From Qipengyuania vulgaris (GTDB lineage: Bacteria; Pseudomonadota; Alphaproteobacteria; Sphingomonadales; Sphingomonadaceae), in NCBI RefSeq assembly GCF_009827325.1, contig NZ_WTYC01000001.1:496001-560000 (forward strand): 64,000 nucleotides of DNA. Reading direction: 5' to 3'. Below are positions 1 to 64,000 of the stretch, piece by piece (positions within the stretch are counted from its first letter, which is position 1; each line of letters opens with the position of its first letter). A program made the translations under genes and the position numbers. The notes under the pieces are model-generated. The model was not told where the DNA came from. It saw nothing but the letters and a program-made list of their open reading frames with translations, and did not search any database.

Positions 1-226
1 TGGCCATGATTTCCTTGTTCCGTTGCGACCACTTTTCTTCCATCTCCTCGATCTCGGCCTGCCGGACCATCTCGTCGAGGCCGGAGCGGAAATGCGAGGA
101 CATGCGGCGCAGTTTGCCGATCCATCGCCCCGCGGTGCGCATGGCTTTCGGCATGTCCTTCGGGCCGATCACAAGGATCGCCACGACGACGATCACCAGC
201 AATTCGGCAGCGCCGATATCGAACAT
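1..226 (-). CDS. tatB: Sec-independent protein translocase subunit TatB (3' end outside window)
   Basis: TatB works with TatC as the receptor for folded twin-arginine substrates in the inner membrane. The protein begins MFDIGAAELLVIVVVAIL, one N-terminal membrane helix followed by the GPKDMPKAMR hinge and an amphipathic, charged helix, which is the standard TatB layout. About 75 codons are visible; the C-terminal tail runs off the left edge, where tatC would be expected. The start is the ATG at 226, 26 bases after the tatA stop. It is the last visible member of the minus-strand argS-SPOR-nagZ-scpA-scpB-tatA-tatB series. Telling TatB from TatA rests on the GPK hinge in place of FGRG and on gene order. 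Confidence 0.93.
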   Translation of the reverse strand, partial: MFDIGAAELLVIVVVAILVIGPKDMPKAMRTAGRWIGKLRRMSSHFRSGLDEMVRQAEIEEMEEKWSQRNKEIMA

Positions 227-252
227 GAAAGCGGTCTCCGCGGCTTAGCGGA

Positions 253-483
253 TTATTTGGGATCGGAGGTCGATTTGACCTGTTCGTCCTTCAACCCCTC
301 TTCCGCTGGCTTGGCTTCGTGGGAAATCTGCTTCGCAGGTTTGGTATCTTCTTCGTTCATGCCCTGCTTGAAGCTTTTGATACCCTTGCCGAAATCGCCC
401 ATCATTTCGGAAATTCTGCCGCGTCCGAACAGGACGAGGATGAGGATGGCGATGATAACGAGCTGCCAGGGGCCGAGCGACAT
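253..483 (-). CDS. tatA: Sec-independent protein translocase subunit TatA
   Basis: TatA polymerises to form the passage for folded proteins in the twin-arginine pathway. The 76-aa protein has one membrane helix (about residues 5-21), the diagnostic FGRGR hinge directly after it, then an amphipathic helix (ISEMMGDFGKGIKSFKQGM) and an acidic/lysine-rich tail. Length and architecture are normal for alphaproteobacteria. It lies between scpB and tatB on the same strand; the 64-base gap to scpB shows no terminator, so co-transcription with scpAB is likely. Confidence 0.95.
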   Translation of the reverse strand: MSLGPWQLVIIAILILVLFGRGRISEMMGDFGKGIKSFKQGMNEEDTKPAKQISHEAKPAEEGLKDEQVKSTSDPK

Positions 484-547
484 GGGGAATACCTTCTAAG
501 CGTAGGGTCTTGGGTTCATTATAGGCGTTCGAGCATGCAATAGCGAG

Positions 548-1150
548 TCAGACCGCACCGCCACGCTCGTCGATCTCATCTGAAGGTTGCTCGTCCTCGC
601 CCACCAGCTCGTCATATACGTCGTCCACAGGGTCGAGCAGGCCGGTGGCGCGCAATTCCGCGATACCGGGTAGGTCGCGGCGGCTGGCCAAACCGAAATG
701 ATCGAGAAATTCGGGTGTGGTGGCATAGATTGTCGGTCGACCCGGCACCTCCCGTCGTCCGGCGATTTTCACCCAGCCCGCCTCCATCAGAACGTCGAGC
801 GTGCCCCCACTGGTCTGTACGCCGCGGATCGATTCGATTTCTGCCCGGCTGACCGGCTCGTGATAGGCGATGATCGCCAGGACCTCGGTCGCTGCGCGGC
901 TGAGGCGGCGAACCTGTTCGCGTTCCTTGCGAAGCAGATGAGCGAGGTCGGGCGCGGTCTCGAAATGCCAGCGCTTGCCGCGCTCCACGAGGTGTACTCC
1001 GCGCTTCTCATATGTCTGCGCAAGCTCTTTCAACGTCTCGCGCACTTCCGATTTTTCCGCATCGCCCAGAAAACCGGCCAAAGCGTCCACGCTCATTGGC
1101 TCTTCCGCCGCGAACAGCGCCGCTTCGATGGCGCGTCCGAGCTGGTTCAC
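548..1150 (-). CDS. scpB: Segregation and condensation protein B
   Basis: ScpB is the paired winged-helix kleisin-binding subunit of the SMC-ScpAB condensin that organises the chromosome for segregation. The open frame can be extended upstream to 1312, but that extension lies wholly inside scpA. I therefore take the GTG at 1150, whose GTGA overlaps the scpA stop, giving 200 aa beginning MNQLGRAIEAALFAAEEP. The segment RLSRAATEVLAIIAYHEPVSRAEIE followed by an IRGV element and a GRREVPGRP loop is typical of ScpB. The C-terminal 35 residues are acidic and probably disordered. Confidence 0.93.
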   Translation of the reverse strand: MNQLGRAIEAALFAAEEPMSVDALAGFLGDAEKSEVRETLKELAQTYEKRGVHLVERGKRWHFETAPDLAHLLRKEREQVRRLSRAATEVLAIIAYHEPVSRAEIESIRGVQTSGGTLDVLMEAGWVKIAGRREVPGRPTIYATTPEFLDHFGLASRRDLPGIAELRATGLLDPVDDVYDELVGEDEQPSDEIDERGGAV

Positions 1151-1944
1151 GCCACCCGCCTGAGCCGCATGGGGCCGAACACTTCTTCCTGCGCGATTTC
1201 TGCCCTGCCAAGTCGCGCCAGCTCGAGCGCGGCGACAAAGCTGGAAGCCAGCGCCGAACGGCGCAATCGCGGTTCGGCATGCGGCGGCAGGAAATCCCGC
1301 AATTCCATCCACTCCAGCGTCACGCCAAGCATGTTCGACACGCGATCGAGTGCCGATTCCAGTGTCATCACCGGTCGGTCACGCACAATGTGGACTGCCG
1401 GCGCAGTGCGTGCCTTCACGCGGCCATAGGCTTCGATCAGCGAGAACTGGTCACATTGCCACTGGGTCTTGCGGACGATGTCGAGACCTTCCGGCCTTCC
1501 CCGCAGGAAAACGTCCCGCCCGATCCGGTCGCCGCCCATTAGGCGACCTGCCGCTTCGCGCATGGCGCCCAGTCGCTGGAGACGGAGCTGCAGCTTCAGC
1601 GCCAACTCTTCGGGGCTCGGATCTTCCTGCGCTTCCTTCGGCAGGAGCATCGCCGATTTGAGATAGGCCAGCCACGCGGCCATCACGAGATAATCGGCCG
1701 CCAGTTCGAGCTTCAGCGCTTCGGCCTGCTCGATATAGGTCAGGTATTGCTCGACGAGAGAGAGGATCGAGATTTCACGCAGATCCACTTTCTGGCGCCG
1801 TGCAAGATCGAGCAGCAGGTCGAGCGGGCCTTCCCACCCGTCAAGATCGAGGTAGAGCGCGTCCTTATCCACCGTGCCTTCGGCGGCGATGCCATCCCAG
1901 TCTTCAGCGTCCTCCTGTGAGGCGAACAGCAGGCCGTCGCTCAC
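1147..1944 (-). CDS. scpA: Segregation and condensation protein A (kleisin)
   Basis: ScpA is the kleisin that bridges SMC head domains, with ScpB bound to its middle. The 265-aa protein carries the family signature LDGWEGPLDLLLDLARRQKVDL near residue 35 and QYLTYIEQAEALKLELAADYLVMAAWLAYLKS after it, followed by a C-terminal winged helix (about residues 190-262). The start is a GTG at 1944 that overlaps the nagZ stop by GTGA; the gene ends in a GTGA overlap with scpB. The three genes are therefore almost certainly translationally coupled. Confidence 0.95.
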   Translation of the reverse strand: MSDGLLFASQEDAEDWDGIAAEGTVDKDALYLDLDGWEGPLDLLLDLARRQKVDLREISILSLVEQYLTYIEQAEALKLELAADYLVMAAWLAYLKSAMLLPKEAQEDPSPEELALKLQLRLQRLGAMREAAGRLMGGDRIGRDVFLRGRPEGLDIVRKTQWQCDQFSLIEAYGRVKARTAPAVHIVRDRPVMTLESALDRVSNMLGVTLEWMELRDFLPPHAEPRLRRSALASSFVAALELARLGRAEIAQEEVFGPMRLRRVA

Positions 1945-2960
1945 GCCGCCTGCTCCGAAATGGCGAGCAGCGCATCGCGCTTGGCGAGCAATTCTGCGGT
2001 TTCAATATCGTCTAGCGGGCCGCCCATCGCATAGTGGACCCGTTCGAGCCGAAGCATGGTCTTTTCGGCCATTTCCGGGCTGCGTTCGGCAATGGCCTTC
2101 TGGTCGTCCATCTTGGCCCAGCAGTTGAGGATGATGTCGCAACCTGCCGCCAAAGCCGCAGCACCGCGGTCGGGAATACTACCCTGGAGCGCCTGCATAT
2201 CGATATCGTCCGATAGCAATAGTCCGTCGAACCCTATTTTGCCGCGTATAACATCGCCGATAACCGTCTCAGAAAGTGTCGCGGGATTCTTGGTGTCCCA
2301 AGCGCTGAAAACGATGTGGGCGCTCATTCCGAGGGGATGCGCGGACAGCGTGCGAAAAGGCTCGATATCGATCTCTAGCTCTTCATCGCTCGCGGTGACG
2401 ACAGGAAGCTCTTTGTGCGTATCGCAGGTGGCCCGCCCGTGACCAGGCATATGCTTGAGACAGCCCACCACGCCGGCACGGGCCATGCCGTCCAGGACTG
2501 CCCTGCCCAGCGCGGCGACCTGCATGGGTTCGCTGCCCAAGGCACGGTCGCCGATGACATCGTCGGTTTCGGGGCGGCGCACATCGAACGGCGCATGGTA
2601 ATCGACGCTGATACCGACCATCGCCAGTTCGCGGGCCATGGCTTCCGCGTTGACGCGCGCGGCCTCAATGGCCGAAGCCGGGGCGATTTCATACAGCTTT
2701 GCGAATGCCTCGCCCGCGGGGTATTTCGGCCATTCGGGCGGCTTCATCCGTGCAACGCGCCCGCCCTCTTGGTCGATCGACACGATCAGCCGATCACGTC
2801 CATGGATTGCGCGCAGATCATCGGTGAGACGGCGCACCTGATCGCGGGTTTCGCAATTCCGGGCGAACAGGATGTAGCCCGCCGGATCCGCATCCTTGAA
2901 GAATGCGCGTTCGTCGGCCGAGAGTTCGAGGCCGGAAATGCCGAAAATGGCAGGTATCAT
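1941..2960 (-). CDS. nagZ: Beta-N-acetylhexosaminidase, glycoside hydrolase family 3
   Basis: NagZ removes GlcNAc from anhydro-muropeptides during peptidoglycan recycling in the cytoplasm. Family 3 landmarks are clear: DPAGYILFARN near the N terminus, IDQEGGRV, the KHMPGHG loop that carries the acid/base histidine, and GLLLSDDIDM with the nucleophilic aspartate. I choose the ATG at 2960 (MIPAIFGISG), which matches the usual NagZ N terminus and gives 339 aa. A TTG at 3026 would add 22 residues of no recognisable character. It lies between the SPOR gene and scpA; the stop overlaps the scpA start by four bases. Confidence 0.93.
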   Translation of the reverse strand: MIPAIFGISGLELSADERAFFKDADPAGYILFARNCETRDQVRRLTDDLRAIHGRDRLIVSIDQEGGRVARMKPPEWPKYPAGEAFAKLYEIAPASAIEAARVNAEAMARELAMVGISVDYHAPFDVRRPETDDVIGDRALGSEPMQVAALGRAVLDGMARAGVVGCLKHMPGHGRATCDTHKELPVVTASDEELEIDIEPFRTLSAHPLGMSAHIVFSAWDTKNPATLSETVIGDVIRGKIGFDGLLLSDDIDMQALQGSIPDRGAAALAAGCDIILNCWAKMDDQKAIAERSPEMAEKTMLRLERVHYAMGGPLDDIETAELLAKRDALLAISEQAA

Positions 2961-3050
2961 GGTGTGAAGGTGCTGCTTTTCGCCTGACTTGCCAAGCGCG
3001 GCGGAGTCGTGAGGTGTGGAAATCAAGCCCAGCCGAGCATTGCCGGCCGT

Positions 3051-3740
3051 CTATTTGACGAAACAGGCCAGCCCATCGGTCTTGAGGCGGTTGCATAATG
3101 CGTTAGCCGAGTTGCGGTCGCCGGTCATCGCTTGGAGCCGGTAGACCGTACCGATATCGACCTGCGCCTCCACCACGCGGTGGCGAACGCCATTCAGCGC
3201 TTCGGTCTGCCTGATCAGATTGCTCCATGCTTCTTCCGCATCGCTGCGTTTCGGGAAGGCCCCGACCTGCACCGCCGTTCCTGTCGGCTGCGGCGCGCGG
3301 GGACCTTCATTCAATGTGGTTGCCAGCGATGGTCCCACCGCATCTTCGTTCGATGGTGGCGCTGCAGGTTCGACAGCAAGTCGGCCTTCGCGCGTTTGCC
3401 CCTCGCCCACGGCAAAGCTCGTATCGCCGGTGCCCGCATAAGTTTTGCCGCCCGCATTCTCGGGCTTCGTCTTGTATGGTCCCTCGGGCGCTTCGACGAG
3501 ACTGCCGTCAGCGGGCGGTTCGTCGTTCGCGGCACCCATGGCGAACCAGGCAATGCCAACCAGCGCACCTACGACCAGCAACGACAGAACCCCGAGCATG
3601 ACCAGACGCGAAGTCGCAAAGCCCGCATCGCGATCGTCGGCCCCCTCGTCGGCATCGAGCCAAGGCAGATGCTCGTCATCCCGGATCAGTTCGAGAGCGT
3701 CTTCCCGATCTGCGTCATTTTCGTAAGGCGAACGCGCCAT
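3051..3740 (-). CDS. SPOR domain-containing membrane protein
   Basis: This 229-aa bitopic protein has an acidic cytoplasmic N terminus, one membrane helix (about residues 46-68), a proline/alanine-rich periplasmic linker, and a C-terminal SPOR domain (about 152-229, starting AVQVGAFPKRSDAEEAW and ending LACFVK). SPOR domains bind glycan strands stripped of stem peptides at the division septum, so a role in septal cell-wall handling is inferred, consistent with nagZ next door. The gene sits three bases after the argS stop and 90 bases before the chosen nagZ start. It is not specifically recognisable as FtsN or DedD. Confidence 0.88.
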   Translation of the reverse strand: MARSPYENDADREDALELIRDDEHLPWLDADEGADDRDAGFATSRLVMLGVLSLLVVGALVGIAWFAMGAANDEPPADGSLVEAPEGPYKTKPENAGGKTYAGTGDTSFAVGEGQTREGRLAVEPAAPPSNEDAVGPSLATTLNEGPRAPQPTGTAVQVGAFPKRSDAEEAWSNLIRQTEALNGVRHRVVEAQVDIGTVYRLQAMTGDRNSANALCNRLKTDGLACFVK

Positions 3741-3743
3741 GGC

Positions 3744-5483
3744 TCACATCTCCTCGACCGCCTCGACACCCAATATGCCGAGACCGTTGCGGATCACCTG
3801 CCCGACCTGCGCCGCGACGAAGAGTCGCGCAGCAGTCAGTTCGGCATCGGTTTCCTGGATGATGCGCTTCGCCGGATCGTCGTTACCTGCATTCCAGAAA
3901 CTGTGGAAGGCGGCTGCGAGGTCGCCGAGGAAGAAGGCGATCCGATGCGGTTCGCGCGCCTTGGCAGAGGCTTCTACCATGCGTGGGAATTGGGCAGCTT
4001 CGCGCACCAGCGCTAGCTCGTCGGCCCCGAGCCTATCGAGATGATCTGACGATGGGCCCACCCCCGCCTTGCGCAGCGTCGAATGAATTCGCGCATGGGC
4101 ATATTGGAGATAGAATACGGGGTTGTCCTTGGATGTTTCGACCACCTTGGCGAAGTCGAACTCCATCTGTGCTTCGGGCTTGCGGGTCAGCATGGTGAAG
4201 CGGACCACGTCCTTTCCCACTTCCTCGACCACATCGGCCAGCGTGACGAAGGTTCCGGCGCGCTTCGACATCTTCACCGGCTCGCCATTGCGCATCAGAT
4301 TGACCATCTGCACCAGCTTGACGTCGAAGGGCACATCGCGGCCCGCCCCTTTCGTCAACGCGGCGACGGCGGCCTTGATACGCTTGACGGTACCGGCATG
4401 GTCGGCACCCCAGATGTCGATCAGTGCGTCCGCGTTTTCGGCCTTCTGGAAGTGATAGGCGAGATCGGCCCCGAAATAGGTCCAGGCCCCGTTCGACTTC
4501 TTGATCGGACGGTCCTGGTCGTCGCCGAACTCGGTCGAACGGAACAGCGGCAGTTCGACTGGCTCCCAATCTTCGGGCGGCGCCTTGCCCTTTGGCGCTT
4601 CGAGCATGCCGTCATAGACGAAGCCGTGTTCGCGGAGCCATGCTTCTGCCTGTTCGGGCTTCTTTGCCGCCTGCAGCTTGGCTTCGGACGAAAACAGATC
4701 GTGATGGATGCCAAGTAGCGCGAGATCCTCGCGGATCATGTCCATCATGGCGGCAACAGCGCGCTCCCGGAACATTTCGAGCCATTCGCTTTCCGGAGCG
4801 TCTCGATAAGCCGGTCCGAATTCCTGCGCCAGCTTCTCACCGATCGGCTTCAGGTAATCACCCGGATAGAGGCCTTCGGGAATTGCGCCGACGTCCTCTC
4901 CCAGCGCCTCCCGGTAACGCAGATGCGCCGAACGCGCGAGCACATCGACCTGACCTCCCGCATCGTTGACGTAATATTCGCGGATGACCTTGTGGCCGGA
5001 ATATTCGAGCAGTCCGGCAAGCGCATCGCCGACAACCGCGCCCCGGCAATGGCCCATGTGCATCGGGCCGGTCGGATTGGCAGAGACATATTCGATATTG
5101 ACCGTCTGTCCATCACCGAGACGCGAACGGCCGTAATCCACGCCTAGGGAGGCGATTGCCTTGAGTTCGCGCAGCCATGCCTGCTCCGACAGGCGCAGGT
5201 TGATGAAGCCGGGACCGGCAATGCTCGCCTCGGTAATGTCCGGCTCACGCTGCAGGTGCTCGACGATCAATTCGGCAAGCGCGCGCGGATTGGTCTTAGC
5301 CTGCTTGGCCAGCACCATGGCGGCATTGGTCGCCAGATCGCCATGCGCGGGATCGCGCGGCGGCTCCACCGTTACGCCCGATCGGTTCGCGTCGGACGGA
5401 AGGTGGCCTTCCATCTCGAGAGCGTTGAGAACGGCGTCGATTTTCGCGGCAAAGCCGGCGTGCAGGGTCTGGATGTCCGACAT
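3744..5483 (-). CDS. argS: Arginyl-tRNA synthetase
   Basis: Class I aminoacyl-tRNA synthetase that charges tRNA-Arg; 579 aa, a normal bacterial length. The N-terminal Add-1 domain covers roughly residues 1-110. The HIGH-type motif appears as [17 protein letters not shown] and the KMSKS-type loop as [16 protein letters not shown]. The C-terminal anticodon-binding DALR region ends with the usual [12 protein letters not shown]. The ATG at 5483 is the only sensible start. It appears to head, or follow only the upstream lipoprotein gene in, the long minus-strand operon that runs through to tatB. Confidence 0.97.
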
Positions 5484-5530
5484 GCCCGCGCGCCTAGACG
5501 AATGGCGCGAAATGGCAAGATGTCAGCGCA

Positions 5531-6184
5531 TCAACGCGTGGCGTTATAGCGCAGCTGGTCCTCGGTCAGCTGGAAGCCGACGAGCAATTCGAAGGTCGCC
5601 CGCTGGACAGCGGCACGCACTTCGGGATCGGCCAGCGGATCGAGTGCCGCGTCAGGATCGCCCGCTTCACGCTTGCGCGTGATCCGCTCGCGTATATCGG
5701 CGGGCAATGTGGCTTCCGCACGATTTATGTAAGCCCCGGCCTTGGCGCTCGCCATGGCGCGCTCTTGCCCGTCCGCGAAGTTGACGGTGACGGTTCCGAC
5801 ACGCTTCGTCACGACTGCACTGCCACCTCGGAGCACCGTCGTGAAATAAGGAAGTTGCACGCTCCGCGCGCCGCTCGTATTGCTGCGGCGGGCCACTACG
5901 TTGAAGGTAGCTTCGGAAAAAACCCGTTCGCCTTCTTCGTTGCAAGTCGAGGTCAGGTCCGTCATCGCGGCCGTAACATCGAGGTCCGCCAGGGTTTTCG
6001 ACGTCTCGCTGCTGAACAGGGTAACGTCCCCAGTATAATCGGGAATGCCGACCGCGGGACACGCGGTACGTACTGCCGTGATGCCTGCAGCGCCGCCGTC
6101 AACCACCAGTTCACCGGGAGAGTTGCATCCTGCCAGCGCAAGACCAAGTCCAAACACGGTAAGGAGACGATAGCGAGTGGTCAT
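5531..6184 (-). CDS. Putative outer- or inner-membrane lipoprotein of unknown function
   Basis: A 217-aa protein that starts at the ATG at 6184 and opens with a lipoprotein signal peptide: MTTRYRLLTVF, a short hydrophobic stretch, and a lipobox LALAGC with the lipidated Cys at position 20. The rest is a hydrophilic, probably beta-rich periplasmic domain that contains two more cysteines, with a helical C terminus (ADPEVRAAVQRATFELLVGFQLTEDQLRYNATR). I do not recognise a named family. The same frame stays open for another 2.4 kb upstream, but that part lies opposite ispH, thrB and rnhA and is not coding. It is divergent from ispH across 93 bases. Confidence 0.8.
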   Translation of the reverse strand: MTTRYRLLTVFGLGLALAGCNSPGELVVDGGAAGITAVRTACPAVGIPDYTGDVTLFSSETSKTLADLDVTAAMTDLTSTCNEEGERVFSEATFNVVARRSNTSGARSVQLPYFTTVLRGGSAVVTKRVGTVTVNFADGQERAMASAKAGAYINRAEATLPADIRERITRKREAGDPDAALDPLADPEVRAAVQRATFELLVGFQLTEDQLRYNATR

Positions 6185-6277
6185 CTTGGCGGCATTCCTC
6201 GTGTGTTCGTATTCATGCCCCGGTGCGGGCGCTGCGTCCCCTAGCTTGACGCGACGCAAAGCGCTAGAGGGGCTCGC

Positions 6278-7264
6278 ATGAACGCTCCCTTTCAATCCCC
6301 GGGCGAAAGCTCGCGCGGTAACGATCCTCGCCTGCCACTCAAACTCCTGATCGCGGCTCCGCGCGGGTTTTGCGCCGGCGTGGACCGGGCGATTGAGATC
6401 GTGGAGCGCGCGCTCGAGAAGTATGGTGCTCCGGTCTATGTGCGGCATGAAATCGTCCATAATCGCTATGTCGTCGACTCGTTGAAGGCGAAGGGCGCGA
6501 TCTTCGTCGAGGAACTGGATGAGGTGCCCGACGACGCACCAGTAGTGTTCTCCGCCCATGGCGTGCCCAAGGCCGTCCCGGCCGAAGCCGATCGCCGCAA
6601 ACTGCTTTATGTCGATGCAACCTGCCCTCTGGTCAGCAAGGTTCATCGTCAGGCCGAACGTCAGATCGAGAAGGGTCAGCACATCCTGTTCATCGGTCAT
6701 GCCGGGCATCCCGAGGTGATCGGCACAATGGGGCAGGTTCCCGAGGGGCAGATCACCCTGGTGGAGACGCTCGAGGATGTCGCCTCGCTTCCCTTCGCGC
6801 AGGACGACAATCTTTCGTACCTCACCCAGACGACGCTTTCGGTAGACGATACAGCGGAGATCACTGCTGCGCTCGAAGAACGCCACCCCCGGATCGTCGC
6901 GCCCAAGGCAGAGGATATTTGCTACGCGACGAGCAATCGTCAGGCGGCCGTAAAGATCATTGCTCCTTCGAGTGATCTTGTCCTGGTGATCGGCGCCCCC
7001 AATTCCTCCAACTCGTTGCGACTCGTCGAAGTCTCTCAACGGCTCGGTACCGATGCGAAGCTGATCCAGCGCGCGGATGAAATCGAACCCGAATGGCTGG
7101 AGGGCGTGGGGACACTCGGCCTGACTGCAGGCGCGTCGGCACCGGAGAAGCTGGTCCGCGAGGTCGTGGATCGTCTGTCCGAATGGCGGCTGGTCGAAGA
7201 AGAGCCCGTCACCGCAGCGGAAGAGAACATGATTTTCAAACTGCCGCGCCAATTGACGGAATAA
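6278..7264 (+). CDS. ispH: 4-hydroxy-3-methylbut-2-enyl diphosphate reductase
   Basis: IspH is the last enzyme of the MEP isoprenoid pathway; its iron-sulfur cluster reductively dehydroxylates HMBPP to IPP and DMAPP. The three cluster-ligand cysteines are visible at about C32 (APRGFCAGV), C116 (DATCPLV) and C215 ([11 protein letters not shown]). Further conserved elements are [17 protein letters not shown] and [16 protein letters not shown]. Length (328 aa) is typical. The stop is directly followed, with no spacer, by the GTG start of the homoserine kinase gene, so the two are probably co-translated. Confidence 0.97.
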
Positions 7265-8221
7265 GTGGCGGTATACACCCATCTCGGTGCGGAAGATCTC
7301 GCGCGGCTGCTCGCGGAATACCACGTCGGCGAACTGGTATCGGCTAAGGGCATTGCCGAAGGCGTCTCCAACTCGAACTGGTTGATCGAGACAACGACCG
7401 GTCGCTTCATCCTCACCATGTACGAACGCCGGATCGATATCCGGCAACTGCCTTTCTTCCTTGGCCTGCTCGACCATCTGGCGGCCCACGGCTGCGCCGT
7501 CCCGGCGACGATCCATGATCGGTCGGGCGCAGCATTCCGGGAAATCGATGGCAAGTCTGTCGCCCTGATCGAATTTCTTCCGGGCGTTTCGCCAACCCGG
7601 CCTACACCTGCCCAGGCGCGCTCGGTTGGTGCGGCTCTGGCGCGCGTGCATGTCGCAGCACAAGACTTTGCGCCCGAGCGAGAAAACGATCTCGCGCCTC
7701 GGCATACGGCGGCGATACTGGAACGCTGGGGCGAGCAAGCTCTGGCAGATATCGATCCGCGCTTTCCATCCTTGATCGGCAGGGCCCGAGAACTGGTATC
7801 GAACTGGCCAACTGGCCTGCCGCGCTCGATCATCCACTCGGACCTCTTCCCCGACAATGTCCTGATGGTGGGCAGCAAGGTTTCGGGAATGATCGACTTC
7901 TACTTCGCTGCGCATGACATGATGGCATACGACCTTGCTGTAACACACGCGGCTTGGTGCTTTGACCAGTCCGGTGAGAAATACGACGCATCTGTCGGAA
8001 ATGCGCTGATCGAAGGGTATGATTCGATCCGACCACTCGACCGCCAAGAACGCGATGCATTGCCCTTGCTGGCCCAAGGGGCATGCCTTCGGTTTGTCGC
8101 CAGCCGGGCAGAGGACTGGCTCGACACACCCGCAGGCGCGCAGGTCTTGCGCAAGGACCCGATGGATTTCGTCCGCCGGTGGAATTTCTACGCCGACCAG
8201 GGTGCTACAGCGTTTGCCTGA
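7265..8221 (+). CDS. thrB: Homoserine kinase, aminoglycoside-phosphotransferase-fold type
   Basis: Phosphorylates homoserine on the route to threonine. This is the ThrB type with the APH/choline-kinase fold found in many proteobacteria, not the GHMP type. The N terminus (MAVYTHLGAEDLARLLAEYHVGEL) and GVSNSNWLIETTTGRFILTMYE are characteristic. The catalytic loop reads IIHSDLFPDNVLM and the Mg-binding loop GMIDFYFAAHDMMAYDLA. It is 318 aa, starting with a GTG that abuts the ispH stop; this tight arrangement with ispH and rnhA is common in sphingomonads as far as I recall. Confidence 0.95.
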   Translation: MAVYTHLGAEDLARLLAEYHVGELVSAKGIAEGVSNSNWLIETTTGRFILTMYERRIDIRQLPFFLGLLDHLAAHGCAVPATIHDRSGAAFREIDGKSVALIEFLPGVSPTRPTPAQARSVGAALARVHVAAQDFAPERENDLAPRHTAAILERWGEQALADIDPRFPSLIGRARELVSNWPTGLPRSIIHSDLFPDNVLMVGSKVSGMIDFYFAAHDMMAYDLAVTHAAWCFDQSGEKYDASVGNALIEGYDSIRPLDRQERDALPLLAQGACLRFVASRAEDWLDTPAGAQVLRKDPMDFVRRWNFYADQGATAFA

Positions 8222-8248
8222 CGGCAACGAGCCGCTACAGGCGCGACC

Positions 8249-8698
8249 ATGAAGACAGTCGAGATTTTCACCGATGGCGCGTGCAAGGGAAATCCCGGCC
8301 CTGGAGGCTGGGGCGCGATACTGCGCATGGGCCATCACGAAAAGGAATTGTCGGGCGGCGAACCCGACACGACCAACAACCGGATGGAAATGACCGCTGC
8401 CATCAAGGCGCTCTCGGCACTGATAGAGCCATGCGAAGTCGCGCTGCATACCGACAGCAAGTACCTGATCGACGGGATCACCAAATGGGTCCACGGCTGG
8501 AAAAAGCGCGGCTGGGTCAATGCCAGCAAGAAGCCCGTACGTAACGCCGAGTTGTGGCACGAGCTGATCGATCTGACAGCGCGCCACAAGGTCGACTGGC
8601 ATTGGGTGAAGGGACATTCGGGGCACCCGGAAAACGACCGGGCGGATCAACTCGCCAGCGACGCCGCAGAGCGGATCGCTTCAGGCGGTAAAGACTAA
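8249..8698 (+). CDS. rnhA: Ribonuclease HI
   Basis: Degrades the RNA strand of RNA-DNA hybrids, for example R-loops and primers. At 149 aa it is the standard bacterial form. The four acidic active-site residues are all present, in [15 protein letters not shown] (Asp), NNRMEMTAA (Glu), HTDSKYLI (Asp) and [12 protein letters not shown] (Asp). The basic protrusion [18 protein letters not shown] is present as well. It is third in the ispH-thrB-rnhA set, 27 bases after thrB. The 47 bases after it, before the convergent oxidoreductase gene, show no clear terminator hairpin. Confidence 0.97.
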
Positions 8699-8745
8699 GG
8701 CGTCAGAGCCTCCCCGCCACAATCTAACGAGTGATACGAGGGCGG

Positions 8746-9843
8746 CTAGCCAAAGCGGATTGGGTCATAAAGCGCTGCATCCAAATTTTGCGTCATGCCA
8801 TCGCGCGCTTGTCCGAGCAGGAGCTGCGCTGCCAACCTGGCAGCGGCGGGCGAGGTCTGGATGCCATAGCCGCCTTGCCCTGCAAACCATGCGAAACCCT
8901 CGGTGCGAGGGTCGTAGCCGTAGATGGGTAGCCGGTCGGGCGCGAAACTGCGTAAACCTGCCCAGCGGCGCTCCAAAGCTTCGATCTTCCAATCAACCAC
9001 CTGCTCCAGCCGGCCGATCGCTTCCGCGACGGCCAGTTCTTCGGGGGCAGCGTCGCAGGGAGCGCTTGGCTCTTCGTCGTGCGGACTGAGCCACAGGCGC
9101 CCCGCCTCCGGCTTGAAATAGAACCTTCCCGAAATATCGAGCACCAGCGGCTGGTCCGGCTTGGGTGCGGGATCGGTCCGCAACTGCACCACGGTCCGGC
9201 GTAACGGCTGGATTCCCAGTGGCCTTGCTCCAGCCGTCCTGGCGACTTCATCAGCCCATGCGCCTGCCGAATTGATTAGTACCTTCGCTGCGAACGTTCG
9301 CTCGCCAGCGCATGCCAAGGACCATGTCCCCTGCCTCCGGATAGCCTCGCCAAGCTGCGCGCGACATTCGAGCACGACATTCGCGGATTTTGCGCGGGCA
9401 AGATAATGAGCATGCAGGGTAGCGACGTCGATATCTGCGCATGCCGGCTCCCAGACCGCGCCCGTCCAGTCTTCGCGCAATCCTGGGATCATCCCCTGCA
9501 GGGGCTCTCTTCCGATCCGCTCGATCGTCGCGCCGGTCGGCTGGAATCTTTTCATGAAGGCATCGAGTGCCCGAGTGTCGCTCTCTCGCCCTATGTAGAG
9601 CGCGCCCCGCTGCGTCAAAAAGCCGTTGTCGCGCAGGTAATCCCCCGAAGCGAGCGTGAGCGGCACGAGCTCGGGGCCCCCGTAACACTCCTCCCAGAAT
9701 GCTGCGGAGCGTCCGGTGGCGTGATAGCCGGGTTGGTCTTCGGCCTCGAGCAACAGCACGCGCGCACCGCCTTCGCCCAATTCGGCGGCAAGGCTGGCCC
9801 CGGCGATCCCGGCCCCGACGATGGCGAAATCGTAAATGCTCAC
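8746..9843 (-). CDS. FAD-dependent oxidoreductase, DAO (D-amino-acid/glycine oxidase) family
   Basis: A 365-aa flavoprotein. The N-terminal Rossmann signature IVGAGIAGASLAAEL with a distal acidic residue (LLEAE) binds FAD; GYHATGRSAAFWEE resembles the flavin-contacting loop of DAO-family enzymes; the C-terminal GFAWFAGQGGYGIQTSPAAARLAA closes the FAD site. Overall it looks most like D-arginine dehydrogenase or other amine/amino-acid dehydrogenases, but I cannot assign the substrate from sequence. The start is a GTG at 9843 whose GTGA overlaps the stop of the alpha/beta hydrolase gene, so the two form a coupled pair. Confidence 0.88.
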   Translation of the reverse strand: MSIYDFAIVGAGIAGASLAAELGEGGARVLLLEAEDQPGYHATGRSAAFWEECYGGPELVPLTLASGDYLRDNGFLTQRGALYIGRESDTRALDAFMKRFQPTGATIERIGREPLQGMIPGLREDWTGAVWEPACADIDVATLHAHYLARAKSANVVLECRAQLGEAIRRQGTWSLACAGERTFAAKVLINSAGAWADEVARTAGARPLGIQPLRRTVVQLRTDPAPKPDQPLVLDISGRFYFKPEAGRLWLSPHDEEPSAPCDAAPEELAVAEAIGRLEQVVDWKIEALERRWAGLRSFAPDRLPIYGYDPRTEGFAWFAGQGGYGIQTSPAAARLAAQLLLGQARDGMTQNLDAALYDPIRFG

Positions 9844-10844
9844 AGTACCGGGGGCGCCACCCGGTCGAGGAAGTTGACAATGGCCTGCATTGCGCGCGAG
9901 CGTACTTCAGGCACCTCTCGCAGGACTTCGTGATGCGCTTCCTCGCCGAATTCGGCCAGTTCTCCGTTGGGAAAGCGCTGCGATGCCCGTACAGCCGATT
10001 CGTGCTTCACCAGCCTGTCGTTGGAGGTCGAAACGACCAGCACCGGAATATCGACCCTTTCCATCGCGCCGGGAGCTTCCAGTTCGCGGATCGAGGCATA
10101 GGCGCGTTCGACCCAGCGCCAGCTTCCCGGCCCCATCGCCAACTCGGGCCGCTTTTCACGCCACCACAACTCATCGGCATAGCGCTCGTCATCATGCGTC
10201 AAGAGATCGCGGCGGCGGGCCGGCATCTCGCCCGGCTTCTCGCTCCATTTCCACGCGGGGCGTTTGGGCGACCCGAGGCTCGCCATGACCCGCGCAACCG
10301 AATGGAGGACCGCAAGCGGCAGCGGGGGACCAGCCATGCCCAGCATGGGGGCGGAAAGAACAACGGCATCCGGATCGACCGCGTCGTCGATCAGTGCGCG
10401 CGCAACAATGTGACCGCCCATCGAGTGAGCGATAAGAACGTGGGGTGCGGGCGAAGCCGATTTCCATGCCGACCAGAAGTGGCGCAGGTCCGACACCCAA
10501 TCGCCGAAATCCTCGACATGTCCCGTGAGCTTGTCGTCGCCCAGCCTGCCCGACCCGGCCTGGCCCCGCCAATCGAGCGCGGTTACCTTCCAGCCCGCAC
10601 GATGCCATTCTTCCAGGCTTTCGATGTATTTCTCGTAAAAGTCGCCGCGGCCGGGAAGGAACAGGATTGAACCGCGCTCGGCACCCGCTGCACCCGGCCA
10701 ATCGATCCTGCGCAGTTCATGGCCATCGCCAGCCTGCCAAAAGCCTTCCACGGCATGCGCCGGTATAGACCGGCGATCGATTGGACTGACCGCCCCGGAT
10801 TGCTGGATATCGGAAATGGGTACCTCCGTTGCCGTTTCGGCCAT
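9840..10844 (-). CDS. Alpha/beta hydrolase (monoacylglycerol-lipase-like)
   Basis: A serine hydrolase of the alpha/beta fold, 334 aa from the ATG at 10844 (MAETATEVPIS). An upstream in-frame codon at 10892 would add 16 residues. The nucleophile elbow is LIAHSMGGHIVARAL; the oxyanion strand region reads SILFLPGRGDFYEKY; the aspartate and histidine are plausibly in DIPVLVVSTSNDRLVKHES and GEEAHHEVLREVPEVRS. It resembles lysophospholipase/monoacylglycerol lipase proteins (PldB-like). It is divergent from the Tad locus, with 62 bases between it and cpaA, and overlaps the FAD oxidoreductase start. Confidence 0.87.
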   Translation of the reverse strand: MAETATEVPISDIQQSGAVSPIDRRSIPAHAVEGFWQAGDGHELRRIDWPGAAGAERGSILFLPGRGDFYEKYIESLEEWHRAGWKVTALDWRGQAGSGRLGDDKLTGHVEDFGDWVSDLRHFWSAWKSASPAPHVLIAHSMGGHIVARALIDDAVDPDAVVLSAPMLGMAGPPLPLAVLHSVARVMASLGSPKRPAWKWSEKPGEMPARRRDLLTHDDERYADELWWREKRPELAMGPGSWRWVERAYASIRELEAPGAMERVDIPVLVVSTSNDRLVKHESAVRASQRFPNGELAEFGEEAHHEVLREVPEVRSRAMQAIVNFLDRVAPPVL

Positions 10845-10906
10845 GGTTACTGTTTGGTAAGCATGTTTCTGTAGCTCTCCCGCCTGAAGCATTTTCGGGA
10901 CGGGTA

Positions 10907-11620
10907 ATGGACCATCAGATTTTCACCTATGTTCTGCTCGGCGCCTTGGCAATGGCGCTGCTGGTTGCGGCATTTACCGACCTCAAGAGCCGAACCATCG
11001 GAAACAAGCTCAATCTGGTAATTGCTGCCGGTGCACCCTTGTTCTGGTGGGCCAGCGGTCTCGACCTTTGGCCGGGCGTGGCGATCCAGCTGGGTATCGC
11101 CGGTGCAACTTTCGCAGTGTGCTGCCTGTTCTTCGCAATCCGGCAGATGGGCGGCGGGGACGTCAAACTGCTCACGGCCCTCGCACTCTGGTTTCCGCCG
11201 ACCAATTTCCTGGGTCTGGTGTTGATCATGGCCATGCTCGGTTGGGTCCTGACGCTGGTCATGGGCATCTGGGGTGTGGCGCATTCGAAGATTGTAGGCG
11301 CCAAGCCCGTTCGCGATACCGCGCTGCTTGTCGCCTGCACATTGATCGCGGCCAATTTCGCGAGCGCAGTATTGGGCGGACCGAAACTGGCAATTCCTCC
11401 GGGTTTGATCGACGCGTTCGGTTCGAATCCCGACACGGCGATCTTTGTCGCGATGCTTCCGATAGCGGTCCTCGCCATCGTCACGATTGCGTCGATTCGC
11501 ATCATTCGCCGTCACGAGCACCAGCCACGCGTTCCATACGGCCTCGCCATTTCCATGGCAGGGCTGTGGATAGTCGGCGGCGGACTGATTTCGGGCATGG
11601 CCCCGGTCACAGGGGGCTGA
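10907..11620 (+). CDS. cpaA: Prepilin peptidase, A24 family (CpaA/TadV-like)
   Basis: Membrane aspartyl protease that processes Flp-type prepilins. The two catalytic aspartates are visible in AAFTDLKSRTIGNKLN and MGGGDVKLL. I start at the ATG at 10907 (MDHQIFTYVLLG), giving 237 aa; an upstream TTG at 10829 overlaps the divergent hydrolase and is unlikely. The protein is longer than the roughly 160-180 aa typical of CpaA: between the core and the conserved C-terminal VPYGLAISMAGLW there is an extra hydrophobic stretch of about 70 residues, perhaps two more membrane helices. First gene of the Tad locus, 91 bases before cpaB. Confidence 0.9.
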   Translation: MDHQIFTYVLLGALAMALLVAAFTDLKSRTIGNKLNLVIAAGAPLFWWASGLDLWPGVAIQLGIAGATFAVCCLFFAIRQMGGGDVKLLTALALWFPPTNFLGLVLIMAMLGWVLTLVMGIWGVAHSKIVGAKPVRDTALLVACTLIAANFASAVLGGPKLAIPPGLIDAFGSNPDTAIFVAMLPIAVLAIVTIASIRIIRRHEHQPRVPYGLAISMAGLWIVGGGLISGMAPVTGG

Positions 11621-11711
11621 AACCCGATTTTAACCAATCGGCGCTTAGTGATGGAAACCATAGCTGCCCGCATTCGAATCTGCGCGGGCCATACGAGGGG
11701 GCTTAAAAGCC

Positions 11712-12797
11712 ATGGATAGGAAGAAGCTGGTTCTGCTGGTAGGCGCACTGATCGTTGCGATCGGTACCGCACTCGTTGCCCGCAGCATGTTCGCAGGGGC
11801 TGCGGCTCCGCAGGCTGAGGCCGCAGCGGTCGAAGCTCAAGGCCCCAAGGTTCTTGTCGCGCAGCGCGCTCTGCCCGTCGGCACCATCATCACAGCGGAT
11901 GCCATCGGATATCAGCTGTGGCCCGAAGAACTGGTCCAGGATGCCTACTTCCTCGATGGAGAGGCAGACGTATCCCAGCTGATCGGCACAGTGGTCCGCT
12001 ACCCGGTCACTGCAGGAGAGCCCGTAACGCAGGGTTCGCTGGTGAAGCCGGGAGACCGCGGATTCCTGGCGGCTGCTCTGACGCCCGGCATGCGTGCCAT
12101 CACCGTCCCCGTGGATGCGAAAAGCGGTGTGGCCGGTTTCGTGTTCCCTGGTGACCGCGTGGACATGGTTTTAACTCAGGCCGTAAACGGCAACGAGGGC
12201 CAGTCACTGAAAGCTTCGGAAACCATTCTTCGTAATCTTCGCGTACTGGCAACCGACCAGACCACAACGCAAAACACAGTTGATGGAAAGACGCAGGTAC
12301 GTGCCTTCCGCACGGTAACGCTCGAAGTCACGCCGACGATCGCCGAAAAGGTGGCTGTCGCACAAACTCTCGGCACGCTGAGCCTCGCACTGCGTCCGCT
12401 GGCGGACAGCCAGGGCGAACTGGAAAAGGCTATAGCTTCGGGCGATCTGGTCATCCCCGACGGCACCAGCCCCGAGGAGGAGGAACGCCTTCTTCGCGAA
12501 GTCGCCGGTCGTCCGGATGACGGCAAGAGCACCTATGTCACTGGCGGCGACGTATCGCGCTTCCAGCGCAGCTCGATGCCGCCACAGGGCGCGCCTCGCA
12601 ACGCCGCTGCCCCGACGAATACCGGTGGAAGCGAAGCCGCCGCCCCGGTTCGTACGGGCCCGACCGTGATCGTCACGCGTGGCAAGAATGCCCAGGCCGT
12701 ACCAGTTGGCCGTACCGGCGGCATTGCCGCCTCGGTCGCCGAAGGTACTGGCCGGGCTGCACAGACCGTGCCGTCCGCGCTGAGCACTCTTCGTTGA
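11712..12797 (+). CDS. cpaB: Flp pilus assembly protein CpaB (RcpC)
   Basis: Periplasmic/inner-membrane Tad component, 361 aa. It has an N-terminal membrane helix (residues 6-30), a SAF domain (VLVAQRALPVGTIITADAI, about 47-110) and the RcpC/CpaB domain, with GMRAITVPVDAKSGVAGFVFPGDRVDMVLT near 140-170. The C-terminal 80 residues are rich in Pro, Ala and Thr and probably disordered. CpaB is thought to interact with the secretin CpaC, whose gene follows with 38 bases between stop and start. A good ribosome site is not obvious; the upstream GAGGGGGCTT at about -15 is the best match. Confidence 0.94.
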   Translation: MDRKKLVLLVGALIVAIGTALVARSMFAGAAAPQAEAAAVEAQGPKVLVAQRALPVGTIITADAIGYQLWPEELVQDAYFLDGEADVSQLIGTVVRYPVTAGEPVTQGSLVKPGDRGFLAAALTPGMRAITVPVDAKSGVAGFVFPGDRVDMVLTQAVNGNEGQSLKASETILRNLRVLATDQTTTQNTVDGKTQVRAFRTVTLEVTPTIAEKVAVAQTLGTLSLALRPLADSQGELEKAIASGDLVIPDGTSPEEEERLLREVAGRPDDGKSTYVTGGDVSRFQRSSMPPQGAPRNAAAPTNTGGSEAAAPVRTGPTVIVTRGKNAQAVPVGRTGGIAASVAEGTGRAAQTVPSALSTLR

Positions 12798-12835
12798 AAA
12801 TAGAACAGACAGGAAGCCATTCAGGGGGCAATTCC

Positions 12836-14380
12836 ATGAAACGTCGTCTTACCACCAAATTGCTGTGTGCCAGTATCGCTCTCGCGCCGCTGGCGGCAGT
12901 CCCGACGACTACGGCCACGGCCCAGTCGGTCGTTCGTCCGAGCCAGGAAATCGTACTCTCGATCGGACGCGGCGAACTCGTCAACGTTCCCGGTTCGATG
13001 GCCGATGTGTTCATCTCGAACGACAGCGTTGCCGATGTACAGGTCAAGTCGCAGCGGCAGCTCTACCTGTTCGGCAAGGCTGGCGGTGAAACAACTGTCT
13101 ATGCCAGCAATGCCGCGGGCGATATTATCTGGGCTGCCAACGTCCGCGTCGGTTCGAACATCTCCAGCATCGACCAGATGCTCGCCCTCGCAATGCCGGA
13201 GGCAAAAGTGAACGTGGCGACCATGGGCACCAACACGGTGCTCCTGACCGGAACCGTCGCGGCGCCGGAAGATGCCGCGGATGCACAGTCGCTGGTCGAA
13301 GCCTATGTCGGCGAAGGCACAAACGTTATCAGCCGGTTGCGCATGGCAACGCCTCTGCAGGTAAATCTGCAGGTCCGCATTGCCGAAGTCAGCCGCTCCG
13401 TCGTCAAGACGATCGGTGTGAACCTCGCTACTGTCGATGCAACCGGCGGCTTCCGCTTCGGGATCGGCCAAGGCTTCGGGTCAGGTATTCCCAGCTATAC
13501 CCCCGGCGGTCCTGCCGGCTTGGGTGTCGGATTCACGAACGCCGTTGCTGGTGGAACCAACGTTCCCACCAGCGGACAAGGCTCGACGCTCGGCTTCGCT
13601 GGGAAACTGCTCGGTCTCGATATTCTGTCGGCACTCGATCTTGCCGAAACGCAGGGCCTTGTGACAACCCTGTCGCAGCCGAACCTGACAGCCCTTTCGG
13701 GCGAGACGGCGGAATTCCTTGCTGGCGGAGAGTTTCCGATACCTTCCAGTGGCGGCCTCGGCACGACCAGCATCGAATACAAGAACTACGGAGTGAGCCT
13801 CGCCTATACTCCGACCGTTCTGGCCAACGGCCGCATTTCGATCCGGGTGCGCCCGGAAGTTTCGGAATTGTCGAGCCAGGGAGCCATCGAGGTCGACGGG
13901 TTCCAGGTGCCGGCATTGACGACGCGCCGTGCCGAAACGACCGTGGAACTTGGTTCAGGCCAGAGTTTCATGATCGCAGGACTGCTGCAGAACAATGCAC
14001 AGAACGCACTCGAAAAGGCACCGGGTCTGGGCGACATTCCGATCCTCGGCAATCTGTTCCGTTCGACCACCTATCGCAAGGGTGAAACCGAACTGGTGAT
14101 CGTGGTCACCCCCTATCTGGTGAAGCCGGTCAACGCCAATGACATCCGCCTGCCCACGGACGGCTTCCTCAAGCCGACCGAATACCAGCGCCTGCTGGAA
14201 CTACGCGAGGCCGATGGCGTGTCGGGTGGATCGCGCCCGATGCCGAGCGCGAGAGCTACGGACGTGGCGCCGCAAGTGTCGCAAGGCCCGGCCGAGCCGG
14301 TCGAACAGGTGGCGATGCCCGCCGAGGCACGTCGTAACGAGAAGACCGCGGCGGCCACGCCCGGCTTCAGCTTCGAATAA
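12836..14380 (+). CDS. cpaC: Flp pilus outer-membrane secretin CpaC (RcpA)
   Basis: Outer-membrane channel of the Tad pilus, 514 aa. The ATG at 12836 follows an AGGGGG ribosome site and starts a classic signal peptide (MKRRLTTKLLCASIALAPLAAVPTTTATAQ). Next comes the pilus-formation N-terminal domain (LSIGRGELVNVPGSMADVFISNDSVADVQV), a BON-like domain (about residues 115-180) and the secretin homology region with IRVRPEVSEL and LVIVVTPYLVKPV. The last 90 residues are a low-complexity tail. A longer frame from a TTG at 12794 exists but lacks signal-peptide logic. Confidence 0.96.
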   Translation: MKRRLTTKLLCASIALAPLAAVPTTTATAQSVVRPSQEIVLSIGRGELVNVPGSMADVFISNDSVADVQVKSQRQLYLFGKAGGETTVYASNAAGDIIWAANVRVGSNISSIDQMLALAMPEAKVNVATMGTNTVLLTGTVAAPEDAADAQSLVEAYVGEGTNVISRLRMATPLQVNLQVRIAEVSRSVVKTIGVNLATVDATGGFRFGIGQGFGSGIPSYTPGGPAGLGVGFTNAVAGGTNVPTSGQGSTLGFAGKLLGLDILSALDLAETQGLVTTLSQPNLTALSGETAEFLAGGEFPIPSSGGLGTTSIEYKNYGVSLAYTPTVLANGRISIRVRPEVSELSSQGAIEVDGFQVPALTTRRAETTVELGSGQSFMIAGLLQNNAQNALEKAPGLGDIPILGNLFRSTTYRKGETELVIVVTPYLVKPVNANDIRLPTDGFLKPTEYQRLLELREADGVSGGSRPMPSARATDVAPQVSQGPAEPVEQVAMPAEARRNEKTAAATPGFSFE

Positions 14381-14394
14381 GGGACCCGAGAACC

Positions 14395-15045
14395 ATGAGC
14401 AAATTCAGCACTCGCGCTCTCGCAGCTCCGATGATGGCCTCGCTGGCCCTCGCCCTTGGCGCCTGCGGTCCGTCCAACATGTCCAACCGGACTCTTTACA
14501 GCGTCAAACAGCCGGTCGTCGAACGCTCGAACTACGTGTTCGATCTGAACACGACTTCGGAAGGCTTGCCGGTCTCCGAACAGCAGCGCCTGGCTGGCTG
14601 GTTCGACAGCATGGACCTGCGGTTCGGCGATCGTGTTTCGATCGATGATGGCAGCAACAGCCTCGCCTTGCGCGACGATGTCGCGGAAATTGCCGGCCGC
14701 TATGGCCTGCTGGTCGCTGAAGGCGCTCCGGTTACTGCCGGACCCGCCGGCCCCGGACAGGCACGCATCGTCATCACGCGTACCAGCGCTTCCGTGCCCG
14801 GATGTCCGGACTGGTCGCACACGGACGAATCGAACGACCTCAACGCGACAAATCCGAACTATGGCTGCGCCACCAACGGCAATCTGGCGGCCATGATCGC
14901 CAACCCGGAAGACCTTGTCCAAGGTCAGCAGGGCACAGGTGAAACGATTGTAACCACTTCGACCAAGGCCATTGAGGCCTATCGGGAAATGGCACCGACC
15001 GGAACTGGCGGGCTTCCCGAGGTAAGCAGCCAGGGAGGCAACTGA
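14395..15045 (+). CDS. cpaD: Flp pilus assembly lipoprotein CpaD
   Basis: A 216-aa lipoprotein of the CpaD family, thought to help secretin localisation in the outer membrane. The signal sequence ends in the lipobox LALGAC, placing the lipidated Cys at residue 24. The conserved CpaD segment PGCPDWSHTDESNDLNATNPNYGCATNGNLAAMIANPEDLVQGQ is intact (about 138-182). It lies 14 bases after cpaC and 3 bases before cpaE, whose ribosome site (GGAGG) lies inside the last codons of this gene. Confidence 0.95.
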   Translation: MSKFSTRALAAPMMASLALALGACGPSNMSNRTLYSVKQPVVERSNYVFDLNTTSEGLPVSEQQRLAGWFDSMDLRFGDRVSIDDGSNSLALRDDVAEIAGRYGLLVAEGAPVTAGPAGPGQARIVITRTSASVPGCPDWSHTDESNDLNATNPNYGCATNGNLAAMIANPEDLVQGQQGTGETIVTTSTKAIEAYREMAPTGTGGLPEVSSQGGN

Positions 15046-15048
15046 GCC

Positions 15049-16326
15049 ATGAGCGCTTTTCCGAAATCGGGCGGCATGCCCGGCAATCGCGATCCGTTCG
15101 CAGCCTATATCTGCGACGAGACTGCGCTGGACGTCCTGCGTCCGGTGGTGATCGAGCTCGGCTGGCAGCCGGAGAAGTGCAACAAGGGCGGCCTGCGCAA
15201 CGCAGTCCAGTCGCTCTCGGTGTCGGCCAGCCCCAACATCCTGATGGTCGATCTGTCGGAAAGCGGCGATCCCCTCAACGACATCAACGGCCTCGCCGAA
15301 GTGTGCGAGCCAGGTACCGTGGTAATCGCCATCGGCCAGGTCAACGACGTTCGTCTCTATCGCGACCTGCTCGCGAGCGGGATTCACGACTATCTGCTCA
15401 AGCCTCTATCAGCGCCTGTATTGCGGGATTCGCTCAACGCAGCGCAGGCGGTCTTTGCCGCTCCGCGCTCCGGCGAGGGGGAGCAGATCACGCGTCACAT
15501 CTCGACTGCGATCATCGGAACCCGCGGGGGAGTTGGCGCTTCCACAATCGCGACTTCGCTGGCCTGGCATTATAGCGCCGACCGGAAAATGCCGACGGCA
15601 CTCCTCGATCTCGACGTGCACTTCGGCACTGGCGCCCTGACACTCGATCTCGAGCCTGGCCGTGGCCTCACCGACGCGATCGACAATCCGAGCCGCATCG
15701 ATGGCCTGTTCATCGAACGCGCCATGATCCGCGCGAATGAGAACCTGGCAATTCTTTCGGCAGAGGCCCCGATCAACTCGCCGCTAATGACCGATGGTGC
15801 GGCCTTCCTCCAGCTTCAGGAAGAGTTTCGGCACGCCTTCGAAATGACCCTCGTCGATCTTCCGCGCAACATGCTGATCAACTTCCCGCATGTGCTGAAC
15901 GATGTGAACGTGGCAACGATCGTGTGCGAGATGACGCTTGCGTCGGCACGCGACACGATCCGCGTCCTGTCCTGGCTCAAAACCAATGCGGGTCATGTGA
16001 AGCCGCTCATCGTGGCGAACAAGGTCCAGCCGGGTAGTGCCGAAATAAGCAAAGCCGATTTCGAAGCATCGATCGAGCGGAAGATCGATGTGGTGATACC
16101 CTTCGATCAAAAGGGATCAAGCGTTGCTGCCAAGCTCGGCAAGACCTTTATCGATGCCAATAGCTCAAGCAAAGTCAGCGCAGGGATCAAGCAGGTGGCA
16201 AGCAAGATCATCGGGATCGGCGATGAGGACGGCGAAGATGCTGCTGAGGCAGACAGCAAGAAGTCCCTGTTGGGTAACTTCGACCTGAAATCGCTGATGT
16301 CTAAGAAGGACAAGGCCGACGCCTGA
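15049..16326 (+). CDS. cpaE: Flp pilus assembly protein CpaE (TadZ), ParA/MinD-like ATPase
   Basis: Localisation factor that places the Tad machine, often at a pole. The N-terminal 130 residues form a receiver-like domain, followed by a ParA/MinD-type P-loop domain. The phosphate-binding loop reads IIGTRGGVGASTIATS: the two lysines of the usual deviant Walker A (KGGxGK) are replaced by Arg and Ala, as is common in CpaE/TadZ proteins. LLDLDVHFGTGALTLDLEPGRGL is the switch I region. At 425 aa it is full length. In most Tad loci cpaF follows directly; here an 87-base gap with a hairpin comes next, then tadB. Confidence 0.93.
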   Translation: MSAFPKSGGMPGNRDPFAAYICDETALDVLRPVVIELGWQPEKCNKGGLRNAVQSLSVSASPNILMVDLSESGDPLNDINGLAEVCEPGTVVIAIGQVNDVRLYRDLLASGIHDYLLKPLSAPVLRDSLNAAQAVFAAPRSGEGEQITRHISTAIIGTRGGVGASTIATSLAWHYSADRKMPTALLDLDVHFGTGALTLDLEPGRGLTDAIDNPSRIDGLFIERAMIRANENLAILSAEAPINSPLMTDGAAFLQLQEEFRHAFEMTLVDLPRNMLINFPHVLNDVNVATIVCEMTLASARDTIRVLSWLKTNAGHVKPLIVANKVQPGSAEISKADFEASIERKIDVVIPFDQKGSSVAAKLGKTFIDANSSSKVSAGIKQVASKIIGIGDEDGEDAAEADSKKSLLGNFDLKSLMSKKDKADA

Positions 16327-16334
16327 CGAGTGAA

Positions 16335-16381
16335 CCGGAGACAAACGGAAAAGCATTGGAAGCCTTTCCGTTTGTCTCCGG
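16335..16381. repeat. Perfect 17-bp inverted repeat between cpaE and tadB
   Basis: Left arm 16335-16351 (CCGGAGACAAACGGAAA) and right arm 16365-16381 are exact reverse complements, separated by a 13-base loop. As RNA this would be a very stable stem-loop located 9 bases after the cpaE stop and 33 bases before tadB. No U-run follows on the plus strand (the next bases are GGGCTTAGGG), so it is not a textbook Rho-independent terminator. It could be a transcript-end protector, a processing site or a partial attenuator that sets tadBC levels. It occupies the position where cpaF is normally found. Confidence 0.9.
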
Positions 16382-16413
16382 GGCTTAGGGAACGGACCGG
16401 ACGGAGTAGATAA

Positions 16414-17385
16414 ATGAACACGATCCAGCTCGTGCTAATGATCGGCGGCGTTTTCGGCCTTTTGATCCTTGCGTTCGTCGCCGTATCCGGCTCGAATGCC
16501 TCGAAGGCTAGCCAGCGCCGCCTGCAGCAAGTGCGTTTCCGCCACTCCGACAGCACAGACGCGAAGGTGGAATCGCAGCTCAAAAAAGCGATTGCTGCTC
16601 GGAAGCCCAAGCAGTTCAGGCAGGCCGGCTCCAATTCCCGGATCGAAGCGCTTGCCTTGCGTTTGCATCGCACAGGAAAGAACTGGACGCTTACCCAATA
16701 TACCTATGCGACGATCGGCGTTGGTCTGTTCGTCGCCATAATACTCTTCCTGCGGTCCGGTTCATTGCCGCTATCTTTCGGCGTAGGCATCTTCGCGGGC
16801 GCGGGCATTCCGCACTTCGTCGTGGGCCAGGCGATCAAGCGCCGCACAGCGCAGTTCAATGTCAAGTTTCCCGATGCGATCGAACTGCTGGTTCGCGGAC
16901 TGCGCTCCGGGCTTCCAGTGACCGAGACGTTGTCCGTGGTAGCACAGGAAGTTCCCGGCCCGGTTGGTCAGGAGTTCAAGGCCATCGTCGAGCGTATCAA
17001 GATCGGGCGCACGATGGAGGAGTCTCTCCAGGAAACTGCAGACCGGCTAAACATTCCCGAATTCAATTTCTTTTGCATCACTCTAGCGATCCAGCGCGAG
17101 ACCGGCGGTAATCTTGCCGAGACGCTATCCAATCTTTCGGATGTGCTTCGCAAACGCGCGCAGATGAAGCTCAAGATCAGGGCCATGAGTTCGGAATCGA
17201 AAGCCTCGGCCTATATCGTGGGCTCGCTACCTTTTATCGTGTTCACGATGATCTGGTGGATCAACCCCAGCTACGTCGGCGGCTTTTTCGAAGATGATCG
17301 CCTCATTGTGACCGGGCTGGGTGGCCTGGTGTGGATGAGCATCGGCGGCTTCATCATGGCCAAGATGGTCAGCTTCGAAATCTAA
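16414..17385 (+). CDS. tadB: Tad pilus inner-membrane platform protein TadB (T2SS F family)
   Basis: One of the two GspF-like inner-membrane proteins that form the Tad assembly platform. The 323-aa protein has an N-terminal helix (5-23), a cytoplasmic segment, a helix pair near 100-135, the T2SSF domain (ALELLVRGLRSGLPVTETLSVVAQEV-like core at about 150-275, including GGNLAETLSNLSDVLRKR), and C-terminal membrane helices ending MAKMVSFEI. The start at 16414 has a GGAG ribosome site. TadB normally docks onto the CpaF ATPase, whose gene is not adjacent here. Confidence 0.94.
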   Translation: MNTIQLVLMIGGVFGLLILAFVAVSGSNASKASQRRLQQVRFRHSDSTDAKVESQLKKAIAARKPKQFRQAGSNSRIEALALRLHRTGKNWTLTQYTYATIGVGLFVAIILFLRSGSLPLSFGVGIFAGAGIPHFVVGQAIKRRTAQFNVKFPDAIELLVRGLRSGLPVTETLSVVAQEVPGPVGQEFKAIVERIKIGRTMEESLQETADRLNIPEFNFFCITLAIQRETGGNLAETLSNLSDVLRKRAQMKLKIRAMSSESKASAYIVGSLPFIVFTMIWWINPSYVGGFFEDDRLIVTGLGGLVWMSIGGFIMAKMVSFEI

Positions 17386-17404
17386 TTGATTAGGGACAGA
17401 TACA

Positions 17405-18394
17405 ATGGAAAGCGGAACCGGCCCTACTCTACTTGGCTTCGATGTCATCCTCGTCGGCTCTATCCTTGCGGGAGTTGCTGCAATGGCAGTCCTGCTCGCC
17501 ATCTATACGGCGATCACGATCAGGGATCCGATGACGAAGCGCGTAAAGGCCCTGGAAGGCAGGCGCGAAGAACTCAAGCTCGGCCTTGTGACCGCAAGTG
17601 CGAAAAAGCGCCAAAGTCTCGTGCGCAAGACGAACACGACCGACAAGGTACGCGAAACCCTCGGCAATATGAAGGTGCTTCAGGACAGCCAGGTCGTGGA
17701 GATGCAGCAAAAGCTTGCCTGGGCAGGTTTCCGCAACAAGGAAGTCGCTGTCATCCTGATCGGCCTGCGCATGATTCTGCCGGTCGTATTGGGAACTGTC
17801 GCCGCCATCCTGCTCTACGGTATCGAAATCTATCCCGACTGGCAGTTCAAGCGCGTGGCCGCGCTCGGTGCAGCGCTATTCCTTGGTTACAAAGGTCCGG
17901 AAATCTATCTCAGCAACATCGCTGGCAAACGCACTGACGCTATCCGAAAAGGTTTGCCCGATGCACTCGATCTGCTGGTCATCTGCGCAGAAGCCGGTCT
18001 TACCGTCGATGCTGCGTTCAATCGCGTCGCCAAGGAACTGGGGCGCGCCTACCCCGAACTGGGCGACGAATTTGCCCTGACGGCGATCGAGCTCTCGTTC
18101 CTGAACGAGCGTAAAAAAGCCTTCGACAATCTGGCCTTTCGCGTGAATTTGGAAGCGGTAAAAGGCGTGGTCACCACGATGGTACAGACAGAGCGCTACG
18201 GCACGCCGCTCGCGTCGGCGCTGCGCGTCCTGTCAGCGGAATTCCGTAACGAGCGCATGATGCGCGCTGAGGAAAAGGCGGCGCGCCTGCCGGCCATCAT
18301 GACCGTGCCGCTCATCTTGTTCATCTTGCCGGTTCTCTTCATCGTGATCCTGGGTCCGGCAGCCTGCGACATCTCGGACTCCTTCATGAACTAA
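17405..18394 (+). CDS. tadC: Tad pilus inner-membrane platform protein TadC (T2SS F family)
   Basis: Second GspF-like platform protein, 329 aa, 19 bases after tadB with an AGGGA ribosome site. An N-terminal membrane helix (about 15-37) is followed by a charged linker, a helix pair (112-160) and the T2SSF core (RKGLPDALDLLVICAEAGLTVDAAFNRVAKEL, ALRVLSAEFRNERMMRAEEKAARLPAIMTVPLILFILP). The C terminus LGPAACDISDSFMN is typical of TadC. The locus stops here: tadD, tadE, tadF and tadG are not in the window. Confidence 0.94.
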   Translation: MESGTGPTLLGFDVILVGSILAGVAAMAVLLAIYTAITIRDPMTKRVKALEGRREELKLGLVTASAKKRQSLVRKTNTTDKVRETLGNMKVLQDSQVVEMQQKLAWAGFRNKEVAVILIGLRMILPVVLGTVAAILLYGIEIYPDWQFKRVAALGAALFLGYKGPEIYLSNIAGKRTDAIRKGLPDALDLLVICAEAGLTVDAAFNRVAKELGRAYPELGDEFALTAIELSFLNERKKAFDNLAFRVNLEAVKGVVTTMVQTERYGTPLASALRVLSAEFRNERMMRAEEKAARLPAIMTVPLILFILPVLFIVILGPAACDISDSFMN

Positions 18395-18422
18395 CAGGTT
18401 CAGAAAGGTCCCGAAAAGCTCG

Positions 18423-18455
18423 AAGCCTCGTCGACCTGATCAGTCGGCGAGGCTT
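18423..18455. terminator. Bidirectional hairpin between convergent tadC and marR
   Basis: AAGCCTCGTCGAC (18423-18435) pairs with GTCGGCGAGGCTT (18443-18455) with one G-U wobble and a 7-base loop. The right arm overlaps the last codons of the marR-family gene. T-runs on either side are weak, so termination strength is uncertain, but the place between two convergent genes fits a shared terminator. Confidence 0.6.
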
Positions 18456-18910
18456 TCTGCATCGAAATCTCCGGCACTTTCGCGCAAGCGGGAAAGCATG
18501 TCGCGCATGGCGAACTGCTCTTCTTGGCTGAGCACCGAAAACAGTTCTGCCTCGATCTTGAGCGCAAGAGGCATGATCCCGGCATGCACCGCCCTGCCCT
18601 CCGCCGTCAGTTCAAGCATGTGCGACCGGCCATCGTTCGCATTGGGTTTGCGCTCCGCGAGACCGCGCTGCTCCAGCGTCTTGCACGCGCGATTGACCGG
18701 CACCTTGTCCATCAACGTCGCCTGGGTGAGTTCGCGCTGGGTGGTTGGGCCGCTATCTCCGAGCACGGCCATGACCCGCCATTCGGTGGTCTTCAGCGCA
18801 AAACGCTTGCGATATTGCTCGGCAATGCGGGTAGACACCGCATTCGAGGCGACCGACAATTGATAGGGGAGGAATTCGGCGAGACGCTTGGCGGGCTTAC
18901 GAGTGGACAT
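18440..18910 (-). CDS. MarR-family transcriptional regulator
   Basis: A 156-aa winged-helix regulator. The DNA-binding region reads LKTTEWRVMAVLGDSGPTTQRELTQATLMDKVPVNRACKTLEQRGLAERKPNANDGRSHMLELTAEGR, with the DGRSH wing typical of MarR proteins. N- and C-terminal helices would form the dimer interface. It lies 65 bases downstream of the enoyl-CoA hydratase gene on the same strand and next to acyl-CoA genes, so it probably senses an aromatic acid or CoA thioester from that pathway (inference). Two direct TTGCAACT repeats phased by 21 bp lie upstream of its start and are candidate operators. Confidence 0.9.
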   Translation of the reverse strand: MSTRKPAKRLAEFLPYQLSVASNAVSTRIAEQYRKRFALKTTEWRVMAVLGDSGPTTQRELTQATLMDKVPVNRACKTLEQRGLAERKPNANDGRSHMLELTAEGRAVHAGIMPLALKIEAELFSVLSQEEQFAMRDMLSRLRESAGDFDAESLAD

Positions 18911-18948
18911 GGCTCACACGTCTAGTCCGATCACCCTGATTTACAAGG

Positions 18949-18977
18949 TTGCAACTGTGACCATCTCACTTGCAACT
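18949..18977. promoter_or_regulatory. Paired TTGCAACT repeats upstream of the marR-family gene
   Basis: TTGCAACT occurs at 18949-18956 and again at 18970-18977, exactly 21 bases (two helical turns) apart, in the short gap upstream of the MarR-family start at 18910 and touching the stop of the enoyl-CoA hydratase gene. Related TTGCAA words occur at 20019 upstream of the aldehyde dehydrogenase and near 24253 upstream of the thiolase. The helical phasing suggests a protein-binding site, most simply an autoregulatory MarR operator; this is inference. Confidence 0.5.
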
Positions 18978-19848
18978 AATTATATCCGGGCTCATCCCAC
19001 CACGGATAAAAATCGGGCATGTCCTCGCCGACGGTATCCGGGTAGTTGGGCGGGCGCTTCTCGAGGAAGCTGGCGATACCCTCCTTGGCATCGGCGCTAC
19101 GACTGAGACGGTAGATCGAACGGCTGTCGATCCGGTGCGCATCCATCGGGTGTCCGCCGGCTCCGAGCCGCCACATCATTGCCCGGGTCATGGCGACCGA
19201 CACCGCAGAGGTGTTGTCGGCGATCTCCCGCGCGAGTTTGATAGCTGCTTTCATCAGACCATCGGACGGATGAACTGAACGAACAAGACCCCGATGAAGC
19301 GCTTCATTCGCATCGAAAATGCGTCCAGTCATACACCACTCTATCGCGGTCTGCATCCCGACGAGCCGTGGAAGGAACCAGCTTGAGGCAGCCTCCGGCG
19401 TGATCCCGCGCCGCGCAAAAACGAAGCCAAAGCGCGCATTTTCGCTGCAAATTCGAATGTCGAACGGCAATTGCATCGTCGCGCCGACACCCACGGCGAC
19501 CCCGTTGCAGGCCCCGATCAGCGGCTTTTTGGAATTGAACAGTCGCAAGGTCAGCCGCCCGCCCCCATCGCGGACTCGCTCATCCGACAGGTCCTCGACA
19601 GGGTTCGGATCCGAGAATACGTGACCTCCGCCTTCGGGAGTAAGGTCCGCCCCCGCACAGAACGCACGCTCGCCGTGGCCCGTCACGATAACCGCCCGCA
19701 CGCTGTCGTCGGCATCGGTCACATCAAGCGCGTCGATGAATTCCTGCATCATGATCCGCGTGAACGCATTCATCTTTTCCGGGCGATGAAGCGTGACGGT
19801 GGCGATCCCATCGGCGATATCGAGTTTGATCTGGGTGTAGTCACTCAT
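18976..19848 (-). CDS. Enoyl-CoA hydratase/isomerase family protein
   Basis: A crotonase-fold protein of 290 aa. The oxyanion-hole segments are GHGERAFCAGADLTP and ACNGVAVGVGATMQLPFDIRICSENARFGFVFARRGITPEAASSWFLPRLVG, and the glutamate of the second segment fits the active-site position. The N terminus (MSDYTQIKLDIADGIATVTLHRPEKMNAFT) is typical. Family members hydrate enoyl-CoA, isomerise or hydrolyse acyl-CoA; the exact reaction cannot be told. It is divergent from the aldehyde dehydrogenase gene and upstream of the MarR gene, fitting a catabolic acyl-CoA pathway. Confidence 0.92.
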   Translation of the reverse strand: MSDYTQIKLDIADGIATVTLHRPEKMNAFTRIMMQEFIDALDVTDADDSVRAVIVTGHGERAFCAGADLTPEGGGHVFSDPNPVEDLSDERVRDGGGRLTLRLFNSKKPLIGACNGVAVGVGATMQLPFDIRICSENARFGFVFARRGITPEAASSWFLPRLVGMQTAIEWCMTGRIFDANEALHRGLVRSVHPSDGLMKAAIKLAREIADNTSAVSVAMTRAMMWRLGAGGHPMDAHRIDSRSIYRLSRSADAKEGIASFLEKRPPNYPDTVGEDMPDFYPWWDEPGYN

Positions 19849-20061
19849 TTGATTTCCTCAGGCCTCTCTGTCGGGTCCACTTGGAACACGCTCCTCGGCA
19901 AATTGGAAGCGGCTCGTTGTAAAACCTGACTGGCTTCTGCGTGCGCTGAAAGGCCTCGCCGACGAGGGTTCCCCAGGGTCCGGGAAATAGAGTCCGGAAC
20001 ATGAGCCTGAAGGATCCGTTGCAAATACGAACCTTCAATCAATCATCATCAAGGTGCACCC

Positions 20062-21441
20062 ATGGCGCAAATCCAGACCTGCAACCCCGCAACGCGTGAA
20101 CCAATCGAAACCTACGATCTCATGTCGAAAGACGAAGCCTTCGCCAAGATCGAGGCAGCGCACAACGCCTTTGTCGAATGGAAGACACGAAGCCACGAAG
20201 ATCGCGCGAAGGTCCTGCGCAAGATTGCAGGGACCCTTCGTGACAATTCGGACCGCATCAGCGACCTGATGACACGCGAGACCGGCAAATTGCTGAAAGA
20301 CGGCAAGATGGAAGTCGAAATTTGCGCGCGTATTTTCGAATACAGCGCCGATCACGGCCCTTCTGAACTTGCCGACGAGGAGCGCGAACATACGGGCGGC
20401 AAGAAGCGCGGCATCGTGACCTATTCGCCTATCGGCGTGATCTATTCCATCCAGCCGTGGAATTTTCCGCTGTATCAGCCGGTGCGCGTGCTGGCGGCCA
20501 ATGCGATGGCGGGCAATGCCTGCATTCTCAAGCATGCTTCCATCTGCACCGGCAGCGGGTTGCTGTTGCGCGACCTTTGTCTGGAGGCCGGTCTTCCGAA
20601 GGGCCTCTTCGAAGTCGTGCTGGTCGATCACGATACATCGGACGAAATCATCACCCATGAGAAAGTCCGCGCGGTCACGATGACGGGAAGCGATAGCGCT
20701 GGTCGGCACATCGGAAGCAAGGCTGCCGAGGCGTTGAAGAAGACAGTCCTGGAGCTGGGATCGAACGATGCCTATCTGGTGCTTGAAGACGCCGACATCG
20801 AGCTGGCGGTTAAAACCTGCGTTACCGGGCGGCTCTACAATAACGGCGAGACCTGCGTTTCGGCCAAGCGCTTTATCGTTACCGACGCGGTCTACGAGGA
20901 GTTCGTCGAGGGCTTCGTGAAGCAGATGAAGGCAACGAAGATGGGCGATCCCACGCAGGAGAATACCCAGCTCGGCCCGGTGTCCAGCAAGGAGCAGTTC
21001 GATACGCTAGTGGAGCAGGTACGCAAAAGCCTCGACGGTGGCTGCACCCTTCTCTGCGGCGGAGACCCGGAGGATGATCCGGATGGCTGGTATTACCCGG
21101 CGACCGTCCTTGCCGACTGCAAGAAGGGCACACCAGCCTACGACGATGAATTGTTCGGTCCCGTCGCTTCAGTCATCCGGGCGAAGGATGACGAGGACGC
21201 CATGCGCATCGCCAACGACAGCCGGTATGGACTTGGTGGCGGCATCTTCACCAAGGATCAGGACAAGGCGATCCGTCTCGCGCGCGACCACTTCGATACC
21301 GGCATGATCCGCATCAACTCTTTCGGAGCAGCCGATCCGAACATGCCCTTCGGAGGCGTCAAGGATTCCGGATATGGCCGCGAACATGGCGGCTTCGGCA
21401 TGAAGGAATTCGTCAACGCGAAGTCCATCTTCCTTCCCTGA
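20062..21441 (+). CDS. NAD(P)-dependent aldehyde dehydrogenase (succinate-semialdehyde dehydrogenase-like)
   Basis: ALDH-superfamily enzyme, 459 aa, which oxidises an aldehyde to its acid. The cofactor segment reads PIGVIYSIQPWNFPLYQPVR; the general-base glutamate is about E231 (VLELGSND) and the catalytic cysteine about C265 (NNGETCVSAKRF); the C-terminal GMIRINSFGAADPNMPFGGVKDSGYGREHGGFGMKEF is standard. It is closest in feel to short GabD1/Sad-type succinate-semialdehyde dehydrogenases. The substrate is not certain. The start has AAGGTG upstream. It leads a two-gene unit with the NAD(P)-binding protein. Confidence 0.92.
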   Translation: MAQIQTCNPATREPIETYDLMSKDEAFAKIEAAHNAFVEWKTRSHEDRAKVLRKIAGTLRDNSDRISDLMTRETGKLLKDGKMEVEICARIFEYSADHGPSELADEEREHTGGKKRGIVTYSPIGVIYSIQPWNFPLYQPVRVLAANAMAGNACILKHASICTGSGLLLRDLCLEAGLPKGLFEVVLVDHDTSDEIITHEKVRAVTMTGSDSAGRHIGSKAAEALKKTVLELGSNDAYLVLEDADIELAVKTCVTGRLYNNGETCVSAKRFIVTDAVYEEFVEGFVKQMKATKMGDPTQENTQLGPVSSKEQFDTLVEQVRKSLDGGCTLLCGGDPEDDPDGWYYPATVLADCKKGTPAYDDELFGPVASVIRAKDDEDAMRIANDSRYGLGGGIFTKDQDKAIRLARDHFDTGMIRINSFGAADPNMPFGGVKDSGYGREHGGFGMKEFVNAKSIFLP

Positions 21442-21469
21442 TCGCCCGCACAACAACAGGAGACCGTCC

Positions 21470-22069
21470 ATGAAAATCCTAGTCGCCGGAGCTACCGGCA
21501 ACACCGGCCTGCGCCTCGTCAGCGAGCTTTGCGAACGCGGCCATGAACCCATCGCGCTCGTAAGATCATCGTCCGATACGGAGAACCTGCCGAAAGGCGT
21601 GACACAGCGAGAGGGAGATCTTACCGACCTCGAAGACGATGTAACAAAGGGCTACGAAGTCGTCATCTTTGCTGCCGGTTCGGGCGGCGATACCGGCCCG
21701 GAAATGACCGACAAGGTCGACCGCGACGGCGCGATCAGCCTGATCGATATCGCCGAGAGAACCGGGGTGCGCCGTTTCGTGATGCTGAGTTCGGTGGGCG
21801 CCGACGATCCCGATCCGGACAGCGAACTGGCGCATTACCTCGAAGCGAAGCACGCGGCGGACGAGCGGCTGAAAAGCAGTTCGCTCGAATACGCGATCCT
21901 GCGACCAGTCGCCTTGACGGATGATGGTCCGACCGGATCAGTCAGGCTCGGTGACGACGTCGATCCAAAGGGAAAAGCCGCTCGCGGCGATGTCGCGGTA
22001 CTACTCGCCGACGCAGCAGAGCAGGATGAATGGGTGGGCGCAATCCGACTGATGGAAACGGTCGGCTGA
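21470..22069 (+). CDS. NAD(P)H-binding protein, atypical SDR family
   Basis: A 199-aa single-domain Rossmann protein of the atypical short-chain dehydrogenase type (YwnB/BVR-B-like). It starts with MKILVAGATGNTGLRLVSELCERGHEPIALVRS, a GxxGxxG nucleotide loop followed by the basic residue that suggests NADPH. The segment RRFVMLSSVGADDPD matches the family, but there is no YxxxK catalytic pair, so it may act as a sensor or quinone/flavin reductase rather than a classical dehydrogenase. It follows the aldehyde dehydrogenase by 28 bases with an AGGAG site and is followed by a strong terminator. Confidence 0.88.
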   Translation: MKILVAGATGNTGLRLVSELCERGHEPIALVRSSSDTENLPKGVTQREGDLTDLEDDVTKGYEVVIFAAGSGGDTGPEMTDKVDRDGAISLIDIAERTGVRRFVMLSSVGADDPDPDSELAHYLEAKHAADERLKSSSLEYAILRPVALTDDGPTGSVRLGDDVDPKGKAARGDVAVLLADAAEQDEWVGAIRLMETVG

Positions 22070-22088
22070 ATTCACGCACTGAAGTACA

Positions 22089-22124
22089 AAGCGCCGCCCG
22101 TTCCTGTTCGAACGGGCGGCGCTT
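22089..22124. terminator. Strong bidirectional stem-loop terminator
   Basis: A perfect 15-bp stem: AAGCGCCGCCCGTTC (22089-22103) pairs with 22110-22124 across a 6-base loop. It lies between the stop of the plus-strand SDR-like gene (22069) and the stop of the minus-strand dehydrogenase (22146). U-tracts are short on both sides, so it works either as a terminator or as 3'-end protection for both converging transcripts. Confidence 0.8.
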
Positions 22125-22145
22125 CTTGATCAGAGGGGGCGACGA

Positions 22146-22931
22146 CTACCGCGGAGCCATGCGGATCGCGCCGTCAAGCCGGACGTCCTCGCCATTGAAG
22201 TAGCCGCATTCGATCATGGTCATGGCGAGCATGGCATATTCGTCCGGGTTGCCGAGACGCTTGGGGAACGGAACGCTGGCAGCCAGCGCCTCTTTCACCT
22301 GCGGGGGTGCGGCGTTCATCAGCGGCGTGTTGAAGATGCCGGGGAGGATGGTGTTCACCCGGATACCTTCGCTCATCAGGTCGCGCGCGATTGGCAGGGT
22401 CATGCCGATCACGCCGCCTTTTGATGCCGAATAGGCGGCCTGGCCCATCTGGCCGTCTTCACCGGCAACCGATGCAGTGTTGACGATCGCACCGCGATCG
22501 CCGTCTTCGCTCAACGGGTCGAGCGTCATCATGCCGGCGGCCGATTTCGCAATGCAGCGGAAGGTGCCGACAAGGTTCACCTGGATCACGAATTCAAAGG
22601 CCTGCAGCGGAAAGTGGCTGATTTCGCCCGTCTGCTTATCGCGTTTGGCAGTCTTGATCGCGTTGCCGATGCCTGCGCAGTTGACCAGAATCCGTTCCTG
22701 TCCGTGCGCCTCTCGCGCCTTGGCGAAACCGGCGTCTACATCTTCATCGCTGGTGACGTTTACCTTGCAGAAGATCCCGCCGATGTCCTTCGCGACGGCT
22801 TCGCCCTTCTCTTCGTTCATGTCGAAAATGGCGACCTTTGCGCCCCTGGCCGCGATGGCACGGGCAGTGGCTTCGCCAAGGCCCGATGCACCTCCGGTGA
22901 CGACTGCGGGGGTATTGCTGCTAACTTCCAT
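22146..22931 (-). CDS. SDR-family 3-hydroxyacyl-CoA dehydrogenase (HSD10 type)
   Basis: A 261-aa short-chain dehydrogenase. The cofactor loop is TGGASGLGEATARAIAARGAKVAIFDM (NAD-preferring aspartate), the NNAG equivalent is VNCAGIGNA, the catalytic Ser-Tyr-Lys occur in VNTASVAGEDGQMGQAAYSASKGG, and the C terminus ends NGEDVRLDGAIRMAPR. The insert KTAKRDKQTGEISHFPLQAF marks type II 3-hydroxyacyl-CoA dehydrogenases (HSD17B10-like). I start at the ATG at 22931; the longer frame to 23054 only translates a repeat element. The thiolase gene lies upstream on the same strand, so the two likely carry out the last two steps of a beta-oxidation spiral. Confidence 0.92.
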   Translation of the reverse strand: MEVSSNTPAVVTGGASGLGEATARAIAARGAKVAIFDMNEEKGEAVAKDIGGIFCKVNVTSDEDVDAGFAKAREAHGQERILVNCAGIGNAIKTAKRDKQTGEISHFPLQAFEFVIQVNLVGTFRCIAKSAAGMMTLDPLSEDGDRGAIVNTASVAGEDGQMGQAAYSASKGGVIGMTLPIARDLMSEGIRVNTILPGIFNTPLMNAAPPQVKEALAASVPFPKRLGNPDEYAMLAMTMIECGYFNGEDVRLDGAIRMAPR

Positions 22932-22953
22932 TGTATATCTACCTCTCGGTTCC

Positions 22954-23040
22954 GTTCGCCCTGAGCTTGTCGAAGGGCCGTACTTCTTTTGAAATCCCGC
23001 GCCATAAGAAAAGCGGTGCTTCGACAGGCTCAGCACGAAC
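22954..23040. repeat. REP-like inverted repeat between thiolase and SDR genes
   Basis: Imperfect arms GTTCGCCCTGAGCTTGTCGAAG (22954 onward) and CTTCGACAGGCTCAGCACGAAC (to 23040) face each other across about 35 bases. The CTGAGC-TTGTCGAAG core is, as I recall, a widespread intergenic repeat in sphingomonad genomes, resembling REP/BIME elements mobilised by RAYT transposases. Read as protein it gives strings such as FVLSLSKH and STSSGRTE, which often extend gene models wrongly. It lies wholly in the gap between the SDR start and the thiolase stop. Confidence 0.85.
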
Positions 23041-23063
23041 GGGATCGGGAGCAATTGTCTTCT

Positions 23064-24236
23064 TTAGAGCGCCTCGATGATCGTAACATTGGCGACACCG
23101 CCGCCTTCGCACATCGTCTGCAAGCCGTATTTCTTGCCGCGCGCTTTCAGAGCGTGAACCAGCGTGGCCATAAGCTTGGTCCCCGATGCACCGAGCGGAT
23201 GGCCAAGCGCAATGGCACCGCCATTGACGTTCAGCTTCTCCGGATCCGCACCGGTATGCTTCAGCCATGCCAGCGGCACCGGCGCGAAGGCTTCGTTGAC
23301 TTCGAACAGATCGATGTCGGAAATCTTCATGCCCGCGCGTTCAAGTGCACGGTCCGTAGCGAAAAGCGGCTCTTCCAGCATGATGACCGGATCACCGGCC
23401 GTGACAGTGAGGTTGTGAATGCGCGCCAGTGGCGTGAGTCCATATTCCTTTAGCGCCTTTTCGCTGACCACCAGCACCGCGCTGGAACCGTCGCAGATCT
23501 GGCTGCTCGAAGCGGCAGTGATGGTGCCTTCCGGACTGAGCAGCTTCACTCCTGCAATACTTTCCAGCGTGGCGTCGAAGCGAATGCCTTCGTCCACCGT
23601 ATGCATCTCGGTGCCTTCGGCGGTATCGATCTCCACCGGCACGATTTCGCCCTGGAATGCGCCGGAGCGGGTTGCCTCGATCGCCTTCTCATGACTGGAC
23701 AAGGCAAAGCGGTCGAGATCGTCCTTGGTGAAGCCATGCTTCTTCACGATCATCTCCGCGCCCATGAACTGAGACCACTGGATGCCGGGATATTTCTCTT
23801 CGAGACCCGGCGATTTGTAGTTCCCCAGACCCTCTTTCATATGGAACATCGCGGTCGAACCCATGGGCACCCGCGTCATGCTCTCCACTCCGCTGGCGAT
23901 GACGACATCCTGCGTTCCGCTCATCACCGCCTGCGCAGCAAACTGGATCGCCTGCTGGCTGGAGCCGCACTGACGGTCGATGGTCACGGCGGGTACCCCC
24001 TCGCCGAGGCGCTTGCTGGCAAGAACGGCATTTCGTCCCACCTGCATCGCCTGTTCGCCGCCCTGGCTGACGCAGCCCATGACGACATCGTCGACGGCCT
24101 TTGCCTCCAGCCCCGAACGCTCCATCACCGCATCGAGCGATTGCGCTGCCAAGTCGACCGGATGGACCCCGGCAAGCCGCCCTCCCCGGCGTCCGCCCGC
24201 AGTGCGTACGGCTTCGACGATATAGGCTTCGGGCAT
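23064..24236 (-). CDS. Acetyl-CoA C-acyltransferase (thiolase)
   Basis: A 390-aa thiolase that condenses or cleaves acyl-CoA. The nucleophilic cysteine is C90 (TIDRQCGSSQQAIQFAAQAV), the histidine motif is NGGAIALGHPLGASGTKL, and the second cysteine lies in MCEGGGVANVTII. EVNEAFAPVPLAWL is the conserved adenine-side loop. The start at 24236 has GGAGAG upstream. It is probably degradative (FadA-like, steroid/acyl-CoA group), judging by its HSD10-type partner downstream, but an acetyl-CoA acetyltransferase role cannot be excluded. It is divergent from the 2OG oxygenase operon; a TTGCAA word lies just upstream. Confidence 0.94.
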   Translation of the reverse strand: MPEAYIVEAVRTAGGRRGGRLAGVHPVDLAAQSLDAVMERSGLEAKAVDDVVMGCVSQGGEQAMQVGRNAVLASKRLGEGVPAVTIDRQCGSSQQAIQFAAQAVMSGTQDVVIASGVESMTRVPMGSTAMFHMKEGLGNYKSPGLEEKYPGIQWSQFMGAEMIVKKHGFTKDDLDRFALSSHEKAIEATRSGAFQGEIVPVEIDTAEGTEMHTVDEGIRFDATLESIAGVKLLSPEGTITAASSSQICDGSSAVLVVSEKALKEYGLTPLARIHNLTVTAGDPVIMLEEPLFATDRALERAGMKISDIDLFEVNEAFAPVPLAWLKHTGADPEKLNVNGGAIALGHPLGASGTKLMATLVHALKARGKKYGLQTMCEGGGVANVTIIEAL

Positions 24237-24365
24237 CGGTCTCTCCAGTTGCGTTGCAATTTGATACGGGACTATGGCCGCTTTCCGTTTACGTCAAGTG
24301 CGGCTTGCGGCGTTGGTTGGTGCCCTGTGCTTGCGGGGAGGCAGAGCGCATCGTAAGGCTTGGTC

Positions 24366-25112
24366 ATGGCTGAAAAGAAGCTTTTCGAGATCAATCCCAA
24401 CCTCGATCGAGCCGCGCTCGCCGAACGCTTTGCGCAAAACGGGCGCGTCCAGGTTCGCGATGTCCTGACCGAAGAAACGGCGCGCGAGATCCAGATGATC
24501 CTCGCGCGCGCAACCAAGTGGGGCATGGCGGTTCAGGCCGGCGACGGACCGGGAATCAAACCGCAAAGCTTCCGCCAGGAAGAAGTGCAGGCACCGGGTG
24601 GTGCCGAACGGGTCAACGCTGCGGCGATGGCAGCACATCAGGCATCTGCAAGGGGCGACTATGCCTTTCGGTTTGCGCAATATCCGATACTGACTGCGAT
24701 CCAGGAAGGCTGGGATCCGGGCGGTCCGCACGAGTTGATCCTCGAATATATCAATGCACCCGAATTCCTTGATCTGGCCCGCGAGATCACCGCAACGCCT
24801 ACACTGACCAAGGCCGATGGGCAGGCCTCGCTATTCGCACCCAACCACTATCTGGGACGTCACATCGACAGCCACGTCGCCGAAGGATGGCGCTTTGCCT
24901 ACACCCTCAACTTTGCGCCGGACAACTGGCATCCGGATTGGGGAGGATACCTGCTGTTCCTTGATGAGGAGGGCGATATCGTCGAAGGCTTCCGCCCGCG
25001 ATTCAACGCGCTCAATCTCTTCGCCGTGCCGACCAGCCACATGGTTTCCTATGTCCCTCCATTCGCACCGATGGGCCGTACAGCGATAGTCGGCTGGCTA
25101 CGCGACAAGTGA
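24366..25112 (+). CDS. 2-oxoglutarate/Fe(II)-dependent oxygenase (prolyl-hydroxylase-like)
   Basis: A 248-aa double-stranded beta-helix dioxygenase. The iron ligands are H166 and D168 (LGRHIDSHVAEGWRFAYTLNF) and H225 (VPTSHMVSYV), and the 2-oxoglutarate-binding arginine is about R238 (MGRTAIVGWLRD). The WHPDWGGYLLFLDEEGDIV segment resembles the Ofd1/Tpa1 and bacterial prolyl-4-hydroxylase group, which hydroxylate protein side chains. The start is the ATG at 24366. The stop overlaps the start of the TPR gene (GTGATG), so the three-gene set with the methyltransferase is tightly coupled. Confidence 0.9.
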   Translation: MAEKKLFEINPNLDRAALAERFAQNGRVQVRDVLTEETAREIQMILARATKWGMAVQAGDGPGIKPQSFRQEEVQAPGGAERVNAAAMAAHQASARGDYAFRFAQYPILTAIQEGWDPGGPHELILEYINAPEFLDLAREITATPTLTKADGQASLFAPNHYLGRHIDSHVAEGWRFAYTLNFAPDNWHPDWGGYLLFLDEEGDIVEGFRPRFNALNLFAVPTSHMVSYVPPFAPMGRTAIVGWLRDK

Positions 25113-26803
25113 TGACGACTGCGCAAGACTGGTTTGCTCGCGCAATATCGGCAGAGCAGTCGGGAAATCTACAGGAGGGCTTGCGGCTTCTCGAACGGGG
25201 ATTGGCCGAACATCCCGAGCATGCTCAGCTGCACAATTCCTTGGGATCTATGGCGATGCGCAGCGGCAATCCCCAAGCTGCAGACGCCGCCTTTTCCCGC
25301 GCACTCGCGCTCGAGCCACGTAACCTCGAATTTGTCATCAACCGAGCGATTGCTCTCGGGAAACGGGGGCTCCATCAAGAGGGGCTGGCTCTGCTTACAG
25401 AGCATGAGGAAAGCGGATCTCGCGAGGCGCGCTATTGGTCGGTCCGGGCAGCAACCGCGCGATCTGCTGGTCGGCCCGCGGAAGCGGCGGCGGCTTATGA
25501 TCGCTGTCTTGCCATTGAACCCAGCCATGCAAAGGGTTTGCACGGTAGAGCCCGCACCGCACTTGATCGGGGCGAAGAAAATGCAGTTGCCCGCTTCGAT
25601 GCGGCGTTGGCGGTCAACAGTTCGGAGGCCGATCTATGGCTGGGCAAAGCTCAGGCGCTGGATGTGGCCGGACAGCACACAGCCGCGCGCGATATTGCGG
25701 AACAACTCGTTACACAGGCGCCGCAGTGGCTGGAAGGACTGAAATTCCTTTCTCAGCTGCGCTTGGCCGCAGGAGAAAAGGACTTCGCCGCGCATTATCG
25801 CGAGGCGGCAAGGCGCGTTCCCACGGACCCAGGTATTCCTTCCGCCCATGCGGCAGTGCTGGCGGGGCTGGACTATAACGAGGAAGCCGCCGAAGTTTCA
25901 GCCGAAGCACGCAAGAGATTCAGCTCACTCCCATACTTTGCTCTCCTCGAAGCCATCCATGCCGGCGCTGCCGGCCAGCCTAAAAGGGCTGAAAAGATCT
26001 TTGCCGATCTCGACCTCGACACCAGCGAACGTGCCATCCACGAAGCGCGTCACAGGATCCGGATCGGCGAGTTGGCCCGGGCGGAAGCGCTGCTCGATAC
26101 CGCGATCGGCGATGAATCCGTGTCGCATTCCGCCTACGCCCTGCTAGGCTTGGTCTGGCGGCTGAATGACGATCCCCGCGCGAATTGGCTACACGGTCAG
26201 GCAGGGCTGGTCCGGCTAATACCACTGCGCAACAGCGAGAACGTCCTGCCACCTGCCATCGAAACCTTGCACAAGCTTCACGAAAATTCGCCTCTCCCTC
26301 TCGGCCAGTCGCTGCGCGGAGGCACGCAAACGCGCCATATTCTGTTTCATCGGCATGAACCCGAGTTCGCCCGGTTGCAGGAAGCGATTGTCGGGACGCT
26401 GGAAGATTATCGAGCGGGTTTACCGCCTTATGACGAAACGCATCCACTCTTGCGCCACCGCAGCGCGCCATGGTCTCTGGCAGGATCCTGGTCGGTCAGG
26501 ATGCATGGCGGAGGCGATTTCCACACATCGCATATCCACCCCCAGGGCATGCTGAGCTCCGCGCTTTACCTTATCGTTCCAGACCAGGCGAAATCCGCAA
26601 ACCAGCAAGGGTGGCTTGAGATCGGGCGTCCTCCGCCCGACCTGGGACTGGACCTCGGACCGCTGACAACCATCGAACCGCAGGAAGGATGCCTAGCCCT
26701 GTTCCCAAGTACACTTTATCACGGGACCACCAGTTTCGGGAGGGGCTTGCGAATGACGGTAGCTTTCGACGTTGTAGCCGACGGTGTAGCTCGCCATGGA
26801 TAG
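25112..26803 (+). CDS. TPR protein with C-terminal putative 2OG-Fe(II) oxygenase domain
   Basis: A 563-aa two-part protein. Residues 1 to about 330 form TPR-like helical repeats (for example ERGLAEHPEHAQLHNSLGSMAM, DAAFSRALALEPRNLEFVINRAIAL). The C-terminal 200 residues match the putative 2OG-oxygenase family (PF13759-like): metal-ligand region FHTSHIHPQGMLSSALYL (H474/H476), distal LFPSTLYHGTTSF (H537) and GLRMTVAFDV (R547). The TPR part probably binds a protein substrate. It starts at the ATG at 25112 (a GTG three bases upstream is also possible), overlaps the oxygenase stop by one base, and overlaps the next gene by eight. Confidence 0.87.
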   Translation: MTTAQDWFARAISAEQSGNLQEGLRLLERGLAEHPEHAQLHNSLGSMAMRSGNPQAADAAFSRALALEPRNLEFVINRAIALGKRGLHQEGLALLTEHEESGSREARYWSVRAATARSAGRPAEAAAAYDRCLAIEPSHAKGLHGRARTALDRGEENAVARFDAALAVNSSEADLWLGKAQALDVAGQHTAARDIAEQLVTQAPQWLEGLKFLSQLRLAAGEKDFAAHYREAARRVPTDPGIPSAHAAVLAGLDYNEEAAEVSAEARKRFSSLPYFALLEAIHAGAAGQPKRAEKIFADLDLDTSERAIHEARHRIRIGELARAEALLDTAIGDESVSHSAYALLGLVWRLNDDPRANWLHGQAGLVRLIPLRNSENVLPPAIETLHKLHENSPLPLGQSLRGGTQTRHILFHRHEPEFARLQEAIVGTLEDYRAGLPPYDETHPLLRHRSAPWSLAGSWSVRMHGGGDFHTSHIHPQGMLSSALYLIVPDQAKSANQQGWLEIGRPPPDLGLDLGPLTTIEPQEGCLALFPSTLYHGTTSFGRGLRMTVAFDVVADGVARHG

Positions 26804-27695
26804 GGTGGAGAAAGAAAAGGCCTGGAAGGCCTTTTGGGAACGTCAGCAATCCTCAACGGCTGGATCCGTGGTCTCGTCCGGGCCGGATCCGATCACCCGG
26901 GCCCAATTCGATGCCTGGGCGGACTTTTCCGCACATCTTAAACAAGGCGCGCGGGTTCTAGATCTCGGAACGGGTGGCGGGAAGCTTGCCAAGATCCTGT
27001 TGCAGGCGCGGCCGGATTTATCGATCGTGGGGATAGACCTTTCCAGCCCCCTGCCCGCTGCGCCTGACGGGATAGAACTCATTGGCGGCATATCGATGGA
27101 AAACCTTCCCTTCCCCGACAGCCATTTCGATGCGGCAGTGAGTCAGTTTGGCTTTGAGTATGGCGATACGGATCTTATCTCCGATGAGATTCTCCGTGTC
27201 GTGAAAACCGGTAGTTCTATCGGGCTGATGGTCCATCTCGGCGGAGGGCCCATCCTTGCTCATAATCTCAAGCGAAAAGAGCAAATTCTTTGGGTAAAAG
27301 TCAAAAAGGGTCTCTTCGATTACGTGAAGGAGATGCTCCACGACGAGGACTCCGATCGACAAGCGGCGATAGGTTTAGCGCAGAACATGGCGGTTGATGG
27401 AGCGGCCCGCTTCGGCAAGGGTTCGGTAGCGTGGGAGCTACCCGAGGCCGTTCGGCGTACACTGATTATGGCACAAGGCGGAGCGCACGAAAACTTGGTC
27501 GCAACGCTGGATCTTATCTCGGATCAAGCAGAGGCTGAACTTGGACGGATAGCGTCGCTTGCAGACGCCTGCGCGGCTGCCGACAATCGAGAACACCTTC
27601 TGGTGGGATTCCAAAGGCAGGGTCGGTTACCGATCGAAACGGTCTCCGTGCGCCTACCCGGTGAACCTGCCTTCGCCGAACTGATTATCATGTAA
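26796..27695 (+). CDS. SAM-dependent methyltransferase, class I
   Basis: A 299-aa class I methyltransferase. Motif I reads VLDLGTGGGKLAKIL (about 54-68), the acidic end of strand 2 is GIDLSSPLP, and motif IV/V is ISMENLPFPDSHFDAAVSQFGFEYGD, as in the Methyltransf_11/25 group. The C-terminal 170 residues are not recognisable and may set substrate choice. It overlaps the TPR-oxygenase gene by eight bases and is the last gene of that operon, followed by a convergent TonB receptor gene and its terminator. The substrate is unknown; modification of the same target as the oxygenases is a reasonable guess. Confidence 0.85.
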   Translation: MDRVEKEKAWKAFWERQQSSTAGSVVSSGPDPITRAQFDAWADFSAHLKQGARVLDLGTGGGKLAKILLQARPDLSIVGIDLSSPLPAAPDGIELIGGISMENLPFPDSHFDAAVSQFGFEYGDTDLISDEILRVVKTGSSIGLMVHLGGGPILAHNLKRKEQILWVKVKKGLFDYVKEMLHDEDSDRQAAIGLAQNMAVDGAARFGKGSVAWELPEAVRRTLIMAQGGAHENLVATLDLISDQAEAELGRIASLADACAAADNREHLLVGFQRQGRLPIETVSVRLPGEPAFAELIIM

Positions 27696-27765
27696 GCTTG
27701 GCTCTGGACCGGCGCATTCACGCTGTTCCGCCTGCGACGAACTTCGCAAGCTGCAGTGCCAATAG

Positions 27766-27796
27766 AAAAAGGGCGGCGGACCGAAGTCCACCGCCC
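27766..27796 (-). terminator. Rho-independent terminator of the first TonB receptor gene
   Basis: On the minus strand an 11-bp GC-rich stem (27796-27786 with 27781-27771, one mismatch, loop of four) is followed by TTTTT (27770-27766). It lies 28 bases after the receptor stop and faces the methyltransferase gene, so it may also stop read-through from that side. Confidence 0.85.
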
Positions 27797-27823
27797 GTAT
27801 TTACGCTACTTCGAACGTGTCGA

Positions 27824-30800
27824 TCAGAACTTGAAGTTGATCGAGGCGAAGAAGTCGCGACCCAGCACGTCGAAGGTGCTCGGGTAAGTGTTGGCCTGCT
27901 CCTGGTTATCCCCAAGCAGCGTACCATTGTTGTCGCTCGACACGATGATACCGTTGAACGTCGGGGTCTGCGGCAGAGTATCGAACAGATTGTTCACACC
28001 GATGGTGAACGTGGTCGATTCGCTGGCCATGAACGAGAACGTCAGGTCGACCAGATCGTATGCCGGGATACGCTCTACACCGTTGAAGTCGTTGTAGTTC
28101 ACCGTATCGTCGTCGTCTTCGACGCCCGAAAGATGACGCCAACGAACCGAGGTCGTGAGCGGACCGTCGATGAACGATGCACGAGCCGTCCACTTGAACG
28201 AAGCGGTCGGATCGCCGCACTCGACGCCAAAGCGGCCGTCGCATACGATCGTACGTTCGAGATCAGCAACCGGACGGAAGCTGTTGCTTTCGGTCCAAGT
28301 TCCCAAGAACGACAGGTTGAGATCCTGCTCACCCGTGCCGGTCAGCAGCGAGAACGGGAGAACCGTGCTGTAGGTCGCCTGAAGGTCGACACCAGAGACA
28401 GAATATTCTGCAACGTTCACACCTGCCACGAGCGGCGGGTTATCGACAGTAATCGTACCGTCTCCGTTACGGGTACCCACGAACGGCTCACAGACCGGGC
28501 TGTTGAGGTCCTGAACTTCACCGAAGCAGAGGTTCAGAAGACCGGCCAAGCTACCACCTGCGATCGAGATGAAGTCTTCGACCTTGATGTCGAAGTAATC
28601 GGCCGTAAGCGTGAAGCCCGGGAAGAAGCTCGGCTGAAGGACAACACCTGCCGTCCAGCTGGTCGAGGTTTCTTCCTGGAGGTCCGGGTTACCACCGAAC
28701 AGGGCAGGGATCTGCGCGTTCGGCTGTACGACGTCACCGGTACCCAAGTTACCCGCAGGAACACCGTTCTGTACGCAAAGGTCACCGGCGCCGGGATTAG
28801 CGGCGAGGAAGTCCGCGCTACCGCACGGATCGGTTGCACCGGGGAAGCCGATTGCCTGTCCACCGAAGAGTTCGCCGACGTTAGGCGCACGAACTGCACG
28901 CTGATATTGACCACGCAGCGTGATATCCGGGATCGGCGAGAACTGCACGCCACCGGCGTAAGTCCAGGTTCCGCCAACAGCCTCAAGAGAATAGTCCGAA
29001 TAACGCGCAGCGCCCGTAAGCTCGAGACGGGCACTGCCGAACTCGATCGGAATGTTCAATTCGCCGAAGACTTCCTTCACATCGTAAGCGCCTTCAGTCG
29101 GCGAGCCGGCATTGAAGCCGATCACGTCACCCGAAGCGAGTGCGGTGTCCGGAAGGAACTGCGAAGCGACCCTGCGGTACTCGCCACCTAGAGCGAAACC
29201 GACCGGCTCTGCGGTACCGATGGCGAAATCGCCAAACGTACCCGAGACGGTGCCTACAACGTTCTCGAGAGTCGAGATGTCGCCATTCTGTGCCTGGATC
29301 GAGATCTGATCGACCTGAGCCGGTGTGAGCGTGTTCAGACCGAAGATGTTGATCGCCGGAGCCGAACCGTCAAGCGCAGCCTGGAAAGCCGAACGCGAGA
29401 TGTTGCCGGCCTGCACGTTGGCATTCCGGGTACGTGCATACATGTAGTACGCATCGTAGCTCAGGTAATCGTTGATCGGACCACGCATACCACCAAGGAC
29501 GCGGAATGCGTTACGCTCGTCGAGCGAGTTACGCGAACCGGTTTCGATGACACGGCGGTTGATGCCGGTGCTGACAACACCCAGTTCTGCACCCGGAAGA
29601 GCACCGAAGCAGGGAGTGCCGTCTTCAGGCACCATGCCGCCCGGACCGCAATAGCCGAGGCTGTCGTTGAATGCCTGACGCTGGGCAGCAGCGGCTGCCT
29701 CACGCTGGTCGAGAATGTTCAACTCATCGATCGCAGCTTGATCAAGGAACGGCGAAACAGCGTCGATGTTGACGTTATAGGTGCCGGTAACCGGGGTAGC
29801 AGCAAGTTCCTGCGCCACACGGTTGTTCACAAAAGCAACTTCCGTGTACATCGTGTGCCCGCCGCCGATATCGTAATCGGCATAACCACCGATCAGATAA
29901 CGTTCCTGCGGGAGCTGGAGATAGTTGGCCGGAGCATAGTTGTAGGTGTAGCCGTTGCCGTCACCGAGCGTTCCCGGCGTGAAGAATACGCCGTTATCGA
30001 CCAATAGGCCCTGAGCCAGCGGAGCGGTTACAGCTGCTTCACCGGCATCGGATGTATCGCCGTCACCGTTGAGATCGAGCGCGGGACGGACCGTGGTGGT
30101 TGCCGAAGCGTTGATGCGGCCTTCAGGAACAGTGCCCGAACCGAACTGCTGCAACGGCGCACCGAAGGATTCACCACCAAGGGCGAAGTTCGAGAATCCG
30201 CGGTCCGACTGGAAGATCGAGCTGCGGTTGAAGTATTCCGCAAATACGGTTGCGTTACCACGGCCATCGTCGAAGCTAGTGCCGATCGCACCATGCACTT
30301 CGTAACGGGCGCCATCGCCACGTTCAGTGATCGAGTACTGACCGCCGAGCTCGACACCTTCGATGTCGCGCAAACGGAAGTTAACGACGCCAGCAAGCGC
30401 ATCCGAACCGTAAACGGCCGAAGCACCACCGGTAACAACATCGACACTGTCGAGCAAGAAGGACGGGATGGTGTTGAGGTCGACGATCTGGGCAGTATCG
30501 TAGAACATCCAGCGACGGTCGTTCACGAGGACCAGTGTACGGGCGGCACCGAGACCACGAAGGTTCAGGGTCGCAGCACCGTTGCCCGGGTTATTCGAGA
30601 ACGAAGTGGTTCCCGGAATGACCTGCGGCAGGGTGTTGATCACGTTTTCGACGTTGACCGTACCCGACAGTTCGAATTCTTCGTCCTGCACAACAGCGAC
30701 AGGAGCAGCCGTTTCGACGTTGCGACGCGCAATGCGCGAACCCGTAACGATGATCGGCGCGATTTCAGCATCGGCAGCGCCCGGCTCAAGTGCAGGCTCG

Positions 30801-30901
30801 TTAACCTGTTCGTCAACCTGCGCATAGGCTGGCGAAACAACCATGGCACCGGCCATGATCGTGCCCGTCAGCAACGCGGCTTTGTTAAACTTGTAAGACA
30901 T
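27824..30901 (-). CDS. TonB-dependent outer-membrane receptor (1)
   Basis: A 1,025-aa gated outer-membrane porin that imports a large or scarce ligand using TonB energy. The start at 30901 follows AGAGGGG and opens a signal peptide (MSYKFNKAALLTGTIMAGAMVVSPAYA). The plug domain follows: IIVTGSRIARRNVETAAPV, NTLPQVIPG, TLNLRGLGAARTLVLVNDRRW, GGASAVYGSDALAGVVNFRL. The beta-barrel ends with an aromatic C terminus (DFFASINFKF). An extracellular segment holds DLNGDGDTSDAGE, like a calcium-binding loop. The ligand is unknown; this receptor group often lies with peptidases or modification enzymes. A 497-aa open frame on the plus strand is its shadow. Confidence 0.94.
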   Translation of the reverse strand: MSYKFNKAALLTGTIMAGAMVVSPAYAQVDEQVNEPALEPGAADAEIAPIIVTGSRIARRNVETAAPVAVVQDEEFELSGTVNVENVINTLPQVIPGTTSFSNNPGNGAATLNLRGLGAARTLVLVNDRRWMFYDTAQIVDLNTIPSFLLDSVDVVTGGASAVYGSDALAGVVNFRLRDIEGVELGGQYSITERGDGARYEVHGAIGTSFDDGRGNATVFAEYFNRSSIFQSDRGFSNFALGGESFGAPLQQFGSGTVPEGRINASATTTVRPALDLNGDGDTSDAGEAAVTAPLAQGLLVDNGVFFTPGTLGDGNGYTYNYAPANYLQLPQERYLIGGYADYDIGGGHTMYTEVAFVNNRVAQELAATPVTGTYNVNIDAVSPFLDQAAIDELNILDQREAAAAAQRQAFNDSLGYCGPGGMVPEDGTPCFGALPGAELGVVSTGINRRVIETGSRNSLDERNAFRVLGGMRGPINDYLSYDAYYMYARTRNANVQAGNISRSAFQAALDGSAPAINIFGLNTLTPAQVDQISIQAQNGDISTLENVVGTVSGTFGDFAIGTAEPVGFALGGEYRRVASQFLPDTALASGDVIGFNAGSPTEGAYDVKEVFGELNIPIEFGSARLELTGAARYSDYSLEAVGGTWTYAGGVQFSPIPDITLRGQYQRAVRAPNVGELFGGQAIGFPGATDPCGSADFLAANPGAGDLCVQNGVPAGNLGTGDVVQPNAQIPALFGGNPDLQEETSTSWTAGVVLQPSFFPGFTLTADYFDIKVEDFISIAGGSLAGLLNLCFGEVQDLNSPVCEPFVGTRNGDGTITVDNPPLVAGVNVAEYSVSGVDLQATYSTVLPFSLLTGTGEQDLNLSFLGTWTESNSFRPVADLERTIVCDGRFGVECGDPTASFKWTARASFIDGPLTTSVRWRHLSGVEDDDDTVNYNDFNGVERIPAYDLVDLTFSFMASESTTFTIGVNNLFDTLPQTPTFNGIIVSSDNNGTLLGDNQEQANTYPSTFDVLGRDFFASINFKF

Positions 30902-31124
30902 TTCTATCCCCTCTGAGGAGGGCACCATTTCGGTGCCCCATAAGAAAGTTGATCCAGAAACTAGTCTGAATATGCGGGGCGTACTTCAACGGCGCGTTCC
31001 ACTGCAATCTCAGATGCGAGGAAGCGGTATGGAAATCCGCGAGTGTGACAATGGAGTCACAGTTGACTTTGGTGACCGAATCCCGGCGAGTAGGAGGGCA
31101 TTTGCCGATCGAGAGGATTATCCG
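30902..31124. promoter_or_regulatory. Divergent promoter region between TonB receptor 1 and the exported protein
   Basis: A 223-base gap with the receptor reading left and the small exported protein reading right. It holds ribosome sites for both genes (CTCCTC/AGAGGGG for the receptor, GAGAGG for the exported protein) and so presumably both promoters. Open frames crossing it on either strand lack coding character. I see no obvious iron-box palindrome. Confidence 0.5.
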
Positions 31125-31661
31125 GTGACCAATTTCATGAGCATATTCCGCGCAACAGGCATATCCACTTTGGCAGTGGCTGCGTGTGTTGCAGCTCCTG
31201 CGAACGCTCAAGATGCGGAAGATCGCGGGAATCAGCTCCAAGCTTTGCGCGATTGCCGCACAATCGAGCAAAACGAGGCGCGTCTAGCGTGTTTCGATGC
31301 GGCCGTGGATAGTGTGATTGCACGTCAGGACAGCGGCGAGTTGCAGGTGCTGGACAAAGAAGATGTTGCCGAGACCCGACGGGGCCTATTCGGCTTCAGC
31401 CTACCCAAAATCGGCATCTTTGCCTCTGACGACGAAAAAGAAAACACGATTCTGCAGTCGCGGATAACCGGGTTGCGCCGCCTTCGCAGCGATCACTGGG
31501 AAATCGAGATTTCGGAAGGTAGTGTCTGGAGAGCCACAAACACTCCGCGCCAGTTCAGGCCCGAAGTCGGAGACGAGATCGAGTTGGAAAAAGCTGCCAT
31601 GGCCTCGTATTGGCTGCGAGTGAACGGGGCGCTGGGCGTTAAGGCTAGCCGTATTCGATGA
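31125..31661 (+). CDS. Exported protein of unknown function with RLACFD motif
   Basis: I place the start at the GTG at 31125, which has GAGAGG eight bases upstream; the ATG at 31137 is the alternative. This gives 178 aa with a signal peptide (FRATGISTLAVAACVAAPANA) followed by LQALRDCRTIEQNEARLACFDAAVD. That cysteine-bracketed 'CR.I....RLACFD' pattern is found in many uncharacterised proteobacterial periplasmic proteins. The second half looks like a small beta domain (RRLRSDHWEIEISEGSVWRATN). No known function. It lies between a divergent TonB receptor and a co-directional sulfotransferase-like gene. Confidence 0.72.
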   Translation: MTNFMSIFRATGISTLAVAACVAAPANAQDAEDRGNQLQALRDCRTIEQNEARLACFDAAVDSVIARQDSGELQVLDKEDVAETRRGLFGFSLPKIGIFASDDEKENTILQSRITGLRRLRSDHWEIEISEGSVWRATNTPRQFRPEVGDEIELEKAAMASYWLRVNGALGVKASRIR

Positions 31662-31727
31662 TCACGGCCAGGCCTGCGAACAAAGTCCTGAATTCCTAGC
31701 CCTCAAGAACGATATTCCTCAAGTCTC

Positions 31728-32702
31728 ATGATTCCAGATGTCGAGTCCAATCCTGAATGGATACCGCACGCGCTCAATTCGGAGACACGAACGGTCGAGT
31801 TCCTCAGGGTTCCCGAGGAAAGGTATTCCGCAGCCGGGTTTCTTTTTGAGTACGCACCGACCGACCCCGCCGACCGAATCTCGATATCGTTCGATCAGGT
31901 GAGCGAAATGGAGGTCGATGCTTTGCCCCTCCATTTCATTTTCCACACGGCGTTCTGTCGTTCGACGCTGCTGGCCCGGGCGCTGAACATTCCCGGCATT
32001 TCGATGGGCATGAGCGAGCCCGGCATCATTGCGAGCCTTGCATCCGGCGGCCCCGGGGTAGAGCCGCTCATTAAGCCATTGCTGCGGTTGCTGGGCCGAA
32101 AGAAGGCTGGAATCGACGCGATCTTCGTCAAATCAACAAATCACGCCAATCGCCTAGTTCCAAAGTTGCTCGGCGCTCAGCCTGACGCTCGCGCGGTGCT
32201 GATGACCAATTCGGTCGCGCCATTCTTGCAAAGCGTGCGCAAGCGCGGCTTGATGGGGCACCGCTGGGGGCGCCGATTATATCTCGAACTGCAGAACTAT
32301 ACCGGTGTCGACCTTGGCATGTCGCCCGAAGAGCAGTTTTCGATGACCGACCTGCAGGCTGCCGGCCTTGCCTGGCTTCTCAGCCAGTACTACTTCACCC
32401 GCCTCGCAACGGGCGATTTCAAGGATAGAGTGCGCACGCTCGACGGCGATTTCTTCAACGAGAATCGCGGCGAAACCATTCGGGCAGTCCTCGCATTTGG
32501 CGGCGTCGATCTTGGCGAACACACTGCCGAGGTCCTTGGGGCAAACCCGGCGTTTACGAACCATTCCAAGCTTGGCGGCCCGATGGTCGAAACCACTGCA
32601 GACAAGCCGACATCAGAAGAAATCGAGCAGGTTGAGCACTGGCTGGGGCTCATTGCCGGGCAGATGGATGTTGACATGCCCTTACGCCAGACCTTGCTTT
32701 AG
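31728..32702 (+). CDS. Sulfotransferase-like P-loop protein of unknown function
   Basis: A 324-aa soluble protein. Near residue 70 it has HFIFHTAFCRSTLLARAL, which resembles the 5'-phosphosulfate loop of PAPS sulfotransferases, and IFVKSTNHANRLVPKLL then RAVLMTNSVAPFLQSVRKRG fits the 3'-phosphate-binding region. The C-terminal half (MTDLQAAGLAWLLSQYYFTRLA, VRTLDGDFFNENRGETIRAVL) also parallels sulfotransferase folds. The similarity is at motif level, so catalysis is not proven. It sits 66 bases after the exported-protein gene and ahead of a shared terminator. A poor ribosome site suggests low expression. Confidence 0.65.
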   Translation: MIPDVESNPEWIPHALNSETRTVEFLRVPEERYSAAGFLFEYAPTDPADRISISFDQVSEMEVDALPLHFIFHTAFCRSTLLARALNIPGISMGMSEPGIIASLASGGPGVEPLIKPLLRLLGRKKAGIDAIFVKSTNHANRLVPKLLGAQPDARAVLMTNSVAPFLQSVRKRGLMGHRWGRRLYLELQNYTGVDLGMSPEEQFSMTDLQAAGLAWLLSQYYFTRLATGDFKDRVRTLDGDFFNENRGETIRAVLAFGGVDLGEHTAEVLGANPAFTNHSKLGGPMVETTADKPTSEEIEQVEHWLGLIAGQMDVDMPLRQTLL

Positions 32703-32769
32703 AATCGAAAAACCCGTGGGCCGACGGATATGCCCGATAATCCGCGTCGAGTTTCGCGACTTCATACAA

Positions 32770-32797
32770 AAAAGCCCGGCACTGCGGCCGGGCTTTT
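32770..32797. terminator. Bidirectional Rho-independent terminator
   Basis: AAAAGCCCGGC (32770-32780) pairs perfectly with GCCGGGCTTTT (32787-32797) around a six-base loop, giving U-runs on both strands. It lies between the convergent sulfotransferase-like gene (stop 32702) and the S9 peptidase (stop at 32819) and serves both. Confidence 0.92.
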
Positions 32798-32818
32798 AGT
32801 TTTACAGGACCTGAGGCC

Positions 32819-34822
32819 TCAAAGGCCGCCCGGTCCGCAATCGTTCGCTAGGAAGTCCAGCATCTTCGTATAGAACTGCGTCTGATGCTCGTACATCAGC
32901 GTGTTGTAGAAGTGATCGGCACCTTTCAGCGTAAGGTACTGGGCATCAGTCTTGCCGGCCTCTTCCATCGCATCGCGATAGTCGGTCATGTTGAAATAGA
33001 GCACCCGTGCGTCGACGTCACCATGAACCATCAACAAAGGCACGTTGACCTTCGAAACTTCATCGATCGGATTGATGCCAATCATGCCGCGACGCTGCGC
33101 CCAATCATCGATAGCTTTCGGGCTATAGGGATTCCGGCGTAGCTTGTAGACCTTCTCGGGATCCGCAACGGCGGCGCCAGCGATGACGCACTGGTACACA
33201 TTCGGGTCGCGCGAAGCGGCCACGAGCGCGGCATAGCCCCCATAGGACCAACCGAACATCGCCACACGGTCGGGATCCACGAGACCCTGGTCGATCAGAT
33301 ATTTCGCGCCGTCGTCCTTGTCGTCCTGCATGGCGAGCCCGTGCTGCCCATAGGCGGAATCGAACAATTCCTGACCCCAGCCAACTGACATGCGGTATTG
33401 CGGCTGGAGCACCATATAGCCGGCATTTGCCAGCAACTGGCCCCATTCGTCGTAACCGATGACCTCGTTCACATGAGGGCCGCCATGCGGAAGTACGACG
33501 AGCGGGAATGGTCCCTCACCCTTGGGCTTCGTGACGTAGCCCGCAATCATCTTGCCATCGCGCGCCTGATAGCGAATGAATTCCACGTCGGAGAGTTGTT
33601 CTGGCTGGATCAGCGGGTTGCGGCTGCCGAGTTTCGACATCCGGCCATCCTTGATCAGCCAGTACGACCCCGGATCGCGCGGCCCGGAATTGTAGACCAC
33701 CATCGTATTGCCATCGCGCGAACGGCTGGTGATCGAGACTGCGTGAGACTGGGGAATCTGCGCCTCGAGCGCATCGTATAAAGCCTTCTCCTCGGCATCG
33801 AACCACACGCGTTCGCGCTTGGCCCATGGATAACGAGCTGCCACAAGCGTGTCATTACCGGGAATCGAGTGGGTTTGTGTCCACATGATATCGGCCTGGT
33901 CGGTGGCGGCAAGCTTCTCACCGAACTGGCCGGTATTGAAATCGAATTCCCACAGCGCGGCTTTGTCCTCGCCACGGTTGTCGATCACATAGCCGATATT
34001 GGGATTTTCGGGATCAAACCCCTTGAGGCCCATGAAACCGCTAAGCACGCGATAGAGATTTTCGTGCTCACCTTGGTCATAGCGTTGAAATTCTTTCCAC
34101 GAGCTGTCGCCGGGCGAACGGTAGTAGGTAATCTGCTCCTTCGATCCCTGATCGTAGCCTTCGGTCCAGCGCGGATTGCCGTCATTGTCGAACACCGCGT
34201 CGGGGTATTTCTCACTCCCCTTGAGCACGAGCGAGCGAGCGCCCGTCTTGAGATTGAAACGGTAATAAGAGCGCGGACGGAAGGCGGCGAAGGGATCCAC
34301 GCCCGTTGCGTCTGCGACGGCATTGCCCGAAGAAACCAGGATGTGGTCAGGTTCATTGGGAAGCAAGTTAGCGAGTCCGAAATTTCCCGGCAACTCTGCG
34401 AATTTGTTCGTATCGAGATTGTAGGAAAATGCCTTGTAGTCATAAGTCCCCTCCTCGGGACCATTCACCCTGCTGCGGTTCTGCTCCCAGGCAGTGCCGA
34501 AGATGTAGTTATCGCTCACCCACTGCACCTGGATGATTTCCATCGGGTCGGCGTTTAGGCGGCGGAACGGTTTCGACATGTCGTCGATCTTGTAGATCTC
34601 GAGGAGATACTCGCCTTCCTTGCTTTCGAGCTTTTGAACTAGCACGTGCTTGCCGTCAGGCGATACTTCGACTGCATTCACAACGTCGCGCAGTGCCCAC
34701 ACGTCAAGTGGGACGGTCGGTTGGCCGGAGATGGCGGTTTGCGCCAGTCCAGGCACGGCCGGCAGAGCGAGGCAGAGCGCACCTGCCGCTGCTGCCATGA
34801 GGGTTGATCTAAACTTTTTCAT
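32819..34822 (-). CDS. S9-family peptidase (prolyl oligopeptidase / acylaminoacyl-peptidase type)
   Basis: An exported serine peptidase of 667 aa from the ATG at 34822; an upstream GTG would add five residues. The signal peptide is MKKFRSTLMAAAAGALCLALPAVPGLAQ. A beta-propeller occupies about residues 45-400, then the alpha/beta hydrolase domain. Nucleophile S526 lies in MFGWSYGGYAALVAASRD, the aspartate in HGDVDARVLY and the histidine in LKGADHFYNT. The propeller restricts such enzymes to short peptides. It lies 100 bases downstream of TonB receptor 2 on the same strand with a terminator between them; the pair recalls receptor-plus-isopeptidase arrangements. Confidence 0.93.
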   Translation of the reverse strand: MKKFRSTLMAAAAGALCLALPAVPGLAQTAISGQPTVPLDVWALRDVVNAVEVSPDGKHVLVQKLESKEGEYLLEIYKIDDMSKPFRRLNADPMEIIQVQWVSDNYIFGTAWEQNRSRVNGPEEGTYDYKAFSYNLDTNKFAELPGNFGLANLLPNEPDHILVSSGNAVADATGVDPFAAFRPRSYYRFNLKTGARSLVLKGSEKYPDAVFDNDGNPRWTEGYDQGSKEQITYYRSPGDSSWKEFQRYDQGEHENLYRVLSGFMGLKGFDPENPNIGYVIDNRGEDKAALWEFDFNTGQFGEKLAATDQADIMWTQTHSIPGNDTLVAARYPWAKRERVWFDAEEKALYDALEAQIPQSHAVSITSRSRDGNTMVVYNSGPRDPGSYWLIKDGRMSKLGSRNPLIQPEQLSDVEFIRYQARDGKMIAGYVTKPKGEGPFPLVVLPHGGPHVNEVIGYDEWGQLLANAGYMVLQPQYRMSVGWGQELFDSAYGQHGLAMQDDKDDGAKYLIDQGLVDPDRVAMFGWSYGGYAALVAASRDPNVYQCVIAGAAVADPEKVYKLRRNPYSPKAIDDWAQRRGMIGINPIDEVSKVNVPLLMVHGDVDARVLYFNMTDYRDAMEEAGKTDAQYLTLKGADHFYNTLMYEHQTQFYTKMLDFLANDCGPGGL

Positions 34823-34860
34823 AAAGGCGACTCTCACAAGATCCTACATTTGTCGAAAGT

Positions 34861-34898
34861 AAAAAGGGCGGCTCCAGCACTGAAGCTGGAGCCGCCCT
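34861..34898 (-). terminator. Rho-independent terminator of TonB receptor 2
   Basis: A perfect 14-bp stem, AGGGCGGCTCCAGC (34865-34878) with 34885-34898, loop of six; on the minus strand it is followed directly by TTTTT. It lies between the receptor stop (34925) and the S9 peptidase start, so the peptidase is probably transcribed from its own promoter or by read-through. Confidence 0.93.
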
Positions 34899-34924
34899 CA
34901 TTTACACGTTCAAGATGAACGACA

Positions 34925-37900
34925 TCAGAAGTCGAAGCGAACCGATGCGAAGAACTCGCGTCCGTCGTAATCGTATCCGTTACCAATCGCGGTGTTGGCG
35001 ATCGACAGAACTTCACTCGGATCCACCAATGGCGGAGCAGTGTTGAAGATGTTGTCGACGCCCGCAATGACAGTGAACCGATCGGCACGATAGCGGATCG
35101 ATGCCGTGTGCAGGAACTGCTCGTCGGCAAAATCGACGTCACGACAGAATACGCCGTCTCCTGCAACTACACCGTTAGCAGAACCAGCACCCGTGCAAGT
35201 ATCGCTAACAGCGTTCGGAGCGGGCGTGTCGTCGGTAATCGGCTGACCATCCGGACGGTTGTTGAACGCGTCGCTGAATTCATCTTGGATATCTTCGTCC
35301 AATTCAACCGGCCCCGTATAGCGGGTCTGCCAAGTGAAACGGAACTTATCGATATCTGCTGTAAAGGTCAGTCGACCAGTCCACTTCGGCAGGCCGAACT
35401 CACCAGCATCCTCGTCGAACGTCGGCTCGCCATCATCTCCAATGAACAAAGAGCTACGTTCGATAAGATGGTTTGCGCTCAGATTGAGGCCCAGGTCGAT
35501 CAGTTGTCCGAAAGCGCCTACTTCCTTGCCGACGAAACCATTAATGTCGACACCACGAACACTTTCTTGGTTCAAGTTAATGAACCCGGCTTCGACATCC
35601 GAGATCAACATCCGGCCATTCGGATCATATGTCAGACGATCACAGAACGGGCTGCGCGAATCTGCTTCCCGCAATGCGAAGCAGTCATTGACAATGAATT
35701 GCGACGCGGGCTCGATAATCGAGTCCTTCAGTTTGATATCGAAGTAGCTGGCGCCAAGGCTCATGTCGAAGCCGTCACCAAACGTCTCCTCGAAAGCGAA
35801 GCCTGCAGTAATCGAACGGGAAGTTTCCGGTTCGATATCCAAACTGCCTCCGGAAGCAATCTCGGCACTCGCGAACTGGGTCGTGTCCGTCGGAGTCGTG
35901 CCGACTGTAAAGGGATCGCGACCTTCTCTGATACAGCTATCGATTACGCTCTGTTCACGAGTGTCTTCGGCCGCATCATAACCGCCTTCGCCGTCAAGGA
36001 TGGGCGAGTAAGCGGCGGCTGGGACCGCACAAGGATCGAACAGCCCATTATTGAAACCACTCTGCCCGGCGAGGAAGTTCTCGCGGAGGTTGGGGGCTCG
36101 GAATGATGTCCCGTAGCTGAACTTCAGCAGCAGCGGATCAATCGGACGCCATCCTGCCTTGACGGCATAGGTAAAGTTCGTTCCGTAGAATTCTTCGTCC
36201 GTCACACGGCCCGAGAGATTGACGTTGAGTTCCCTGACCCACGGCTTTCCAGCCTGAAGAGGTATATCGATCTCGCCGAATGCTTCCTTGATTTCCTTGC
36301 TGCCTACTGCGCCCTTATCGGCGAAGAAGCCATAGAAGAGACCGTTAGAAGCGACTGCATCCGGCTGCGAGTCGATCTCATCCTTCCGATATTCAAGGCC
36401 CAGCACCGCACCGACAGGTCCGGCCGGCAGCGTGAAAAGGTCACCTGTGACAAAGGCGGACAACAGGGTTTGCTCATACACTGTGTCGAAAGAGCGTACC
36501 CCGAAAAGATAGTCGGTCTCGGCTTGGCTGGAGAACGTACCGATCGCATTGCCGAGCAAACTTCCAGCGAACAGGTTAACCGGCACGCAGCCTTCCGTAA
36601 GATCCGGAAGTGCAGCGCCGGGATTTGCAAGATTAGCCACATCGCATGCGCCGCCTGGTAGCAGGTTTATCGGCTGGTTATTGTAGTCATCCGCGATACC
36701 GTCACCATCGTTGTCGAATATCCCGTCGCCATTATAGTCGGCGGTTGGATCCTGACCGAGAGCGAGGAGCAGCTTGTCTTCGCGAATACCACGGCGAACC
36801 GAGCTACCTTCAGCCCGCGAGTAAACCAGCGACGTGTCGAAGGTCCAGCTTGAGCCGATGAACGGCAGGTCTCCACGGACACCGAGAACACCGCGGTACT
36901 GTTCCTGAACCACGTCGGTATTGTCACGATCGCCCTGCACCGAAAAAACGGGCTGAGTATTAAGGGAGGTACCAGTCGCAAGCGCGTTGGGCGTTCCCGG
37001 AGCGAAACCCTCGTACTCATTGTTCGCAGCCCGGCAATCAACACCAAATTCAATGTTGCAAGGGTTGAACGGATTGCTTCCCGAAACGACCGGGAACACC
37101 TGCGCTGCGCCTGTATTATCGGCGAAAATTTCAGCCCTTGTGTAATTTGCTTCGAAATAAGGCGTAATGTTGCCCGCACCCGCAAGGGTGTATTCACCGT
37201 AAGCCATCACATTGTAGAGCTTCTGCTCGCTCAGGAATACCTCGTCCGGATCAGCACCATTTCGGTTGAAACCGTTAGGAAAGTCGACATCACGGAAGCC
37301 GTCTCCGTCGGAATCGACATTGCGTCCGAAGGCATCCCGGAAAATGCTGTAATTCGGAACACCAGAGTTGGCGATTTCGGGCTGATACCAGAGATTTCCG
37401 AAATAGGTGCCGGGCGCCAAAATGCGTCCGACTTGACTTGTGACGACACAATCCTGCTCAATAACGGAAATGTCTCCGCCACTCTGAGACTGAACAACGG
37501 CGTTGCTACGCAGGTCGGTCGTAAGAATTTGGCCATCTTCGGTGAATTCGCGATGTGTTGCGCAGCCTTGGAAAAAGTCGCGGTCACGCAGGCGGATTTC
37601 GTCGCGATAGTCGTATTCCGCACCAATCCCGATAAAACCACGATCGAAATTCAAGCCGTAAGCACCGCTGATGGTATAGTCTTCGCCGGAGCCCTGCGGA
37701 TTGATTTCGCCGCGTGCATAAAGCTCAAGGCCATCAAAGTCCTTACGGAGGATTACGTTACCGACACCAGCGACAGCATCCGACCCGTAGATCGAGGATG
37801 CGCCGTCCAGCAGCAAGTCGTAGCGATCAATCAAAGAGCCCGGAAGGAGGTTGATCGAAGGGTTGGTCGGCGCGCCTTCTACGCCGGCGGGCGCAAGCCG

Positions 37901-38398
37901 ACGACCATTGACGAGAAGCAGCGTACGATCGGCACCCAGACCACGCAGGTTTAGCGTCTGCGAACCCGGGCCGTTATCAAGCACGAAACCCTGGAAGGTG
38001 GCATCAATCTGCTGGCCAGAAGCGCTTTCCGAACGCTGGAGAATCTGTGAAGGGTCGAACAGACCAGTCTCGTTCGAAGCTTCAGTAGTGATGACTTGGA
38101 GCGGTGAAATGCTGCTGTATGTATCTCGCTTAATGCGCGAGCCGGTCACAACGATGGCGCCTTCAGTCTGCTGACCGGTAGCACCAGTATCCGTTACGTC
38201 GACGACCTCGTCGGTGTTACCGTCATTGCTCGATACGCCATCGGGAGCGGTGTCTTGCAGAACACATTCACCATCGACGTCATCGTAGCCTTCGGCGCAG
38301 TCAGCGTCCTGAGCGAACGCTTGGCCACCCGTAACGAGAGCCAGAGCGGACACCGAGACGGCGAGACCCTTTATAGTAGTTGTATGAATTTTTCGCAT
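34925..38398 (-). CDS. TonB-dependent outer-membrane receptor (2), with calcium-loop-like inserts
   Basis: A 1,157-aa receptor, larger than average. The start at 38398 gives a signal peptide (MRKIHTTTIKGLAVSVSALALVTGGQAFA). A 60-residue acidic segment with two cysteines (DADCAEGYDDVDGECV) precedes the plug, which has AIVVTGSRIKRDTYSSISPL, LNLRGLGADRTLLLVNGRR and DGASSIYGSDAVAGVGNVIL. The barrel ends EFFASVRFDF. Two loops hold DSDGDGFRDVDF (37280-37315) and DYNGDGIFDNDGDGIADDYN (36677-36739), which match calcium-binding DxDxDG repeats. The ligand is unknown; a peptide is suggested by the adjacent S9 peptidase. Confidence 0.94.
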   Translation of the reverse strand: MRKIHTTTIKGLAVSVSALALVTGGQAFAQDADCAEGYDDVDGECVLQDTAPDGVSSNDGNTDEVVDVTDTGATGQQTEGAIVVTGSRIKRDTYSSISPLQVITTEASNETGLFDPSQILQRSESASGQQIDATFQGFVLDNGPGSQTLNLRGLGADRTLLLVNGRRLAPAGVEGAPTNPSINLLPGSLIDRYDLLLDGASSIYGSDAVAGVGNVILRKDFDGLELYARGEINPQGSGEDYTISGAYGLNFDRGFIGIGAEYDYRDEIRLRDRDFFQGCATHREFTEDGQILTTDLRSNAVVQSQSGGDISVIEQDCVVTSQVGRILAPGTYFGNLWYQPEIANSGVPNYSIFRDAFGRNVDSDGDGFRDVDFPNGFNRNGADPDEVFLSEQKLYNVMAYGEYTLAGAGNITPYFEANYTRAEIFADNTGAAQVFPVVSGSNPFNPCNIEFGVDCRAANNEYEGFAPGTPNALATGTSLNTQPVFSVQGDRDNTDVVQEQYRGVLGVRGDLPFIGSSWTFDTSLVYSRAEGSSVRRGIREDKLLLALGQDPTADYNGDGIFDNDGDGIADDYNNQPINLLPGGACDVANLANPGAALPDLTEGCVPVNLFAGSLLGNAIGTFSSQAETDYLFGVRSFDTVYEQTLLSAFVTGDLFTLPAGPVGAVLGLEYRKDEIDSQPDAVASNGLFYGFFADKGAVGSKEIKEAFGEIDIPLQAGKPWVRELNVNLSGRVTDEEFYGTNFTYAVKAGWRPIDPLLLKFSYGTSFRAPNLRENFLAGQSGFNNGLFDPCAVPAAAYSPILDGEGGYDAAEDTREQSVIDSCIREGRDPFTVGTTPTDTTQFASAEIASGGSLDIEPETSRSITAGFAFEETFGDGFDMSLGASYFDIKLKDSIIEPASQFIVNDCFALREADSRSPFCDRLTYDPNGRMLISDVEAGFINLNQESVRGVDINGFVGKEVGAFGQLIDLGLNLSANHLIERSSLFIGDDGEPTFDEDAGEFGLPKWTGRLTFTADIDKFRFTWQTRYTGPVELDEDIQDEFSDAFNNRPDGQPITDDTPAPNAVSDTCTGAGSANGVVAGDGVFCRDVDFADEQFLHTASIRYRADRFTVIAGVDNIFNTAPPLVDPSEVLSIANTAIGNGYDYDGREFFASVRFDF

Positions 38399-38768
38399 TT
38401 TGAACTCCAGTTGCGACAACCGGAACTGCGCTCCCACCCAACGGACAGCAAATTCTGCGCCCCCCTAGTGGCGCAAGCTTGCATGAAATGTCCGGGCGAA
38501 TAAGCCCCCAGTCCCAACAGAGGGCTTAGTGCGTTAACCCTTGCCACCTGTCAAAGCACCTTAGCGGTTTTGGAGGCTGGTGTTGCGCAATTCCCACAAC
38601 ATAGGGCCTGCTGCGACGGTTAAATCAACTCTTCGAGAAAGATTCGCCTACTGAGTGCGACCGTGGCCTACTAAAGTTTCAAGGTAACATTTGGACACTT
38701 CCCGAAACTCGTATGCAGTCTGCGAATCACCGCTGTTGTTGCACGCTCATGACAAATGGTGCGCCCTG
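38399..38768. other. Intergenic region upstream of TonB receptor 2 and downstream of clpB
   Basis: A 370-base stretch with no credible coding frame. It should hold the receptor promoter (reading left) and the 3' end of the clpB transcript. A weak hairpin, TAAGCCC (38501-38507) with GGGCTTA (38522-38528), and a short palindrome GCAAGCTTGC near 38474 are all I can see. It is more AT-rich than the neighbouring genes, as promoters usually are. Confidence 0.5.
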
Positions 38769-41345
38769 TCAGCCGATAACCATCTCCAACGCGCCGTCAC
38801 CCTCGTCGATCTTGACCTTCGAACCGTCCGGAACGTCACCGCGCAGGATCATGTCGGCTAGCGGATCCTGTACGTAGCGCTGAACGGCGCGCTTCAGGGG
38901 CCGGGCGCCATAAACCGGATCGTAGCCCACCCGGCCGAGCCACTTCTTCGCAGCCTCAGTCAGGTCGAGTTCGATCTTGCGGTCTTTCAGCAGCTTTTGC
39001 ACCCGCGCCACCTGGATATCGACGATCGGAGCCATGTGCTCGTGCGCCAGCCGGTGGAACAGGATGATCTCGTCCAGCCGGTTCAGGAACTCGGGGCGGA
39101 AATGTCCGCGCACGACGTCCATCACCTGCGGCTCGACGTCCTCGACCTTCTGGCCGTCATCCATATTGGCAAGGTACTGGCTGCCCAAGTTTGAGGTCAG
39201 GATGATCAGGGTGTTGCTGAAATCTACGACCCTTCCCTGCCCGTCGGTCAGGCGCCCGTCGTCGAGTACCTGCAGCAGCACGTTGAAAACGTCGCTGTGC
39301 GCTTTCTCGACCTCGTCGAACAGGACGACCTGATAAGGCCTGCGCCGTACCGCCTCGGTCAGCACGCCGCCCTCTTCGTAACCGACATAGCCCGGAGGTG
39401 CGCCGATCAGGCGGGCGACCGCATGCTTTTCCATGAATTCGCTCATGTCGATACGAACCATCGCGCTGTCGTCATCGAACAGGAAACCGGCAAGTGCCTT
39501 GGTCAACTCCGTCTTGCCCACGCCCGTAGGGCCGAGGAAGAGGAAGCTGCCCAGCGGCCGGTTCGGGTCCTGCAGGCCAGCCCGCGCACGGCGCACTGCC
39601 TTGGACACTGCATCGATCGCTTGGGACTGGCCGATTACCCGCTTCGACAGGATGTTTTCCATGTCGAGCAGCTTCTCGCGTTCACCCTCCATCATCCGGT
39701 CGACGGGGATACCAGTCCAGCGGCTGACGACACCGGCGATATCGTCTTCGGTCACCTCTTCCTTGAGCAGAGCGTTTTCCGTGTGGCCGCTCGCTTCCTG
39801 AAGCTTGCGTTCCAGCTCCGGAATCCTGCCGTACTGCAGTTCACCCGCCTTCTGCAGATCGCCGCCGCGCTGTGCCTGCTCGAGTTCGATGCGTGCCTGG
39901 TCGAGTTCTTCCTTGATCCGCGCCTCGGCATGGATCTTGTCCCGCTCGTTCTGCCACCGCGTGGTAAGCTCCGACGACTGTTGTTCCAGTTCGGACAGTT
40001 CCTTGCGCAGGGCCTCCAGCCTGTCCTTGGACGCGGTATCGGTTTCCTTCTGCAGGGCCTGTTCCTCGATCCGCAGCTGGATGATACGCCGGTCGAGTCC
40101 TTCGATCTCCTCGGGCTTGCTCTCCACCTCCATGCGGATACGCGAAGCGGCCTCGTCCATCAGGTCGATGGCCTTATCGGGCAGGAAGCGATTCTGGATG
40201 TAGCGGTTGCTTAGCTGGGCCGCAGCGACGATCGCCCCGTCGGTGATGCGCACGCCGTGATGCAGCTCGTATTTGTCCTTGATGCCGCGCAGGATGCTGA
40301 TCGTGTCCTCGACACTCGGCTCGTCGATATAGACGGGCTGGAAACGGCGCTGCAGCGCTGGGTCCTTCTCGACATATTTCTGGTACTCGTCGAGCGTGGT
40401 CGCGCCGATGCAGTGCAGTTCTCCGCGCGAAAGAGCAGGCTTCAACAGGTTGCCAGCATCCATGCTGCCTTCGGAGGCACCAGCTCCGATCAGCGTGTGC
40501 ATCTCGTCGATGAATAGAATGATCTGGCCCTCGGCGCCCTTCACCTCGTCGAGCACCGCCTTGAGGCGTTCCTCGAATTCGCCGCGGTATTTGGCGCCTG
40601 CTATCAGCGCGCCGAGGTCAAGCGACATAAGTGTGCGCCCCTTGAGACTGTCGGGAACGTCGCCATTGGCGATCCGCAGCGCAAGGCCTTCCGCAATCGC
40701 GGTCTTCCCGGTTCCGGGCTCGCCGATAAGGGCGGGATTGTTCTTGGTGCGGCGGGCCAGGATCTGAACCGTGCGGCGGATTTCCTCGTCGCGGCCGATC
40801 ACGGGATCCAGCTTGCCGTCGCGAGCCGCCTGCGTCAGGTCGCGCGCATATTTCTTCATCGCGTCGTAGCTCTCTTCGGCGCTTGCGCTATCGGCGGAGC
40901 GGCCGCCGGTGGCTTCCTGGATTGCGGTTTCGAGCGCCTTGGCATCCACGCCTGCAGCCTTGAGCGCCTTGCCCGCTGCGTTGTCGGCGATTGCCAGTGC
41001 CTGGAGAATGCGCTGGACCGGGACGAAACTGTCGCCCGCCTTCTCCGCCAATTGCTCAGCCTGATCGAGCGCCCGTACGGCATCGTTGTCGAGGCCGGGT
41101 GTCGCCTGCGCCCCGCCACCGGACACTGCCGGGACCTTGCCCAGCGCAGTATCGATCTCGGTGATCGCCACGCCAGGATTGCCGCCTGCCCGCTGGATCA
41201 ACTGCGCGGCCATTCCCTGCTCGTCGTCGAGCAAGGCCTTGAGAAGGTGCGCGGGTGAGATCCGCTGGTGGTTCATGCGGATGGCGACCGTCTGCGCCGC
41301 CTGGAGAAAGCCCTTGGCCCGGTCCGTGAATTTTTCGAGATTCAT
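38769..41345 (-). CDS. clpB: ATP-dependent disaggregase ClpB
   Basis: Hsp100 chaperone that pulls proteins out of aggregates together with DnaK; 858 aa, full length. It has the Clp-N repeats (1-145), NBD1 with [16 protein letters not shown], the long coiled-coil M domain (about 405-525, [28 protein letters not shown]) that separates ClpB from ClpA, NBD2 with [17 protein letters not shown], and the D2-small domain. The [18 protein letters not shown] start is standard. A likely heat-shock (RpoH) promoter precedes it. It stands alone; neighbours are a TonB receptor and a HerA-like ATPase gene. Confidence 0.98.
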
Positions 41346-41375
41346 TCGAAACCCCTATCCTTGAAGTACCGCTCG

Positions 41376-41404
41376 AATATGGTGTTGCGATTATGCAACA
41401 CAAG
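41376..41404 (-). promoter_or_regulatory. Candidate RpoH (heat-shock) promoter of clpB with an embedded inverted repeat
   Basis: On the minus strand CTTG (41404-41401) is followed after 18 bases by CCATATT (41382-41376), close to the alphaproteobacterial sigma-32 pattern CTTG-N17/18-CYTATNT, about 30 bases upstream of the clpB ATG. The spacer contains GTGTTGC-N6-GCAACAC (41382-41401), a perfect 7-bp inverted repeat that could bind a regulator. Promoter assignment is by consensus only. Confidence 0.5.
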
Positions 41405-41483
41405 CCCTGCCCCACTTTTTACCACGAGGTGTGTTAGCCGGATATAGGGGTGCAATGCGCGAAGGGGAGAGCAGTGCCGAAAT

Positions 41484-42932
41484 TTATTCGGCGTCTACGC
41501 CTTCCAGTCCGGGCACCATAACGGTTCGTCCGCCGCCGAAGTCCTCACGGACCACGATAAGGCCCTGACGTTCGAGATGATCGAGCAGCCGGCGGATACG
41601 TCCGGGCGAACTGGTGCCATAGGCGCGCGCAAGCTCCTGTTCGTCCACCTCGGTCTCTCCCGCGTGGGCTGCCTTGGCGATGACGAGGAACGGGCCGAGC
41701 AAATCCTCCTCAACACCGCTTGCCAATCTCATTATGCGCGCCTGCAAATGCTCTCCCAGCTCTGCCAACCCTGCGCCGGCAAAGGCGAAGCGGCGGCGGA
41801 AGGCACGCATGTCGGGCATGGGTCCGATCAGCCGTTCGCGGCGGCAGCGGGTGAGGAAGGTCTGGTACTGTGCACTGGCCGACTGAAAGGCGATGCCCTC
41901 TTCGCCCGCCAGTTCGCCAATGATCTCCTCGATCCGCGAGGCAACGGAGGAGGTGTCGACCGGTAAGGCAGCCGGCTCGACCTGCCGTTCCTCTGCATGG
42001 GCAATGCTGTCCTCTATCTCTTCCAGACGCGGCGCAAGCGGGGGAGCGGGGGGCGGCGGCGCCTTGGCGACATCGCTGGCAAGGTCACGGGTCAAGAGGT
42101 CGGCCATGTCCTCGGGCGCCGTTTCGGGCATGGCCATCAGCCCTTCGCTCCGCGCAGCATTGCCGGTCTTTACCGCGCCGATCTTTACCGCCAGCGGCAA
42201 GCGGGTGATAGCAGGGCCAAGTGCGAGGAAGTGTCCGCGCTCGAGCTCGCGGATACGCTCAGCCTGGCGCCGCTCCATGCCGAGCAGGTCAGCCGCGCGC
42301 ACCATGTCGATATCGAGGAAGGTGCGGCCCATCAGGAAATTCGAGGCTTCGGCTGCCACGTTCTTCGCCAGCTTCGCCAGCCTCTGGGTTGCCACCACTC
42401 CCGCAAGGCCGCGCTTGCGGCCACGGCACATGAGATTGGTCATGGCAGACAGCGTCATGCGGCGCGTGTCTTCGGCCATCTCGCCTGCGGCTGCGGGCGC
42501 AAACATCTGCGCCTCGTCGACGACCACCAGCGCGGGATACCAATGCTCTCGCGGGGCGTCGAATAGCGCGGTCAGGAATTGCGCGGCGCAGCGGATCTGC
42601 TGTTCGACCTCCAGCCCATCAAGATCGAGAACCACGCTGGCGCGGTGTTCCCGGATACGGCGCGCAAGCGCCTCTATCTCTCCGGGGGAATACGCCGATC
42701 CGTCGATCACGACATGCCCGAATTCCTCCGCCAGCGAGGGAAAATCACCCTCGGGATCGATCACCACCTGCTGGACCATGCCTGCGCTCTGTTCGAGCAG
42801 GCGGCGAAGCAGATGCGACTTTCCGCTGCCCGAATTCCCCTGGACGAGCAGGCGGGTTGCGAGGAGCTCCTCGATGTCGAACTCAACCGCTTTGCCGGTG
42901 GTCGTGTGGCCGATGGTGATCTGCGATGTCAC
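41484..42932 (-). CDS. HerA/DUF87-like ATP-binding protein
   Basis: A 482-aa P-loop ATPase of the HerA-FtsK type. Walker A is LLVQGNSGSGKSHLLRRLLE (about 28-47), then VIDPEGDFPSL, and Walker B VVVDEAQMFAP; GRKRGLAGVVATQRLAKLAKNV holds the sensor/arginine region. The C-terminal 170 residues include a winged-helix-like end (EQELARAYGTSSPGRIRRLLDHLERQGLIVVRED). HerA-like ATPases act in DNA end processing or phage defence, but no NurA or defence partner lies beside it. A single-gene role in DNA handling is the best inference. It is divergent from the acylase gene. Confidence 0.83.
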   Translation of the reverse strand: MTSQITIGHTTTGKAVEFDIEELLATRLLVQGNSGSGKSHLLRRLLEQSAGMVQQVVIDPEGDFPSLAEEFGHVVIDGSAYSPGEIEALARRIREHRASVVLDLDGLEVEQQIRCAAQFLTALFDAPREHWYPALVVVDEAQMFAPAAAGEMAEDTRRMTLSAMTNLMCRGRKRGLAGVVATQRLAKLAKNVAAEASNFLMGRTFLDIDMVRAADLLGMERRQAERIRELERGHFLALGPAITRLPLAVKIGAVKTGNAARSEGLMAMPETAPEDMADLLTRDLASDVAKAPPPPAPPLAPRLEEIEDSIAHAEERQVEPAALPVDTSSVASRIEEIIGELAGEEGIAFQSASAQYQTFLTRCRRERLIGPMPDMRAFRRRFAFAGAGLAELGEHLQARIMRLASGVEEDLLGPFLVIAKAAHAGETEVDEQELARAYGTSSPGRIRRLLDHLERQGLIVVREDFGGGRTVMVPGLEGVDAE

Positions 42933-43053
42933 AAGCCCACGGCTAGCGTGCCGAATCCTTTGGCGACTAGGCCGCCCGTAACAGTTTTGCCCAGCGGCGA
43001 TTGCTTCACCGCCATCCCCTCGCTAGGCAGGTTGCAAGAGAGGACTGAATTTC

Positions 43054-45252
43054 ATGAAAAAATGGATCGGGCGTGTCGCAGCCGCCCTGGTGGTAATTGT
43101 GCTTGTCGCATTCGTGGCATTGGCGACGTGGGAACCGTTCTGGGCAAAGCGCGAGGGCATATTACCGCCTCAGGCCAGCTATTCCGCCGAAATTATCCGC
43201 GACGAATTCGGCGTTCCGCACATCTACGGAGAGCGCGACCGCGACGTGGCATACGGCGTCGCCATTGCCCATTCGGAAGACGATTTCGCGACCCTGCAGG
43301 ACGTCGTCGCCATGGCCCGCGGGCGCTACGGTGCAATTGCGGGTCAAGACGGTGCCGCCATCGATTATGTCTATCACCTCCTCGACGCACGCGGCACCGC
43401 GGATCGGCACTATCCCGGACTGCCCGAAGACACGCGTGCGCTTTTCGAAGCCTATGCCACCGGCCTCAACGATTATGCCGAACAGAACCCGGACGAGATC
43501 AAGCTGGGCAATCTCTTCCCGGTAAACGGCAAGGATGTTGCCGCCGGGTTCGCACTGCGCCAGCCGTTCTTCTTTGGCCTCAACAACGTGATCGAACCAC
43601 TGGTGGCGGGCGAGGACCTGCGCGCCGAGTACGGCCCAGATATTCCCGGTTATCCCCGCGAAGGCACGCCAGCCCGTGCCGAAGGGCAAGATGAAGCCGA
43701 AAAAGTCGCCTACTCGCCATTCGGGAAGGACGCCGCACACAACGGATCCAATGCCTTTGCAGTCACGCCGGAGAAATCAGGCGGCCCGACCATCCTCGTA
43801 TCCAACAGCCACCAGCCCTGGCGCGGCGGCGTGGCATGGTACGAACTGGTCGTGGAGAGCGAGGAAGGCTGGCACTATGCCGGTGCGAACTTCCCCGGAT
43901 CGCCCTTCCCCTTCCTTGGCCATAACGAGGCGCTTGGGTGGACCAACACGGTCAACACGCCCGACATGGTAGATGTGTACGAACTCGAACTGGACGAGAC
44001 GGGTAACCGCTACCGCTTTGGCGGCGAGTGGCGCGACCTTGAAACACGCACCGTCACGCTGCCGGTCAAGATTGGTCCGATTGTCCTTCCGATCCGGCGC
44101 GATGTCCATCGCAGTGTCCACGGCCCAGTCATCATCAACGATCGCGGTGCCTTCGCCTTTCGCTATGGCGGGATCGACAATCTGGGCCAGCTCGATGCCT
44201 ATTACCGGATGAACAAGGCCGAAAGTCTGGAAGAGTGGGAGGCCATCCTCGCGCGGATGGACATTCCCTCGACCAACTTCATCTATGGCGACCAGGAAGG
44301 GAACATCGCCTACGTCTACAACGCCGCCCTGCCGGATCGCCCGGAGGGGCCGAACTGGCGCGGCGTGCTGGACGGTTCCGACCCGGCGCTCGTGTGGGGC
44401 GGGCCAGTCGATTACGAAGAACTGCCGCGTTATCTGAACCCGGCCTCGGGCTGGCTCTACAATGCGAACAATGCCCCCTTTACGGCGGCAGGCGAAGGCA
44501 GCGACCTTTCGCCTGATGAATTTGCGCCGGAACTGGGCGTCGAACTCAAACAGACCAACCGCTCGCGTCGCGCGTGGAAGCTGATGACCGAGGCTGAGCG
44601 GCTAGATCGCGAGACGCTTGAAGAGATCAAGTACGATACGGATTACGAGCGCAGCGGATACGTTGCCAATCTGTGGGAAGATCTCGCCGCACTCGATCTT
44701 TCCGACGATCCTGACCTAGACCGAGCCCGCAACCTGCTTCTCGGTTGGGATTTCCGGGCCGACAATATCGGACGGGCTGATAGCCTCGCCTTGCTCATGA
44801 TCCGCGAATTTATGTCGTCGTCCTATCAGAACAATCCATGGCCCGATGTACGCGAGGAACTCGCAAAGGCGGTCGATCATCTCGAAACGCATTTCGGGCG
44901 CATCGATCCTCCGATGGGAGACCTACTCCGCTTGCGTCAGGGCGAAGTCGACCTTCCGCTGGACGGCGGATCCGACACGCTCCGCGCCTCTACGCTGTGG
45001 GACGTCGAAGAAGACGGAAGGCTTGCCGTGCGCCACGGCGACAGTTTCATCCAATGGGTCGAATGGCTCCCGGGCGAGCGTGTTGCATCGCGCTCGATCC
45101 AGCCTTTCGGAGCAGCAACCACAAAGCCGCAGTCGCCGCACTATACTGACCAGTCCACACTGTTCATCCAGCACCGTTTGAAACCGGTCCATTTTTGGCG
45201 CGAAGATGTATTGGCCAATGCCGTCACTCGAAAGACGGTGACGCACCGCTAA
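43054..45252 (+). CDS. Penicillin acylase family protein (N-terminal nucleophile amidase)
   Basis: A 732-aa Ntn-hydrolase precursor that cleaves an amide bond (beta-lactam side chains, N-acyl-homoserine lactones or other acyl amides; the substrate is not predictable). It has an N-terminal membrane/signal helix (6-27), the alpha-chain region (IIRDEFGVPHIYGERDRDVAYGVAIAHSEDDF), a linker, and the autocleavage point at AAHNG|SNAFAV, where Ser232 becomes the N-terminal nucleophile of the beta chain. WTNTVNTPDMVDVYELEL and the HRSVHGPVI region agree. AGAGAGGA supplies the ribosome site. The next gene, an M16 peptidase, follows by 55 bases. Confidence 0.92.
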   Translation: MKKWIGRVAAALVVIVLVAFVALATWEPFWAKREGILPPQASYSAEIIRDEFGVPHIYGERDRDVAYGVAIAHSEDDFATLQDVVAMARGRYGAIAGQDGAAIDYVYHLLDARGTADRHYPGLPEDTRALFEAYATGLNDYAEQNPDEIKLGNLFPVNGKDVAAGFALRQPFFFGLNNVIEPLVAGEDLRAEYGPDIPGYPREGTPARAEGQDEAEKVAYSPFGKDAAHNGSNAFAVTPEKSGGPTILVSNSHQPWRGGVAWYELVVESEEGWHYAGANFPGSPFPFLGHNEALGWTNTVNTPDMVDVYELELDETGNRYRFGGEWRDLETRTVTLPVKIGPIVLPIRRDVHRSVHGPVIINDRGAFAFRYGGIDNLGQLDAYYRMNKAESLEEWEAILARMDIPSTNFIYGDQEGNIAYVYNAALPDRPEGPNWRGVLDGSDPALVWGGPVDYEELPRYLNPASGWLYNANNAPFTAAGEGSDLSPDEFAPELGVELKQTNRSRRAWKLMTEAERLDRETLEEIKYDTDYERSGYVANLWEDLAALDLSDDPDLDRARNLLLGWDFRADNIGRADSLALLMIREFMSSSYQNNPWPDVREELAKAVDHLETHFGRIDPPMGDLLRLRQGEVDLPLDGGSDTLRASTLWDVEEDGRLAVRHGDSFIQWVEWLPGERVASRSIQPFGAATTKPQSPHYTDQSTLFIQHRLKPVHFWREDVLANAVTRKTVTHR

Positions 45253-45307
45253 TCACTGGCTAGCGTACCAATAGTTATTTGTATGAGTCGCGTTCAGGGG
45301 AGAATTC

Positions 45308-48181
45308 ATGCGTTTTAAGACTTTGCTGGCGGTTTCGGCCGCGCCCTTCATCCTTGCCGCCTGCGCAACTGCGCCGGCCTATGACGTCGCCGATGCCGGC
45401 AGCGCCGAAGTCGCCGCCACCGATACGGCAGAACCAGCCGAGCTGACCTCGCTCATCGACGAGGTCGCCATTCCCCATGAAAAGTTCACGCTGGAGAACG
45501 GGCTCGATGTCATCGTGCACACGGATCGCAAGGCGCCGATCGTCGGTGTCGCGGTCTGGTACAACGTAGGATCAAAGGACGAACCGCAAGGCCAGACCGG
45601 CTTTGCCCACCTGTTCGAACACTTGATGTTCAACGGCTCGGAGAATGCGCCTGAAGACTATTTCCAGTACCTTCAGGAAATGGGCGCCACCGATTACAAC
45701 GGTACGACCAATTTCGACCGCACCAATTATTTCCAGACCGTTCCTACCGCTGCGCTGGAACGCGCGCTGTGGCTGGAAAGCGACCGCATGGGCTATCTGC
45801 TCGGTGCAGTGACGCAGGAAAAGCTCGATAACCAGCGGGGTGTCGTCCAGAACGAAAAGCGCCAAGGGGACAACCAGCCCGGCGGTCTCGTGTTCTATGA
45901 GATCATCGATACGCTCTTCCCTGCGCCGCACCCATACGACCACTCGCCCATCGGCTCGATGGCCGATCTCGACGCAGCCAGCATGGAAGACGTGCGCAAC
46001 TGGTTCCGTGACAAATACGGTCCCAACAACGCCACACTGGTTCTCGCCGGTGACGTCTCGGCTTCCGAGGGCCGCCAACTCGCCGAAAAATACTTCGGTG
46101 CAATCGAACGGGGCCCGGTGAATGAACCCGCGCAGGCAGAGATCACCGAACTGGCTGCGCCCGTGCGCACAGTGATGCGTGACCAGGTCGCAGCGACCAA
46201 CATCAGCAAATACTGGACCGCCCCCGGCATCACCGACCGCGAACTGACCGCCTTGACCGTCGGCGCCCAGATCCTCGGCGGCCTCTCGTCGAGCCGCCTC
46301 GACAACGCCTTGGTACGCGACGAACAGCTCGCTGTCGGCGTTTCCGGTGGCAACTTCGCCTTCCAGCGCGTCGGCATCCTGAACGTCGGCGCAACCGCAA
46401 AGCCGGGCGTCGAAACCGAAGTGCTCGAAGCGCGCCTCGACGCACTGATCGCACAGTTCATTGCCGACGGCCCGACGGAAGACGAAGTCCGCCGCGCCGC
46501 GACGACAACTGTTGCCCAGACCATCCGCGGTCTCGAACAGGTTGGCGGATTCGGCGGCAAGGCCGTGACCCTCGCCTCGGGCGAAGTCCTGGCCGACGAT
46601 CCCGGCTTCTTCGCGCAGCAGCTTGAAACGCTAGCCACGCTGACCCCCGGCGAAGTCCAGGCGGCCATGCAGCGCTGGATGACGCGGCCTGCGATGACGC
46701 TAGTCCTAGAGCCGGGTGAGCGTGACAGCGAGTATGAAGAAGCCGCCTCGGTCGAAGCCGAGGCCGCCAGTGACGAAACGGCGGCAGCGGAGGAAATCAC
46801 CGTGACCAAAACACGTCCGGCCCCGCCGATCGCCAGCAGCGCCGATCTCGATTTCCCGGATGTCCAGCATGCCACGCTGGCCAATGGAATGACGCTGCAT
46901 TACGCGATGCGCGACGCCGTTCCGGCGACCTATGTCACGATGAGCTTCGATGCCGGCAGCGCGGCCGATCCGGTCGCCAAGCGCGGGCTCGAAACCCTGA
47001 CCTTGTCGCTGTTCGACGAAGGCACCACGACCCGCACTTCGCAGGAACTTGCCGAAGCCAAAGAGCGGCTCGGTGCCAACATCTCGCTCGGCGGCGGTGA
47101 AGATCGCTCGACCTTTACCCTGTCGGCCTTGTCCGCGAATCTCGTACCTTCGCTCGAACTCATGTCGGACGTGGTTCGCAATCCTGCTTTCGATCCGGCC
47201 GAGATCGAACGCGTTCGCACCCAACAGGTCACTGGCGTCCAGCAGGAATTGCGCACTCCGGCTTCGATTGCCGCGCGCACGCTGACACCGCTCATCTACG
47301 GGGAAAACAATCCCTATGGCGGCGCTGCCAGCGGATCGGTGGAATCGCTCCAGGGCATAACGCGCGTCGACATCGTGACCTTCAAGCAGCGCTGGATCAG
47401 GCCTGACAATGGCGAAGTCTTCGTCGTCTCCGATCGTCCGCTCGCCGAAATCGTTGGCGCGCTCAACACCGTCTTCGGTGACTGGGATGCGCCTGCGGTA
47501 GCCAAGGGCGAGAAGAGCTTCCCGGCAATGCCGGCGAAACCGGAAGAAGCTCGCATTGTCTTGGTCAACCGGCCCAATTCTCCGCAGAGCTATATCCTCG
47601 GCGGCCAGATCACCCCGGTCGATGCCCGCGATGAAACCTATGTCGACTTCCTCAACGCGAACAACGCACTGGGGGGCAACTTCCTCGCGCGTCTCAACAT
47701 GAACCTGCGCGAGACCAAGGGCTGGAGCTACGGCGTTCGCGGCGCGCCGCAAACCAACGAGAATGCGGTTGCTTATCGCGTATCGGCGCCTGTCCAGGCT
47801 GACCGCACGGGCGATGCACTCGCCGAACTGATCCGCGAGACCGGCGAATTCCTCGACACGCGAGGGGTTACCGAAGCCGAGCTGACCCGCATCGTGGCGG
47901 CGCAGATCGGGGAGCTCCCGGGCCAGTTCGAAACGTCCGGTGCAGTTCTTTCGGCCATGCAGAACAATGCGCTCTACGGCCGTCCGGACAATTACTACGA
48001 GCTGCTCTCCGACCGGTACCGTGCGCAGACTGGCGCCAGCCTCGATGCGGCCGCACGGGCTGCAATCGATCCGGACCGGTTTGTATGGGTGATCGTCGGT
48101 GACGCCGAGAAGGTCGAGCCGCAGCTGGAAAGCCTCGGGCTCGATGTCGAGGTCGTCCAGTCGGCCCCGACCGCGAATTGA
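45308..48181 (+). CDS. M16-family (insulinase/pitrilysin-like) zinc metallopeptidase, lipoprotein
   Basis: A 957-aa two-unit M16 peptidase anchored by a lipobox (LAAC, Cys19). The first half carries the inverted zinc motif HLFEH (TGFAHLFEHLMFNGSENAPEDYF) and the downstream glutamate region near RALWLESDRMGYL; the second half (from about residue 515, NGMTLHYAMRD) repeats the fold without the motif and forms the closed chamber. A low-complexity Ala/Glu linker (about 480-505) joins them. Such enzymes digest short peptides in the periplasm. It has a GGGGAG ribosome site and is probably in one unit with the penicillin acylase gene. Confidence 0.94.
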   Translation: MRFKTLLAVSAAPFILAACATAPAYDVADAGSAEVAATDTAEPAELTSLIDEVAIPHEKFTLENGLDVIVHTDRKAPIVGVAVWYNVGSKDEPQGQTGFAHLFEHLMFNGSENAPEDYFQYLQEMGATDYNGTTNFDRTNYFQTVPTAALERALWLESDRMGYLLGAVTQEKLDNQRGVVQNEKRQGDNQPGGLVFYEIIDTLFPAPHPYDHSPIGSMADLDAASMEDVRNWFRDKYGPNNATLVLAGDVSASEGRQLAEKYFGAIERGPVNEPAQAEITELAAPVRTVMRDQVAATNISKYWTAPGITDRELTALTVGAQILGGLSSSRLDNALVRDEQLAVGVSGGNFAFQRVGILNVGATAKPGVETEVLEARLDALIAQFIADGPTEDEVRRAATTTVAQTIRGLEQVGGFGGKAVTLASGEVLADDPGFFAQQLETLATLTPGEVQAAMQRWMTRPAMTLVLEPGERDSEYEEAASVEAEAASDETAAAEEITVTKTRPAPPIASSADLDFPDVQHATLANGMTLHYAMRDAVPATYVTMSFDAGSAADPVAKRGLETLTLSLFDEGTTTRTSQELAEAKERLGANISLGGGEDRSTFTLSALSANLVPSLELMSDVVRNPAFDPAEIERVRTQQVTGVQQELRTPASIAARTLTPLIYGENNPYGGAASGSVESLQGITRVDIVTFKQRWIRPDNGEVFVVSDRPLAEIVGALNTVFGDWDAPAVAKGEKSFPAMPAKPEEARIVLVNRPNSPQSYILGGQITPVDARDETYVDFLNANNALGGNFLARLNMNLRETKGWSYGVRGAPQTNENAVAYRVSAPVQADRTGDALAELIRETGEFLDTRGVTEAELTRIVAAQIGELPGQFETSGAVLSAMQNNALYGRPDNYYELLSDRYRAQTGASLDAAARAAIDPDRFVWVIVGDAEKVEPQLESLGLDVEVVQSAPTAN

Positions 48182-48245
48182 GGCTTATTGACATTCATGT
48201 CAGCAAGCACGAAGACCACGCGAGTTCAAATCAAGGAGAATACGC

Positions 48246-48551
48246 ATGTCCGTAGCCGGAACTTATGAAACCGTCGTCAAAAGCCCCATGGGCGATCAGA
48301 AGGGGACCTTCACTGTCGTCCCGGGTGACGATGGCAACACCTTCACCGGTTCGATGGCCGGCGGAATGGGCGCGATGGACGTCAAGGACGGCAAAATTAA
48401 CGGCGACGAGCTGACCTGGGCGATGGACATGACCGTCCCGATGCCAATGACGCTCAACTGCAAGGCGACCGTCAATGGCGACCAGCTGACCGGCACCGTC
48501 AATGCCGGCGCTTTCGGCGACATGCCGCTGACCGGCGAACGCCAGGGCTGA
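48246..48551 (+). CDS. Small conserved-looking beta-rich protein of unknown function
   Basis: A 101-aa protein, MSVAGTYETVVKSPMGDQKGTF..., built of alternating strands with glycines and Asp/Asn turns, no signal peptide and no membrane segment. The pattern (GTY..V.SP.G.Q.GT..., GDQLTGTVNAGAFGDMPLTGER) resembles small lipocalin-like or DUF-type proteins that follow enzymes in Erythrobacter genomes; I do not recognise a function. AAGGAG lies eight bases before the ATG, so it should be well translated. It lies 64 bases after the M16 gene and ends at a strong terminator. Confidence 0.82.
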   Translation: MSVAGTYETVVKSPMGDQKGTFTVVPGDDGNTFTGSMAGGMGAMDVKDGKINGDELTWAMDMTVPMPMTLNCKATVNGDQLTGTVNAGAFGDMPLTGERQG

Positions 48552-48568
48552 TCGCCCCAAACGAAAAG

Positions 48569-48600
48569 AAAGGGCCGCCGGAGCGATCCGGCGGCCCTTT
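48569..48600. terminator. Strong Rho-independent terminator between convergent genes
   Basis: A perfect 14-bp stem: AAAGGGCCGCCGGA (48569-48582) pairs with 48587-48600 around a GCGA tetraloop and is followed on the plus strand by TTGTTTG. The left flank ACGAAAAGAA gives a fair U-run on the minus strand as well, so it can also end the S46 peptidase transcript. Confidence 0.93.
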
Positions 48601-48623
48601 TTGTTTGTCTTGGCTGTCGAGGG

Positions 48624-50786
48624 TTACTCGACCACGTCCATTTCCTCGATGAGGCCCTGGGCACCATCGACCTTGTCCATCACCCAGAGCATATAACGGG
48701 TGTCGACATGGATCGTGCGCGTCGTACGCGGATCGAAATGCCAGTCGGAATTGACACTTTCGAACGTCCCGTCGAACAGCAGGCCGACGAGTTCGGCACG
48801 CGCATTGAGCGTGGCCGAGCCGCTATTGCCGCCGGTGCTGTCGAGGTCGGACAGGAAGTTTACCGGGACCGAGCCGACTTCGGGCGAATAGTACTTACCG
48901 TAATCTTTCTCGCGGATTTCCTGCAGCTGCCGTTCGGGAGCATTGAACGGTTCTTCGCCCGTATCCTTTTCGGTAATACCTTCAAGCGTGGTGAACGGCA
49001 TATAGGCCATGCCGTCCTTGGGCGAACCGCCCAGCACGGTGCCGTAGGTAACCCGTAAAGTGGAATTCGCGTCGGGATAGGTCGCCAGACCCTGCGAACG
49101 CTGCCACTGGGTGATCGCCTCCATGTAGCCGGGACGTAGCGCCAGCGCGCGGCCGGACCGTTCCTCGCTCTCGGCTTCCAGCCCACGCTCGTACTCGTAG
49201 AGCGCGACTGCAAGCTGCATGAAGGGATCGTCCGATGCCTCAAGATCCTCAGGTGTGGCATCCATCAGCGACAGGCGCGTTTCCGCATCGTCGAGCGACG
49301 TGCCCGCGTAATATGCGTCGAGCTTGGCCGACAGGATCGCCTCGTCGATCTGGCCTGTCAGACCCAGCGCATTGTCGAACACGGCCACGCGGTTTTCGGC
49401 AGGCTGGTCAAGATAGCTATCGAGGAACAGCATCCATTGCGCCTTGTCGACTGAGGCTTCATACCGGCGGTCGAGCGCCTGAAGCCCCTGACGGAAGAAG
49501 GTCATGTCGCGTTCCTGGAAACCCGGCTCACGTTCTGCGTCGGGCTTCTGACGCTCGTGTGCGAGGCGATAGAGGCGCTGCGCCGCAGAAAGCAGCGCAG
49601 GACGGGTCGCGAAGCCATACCAGAAGGCTTCCTGCGCAGCCTCGGCGCTTTCCTGTGACAGCGCCTGCAGGCCGGCAATGGCCTCGCCATATGCGGCGCG
49701 GCTACCGTCGGCCGCAATCCAGCCAGCCAGTGCTTCCTCACGCTCACGGCGCAGGTCGACCAGGCCCACGCGGCGTGCGCCTTCGAGCTGCCCGCGCGTA
49801 TTCTTCTCGAAATTGTTCAATCCGGCGAGAAGCGATTCGTATTTGACCCGCGCATCCGAACCCTCGGGCGCCGCTTCCTCGATGGTGTCGATCCACTCGT
49901 TGAGCAGGGTCACGTAGGTCGGGTAAGACCAGCTGAAGGTGTTCTCCACCTCTGCCAGCGTGGCATAGCGCGAGGTCGATCCGGGATAGCCTGCGGCCAT
50001 CACGAAATCACCTTCCTTCAGGCCGCCTGCACTCACCTTCAGGTGATGTTCCGGCTGATAAGGCACGTTCTCTTCCGCATAATCAGCAGCCGAACCATCG
50101 GGCGCGACATAGGCACGGTAGAACGCGAAATCACCCGTGTGGCGCGGCCACATCCAGTTATCGATATCGCCGCCGTATTTTCCGATGGAGTCGGCCGGTG
50201 CATAGACCAGACGTACGTCGCGCACTTCAAGCCGCTCGATCAGCGTATATTCCGCACCGCCATAGAAGCTGGCGACCTGACAGCGGTAACCCGCCTTCTG
50301 TTCGCACTCGGCGGTGATGTCCTTCATGCGCTGCTCGACCGTCTCATACCGCTCGGTCGGCGACAGGGCTTCGGTCCCTTCGCGCATGCGCTGCGTCACG
50401 TCGGTCAGCGCCGTGGTGACGTAGATGCGCGAACCCGGCGCGGCTGGCAGTTCGTCAGCCGTAGCTTTCGCGAGGAAGCCGTCGACCAGATAGTTGTTCT
50501 CGGCAGTCGAGTTGTACTGGACCGATCCGCGGGCGCAGTGGTGGTTCGTCACCACCAGACCAGCCGGCGAAACGAAGCTGGCCGAGCATCCGCCGAGCGA
50601 AACGATGGCTCCCATAGGGAAACCGGTCAGATCGGTCAGGGCTTCGGGATCGATTTCCAGCCCGGTTTCGCGAAGATCATCGGCGATCTCCGGAAGCTGC
50701 TGCGGCGTGAACATGCCTTCCTTGGCGGCAAGTGGCGCGGATGCGGCGCACGCCAGGAGGGCGGCGACGGTCGTGATTTTTCTCAT
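48624..50786 (-). CDS. S46-family dipeptidyl-peptidase (DPP7-like)
   Basis: An exported serine dipeptidyl-peptidase, 720 aa from the ATG at 50786. The signal peptide is MRKITTVAALLACAASAPLAA. The chymotrypsin-like double barrel carries the catalytic histidine in GLVVTNHHCARGSVQ (about H83) and nucleophile S655 in STGGNSGSATLNARAEL. Eighteen residues on, the specificity position in LLFDGTFES is Gly, as in DPP7 (hydrophobic P1), where DPP11 has Arg. The DIDNWMWPRHTGDFAFYRAYV segment is an S46 hallmark. It removes dipeptides from N termini, matching the other exported peptidases in the region. Confidence 0.94.
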   Translation of the reverse strand: MRKITTVAALLACAASAPLAAKEGMFTPQQLPEIADDLRETGLEIDPEALTDLTGFPMGAIVSLGGCSASFVSPAGLVVTNHHCARGSVQYNSTAENNYLVDGFLAKATADELPAAPGSRIYVTTALTDVTQRMREGTEALSPTERYETVEQRMKDITAECEQKAGYRCQVASFYGGAEYTLIERLEVRDVRLVYAPADSIGKYGGDIDNWMWPRHTGDFAFYRAYVAPDGSAADYAEENVPYQPEHHLKVSAGGLKEGDFVMAAGYPGSTSRYATLAEVENTFSWSYPTYVTLLNEWIDTIEEAAPEGSDARVKYESLLAGLNNFEKNTRGQLEGARRVGLVDLRREREEALAGWIAADGSRAAYGEAIAGLQALSQESAEAAQEAFWYGFATRPALLSAAQRLYRLAHERQKPDAEREPGFQERDMTFFRQGLQALDRRYEASVDKAQWMLFLDSYLDQPAENRVAVFDNALGLTGQIDEAILSAKLDAYYAGTSLDDAETRLSLMDATPEDLEASDDPFMQLAVALYEYERGLEAESEERSGRALALRPGYMEAITQWQRSQGLATYPDANSTLRVTYGTVLGGSPKDGMAYMPFTTLEGITEKDTGEEPFNAPERQLQEIREKDYGKYYSPEVGSVPVNFLSDLDSTGGNSGSATLNARAELVGLLFDGTFESVNSDWHFDPRTTRTIHVDTRYMLWVMDKVDGAQGLIEEMDVVE

Positions 50787-50934
50787 TGAAGTACAGTCCC
50801 CTACCTTGTGCGCGAAGAACGCACGGTGGCAGGTGGCGTAAGGACCAACGATCCGCGGATCAAGCATGCGCTCGGCGGGTTACTTCTGGGTTCGACCAAA
50901 TCCCGCGCAATCAGCCGTCCGGGAGCACGAAAAC

Positions 50935-52431
50935 TCAGCCTAGTTTGTCTTTCAGCAGCTGGTTGACCACCGCCGGATTGGCCTTGCCCTGCATGGCCTT
51001 CATCGTCTGGCCGACGAAAAACCCGAACAGCTTGTCCTTGCCGCCGCGGTATTCCTCGACCTTGTCGGCATTGCCCGCGATGATTTCGTCGATGGCCGCT
51101 TCGATCGCACCGGTGTCGCTGACCTGCTTCAGGCCTTCGGTATCGGCGATCTCCTGCGGATCGCGGCCCGTGCGAAGGACGATCTCGTAGACCTCCTTGG
51201 CCTGTCCGCCGGAGATCTCGCTCTTGTCCTGCATGGCGAGGATGCTGGCTTGCGCTTCGGCGGTGGCGTTGGCCATATTGGCCTCTTCGCCCAGCGACTT
51301 GACCACGCCCGGAGCTACCGAGAGGGCCCAGTTCGCGACCTGCGTTGCCACCTTCGCCTCGGGCTTGCCGATTTTCGCTGCGGTCGCGGTGAGCAGGGTT
51401 TCGAAGCGTCCGAAAGTCTCGACCTCTGCGGTCAGCTCGCGCGCATTGTAAGGCGTCAGGCCAAGCTGGTTCTCGTAGCGTGCCCGCTTGGCATCGGGCA
51501 GTTCGGGCAGGCTGGCGCGGCAATCCTCGAGGAAGCTGTCTTCCAGTTCCAGCGGCAGCAGGTCCGGATCGGGGAAATAGCGATAGTCATGCGCGTCTTC
51601 CTTGCTGCGCATGGTCCGCGTCGTGCCGGTCGCCACGTCGAACAGGCGCGTTTCCTGATCGACCGTTCCGCCGTTCTCCAGCACATCGACCTGGCGGTTG
51701 GCTTCGTATTCGATGACCTGCATCACGAAGCGCACCGAGTTCACGTTCTTGGTTTCGGTGCGCGTGCCAAATTCGTCGCCCGGGCGGCGGACGGAGACGT
51801 TCACGTCGGCGCGCATCGAGCCTTCTTCCATGTTCCCGTCGCAGCTACCCACGTAGCGCAGGATGGACCGCAGCTTGCGGACGTAGGCGCCCGCTTCGGC
51901 GGGGCTGCGCATATCGGGCATGGATACGATTTCCATCAAGGCGACGCCGCAACGGTTGAGATCGACATAGGACATGGTCGGATGCTGGTCGTGCATCAGC
52001 TTGCCCGCGTCCTGCTCGACGTGGATGCGCTCGATCCCGATGACCTTTTCTTCCGGAATGCCCGCCTTTTCGTCGGCGTCGATCAGCAGCTGTCCTTCGC
52101 CTACGATGGGGTGGTAGAGCTGGCTGATCTGGTAACCCTGCGGCAGGTCGGCATAGAAGTAGTTCTTGCGGTCGAACCGGCTCCATTTGTTGATCTGCGC
52201 CTCGATCGCCATCCCCGTGCGTACCGCCTGGCGGATGCATTCGCGGTTCGGCACCGGAAGCATCCCCGGCATCGCTGCATCGACGAGGCTGACCTGCGTA
52301 TTCGGTTCCGCGCCGAAAGCGGTCGAAGCGCCGCTGAACAGCTTGGCATTGGAAGTGACCTGCGCATGGACTTCGAGGCCGATCACGACTTCCCATTCGC
52401 CGGTTGCGCCCTGGATGCGGTAGTTAGTCAT
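50935..52431 (-). CDS. gatB: Aspartyl/glutamyl-tRNA amidotransferase subunit B
   Basis: GatB binds misacylated Glu-tRNA-Gln (or Asp-tRNA-Asn) and activates it for amidation in the GatCAB complex. The protein, 498 aa from the ATG at 52431 ([24 protein letters not shown]), has the GatB cradle domain with [16 protein letters not shown] and [17 protein letters not shown], the family signature [16 protein letters not shown] and [18 protein letters not shown], and the YqeY-like tail domain (about 400-498). An ATG two codons upstream is equally open. It is last in gatC-gatA-(small protein)-gatB. Confidence 0.97.
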
Positions 52432-52564
52432 CTTCATTCTGCTTTCGGTTTTCGCTCTTGAATCGCGCCTCGCCATGGCCGATCCGCTTGGCAAGAATTG
52501 CCGGCACCGCCATCACGCCGACAACGGCCACCGCGGCGATCAGCGTGAAAATGGCTTCGTTCAC
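52424..52564 (-). CDS. Small 46-aa single-pass membrane protein between gatA and gatB
   Basis: A short frame that begins with a GTG whose GTGA overlaps the gatA stop, preceded by GGAG at a good distance, and that ends eight bases inside gatB. The product, [20 protein letters not shown] followed by [26 protein letters not shown], is one hydrophobic helix and a charged tail. Without it there would be an unusual 129-base hole between two tightly packed genes. I do not know a function. The ribosome site, coupling and helix argue that it is real. Confidence 0.6.
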
Positions 52565-54054
52565 CACCACTTCTCCGGCTTCGCTTCGAACCCGGCACGC
52601 TGCTGGATCGCCAGACCTGCATTGAGCACGCCCTGCTCGTCGAAAGGCTTGCCGACGATCTGAAGGCCGAGCGGCAGACCGTCCGGGTTGACCGCGGCGG
52701 GCACGCTCATCGCGGGAAGACCTGCAAGCGATGCGGGAACAGCGAACACGTCGTTCAGATACATCGTCAGCGGATCGTCGTTGAGCGAGCCGAGCGGGAA
52801 GCTGGCGGTCGGCGTGGTCGGCGCGAGGATCGCGTCGCATTCCGCAAACGCCTTCTCGAAGTCCTGCGCCACCAGCGTGCGGATCTTCTGCGCCTGCGTG
52901 TAATAGGCATCGTAGAAGCCCGCGCTGAGCACATAGGTGCCGATCAGCACGCGGCGCTTCACCTCGTCGCCGAAACCCGCGGCGCGGGTTGCGGCGTACA
53001 TGTCCTGCAGGCCGGCCCCTTCGGGCAGGTCGCGCAACCCGTACCGCACGCCGTCATAGCGCGCGAGGTTGGACGAGGCTTCTGCCGGGGCGATGATGTA
53101 ATAGGCGGGCAGCGCATACTTGGTGTGAGGCAACGAGACGTCGACGATCTCGGCGCCTGCATCGCGCAGCATGGCCTTGCCCTGTTCCCAGCTGTCGAGG
53201 ATTGCCTGGTCGGTACCGTCCATGCGGTATTCGCGCGGGATGCCGATCTTCTTGCCTGTCAGGTCCGCATCGAGTGCCGTTTCCCAATTGGGCACGTCCA
53301 TGTCCAGGCTGGTCGCATCCTTGCCATCGAAACCGGCCATGGCTTCGAGCATGATCGCGCAATCTTCGACGCTGCGCGCCATCGGGCCTGCCTGATCCAA
53401 TGAGCTGGCAAAGGCGACCACGCCCCAGCGGCTACAACGGCCATAGGTCGGCTTGATCCCGCAAATGCCGGTGAAGGCTGCGGGCTGGCGGATCGAACCG
53501 CCGGTATCGGTGCCGGTGGCCGCCGGCGCAATGCGCGCGGAAACGGCCGAGGACGACCCGCCCGACGAACCGCCCGGGCTCATCGCGGCATTGGTGCCAT
53601 CCTTTTTCCACGGCGAATTGACGTTGCCGAAAAAGGACGTCTCGTTCGACGAGCCCATGGCGAACTGGTCGAGGTTGAGCTTGCCCAGCATGCCCGCGCC
53701 TGCATCCCACAGCTTCTGGCTGACGGTGCTTTCATACTGCGGCGTGAAGCCTTCCAGAATGTGGCTGGCGGCGGTGGTCTGGACGCCCTTCGTCGAGAAG
53801 AGGTCCTTCATGCCGATAGGCACGCCGCCCATCTTGCCGAGATCTTCGCCCTTGGCGCGTTTCGCATCGGCGGCATCGGCCGCAGCAAGAGCGTGGTCGG
53901 GGGTGGTGACGATGAAAGCGTTGAGTTCGCTCGCCGAAGCCACCGCAGCATTGAACGCCTCGGCCACTTCGCGTGCGGTGAACTCGCCGCCGGCCACGCC
54001 GTCGCGGATCTGCTTGACGCCCAGATTGGTCAGTTCGTTTGCGTTCTGAGGCAT
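52561..54054 (-). CDS. gatA: Aspartyl/glutamyl-tRNA amidotransferase subunit A
   Basis: GatA is the amidase of GatCAB and releases ammonia from glutamine for transamidation. The 497-aa protein has the amidase signature with the Ser-cisSer-Lys triad: the lysine in [11 protein letters not shown], and serines in [48 protein letters not shown]. The C terminus [27 protein letters not shown] is standard. The ATG shares one base with the gatC stop (TAATG). Presence of gatCAB implies that this organism makes Gln-tRNA and/or Asn-tRNA indirectly. Confidence 0.98.
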
Positions 54055-54356
54055 TATTCGATCACCTTCGGCACACCGAAGAAGCCGTGTTCGGCCGCCG
54101 GTGCATTGGCGAGTATATCCTCGCGCCGACCACCCGAAGTTTCGGGGATCGCATCGACCACATCGTCACCCAGGCGCAACGTGTTCGGGATGACAGCGGT
54201 CATCGGTTCGACACCGGAGGTATCGACCTCGCCCAGCTGTTCGACCCAGTCGAGGATATTGTTGAGTTCGGGGACCATTCGATCGAGTTCCTCGTCGCCC
54301 ATCTTGATGCGGGCGAGCGAGGCGATCTTGGCCACTTCTTCGCGTGTGACTGACAT
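54054..54356 (-). CDS. gatC: Aspartyl/glutamyl-tRNA amidotransferase subunit C
   Basis: GatC is the small stabilising subunit that wraps around GatA. At 100 aa from the ATG at 54356 ([19 protein letters not shown]) it matches the family, with [32 protein letters not shown] and the C-terminal [21 protein letters not shown]. The frame can be extended four codons upstream without gain. It is the first gene of the gatCAB operon; the 59 bases upstream separate it from the 3' end of the DUF4153-like gene. Confidence 0.97.
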
Positions 54357-54415
54357 GGGTGTGCGCACTAGCCGCGCAGGGGGTTCTCTTCAAGCGGCTA
54401 TGCGGCGGTGCAACA

Positions 54416-56179
54416 TCATTCGAATTTTCGTCCGGTCGGTTCGCCTCCCACGAAAATCTCCCTTTCGCGGGAGGGCGCGATCGTCACCGCGCCACTTTCG
54501 ATGGCGCGTCTTTCCCGAAGGAGCGATACGCGTTCTTCCTCCTTGGACATCGGTTTGGCGGGCGGATCGCCCGTCAGGATCTTCCAGCCGCCATCGCGAA
54601 ACCCGAACGGCTCGATATCGATCGCGCAGTCACGCCCGGGCTCGACCGCTTCGCCTTCCGTGACCTGCGGCGCGGTGCATCCGTCGCCCAAAACCGCGAC
54701 CGTCTCGTCATCTGCCTGAAGGTAGACCCGGCAGACCACCTCTCCCCGGCAGACATGAACTTCCGCGATGGCATCCTTCAGTCCCGCCGGCAGCGCAGTA
54801 CCGACGGGATAGACCGCAAAACGGTCGGTCAGCTCTCCGCGACCATCCAGTCCGTCCGGCGGCCAAGAACGCTCCGTCTGCGCCTGCGCTTCCTGCGCCA
54901 GCTTCGCCACTTGGGCGTTGCCGCTTTTCGCCAGCTTCGCCAGCGCTTCACGCCCGGCATCGCCGAAATCCCAGCGCAGGGCCGCAAAGTCGAAATCCTC
55001 TGCCGAGACTTCGCCCGCTTGCAATCTCGCCAGCTGGTCGCGCGCGGATATGACACCGAAATCGAGGATGGGCAGCGCAAGGATAAACGCAAGCACGCAG
55101 GTTCCGGCTGCGAGATGCAGATTGGCCCTACGCACGCGCTCCATCCACTGCGTCATGCGTCCGCGGATCGGAGCGACGAAATAGGCCACGCCGTATGCCA
55201 CTGCGACCATGATCGCGATCAGACCCCAGATACGTTCCGGACTCAGGCCGTATTCCGCGATGCGCGTGCCGGTGGAAATCGCCGCCATGATCGAAAGCGG
55301 CAGGATACCCAGCGCCAGCACCAGTGCCGCCCAGCGCAGCACACGGCTGCCACTGGCCTCCGCATCACCGTTTCGGACGACTGAATTGACCAGCACGAAA
55401 CTGGCGGCCGCGCAGGAGAGCAGCAGCGGCGTCGGACTGCGTGTCGCACCCCAGAGTACGTCGAGGCCGCTCACCAGTACCGCGAGAATGAAGATCGCCA
55501 GCGCCCCCGCGAAGGGAACCGCAATTAGCGACAGAACCAGCATCCCGACCGATTGCAGCGTGCCGATAACTTTGAGCTGGTTGCGGAGAACCCCGAGCGC
55601 AGCGCCGAAGGTCACCCCTGCGAAGGTCCAGTTGAACCATTCCTCCCGCAAAAGTTCGCGCAGAAATTCGATTTCGATGGCGGCAAACAGCTCGGCCAGA
55701 AGATTGGCGAGCAGGAAGGACAGGCCGGTGAATGCCAGCGCCCCGCCTGCGCTTATGGCATCGGTCCAGACATGGAAGTGCGTGTCGTCGTAGGACGTCC
55801 GCCAGCGTAGGCGATGGAAACGCGCCTGGAATAGCGGCAAGGCCAGCGCGATCGAGACGATACCTGCTGCCAGCCAATATCCCTCGTCGGCGTAATGATC
55901 CTCTGCCCGTGCGACCCGCCAGGCGATACCCGCCATCACGGCGCCGACCAGCAGGGCAAAAGCCAGCGGTCCTCTCCAGCGTTCACGGACCAGCGTGAAG
56001 GCAAAGGCAAGCGGGCCGAAGAACAGGAAACCCGTCAGCGCGGCGCGCCAGGGCGGGACATTGTCGTATTGCCAATCGCTGGCGTAGTGGATCAGTAGCC
56101 CTGCGACGCCCAACAGCAGCGCGAGCATCCAGGGGCGCAGCGACCAGTCGGTATCGCGCGTCGTATCGGTATCCGTCAT
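54416..56179 (-). CDS. Multi-pass membrane protein, DUF4153-like
   Basis: A 587-aa protein with roughly ten to twelve membrane helices in the first 390 residues (for example WMLALLLGVAGLLIHYA, AISAGGALAFTGLSFLLANLLAELF, LLVLSLIAVPFAGALAIFIL), then a soluble C-terminal region of about 190 residues that resembles a small periplasmic or cytosolic domain (GDAGREALAKLAKSGNAQVAKLA). The pattern fits the DUF4153 family of uncharacterised proteobacterial membrane proteins. The ATG at 56179 is chosen because AGGAGGG sits seven bases before it; an ATG at 56197 lies within that site. Function unknown. Confidence 0.82.
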   Translation of the reverse strand: MTDTDTTRDTDWSLRPWMLALLLGVAGLLIHYASDWQYDNVPPWRAALTGFLFFGPLAFAFTLVRERWRGPLAFALLVGAVMAGIAWRVARAEDHYADEGYWLAAGIVSIALALPLFQARFHRLRWRTSYDDTHFHVWTDAISAGGALAFTGLSFLLANLLAELFAAIEIEFLRELLREEWFNWTFAGVTFGAALGVLRNQLKVIGTLQSVGMLVLSLIAVPFAGALAIFILAVLVSGLDVLWGATRSPTPLLLSCAAASFVLVNSVVRNGDAEASGSRVLRWAALVLALGILPLSIMAAISTGTRIAEYGLSPERIWGLIAIMVAVAYGVAYFVAPIRGRMTQWMERVRRANLHLAAGTCVLAFILALPILDFGVISARDQLARLQAGEVSAEDFDFAALRWDFGDAGREALAKLAKSGNAQVAKLAQEAQAQTERSWPPDGLDGRGELTDRFAVYPVGTALPAGLKDAIAEVHVCRGEVVCRVYLQADDETVAVLGDGCTAPQVTEGEAVEPGRDCAIDIEPFGFRDGGWKILTGDPPAKPMSKEEERVSLLRERRAIESGAVTIAPSREREIFVGGEPTGRKFE

Positions 56180-56262
56180 CGCCAGTCCCTCCTCCATCGG
56201 GAGGAAGGACTAGCCGAAAGTCAGCGTCCCGGCATGAGGAAAAGCTGAGGAATTGCGGAAAA

Positions 56263-56838
56263 TTACTCCGGCGCTGCGGGAGCCGCAGGTTCGCCTTCGG
56301 GACCCTGCGGGCCGCCCATCGCGCCCATCATCGCCTGCAACTGCTGCGCCTTCGCTTCGAATTCCGCACGCGGCAGAAAGTCGACGACCTCGACCTCGAA
56401 TGTCAGATCGGCATTGGGCGGAATGTCCGAGCCGGGAGGCGGCTCGGCGCCATAGGCCTGGTCGCCAGGAATCGTCAGGCGGTACTTGCCGCCCTTCTCC
56501 ATTTGCGAAAGTCCGTCGAGGAAGCCGGGGATGATCGCGCCTTCTTCCAGCAGCAGCGGGCTGCCTTCGGGAAAGAAGCCCGGCGGAATGGGTAGCGGCC
56601 GCGAACGGTCGAACTCGGTTCCATCGTCCAGCGTGCCGACATAATTCACGAACACGACATCACCGATCTGAGGCGATTGGCCATTGCCTTCGGTAAGGAC
56701 CTCGACACCGGCAGACTTAGGCGCCGCGGCCCATGCGAGCCCCGCGCCCAGCAGGATTGCGACGATCACGCCGAGCCAGAGCTTGGTCAGCGAGCCTTTC
56801 TTGATAGGCTGGAGCGGTACGCGGGTAATCTCGGTCAT
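56263..56838 (-). CDS. FKBP-type peptidyl-prolyl cis-trans isomerase, membrane-anchored
   Basis: Catalyses proline isomerisation during protein folding, probably on the periplasmic side. The 191-aa protein has a single N-terminal helix (about 18-38, LWLGVIVAILLGAGLAWAA), then the FKBP domain (55-155) with VFVNYVGTLDDGTEFDRS, IIPGFLDGLSQMEKGGKYRLTIPGDQAYG and NADLTFEVEVVDF. The C-terminal 30 residues (MMGAMGGPQGPEGEPAAPAAPE) are low-complexity. It lies between rpsU and the DUF4153-like gene, all on the minus strand. Confidence 0.94.
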   Translation of the reverse strand: MTEITRVPLQPIKKGSLTKLWLGVIVAILLGAGLAWAAAPKSAGVEVLTEGNGQSPQIGDVVFVNYVGTLDDGTEFDRSRPLPIPPGFFPEGSPLLLEEGAIIPGFLDGLSQMEKGGKYRLTIPGDQAYGAEPPPGSDIPPNADLTFEVEVVDFLPRAEFEAKAQQLQAMMGAMGGPQGPEGEPAAPAAPE

Positions 56839-56861
56839 GTGGAATTCGTCCTGATACGCAA

Positions 56862-56885
56862 AGGGCGCGGATTTCTCCGCGCCCT
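56862..56885 (-). terminator. Hairpin downstream of rpsU
   Basis: A perfect 10-bp stem, AGGGCGCGGA (56862-56871) with TCCGCGCCCT (56876-56885), loop TTTC, followed on the minus strand by TTTGCG. It lies 88 bases after the rpsU stop and 24 bases upstream of the FKBP start. The U-run is short, so it may be only a partial terminator. Confidence 0.65.
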
Positions 56886-56972
56886 CATGGCTTGTCTGGT
56901 GCGTTGCATCAACGGGAATTTTCGGGCGGCCCGTATGGGCGCAAACCGGTTCCCGCTTTTGCTGACGGCGCT

Positions 56973-57179
56973 TTATTTGATGCCGTCACGCTCCATGCGC
57001 TTGCGCTCCATCTTGCGGGCGCGGCGAACGGCTGCTGCCTTTTCACGGGCGCGCTTTTCGCTGGGCTTTTCGTAGTGGCGACGCAGCTTCATTTCGCGAT
57101 AGACGCCTTCCCGCTGCAGCTTCTTCTTGAGCGCGCGGAGGGCCTGGTCGACATTGTTATCGCGAACCATGATCTGCAT
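56973..57179 (-). CDS. rpsU: 30S ribosomal protein S21
   Basis: Small-subunit protein that helps mRNA start-site recognition. The 68-aa product [50 protein letters not shown] is unmistakable, with the highly basic C terminus ([17 protein letters not shown]). I choose the ATG at 57179, with GAGG upstream; a TTG at 57188 would place the ribosome site too close. It is divergent from crcB across about 200 bases, which must hold its strong promoter. Confidence 0.97.
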
Positions 57180-57385
57180 AAACTTCAATACCTCGACTTT
57201 GCGGGCCAGAGCCCGCTCAAAAGCGGGGTATGCCTCCTTGAATTGGGTTCTGCTTCTTCAACGAAAAGCGCGCCGAATCCGTTCCGGACCGGCTCGAATG
57301 GCGCGCACATACGGATTCGGCGGGAAAAAGGCAAGTGCGTTAGAGCGGCTTTCGTAATGGCGCGCAAGCCGCTAGTGGCGTGATC

Positions 57386-57796
57386 ATGTCCACCCTGTCC
57401 CCACTCGTCGCCACGCTGCACGTCGCCATTGGCGGCGGTGTGGGCGCAGCGCTGCGTTACCAGACCGGCCGCGCCATGACGCATTGGCTCGGCGCGCCGA
57501 TCGTATCCGCCTTTCCGTTCGCCACCCTCGCCGTAAACGCGATCGGTAGCTTGCTGATGGGCATACTGGCCGGCTGGCTGGTCCGCCACGGCAGCGAAAA
57601 CAGCGAACAGCTGCGGCTGCTTCTCGGTGTGGGCGTGCTTGGCGGTTTCACCACCTTCTCCGCCTTCAGCCTCGAAATGGTGCTGATGATCCAGCGCGGA
57701 CAATACCTCTTCGCTTCGCTTTACGCGGTCCTTTCCTTCGCCCTCGGGATCAGCGGATTGCTGATGGGGCTTGCTATCATGAGGATGGCCACGTGA
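57386..57796 (+). CDS. crcB: Fluoride ion transporter CrcB (Fluc)
   Basis: Small fluoride channel that protects cells from fluoride. The protein, 136 aa from the ATG at 57386 (a GTG two codons earlier is also open), has four membrane helices and the family signatures GGGVGAALRYQTGR, FPFATLAVNAIGSLLMGIL and GVGVLGGFTTFSAFSLE, where the central Phe residues line the fluoride path. I see no fluoride riboswitch (crcB motif) upstream. It is the first gene of an operon with rluC, whose GTG start overlaps the crcB stop. Confidence 0.95.
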   Translation: MSTLSPLVATLHVAIGGGVGAALRYQTGRAMTHWLGAPIVSAFPFATLAVNAIGSLLMGILAGWLVRHGSENSEQLRLLLGVGVLGGFTTFSAFSLEMVLMIQRGQYLFASLYAVLSFALGISGLLMGLAIMRMAT

Positions 57797-58914
57797 AGAC
57801 CTCCGACGAAGTCCGCAATTTCACCGTCACGGCCGACGACGACGGCATCCGTCTCGACCGCTGGTTCAAGCGCCATCTGCCCCAGGTCGGCTTCGGTACG
57901 GTCAGCAAATGGGCGCGCACCGGCCAGATCCGTGTCGACGGAAGCCGCGCCAAGCCGGACGACCGGCTGAGCGAAGGCCAGCAGATCCGCGTCCCCCCGG
58001 GCGGCGATGCACCGCACAAGGGCCCAAAGCCCAAGCGCGAGCTCACCAAGGCCGAAATCCAACAGGCCGAGGACATGCTGATCCAACAAACCGAGAGCGC
58101 CCTGGTGCTCAACAAGCCCCCGGGTCTCGCCACGCAGGGCGGAACGAACACCTTCAACCACGTCGACGGCCTGCTGGATGCCTATATGGGCGAGGATGAC
58201 GAACAACGCCCCCGCCTTGTCCACCGCCTCGACAAGGATACGTCGGGCGTCCTGCTGGTGGCGCGCACTCCCGGCAGCGCGGCGTTCTTTTCCAAGCGCT
58301 TCTCGGGCCGATCGGCCAAGAAAATCTACTGGGCGCTGGTCGTCGGCGTGCCGGATATCCGGGAAGGCGTGATCGAGGCCCCGCTCGCCAAGCAGCCGGG
58401 CTCTGGCGGCGAGAAGATGCATGTCGATCACGAAGGCGGTGCGCCTGCCAAGACCAAGTACCGGGTCGTCGACAGCGCGGGAAAGAAGACCGCCTGGCTC
58501 GAACTGCAACCGCTCACCGGCCGCACCCACCAGCTTCGCGTCCACTGCGCGGCGATCGGCCACCCCATCGTGGGGGATGGCAAATACGGCGGCAAAGACG
58601 CCTTCCTCACCGGCTCGGTCAGCCGCAAGATGCACCTCCACGCGCGCCGGCTGATCATCGACAGTCCGGATGGCAAGCTCGACGTCACCGCCGAACTGCC
58701 CGAACATTTCGCGACCAGCATGGAGCAGATCGGTTTCGACGAAAAGGCGAGCGACGCTCTGCCGATGCGTGACGATCCCCCGCCCAAGTCGCGCGAGGAA
58801 AAGAAGCAGCAGGCCCGCCAGCACGCCAAGACCTACAAGAAGGCGCAGCGCGGTCCGCGGCGCGCGCGCGGAGGTTCCGGCGGCAAGCCGAAAGGCGCAG
58901 GCAAGAAGAAGTGA
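57793..58914 (+). CDS. rluC: RluA-family 23S rRNA pseudouridine synthase (RluC-like)
   Basis: Isomerises specific uridines in 23S rRNA. The 373-aa protein has an N-terminal S4 domain (about 18-75, IRLDRWFKRHLPQVGFGTVSKWARTGQIRVDG), then the catalytic domain with the nucleophile D147 in RLVHRLDKDTSGVLLVAR and the LTGRTHQLRVHCAAIGHPIVGDGKYG signature. The C-terminal 60 residues form a Lys/Arg-rich tail (KKQQARQHAKTYKKAQRG), probably for rRNA binding and unlike E. coli RluC. GTG start and stop both lie in GTGA overlaps with neighbouring genes. Confidence 0.92.
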   Translation: MKTSDEVRNFTVTADDDGIRLDRWFKRHLPQVGFGTVSKWARTGQIRVDGSRAKPDDRLSEGQQIRVPPGGDAPHKGPKPKRELTKAEIQQAEDMLIQQTESALVLNKPPGLATQGGTNTFNHVDGLLDAYMGEDDEQRPRLVHRLDKDTSGVLLVARTPGSAAFFSKRFSGRSAKKIYWALVVGVPDIREGVIEAPLAKQPGSGGEKMHVDHEGGAPAKTKYRVVDSAGKKTAWLELQPLTGRTHQLRVHCAAIGHPIVGDGKYGGKDAFLTGSVSRKMHLHARRLIIDSPDGKLDVTAELPEHFATSMEQIGFDEKASDALPMRDDPPPKSREEKKQQARQHAKTYKKAQRGPRRARGGSGGKPKGAGKKK

Positions 58915-59570
58915 CCCGCCTCGTTATCTTCGATTGCGACGGAACGCTCGTCGACGGGCAGGCCGCGATTTGCGACACTATGGCCGAGGCATTCGCTGCC
59001 GCGAAGCTCCCCCCGCCCGACCGCAACGAAGTGCGCCGCATGGTGGGATTGAGCCTGCCCCAGGCGCTGCGGCGGCTCGCCCCGGATGCCCAGGAGGACC
59101 AGCACCTCGTGGCGCTCGAAGCCTACAAGACGGGTTACCGGGAGCGGCGGACGTCGGGTCTGCTCGAAGAACCACTCTACGATGGCATGGCTGCGCTGAT
59201 AGAACGTCTCGCGGCGGCGGGCTGGCTGCTCGGCGTGGCAACCGGCAAGAGCGACCGCGGGCTGCATGCCTGTCTCGACACGCATGGCATCAAGCACCAT
59301 TTCGTAACGCTTCAGGGGGCGGATCGGCATCCATCGAAGCCCCATCCAGCGATGCTCGAAGTGGCGCTCGCGGAAGCCGGAGTTGCCCCGTCCCGAGCCG
59401 TCATGATCGGCGATACCAGCTTCGACATGGAGATGGCCCGTGCTGCGGGCGTCCGCGCAATCGGCGTGGCCTGGGGCTATCATGAGCCGCGCGAATTGCT
59501 CGAAGCCGGGGCTGAATGCATTGCCGAAACAATGGAACAGCTCGAGGAGATGATCTGTGCAGCCGGATGA
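58911..59570 (+). CDS. HAD-superfamily hydrolase, subfamily IA (phosphoglycolate-phosphatase-like)
   Basis: A 219-aa phosphatase. Motif I is VIFDCDGTLVDGQ, with nucleophile D8 and acid/base D10; motif II is GVATGKSDRGL; motif III lysine SKPHPAMLE; motif IV MIGDTSFDMEMARAAGVRAIGVAWG. The alpha-helical cap domain lies between (about 18-85). It is Gph/PpaX-like, and the substrate is not certain; similar genes sit next to rluC in many alphaproteobacteria. The start is a GTG overlapping the rluC stop by four bases. Confidence 0.92.
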   Translation: MTRLVIFDCDGTLVDGQAAICDTMAEAFAAAKLPPPDRNEVRRMVGLSLPQALRRLAPDAQEDQHLVALEAYKTGYRERRTSGLLEEPLYDGMAALIERLAAAGWLLGVATGKSDRGLHACLDTHGIKHHFVTLQGADRHPSKPHPAMLEVALAEAGVAPSRAVMIGDTSFDMEMARAAGVRAIGVAWGYHEPRELLEAGAECIAETMEQLEEMICAAG

Positions 59571-59838
59571 GCAACCGCCCAAATCTGACCGGGATCCGGG
59601 ACGCGATTTGGGGCGCGATTCAGGCCGCGAACAGGGGCGCGATCCTGCCGCCGCGAAATTCTGGACGCTGCAGGGAATCCGTCTCGCCGGCATCGCGACT
59701 GCGATGGCGGGTGCTGCGGGAGTGGCCGAGAAACTGGCCATGCCGCAATGGGCCGCCGGTCTGCTGCTCGCTGCCGGCGTAGGCATATATTTCGGTCTGC
59801 CGGTCGCACTCGCCCGGAAGTGGAAGGCCGAAAGGTGA
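59557..59838 (+). CDS. Small two-helix membrane protein of unknown function
   Basis: A 93-aa protein that starts at a GTG inside the end of the HAD gene, with GAGGAG seven bases upstream. The N-terminal 32 residues are hydrophilic with a degenerate GRD/GRE repeat (DPGRDLGRDSGREQGRD); two membrane helices follow (IRLAGIATAMAGAAGVAEKL and WAAGLLLAAGVGIYFGLPVALA) and then a basic end. It overlaps the ATP12 gene by GTGA. Its place beside the F1-assembly chaperone gene is suggestive, but I do not recognise it and claim no link. Confidence 0.8.
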   Translation: MQPDEQPPKSDRDPGRDLGRDSGREQGRDPAAAKFWTLQGIRLAGIATAMAGAAGVAEKLAMPQWAAGLLLAAGVGIYFGLPVALARKWKAER

Positions 59839-60524
59839 AGCGTTTCTACAAGGATGTGACGACTGCTCGGACCGAGCAGGGCTGGATCGTGTCTCTCGAT
59901 GAACGCCCGCTCAAAACTCAGGGCGGGCAGCCGCAAGTCGTGCCGTCCGAAGCCCTCGTTGAACGGATCGCCGCGGAATGGCGCGAACAGGGAGAAGTGA
60001 TTGAGCCTGCCTCCTTCCGCCACCGGGATATGGCCGATTACGCGCTCGACGTAGTGAGCGCGGACAGCTCGGAAGTGGTCGAAAAACTGCTCGGCTATGC
60101 CGAAACCGACACGCTCTGCTTCCGCTCCGATCCGGAAGACCCGCTCTATCGCCGCCAGCAGGAAATGTGGGATCCGATCCTCGAAACGATGGAGGCGCGC
60201 GAGGGTGTGAAGCTGCACCGCATCAGCGGCATCCTTCACCGTCCACAGACTGCGGACACGCGCGAGAAATTGCGCGCAAGGCTGGAGGCGCTCGATCCCT
60301 TCACGCTGACCGCGCTGGAACAGACTACCTCCCTATCCGCATCGCTATGCATCGGACTGGAAGCTCTGCAGGAAAACGCGGATGCCGAGGCGCTGTGGAA
60401 TGCAGCCAATCTCGAAGAAGACTGGCAAGCTGACCTCTGGGGCCGTGACGAGGAGGCGGAGGAGCGCCGTACGAGGCGGAAATCCGACTTCCTTGCCGCC
60501 ATTGCCTTCGCGCGAGCCGTTTAA
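59835..60524 (+). CDS. ATP12-family chaperone for F1-ATPase assembly
   Basis: Homologue of mitochondrial ATP12, which binds the F1 alpha subunit during ATP synthase assembly; found in alphaproteobacteria. The GTG at 59835 gives 229 aa beginning MKRFYKDVTTARTEQGWIVSLDERPLKTQG. Conserved segments are AEWREQGEVIEPASFRHRDMADYALDVV, LLGYAETDTLCFRSDP and the C-terminal LEEDWQADLWGRDEEAEERR. Upstream in-frame codons lie within the preceding gene. Last gene of the crcB operon; 16 bases separate its stop from the convergent kinase gene. Confidence 0.94.
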   Translation: MKRFYKDVTTARTEQGWIVSLDERPLKTQGGQPQVVPSEALVERIAAEWREQGEVIEPASFRHRDMADYALDVVSADSSEVVEKLLGYAETDTLCFRSDPEDPLYRRQQEMWDPILETMEAREGVKLHRISGILHRPQTADTREKLRARLEALDPFTLTALEQTTSLSASLCIGLEALQENADAEALWNAANLEEDWQADLWGRDEEAEERRTRRKSDFLAAIAFARAV

Positions 60525-60540
60525 CCAGCTCTCGACGCGG

Positions 60541-61731
60541 TCATGTAGGCTCGGCTTGCCCGGTCAACGGCATACGAAAGGTGAAGGCGGTTTCCCGGTC
60601 TTTTGAACGGGCGGTCAAGCTACCATTGTGCGCTGCTGCAATCTGAGAGCTTATGTAGAGGCCAAGTCCAAGCCCCTGGAGGCTTGATCTCACCTCTCCC
60701 CGCGAGAATGGCTGAAACAGCCTTTCCATCGCATCCTCTGGGATCGGATCGCCTTGATTGATCGATTGGAAGACCAGTTCATCGTCTTCCACCAGCAATG
60801 CTACTCCTATCGCATGTTCCGGATCGCCATGCATGATGGCATTGCCGATCAGGTTCGAGAAGACCTGACCGAGCCGGCTATGGTCGGCAAGGACTTCCAC
60901 TTCGGTCTTGATTTCCGGAACGAGATCGCACTCAGGATGGCTCGTGCGAAGTTCCGAGACGACTTGCCGGAGGGTATCGGCAATGTTCTTGCGCGATTGC
61001 TCGAGCGGAATGCCTCCGCCGAGTCGGCCACGCGCAAAATCCATCACGTTGTCGATGAGCCCGGCCATGCGTCTGACGCTGCCCTCGATCAGATCGACGA
61101 CCGATATACCACGATCGCTCAGCGTCTCCCTCTTCAGGATCCTCGCGCCTGCGTCGATCCCGGCCAGAGGATTGCGCAAATCGTGGCCAAGCACAGCGAT
61201 GAATTGTTCGCGCAAAGCCGATGCTTCCTGTTCGTCGAGAAGCGCCGTCTTGCTTTGCTCTACCGATCGGCCTGCCTCGATATGATACGCGATCAGCTCG
61301 GCGAACAACTTGAACATCCTGAGAATTCTGGGTTCACTGGCCTGTGCTGGCTTAGGTGAGATGGCACACAGGGTGCCAAAGAAACTATCGTCGGAAAGGA
61401 TGATCGGAACGGAAATATAGCTTTTCAGGCCATAGATTTGGGGCGTGTGATGCTTGCAATAAAGCGGGTCGGTATCGACATCGTCGATCACCACCGGCTT
61501 TCGATGGTCGCGAATTTCATTGCAGATTGTAGTCTCGACATCGAGTTCGCCGCCGGGCTCCAGCCCAAAGGCAATCTCGTCGCGTACGCCGCAGGCAATC
61601 CAGCGATTTTCGGTGACCCGCGCAATCGCGGCAAAGCCCATCCCGGTCGTTTGACAAACAACATCGAGAATAGTTGGCACCGCGTCGATCGCGCCAATCG
61701 TGCGAATATCTTCCGAAAACTCCGCGTCCAT
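60541..61731 (-). CDS. Soluble GAF-domain sensor histidine kinase
   Basis: A 396-aa cytoplasmic histidine kinase with no membrane helix. A GAF domain spans about residues 15-155 (VPTILDVVCQTTGMGFAAIARV, SYISVPIILSDDSFFGTLCAIS), then the HisKA dimerisation domain with phospho-acceptor H183 (QFIAVLGHDLRNPLAGIDAG) and the HATPase_c domain with N box SNLIGNAIMHG and G box LGLGLYISSQIAAAHNG. The GAF is of the plain or phytochrome-neighbour type with cysteines (C26, C48, C70), and no chromophore site is clear. No response regulator is adjacent, so it is an orphan. Confidence 0.92.
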   Translation of the reverse strand: MDAEFSEDIRTIGAIDAVPTILDVVCQTTGMGFAAIARVTENRWIACGVRDEIAFGLEPGGELDVETTICNEIRDHRKPVVIDDVDTDPLYCKHHTPQIYGLKSYISVPIILSDDSFFGTLCAISPKPAQASEPRILRMFKLFAELIAYHIEAGRSVEQSKTALLDEQEASALREQFIAVLGHDLRNPLAGIDAGARILKRETLSDRGISVVDLIEGSVRRMAGLIDNVMDFARGRLGGGIPLEQSRKNIADTLRQVVSELRTSHPECDLVPEIKTEVEVLADHSRLGQVFSNLIGNAIMHGDPEHAIGVALLVEDDELVFQSINQGDPIPEDAMERLFQPFSRGEVRSSLQGLGLGLYISSQIAAAHNGSLTARSKDRETAFTFRMPLTGQAEPT

Positions 61732-61775
61732 CAAGCCTTCATATTTCCCCTAAGAATATCAGCCACCCGGCCGAG

Positions 61776-62360
61776 CTATTCCACCCAGTCGGCAACCTGC
61801 ACAGCAACATCGTTCGCCGCCCGATTCAGTGCCGGTCCAACGCTGGCAACATCGGCTGCGACGCCCGGCACCACGGCTTCGAACCGGCGCGTCGTCACCG
61901 CGCTTCCTTCGCCCGGACGGACGGCGTCGAACACGATCACCACGCTAGACGTGCGCGCGTCGTAGCCGAACTGGCGGAGCGTGCCGGTAAGGCGGTTTTC
62001 GGCAAGTGCCCCCGGATCGTCACCGTCGATCACCACCCGGTTGCTGCGCGTGCGGATCGTCTCCGCGATCAGGCGGCGGAACAGGCGCGCAGGTTTTTCG
62101 ACCCATACGGCATCCTGAAGATAGGCGAGTTCGGTGTCGGTGATCTGCACCGGGACGCGGGTGACATCGAGCGCGCTGGGCGCTTCGAATTCGGTCAGCG
62201 CGATGGCTGTCCCGGAAGTGCTGGATGCTCCGGTCCCCGCAGGTGCGGTCGCCGTGGGTGTCAGCGTCAGGAGGCTCTCGGGCGGTTCGCTCCCGAAAGA
62301 GAGGCAACCGCCCAGAAGCAGCGCGGGGGCAAGGATGGCGAATTTGAAATGCTTGGTCAT
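61776..62360 (-). CDS. ABC-type transport auxiliary lipoprotein (Mla/PqiC-like)
   Basis: A 194-aa lipoprotein with lipobox LLGGC (Cys19) from the ATG at 62360. The body (LDVTRVPVQITDTELAYLQDAVWVEKPARLFRRLIAETIR, LTGTLRQFGYDARTSSVVIVFDAV) matches the ABC_trans_aux/PqiC family, which in alphaproteobacteria accompanies MlaD-type lipid carriers at the outer membrane. A GTG at 62381 that overlaps the mlaD stop would add seven residues and is possible. It follows mlaD in the operon and is the last gene. Confidence 0.9.
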   Translation of the reverse strand: MTKHFKFAILAPALLLGGCLSFGSEPPESLLTLTPTATAPAGTGASSTSGTAIALTEFEAPSALDVTRVPVQITDTELAYLQDAVWVEKPARLFRRLIAETIRTRSNRVVIDGDDPGALAENRLTGTLRQFGYDARTSSVVIVFDAVRPGEGSAVTTRRFEAVVPGVAADVASVGPALNRAANDVAVQVADWVE

Positions 62361-62377
62361 CGCGCGGAACCCCTGTC

Positions 62378-63325
62378 TCACGGCTCGTACTCGGGCAATG
62401 GTTGCCCCTCGAGAAGCGCGCCGGCACCCTTCTCGTCGATCTTTTCGGTCACGTCGCGCAGCGCCTTGCTGGTCGCCCGCAGGTCGCGCAGGGTCGCTTC
62501 GGCTGCGGGCAGCGTGCTTTCGGTCAGTTGCCTCGTAGCCGGGCGCGCTTCGGAAAGGACGCCCTGCAGTTCTTCCGAGGCATCGCCGGCCTGCTTCAGC
62601 GTGGTCCGCAACTGGTTGGCCAATTGCGCACCTTCCTGATTGAGCAGTCGGTCGGTCGAAGCGGTCACATTCTCGAATTCATTGAGCGCTCCCGATGCTT
62701 CACGCAGCGTGACCTGCAATTCGGCCATGGTCCGTTCGAACTGCGGCGCAGCCTGCGCCAGTTCGGCAGTCATCTGGTTGGTATTGGCCAAGATGCCGGC
62801 AATCTCGCCCTGATTCTCCTCGTCCAGCAACTGGGTCAGCCGTTCGGTCAGCGTTGCCAGCCGCTCGAGCAGCAGAGGCGCGTTGGACAGGAGAGCGTTG
62901 AGCCCGCCGTCCTTGGGCGGAATGATCGGCACGCCTTCGGTACAGGCGGTTGTTTCGCACGAAATAGGCGGCGCGCCGCTGCGTGCACCGTCGAGCAGAA
63001 TGGTAGATACGCCGGTAAAGCTGCCCTGGATGGTTGCAGTCGTCCCGACGAGGATCGGAACTTCCTCCTTCACCTTGATGCGCACGCGCACGAAGCCGGG
63101 GTCTTTTTCCCACAAAACGATTTCGCTCACCTGGCCCACCGGCACACCGGCAAAGCTGACCTGGCTGCCATTGGCGAGGCCGGAGACGCTTTCGGCAAAG
63201 AAGATGTCGTAATCCTTCTGCGCGCCTTCGTCCCAGCGCGCGATCCACACGACGAACAGCGCCAGTGCCGCAAGCACCGCCAGTGTGACCGCCCCCACCC
63301 AGATGTAATTCGCCCGTGTTTCCAT
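62378..63325 (-). CDS. mlaD: MlaD-family (MCE domain) lipid-transport substrate-binding protein
   Basis: Periplasmic phospholipid carrier held by one N-terminal membrane helix (about 9-29). The MCE/MlaD domain spans about residues 38-118 (VSGLANGSQVSFAGVPVGQVSEIVLW, ATIQGSFTGVSTILLDG). The remaining 190 residues are helical and coiled-coil-like (LERLATLTERLTQLLDEENQGE, and several Glu/Gln/Leu heptads), so it is longer than E. coli MlaD (183 aa) and may form a longer channel or needle. It follows the ATPase gene by three bases and overlaps or abuts the lipoprotein gene. Confidence 0.93.
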   Translation of the reverse strand: METRANYIWVGAVTLAVLAALALFVVWIARWDEGAQKDYDIFFAESVSGLANGSQVSFAGVPVGQVSEIVLWEKDPGFVRVRIKVKEEVPILVGTTATIQGSFTGVSTILLDGARSGAPPISCETTACTEGVPIIPPKDGGLNALLSNAPLLLERLATLTERLTQLLDEENQGEIAGILANTNQMTAELAQAAPQFERTMAELQVTLREASGALNEFENVTASTDRLLNQEGAQLANQLRTTLKQAGDASEELQGVLSEARPATRQLTESTLPAAEATLRDLRATSKALRDVTEKIDEKGAGALLEGQPLPEYEP

Positions 63326-63328
63326 TGG

Positions 63329-64000
63329 TTAGGCCTTATCCCTGCTTGGAGGCGCGTTGTCCAACGCTTTGACCGCATGCGCCGCGACCGGCTCGTCCAT
63401 ATGCCGCCGCAGTTCGTCGAGCGCCTGCGCAGTCAGCGCCGCTCGCCCGCGCGGCCCGTTGAAATATTCCTGGATCCACGGATGGTCGAGCTCCATGAGT
63501 TTGGGCACCGTATCGACGGCAATGACCTGCTTGTCGGCCAGCACTGCAACCCGGTCGCAAATTTCATGCAGCGTATCGAGATCGTGCGTGATCAGGAACA
63601 CGGTCAGACCCAGCGTTTCCTTGAGTTCGCGGGTCAGATTATCGAAGGCCGACGCACCGATCGGATCGAGACCGGCGGTCGGCTCGTCAAGAAACAGCAG
63701 TTCGGGATCGAGTGCCAGCGCGCGGGCCAGGCCAGCGCGTTTCTTCATCCCGCCCGACAGTTCGCTCGGATATTTGTTCACTGCTTCTTCCGGCAGGCCG
63801 GACAGCATGATCTTGTAGCGCGCAATCTCGACGCGGAGCCGATCCGAAATCTCGGGATAGAACTGCTTCAGCGGCACTTCCACGTTCTCACCAACCGTGA
63901 GGGTCGAAAAGAGAGCGCCGCCCTGGAACAGCACCCCCCAGCGATCGCGCACGCCGATTTCCTGATCCGGTTCCGCATCGACGATGGACTTGCCGAATAC
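63329..64000 (-). CDS. mlaF: ABC transporter ATP-binding protein, MlaF-like (5' end outside window)
   Basis: ATPase of an Mla-type retrograde phospholipid transporter. Visible from VFGKSIVDAEPDQEIGVRDRWGVLFQGGALFSTLTVGENVEVPL onward: Q-loop VLFQGGALF, ABC signature LSGGMKKRAGLARALA, Walker B LLFLDEPTAGLDPIGASAFD and H-loop VFLITHDLDTLHEICDR. Walker A and the N terminus lie beyond the right edge, as does the expected mlaE permease gene. The C-terminal tail (DELRRHMDEPVAAHAVKALDN) is a normal MlaF-type extension. The true start is not visible; the open frame runs past 64000. Confidence 0.93.
   Translation of the reverse strand, partial: VFGKSIVDAEPDQEIGVRDRWGVLFQGGALFSTLTVGENVEVPLKQFYPEISDRLRVEIARYKIMLSGLPEEAVNKYPSELSGGMKKRAGLARALALDPELLFLDEPTAGLDPIGASAFDNLTRELKETLGLTVFLITHDLDTLHEICDRVAVLADKQVIAVDTVPKLMELDHPWIQEYFNGPRGRAALTAQALDELRRHMDEPVAAHAVKALDNAPPSRDKA

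Follow-up and report, generated by a model that had tools for sequence, protein, structure and literature searches.

We describe a coupled trio of genes in Qipengyuania vulgaris, encoding the oxygenase P4H, the TPR protein TPRox and the methyltransferase MT, that is conserved next to a gene for one particular TonB-dependent receptor (TBDR), TBDR1 (Table 1). Tentatively, and with confidence somewhat short of even, we propose that the trio serves TBDR1 as a dedicated cassette for polypeptide tailoring in the cytoplasm. The gene coupling, the conserved receptor partnership, the domain make-up and the catalytic residues are directly observed.

Table 1. Features of the locus; positions are those of the window, i.e., the whole analyzed stretch of 64,000 nucleotides.
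Feature	Position	Strand	Description
P4H	24366..25112	+	stand-alone 2OG-Fe(II) oxygenase; ATG 24366, TGA 25110-25112
TPRox	25112..26803	+	TPR protein with C-terminal PF13759 oxygenase domain; ATG 25112, TAG 26801-26803
MT	26796..27695	+	class I SAM methyltransferase; ATG 26796
TBDR1	27824..30928	-	TonB-dependent receptor, convergent with the trio; signal peptide apparent by eye
hyp5	31137..31661	+	small protein, apparent signal peptide (by eye), weak below-cut-off VasI match
ST6	31728..32702	+	sulfotransferase-like, without Pfam match

P4H and TPRox share one base at a TGATG junction, and TPRox and MT overlap by 8 bases, as the preliminary description of this DNA had stated and as we confirmed in the reading frames; the Pfam domains likewise agree with its assignment of two 2OG-Fe(II) oxygenase-type proteins and a class I methyltransferase. 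If TPRox instead began at the GTG in frame at 25109, it would overlap P4H by 4 bases, the most frequent P4H/TPRox spacing among relatives. There, the two genes overlap at 60 of 71 loci, with gaps of 5 to 32 bp at the remaining 11, and the median TPRox/MT gap across 55 loci is −4 bp; all these spacings depend on script-picked start codons, and the TPRox/MT values of −646 and −199 stem from plainly wrong starts. The overlap pattern exceeds chance and recurs among relatives. TBDR1, P4H and MT occur together at 55 of 83 full-length TPRox loci, upholding the earlier claim of a coupled trio. Confinement of the three genes to close relatives had been named as one finding that would speak against a unit; the neighborhood survey found the trio well past close relatives.

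This survey comprised 60 loci hand-picked from the listed TPRox matches and the best 80 of 587, a sample of best matches that favors one lineage; 47 of the 140 were excluded from the count for a best TPRox match below 40% identity or 250 bits, or as repeats of another locus. Among the matches listed, the 83 full-length loci, mostly from Sphingomonadales, include P4H in 78 cases, MT in 59, and TBDR1 (at least 43% identity) within 4 kb of TPRox in 78. MT is missing from 24, at least one of which (L066) is clipped by a contig end. As background, a 3.23-Mb genome gave 28 TBDR matches that represent 26 genes, two matches being second pieces, so that an estimated ∼9% of random genes would have a TBDR within 4 kb. 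TBDR1 is downstream of and convergent with TPRox at 75 of the 78 loci, convergent at L150 as well, and co-directional at two (L152 and L157); among weaker TPRox relatives, L080, L084 and L085 are examples of a receptor co-directional with the oxygenase. The 3′-to-3′ gap between the trio side and TBDR1 is 52 to 448 bp (median 148) for 77 convergent pairs, with MT in between where present; these gaps were taken from extrapolated match ends, none exceeding 448 bp, whereas an alternative script calculation gave six of ∼3 kb; the values from the match ends are those used here. TBDR1, the main partner of the trio, was absent from the preliminary description.

Several lines of evidence favor tailoring of the receptor. 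First, TBDR1 is found at 78 of 83 loci, and 33 of these 78 have no thiolase gene in the fetched stretch, the thiolase flank being common to the other 45. The same counts bear on the possibility that the genes lack a functional link and that an old syntenic block happens to include a TBDR. We consider this very unlikely: while the thiolase flank, the co-variation of hyp5 (see below) and the skew of the sample to one lineage agree with it, TPRox and TBDR1 are retained at the 33 loci without thiolase, and a TBDR also lies beside weaker TPRox relatives at 18 of 22 loci (L069 to L090) and at L094, L097 and L098 outside the family. These last three, with a TBDR within ∼1 kb of the PF13759 oxygenase gene, belong to 19 outside loci that were chosen by hand, from a list at class level, for their long PF13759 open frames. 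At one more (L095) the distance is ∼5 kb, and at the remaining 15 tblastn with the two window receptors detected no TBDR, a search that can overlook divergent TBDRs and that ran in part on short stretches. Because a TBDR is near only a few of the 19, we do not extend the receptor link to PF13759 at large. Second, at eight loci with a shortened (late-starting) TPRox match, TBDR1, P4H and MT are all absent, and seven of the eight hold a different TBDR (31-36%) in the same direction; the first TPRs seem absent from these seven TPRox proteins. This joint absence where another TBDR is present favors receptor tailoring, although, as a point against, it may have arisen just once, in one group of Erythrobacter. 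Third, sister loci carry substitutes, i.e., TPR-sulfotransferases, TPR-Asp/Asn-hydroxylases and other oxygenases, and the swapping in of the TPR-fused sulfotransferases and Asp/Asn-hydroxylases points in the same direction. Fourth, no signal peptide is visible by eye in P4H, TPRox or MT, while TBDR1 appears to have one. Against receptor tailoring stand TBDR1-like receptors without TPRox (L193, L194, L196 and L197) and two loci, L171 and L176, whose fetched stretch has TPRox but no TBDR1.

TPRox matches many TPR models of Pfam together with PF13759 (3.2e-17), which is present in 38 of 38 members of TPRox set A1. A TPR superhelix (residues ∼1-360) resembling that of OGT is followed by the oxygenase domain (459-553), in which H474-x-H476, H537 and R547 are invariant. 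Designed TPR proteins, tied with OGT, head the structural matches, whose rows cover mainly residues 1-416. Human AspH, a TPR protein with Asp/Asn β-hydroxylase activity, likewise combines TPRs with an oxygenase domain behind them and is listed by Foldseek (6q9f, E 1.1e-10); however, the TM-score of 0.27-0.34 and the rmsd of 14.6 indicate a common layout and not a superposition. Moreover, the catalytic domain of AspH is PF05118 (Asp_Arg_Hydrox) instead of PF13759; at L080, PF05118 occurs in a separate neighbor protein. We suggest that the TPR superhelix of TPRox would capture an extended stretch of the unfolded TBDR1 precursor, which TPRox would then hydroxylate. P4H would contribute a second hydroxylation and MT would attach a methyl group. 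Export of the modified precursor and its insertion in the outer membrane would follow, and there the marks might tune the stability or ligand recognition of TBDR1. We infer the enzyme activities, a polypeptide substrate, TBDR1 as that polypeptide and the order of the steps; a polypeptide substrate, already suggested in the preliminary description, is reasonable given the Tpa1/OGFOD1/PPHD-like and OGT-like folds and the LahSB match of MT.

P4H matches PF13661 (8.4e-13) and PF13640 (4.7e-9), with PF10637 below threshold, and has no match in NCBIfam at E ≤ 1. Its predicted structure (pLDDT 94.6) is a double-stranded β-helix, and H166-x-D168, H225 and R238 are invariant in 27 aligned sequences. 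By fold and profile, the nearest relatives are Tpa1, OGFOD1 and PPHD, and Tpa1/OGFOD1 are the top VIA-align matches (Tpa1 4nhk, Z 21.4, rmsd 2.1, 192 aligned). P4H shares with these enzymes the fold and the HxD...H...R site, i.e., the metal triad and the 2OG-binding Arg, but differs in having an invariant W175 for an Arg and R-T-A for RxS and in its linkage to a TBDR. In the profile alignment, on which the placement depends, W175 is opposite R162 of OGFOD1, a residue that we take to be equivalent to Arg322 of PHD2. Arg322 is described in PMC4396695 as a conserved residue at the mouth of the active site, where it binds the backbone of the substrate proline. The invariant Trp where prolyl hydroxylases hold this Arg makes proline a doubtful target of P4H.

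These relatives of P4H raise the alternative that the trio modifies another cell protein, be it ribosomal, a translation factor or at the surface, and that the link to TBDR1 is regulatory or nutritional, through iron supply to the two iron enzymes. The substrates of the enzymes with the closest named folds are uS12 and EF-Tu (PMC4396695), and at five of seven fetched P4H loci apart from TPRox the gene adjoins parE, without a TBDR; these loci, and the lack of co-variation between P4H and TBDR1 (see below), also count against receptor tailoring. Iron feeding of the oxygenase by the receptor is a published idea (model B in PMC12004943). However, iron supply leaves unexplained why MT, TPR-sulfotransferases and ST6 occur at such loci and why the genes are jointly absent with one particular TBDR, and we hold this alternative to be distinctly improbable.

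MT matches Methyltransf_11 (6e-9) in Pfam. Its top single-sequence match in the PDB is LahSB (6uak, E 6e-7, residues 48-171, phmmer), which is of similar length, but by profile YcgJ (1xxl) ranks first and LahSB second. LahSB is a RiPP C-terminal (carboxyl) methyltransferase acting on a peptide (PMC11285071), and this resemblance supports a RiPP-like pathway in which the trio would modify a short precursor peptide that leaves or re-enters the cell through TBDR1. The preliminary description had pointed to a short precursor gene near orthologous operons; no conserved one was found among 21 short ORFs in seven window gaps from thiolase to ClpB. In a search of the collected loci except L001-L030 and L091-L112, covering ORFs in gaps between called genes, short-ORF matches were confined to the three to four nearest relatives (L113, L114, L115 and L131), and a precursor peptide at the locus was therefore rejected. 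With 0 of 21 ORFs matching beyond these relatives and trio-to-TBDR1 gaps as small as 52 bp, a RiPP-like pathway is the least likely of the readings considered.

Within mature TBDR1, the N-terminus would be the easiest target of receptor tailoring; the lack of conservation there counts against it, and the tail, a variable acidic linker, was rejected as a conserved modification target. A last-loop insertion in TBDR1 is present at 47 of 51 loci with MT versus 0 of 22 without, and G566 at 50 of 51 versus 0 of 22. On the TBDR1 tree, MT changes three times, the insertion three times and G566 twice, and among three independent pairs the insertion is concordant with MT in one and G566 in two; because MT changes only three times, we dropped these residues as proof of marking. 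With three flanking genes partialled out, the divergence of TPRox and of MT tracks that of TBDR1 over 31 loci (partial r 0.36 and 0.37, Mantel p 0.0005), while that of P4H does not (partial r −0.08, p 0.88). The small protein hyp5, divergent from TBDR1 and a frequent neighbor across loci, correlates with TPRox (0.32) and MT (0.37) about as strongly as TBDR1 does, and the correlations may therefore mirror block inheritance; they lend weak support to the receptor link.

The further neighbors include ST6, which we take to be sulfotransferase-like from its motif; its profile has no PDB match at E ≤ 1. Elsewhere in the family, other genomes have homologues of ST6 adjoining TPR-Asp/Asn-hydroxylases, and ST6 is a possible accessory part. 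An S9 peptidase and a second receptor, TBDR2, lie at 32819-38437. This peptidase and TBDR2 would suit a scenario in which the trio processes what TBDR1 imports, a peptide- or siderophore-like ligand being hydroxylated and methylated in the cytoplasm for iron release or metabolism. For P4H, moreover, the folds of the small-molecule enzymes PolD, PasI, HalB and BesD score only 2-4 Z below Tpa1. Ligand processing was also proposed for PiuC and adopted as model A for CciO (PMC12004943). Still, the TPR fusions fit polypeptides, the S9/TBDR2 pair is confined to part of the loci, and no inner-membrane transporter was recognized by eye in the recurrent gene clusters of 60 family loci; we regard ligand processing as unlikely.

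Known pairs of a TBDR and a 2OG-Fe(II) oxygenase are CciT/CciO of Caulobacter, PiuA/PiuC of Pseudomonas and Fiu/YbiX of E. coli, for which PMC12004943 presents the function of the oxygenase as unsettled. As in these pairs, the receptor gene is a conserved close neighbor of the oxygenase gene, here across genera (78 of 83 full-length TPRox loci). By contrast, receptor and oxygenase share one operon in the CciT/CciO kind, while TBDR1 and the trio are mostly convergent; the oxygenase families also differ, being stand-alone PF13661/PF13640 and TPR-PF13759 here, and TPRox loci add a methyltransferase and sister loci sulfotransferases or Asp/Asn-hydroxylases. P4H is not matched by models of the PKHD type, to which PiuC belongs, but only by PF13661, PF13640 and sub-threshold PF10637, and TPRox is PF13759. 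PiuC is named as PKHD type in work cited by PMC11878004. In the full-text literature, with subscription journals and preprints outside the scope, we found no description of a TBDR/TPR-oxygenase/methyltransferase unit. The earlier statement that the trio is not described as a unit agrees with this search for the trio itself, but TBDR/2OG-oxygenase pairs had already been published (PMC12004943); the TBDR1-linked trio is a variant of this pairing. Deletion of cciO lowers CciT protein with mRNA unchanged (same source), a precedent that favors receptor tailoring. As support for receptor marking, however, this case is not a clean one, because further iron TBDRs fell as well, CciO fell upon deletion of cciT, and CciO is dispensable for iron transport (PMC12004943).

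Why 2OG oxygenases adjoin TBDRs is an unsettled question, and changes in PiuC are reported alongside raised MICs of siderophore-conjugated antibiotics (PMC11878004). A further test case is the trio family: the nearest known folds or sequences of its two oxygenases and its methyltransferase include enzymes that modify polypeptides, its receptor partner is near-constant, and there are natural loci from which receptor and enzymes are both missing. Should the receptor prove to be the substrate, cytoplasmic enzymes that hydroxylate or methylate a protein of the outer membrane would add a new layer to envelope biology, and the idea could be extended to CciO and PiuC. More broadly, though we find it rather doubtful, sphingomonads may use modular receptor marking, in which many TBDRs are each paired with swappable TPR-guided cytoplasmic enzymes that mark the precursor before export. 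If true, such marking by hydroxylases, sulfotransferases and a methyltransferase would alter receptor stability, ligand choice or phage recognition.

Three genes of the window, P4H (a stand-alone 2OG-Fe(II) oxygenase), TPRox (a TPR protein with a C-terminal PF13759 oxygenase domain) and MT (a class I methyltransferase), were proposed in the preliminary description to form a coupled operon, and the reading frames are indeed real and tightly coupled. Past this trio lie the TonB-dependent receptor (TBDR) TBDR1, the small frequent neighbor hyp5, ST6, a second TBDR paired with an S9 peptidase, and clpB; on the upstream side are what we take, from reading the sequence, to be thiolase, SDR, and enoyl-CoA hydratase genes. 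The names clpB and ST6 are likewise presumed from sequence reading rather than from a family search. The S9 peptidase weakly matches a lasso-peptide isopeptidase model, far under that model's cut-off, and the peptidase/second TBDR pair is kept in some of the loci only.

Genes of the locus with their positions in the window
Gene	Positions	Assignment or placement
P4H	24366-25112	PF13661/PF13640 (Pfam)
TPRox	25112-26803	many TPR models and PF13759 (Pfam)
MT	26796-27695	Methyltransf_11 (Pfam)
TBDR1, TonB-dependent receptor	27824-30928	directly downstream of the trio, convergent
ST6, sulfotransferase-like	31728-32702	name read from sequence
S9 peptidase and second TBDR	32819-38437	beyond ST6

Among 298 Sphingomonadaceae genomes, TPRox has matches in 247 (E<=1e-3, a count that takes in paralogues and matches to TPRs alone), TBDR1 in 94 (E<=1e-100), P4H in 90 (E<=1e-10) and MT in 53, from 27 of 96 genera (E<=1e-10). 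We compared 60 neighborhoods hand-picked among the family's TPRox matches and the best 80 of 587 TPRox matches in named records, the latter mostly from Erythrobacter, Qipengyuania, Altererythrobacter, Novosphingobium, Sphingomonas and kin. Leaving out 47 of these 140 (weak TPRox or repeats) gave 93 loci, 83 with full-length TPRox and 10 with a late-starting match. In the full-length loci, TBDR1 (at least 43% identity) lies within 4 kb of TPRox in 78, P4H is present in 78 and MT in 59; TBDR1, P4H and MT occur together in 55 of the 83, and the association of the trio thus extends past close relatives. Of 71 P4H/TPRox junctions, 60 overlap, and the gap to TBDR1 is 52 to 448 bp across 77 convergent pairs. 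In the five full-length loci lacking TBDR1, three stretches stop within 1.3 kb downstream (L038, L049, L066) and two continue further (L171, L176).

As far as the fetched stretches reach, some being cut short by the end of a contig, thiolase is near in 45 of the 78 TPRox-TBDR1 loci and in none of the other 33, 25 of which also lack clpB. Weaker TPRox relatives adjoin a TBDR in 18 of 22 loci (L069-L090), at times co-directionally (L080, L084, L085), with no TBDR in L077, L078, L082 and L083; TPRox relatives with weak MT homologs (31-33%) 1-3 kb away occur in L206, L207 and L208. Of 19 loci hand-picked outside the family, 3 have a receptor about 1 kb or less from the oxygenase gene, and no TBDR was detected in 15; in L094, one of the three, the receptor is surrounded by a sulfotransferase-like gene, a TPR-Asp/Asn-hydroxylase and a TPR-sulfotransferase. 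In L110 and L111, from other families of the class, several PF13759 oxygenase domains cluster per contig and no TBDR was detected. TBDR1-like receptors also occur without TPRox (L193, L194, L196, L197). Seven P4H loci away from TPRox were compared; two have a TBDR in the stretch (L203, L205), and five have none (L199, L200, L201, L202, L204), P4H there adjoining a gene that we take to be parE (topoisomerase IV subunit B). P4H therefore also exists independently of the TPRox locus.

The partners are swappable: neighbors at sister loci include TPR-sulfotransferases (PF13469), TPR-Asp/Asn-hydroxylases (PF05118) and another 2OG oxygenase (PF13640). Within a 1.5 kb flank, the 30 best TPR-Asp/Asn-hydroxylase loci hold a TBDR in 14, a TPRox match in 7, neither in 14, and an ST6 homolog in 10; 17 TPR-sulfotransferase loci hold a TBDR in 8, a TPRox match in 11 and neither in 1, the query's own locus being counted in both samples. 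ST6 homologs (L225, L228-L230, L232-L236, L242) recur beside TPR-Asp/Asn-hydroxylases, several with clpB; this family gave no Pfam match over cut-off in eight members and the window's own protein, and no PDB profile match. In L192 (Sphingomonas caeni), L191 and L094, TBDRs are ringed by densely packed genes, one to three of them TPR-PF13759-like, together with a TPR-sulfotransferase and a TPR-Asp/Asn-hydroxylase.

Eight of the ten late-starting TPRox loci lack TBDR1, P4H and MT jointly (L078, L144, L149, L151, L153, L156, L158, L185); L165 is a contig-edge case, and L074 is a partial alignment that retains TBDR1. All but L078 of the eight are from Erythrobacter, appear to have TPRox without its first TPRs, and have a thiolase flank with a different TBDR (31-36%) next, co-directional; the joint absence may go back to a single event within one group. 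With three flanking genes partialled out, a partial Mantel test over 31 loci shows that divergence of TPRox (r 0.36) and MT (r 0.37) tracks that of TBDR1 (p 0.0005), while that of P4H does not (r -0.08, p 0.88). Thus, the receptor is tied more strongly to TPRox and MT than to P4H. Because hyp5 also correlates with TPRox (0.32) and MT (0.37), and at 0.13 with TBDR1 (p 0.07), block inheritance may lie behind part of this signal. Two candidate MT-linked features of TBDR1, a last-loop insertion (residues about 986-1004; 47/51 loci with MT vs 0/22 without) and Gly566, which replaces Phe where MT is present, were set aside because changes on the tree are too rare for a test.

The P4H model (pLDDT 94.6) is nearest to Tpa1 (VIA-align Z 21.4, rmsd 2.1, 192 aligned) and OGFOD1 (19.8), followed by PolD (19.1), PPHD (19.0), a Burkholderia oxygenase (18.8), PasI (18.6), HalB (17.9) and BesD (17.8); in Foldseek, Tpa1 ranks second, behind the Burkholderia oxygenase. 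PolD, PasI, HalB and BesD are small-molecule enzymes. Against PDB sequences, the P4H profile finds only OGFOD1 (4.9e-7) and PPHD (2e-4) at E<=0.01. P4H has an invariant metal triad and Arg, but its W175 aligns by profile with OGFOD1 R162, which we take for the substrate arginine that PMC4396695 describes as conserved, and the target may for this reason be a residue other than proline. In TPRox (pLDDT 95.5), the TPR superhelix is about as close to OGT as to designed TPR proteins, AspH is among the Foldseek matches at a low TM-score, and the invariant H474-x-H476, H537 and R547 fit, by their positions, a putative 2OG site with His for the usual Asp. For MT, LahSB, described in PMC11285071 as a C-terminal peptide methyltransferase, is the best PDB match by single sequence (6e-7) and second to YcgJ by profile.

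By eye, the receptor has a signal peptide and none is seen on the three enzymes, which would therefore meet the receptor in the cytoplasm, ahead of export. The receptor is also the near-constant polypeptide at TPRox loci, TPR fusions suit an extended peptide substrate, and the short ORFs in the window's gaps, compared with the other loci, include no conserved precursor peptide gene of the kind suggested earlier. For these reasons, we tentatively rank first a putative tailoring of the receptor precursor. Processing of a ligand by the enzymes, ranked second, seems unlikely, and another protein as substrate, ranked third, is more doubtful still.

TBDRs paired with a 2OG oxygenase are known: PMC12004943 lists CciT/CciO, PiuA/PiuC and Fiu/YbiX and reports that deletion of cciO lowers CciT protein with CciT mRNA unchanged, that CciO falls without CciT, that other iron TBDRs drop in both deletions, and that iron transport does not need CciO, whose function is given as unknown. 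PiuC changes accompany higher MICs of siderophore-conjugated drugs (PMC11878004). In contrast to these pairs, the receptor and oxygenases of the window do not share an operon and the oxygenase families differ; the locus is therefore outside this set. The earlier remark that such a unit is undescribed agrees with our finding no account of a TBDR/TPRox/MT unit in full-text searches of open journal articles. The locus raises the same question as the CciT/CciO-type pairs, with more enzymes involved.
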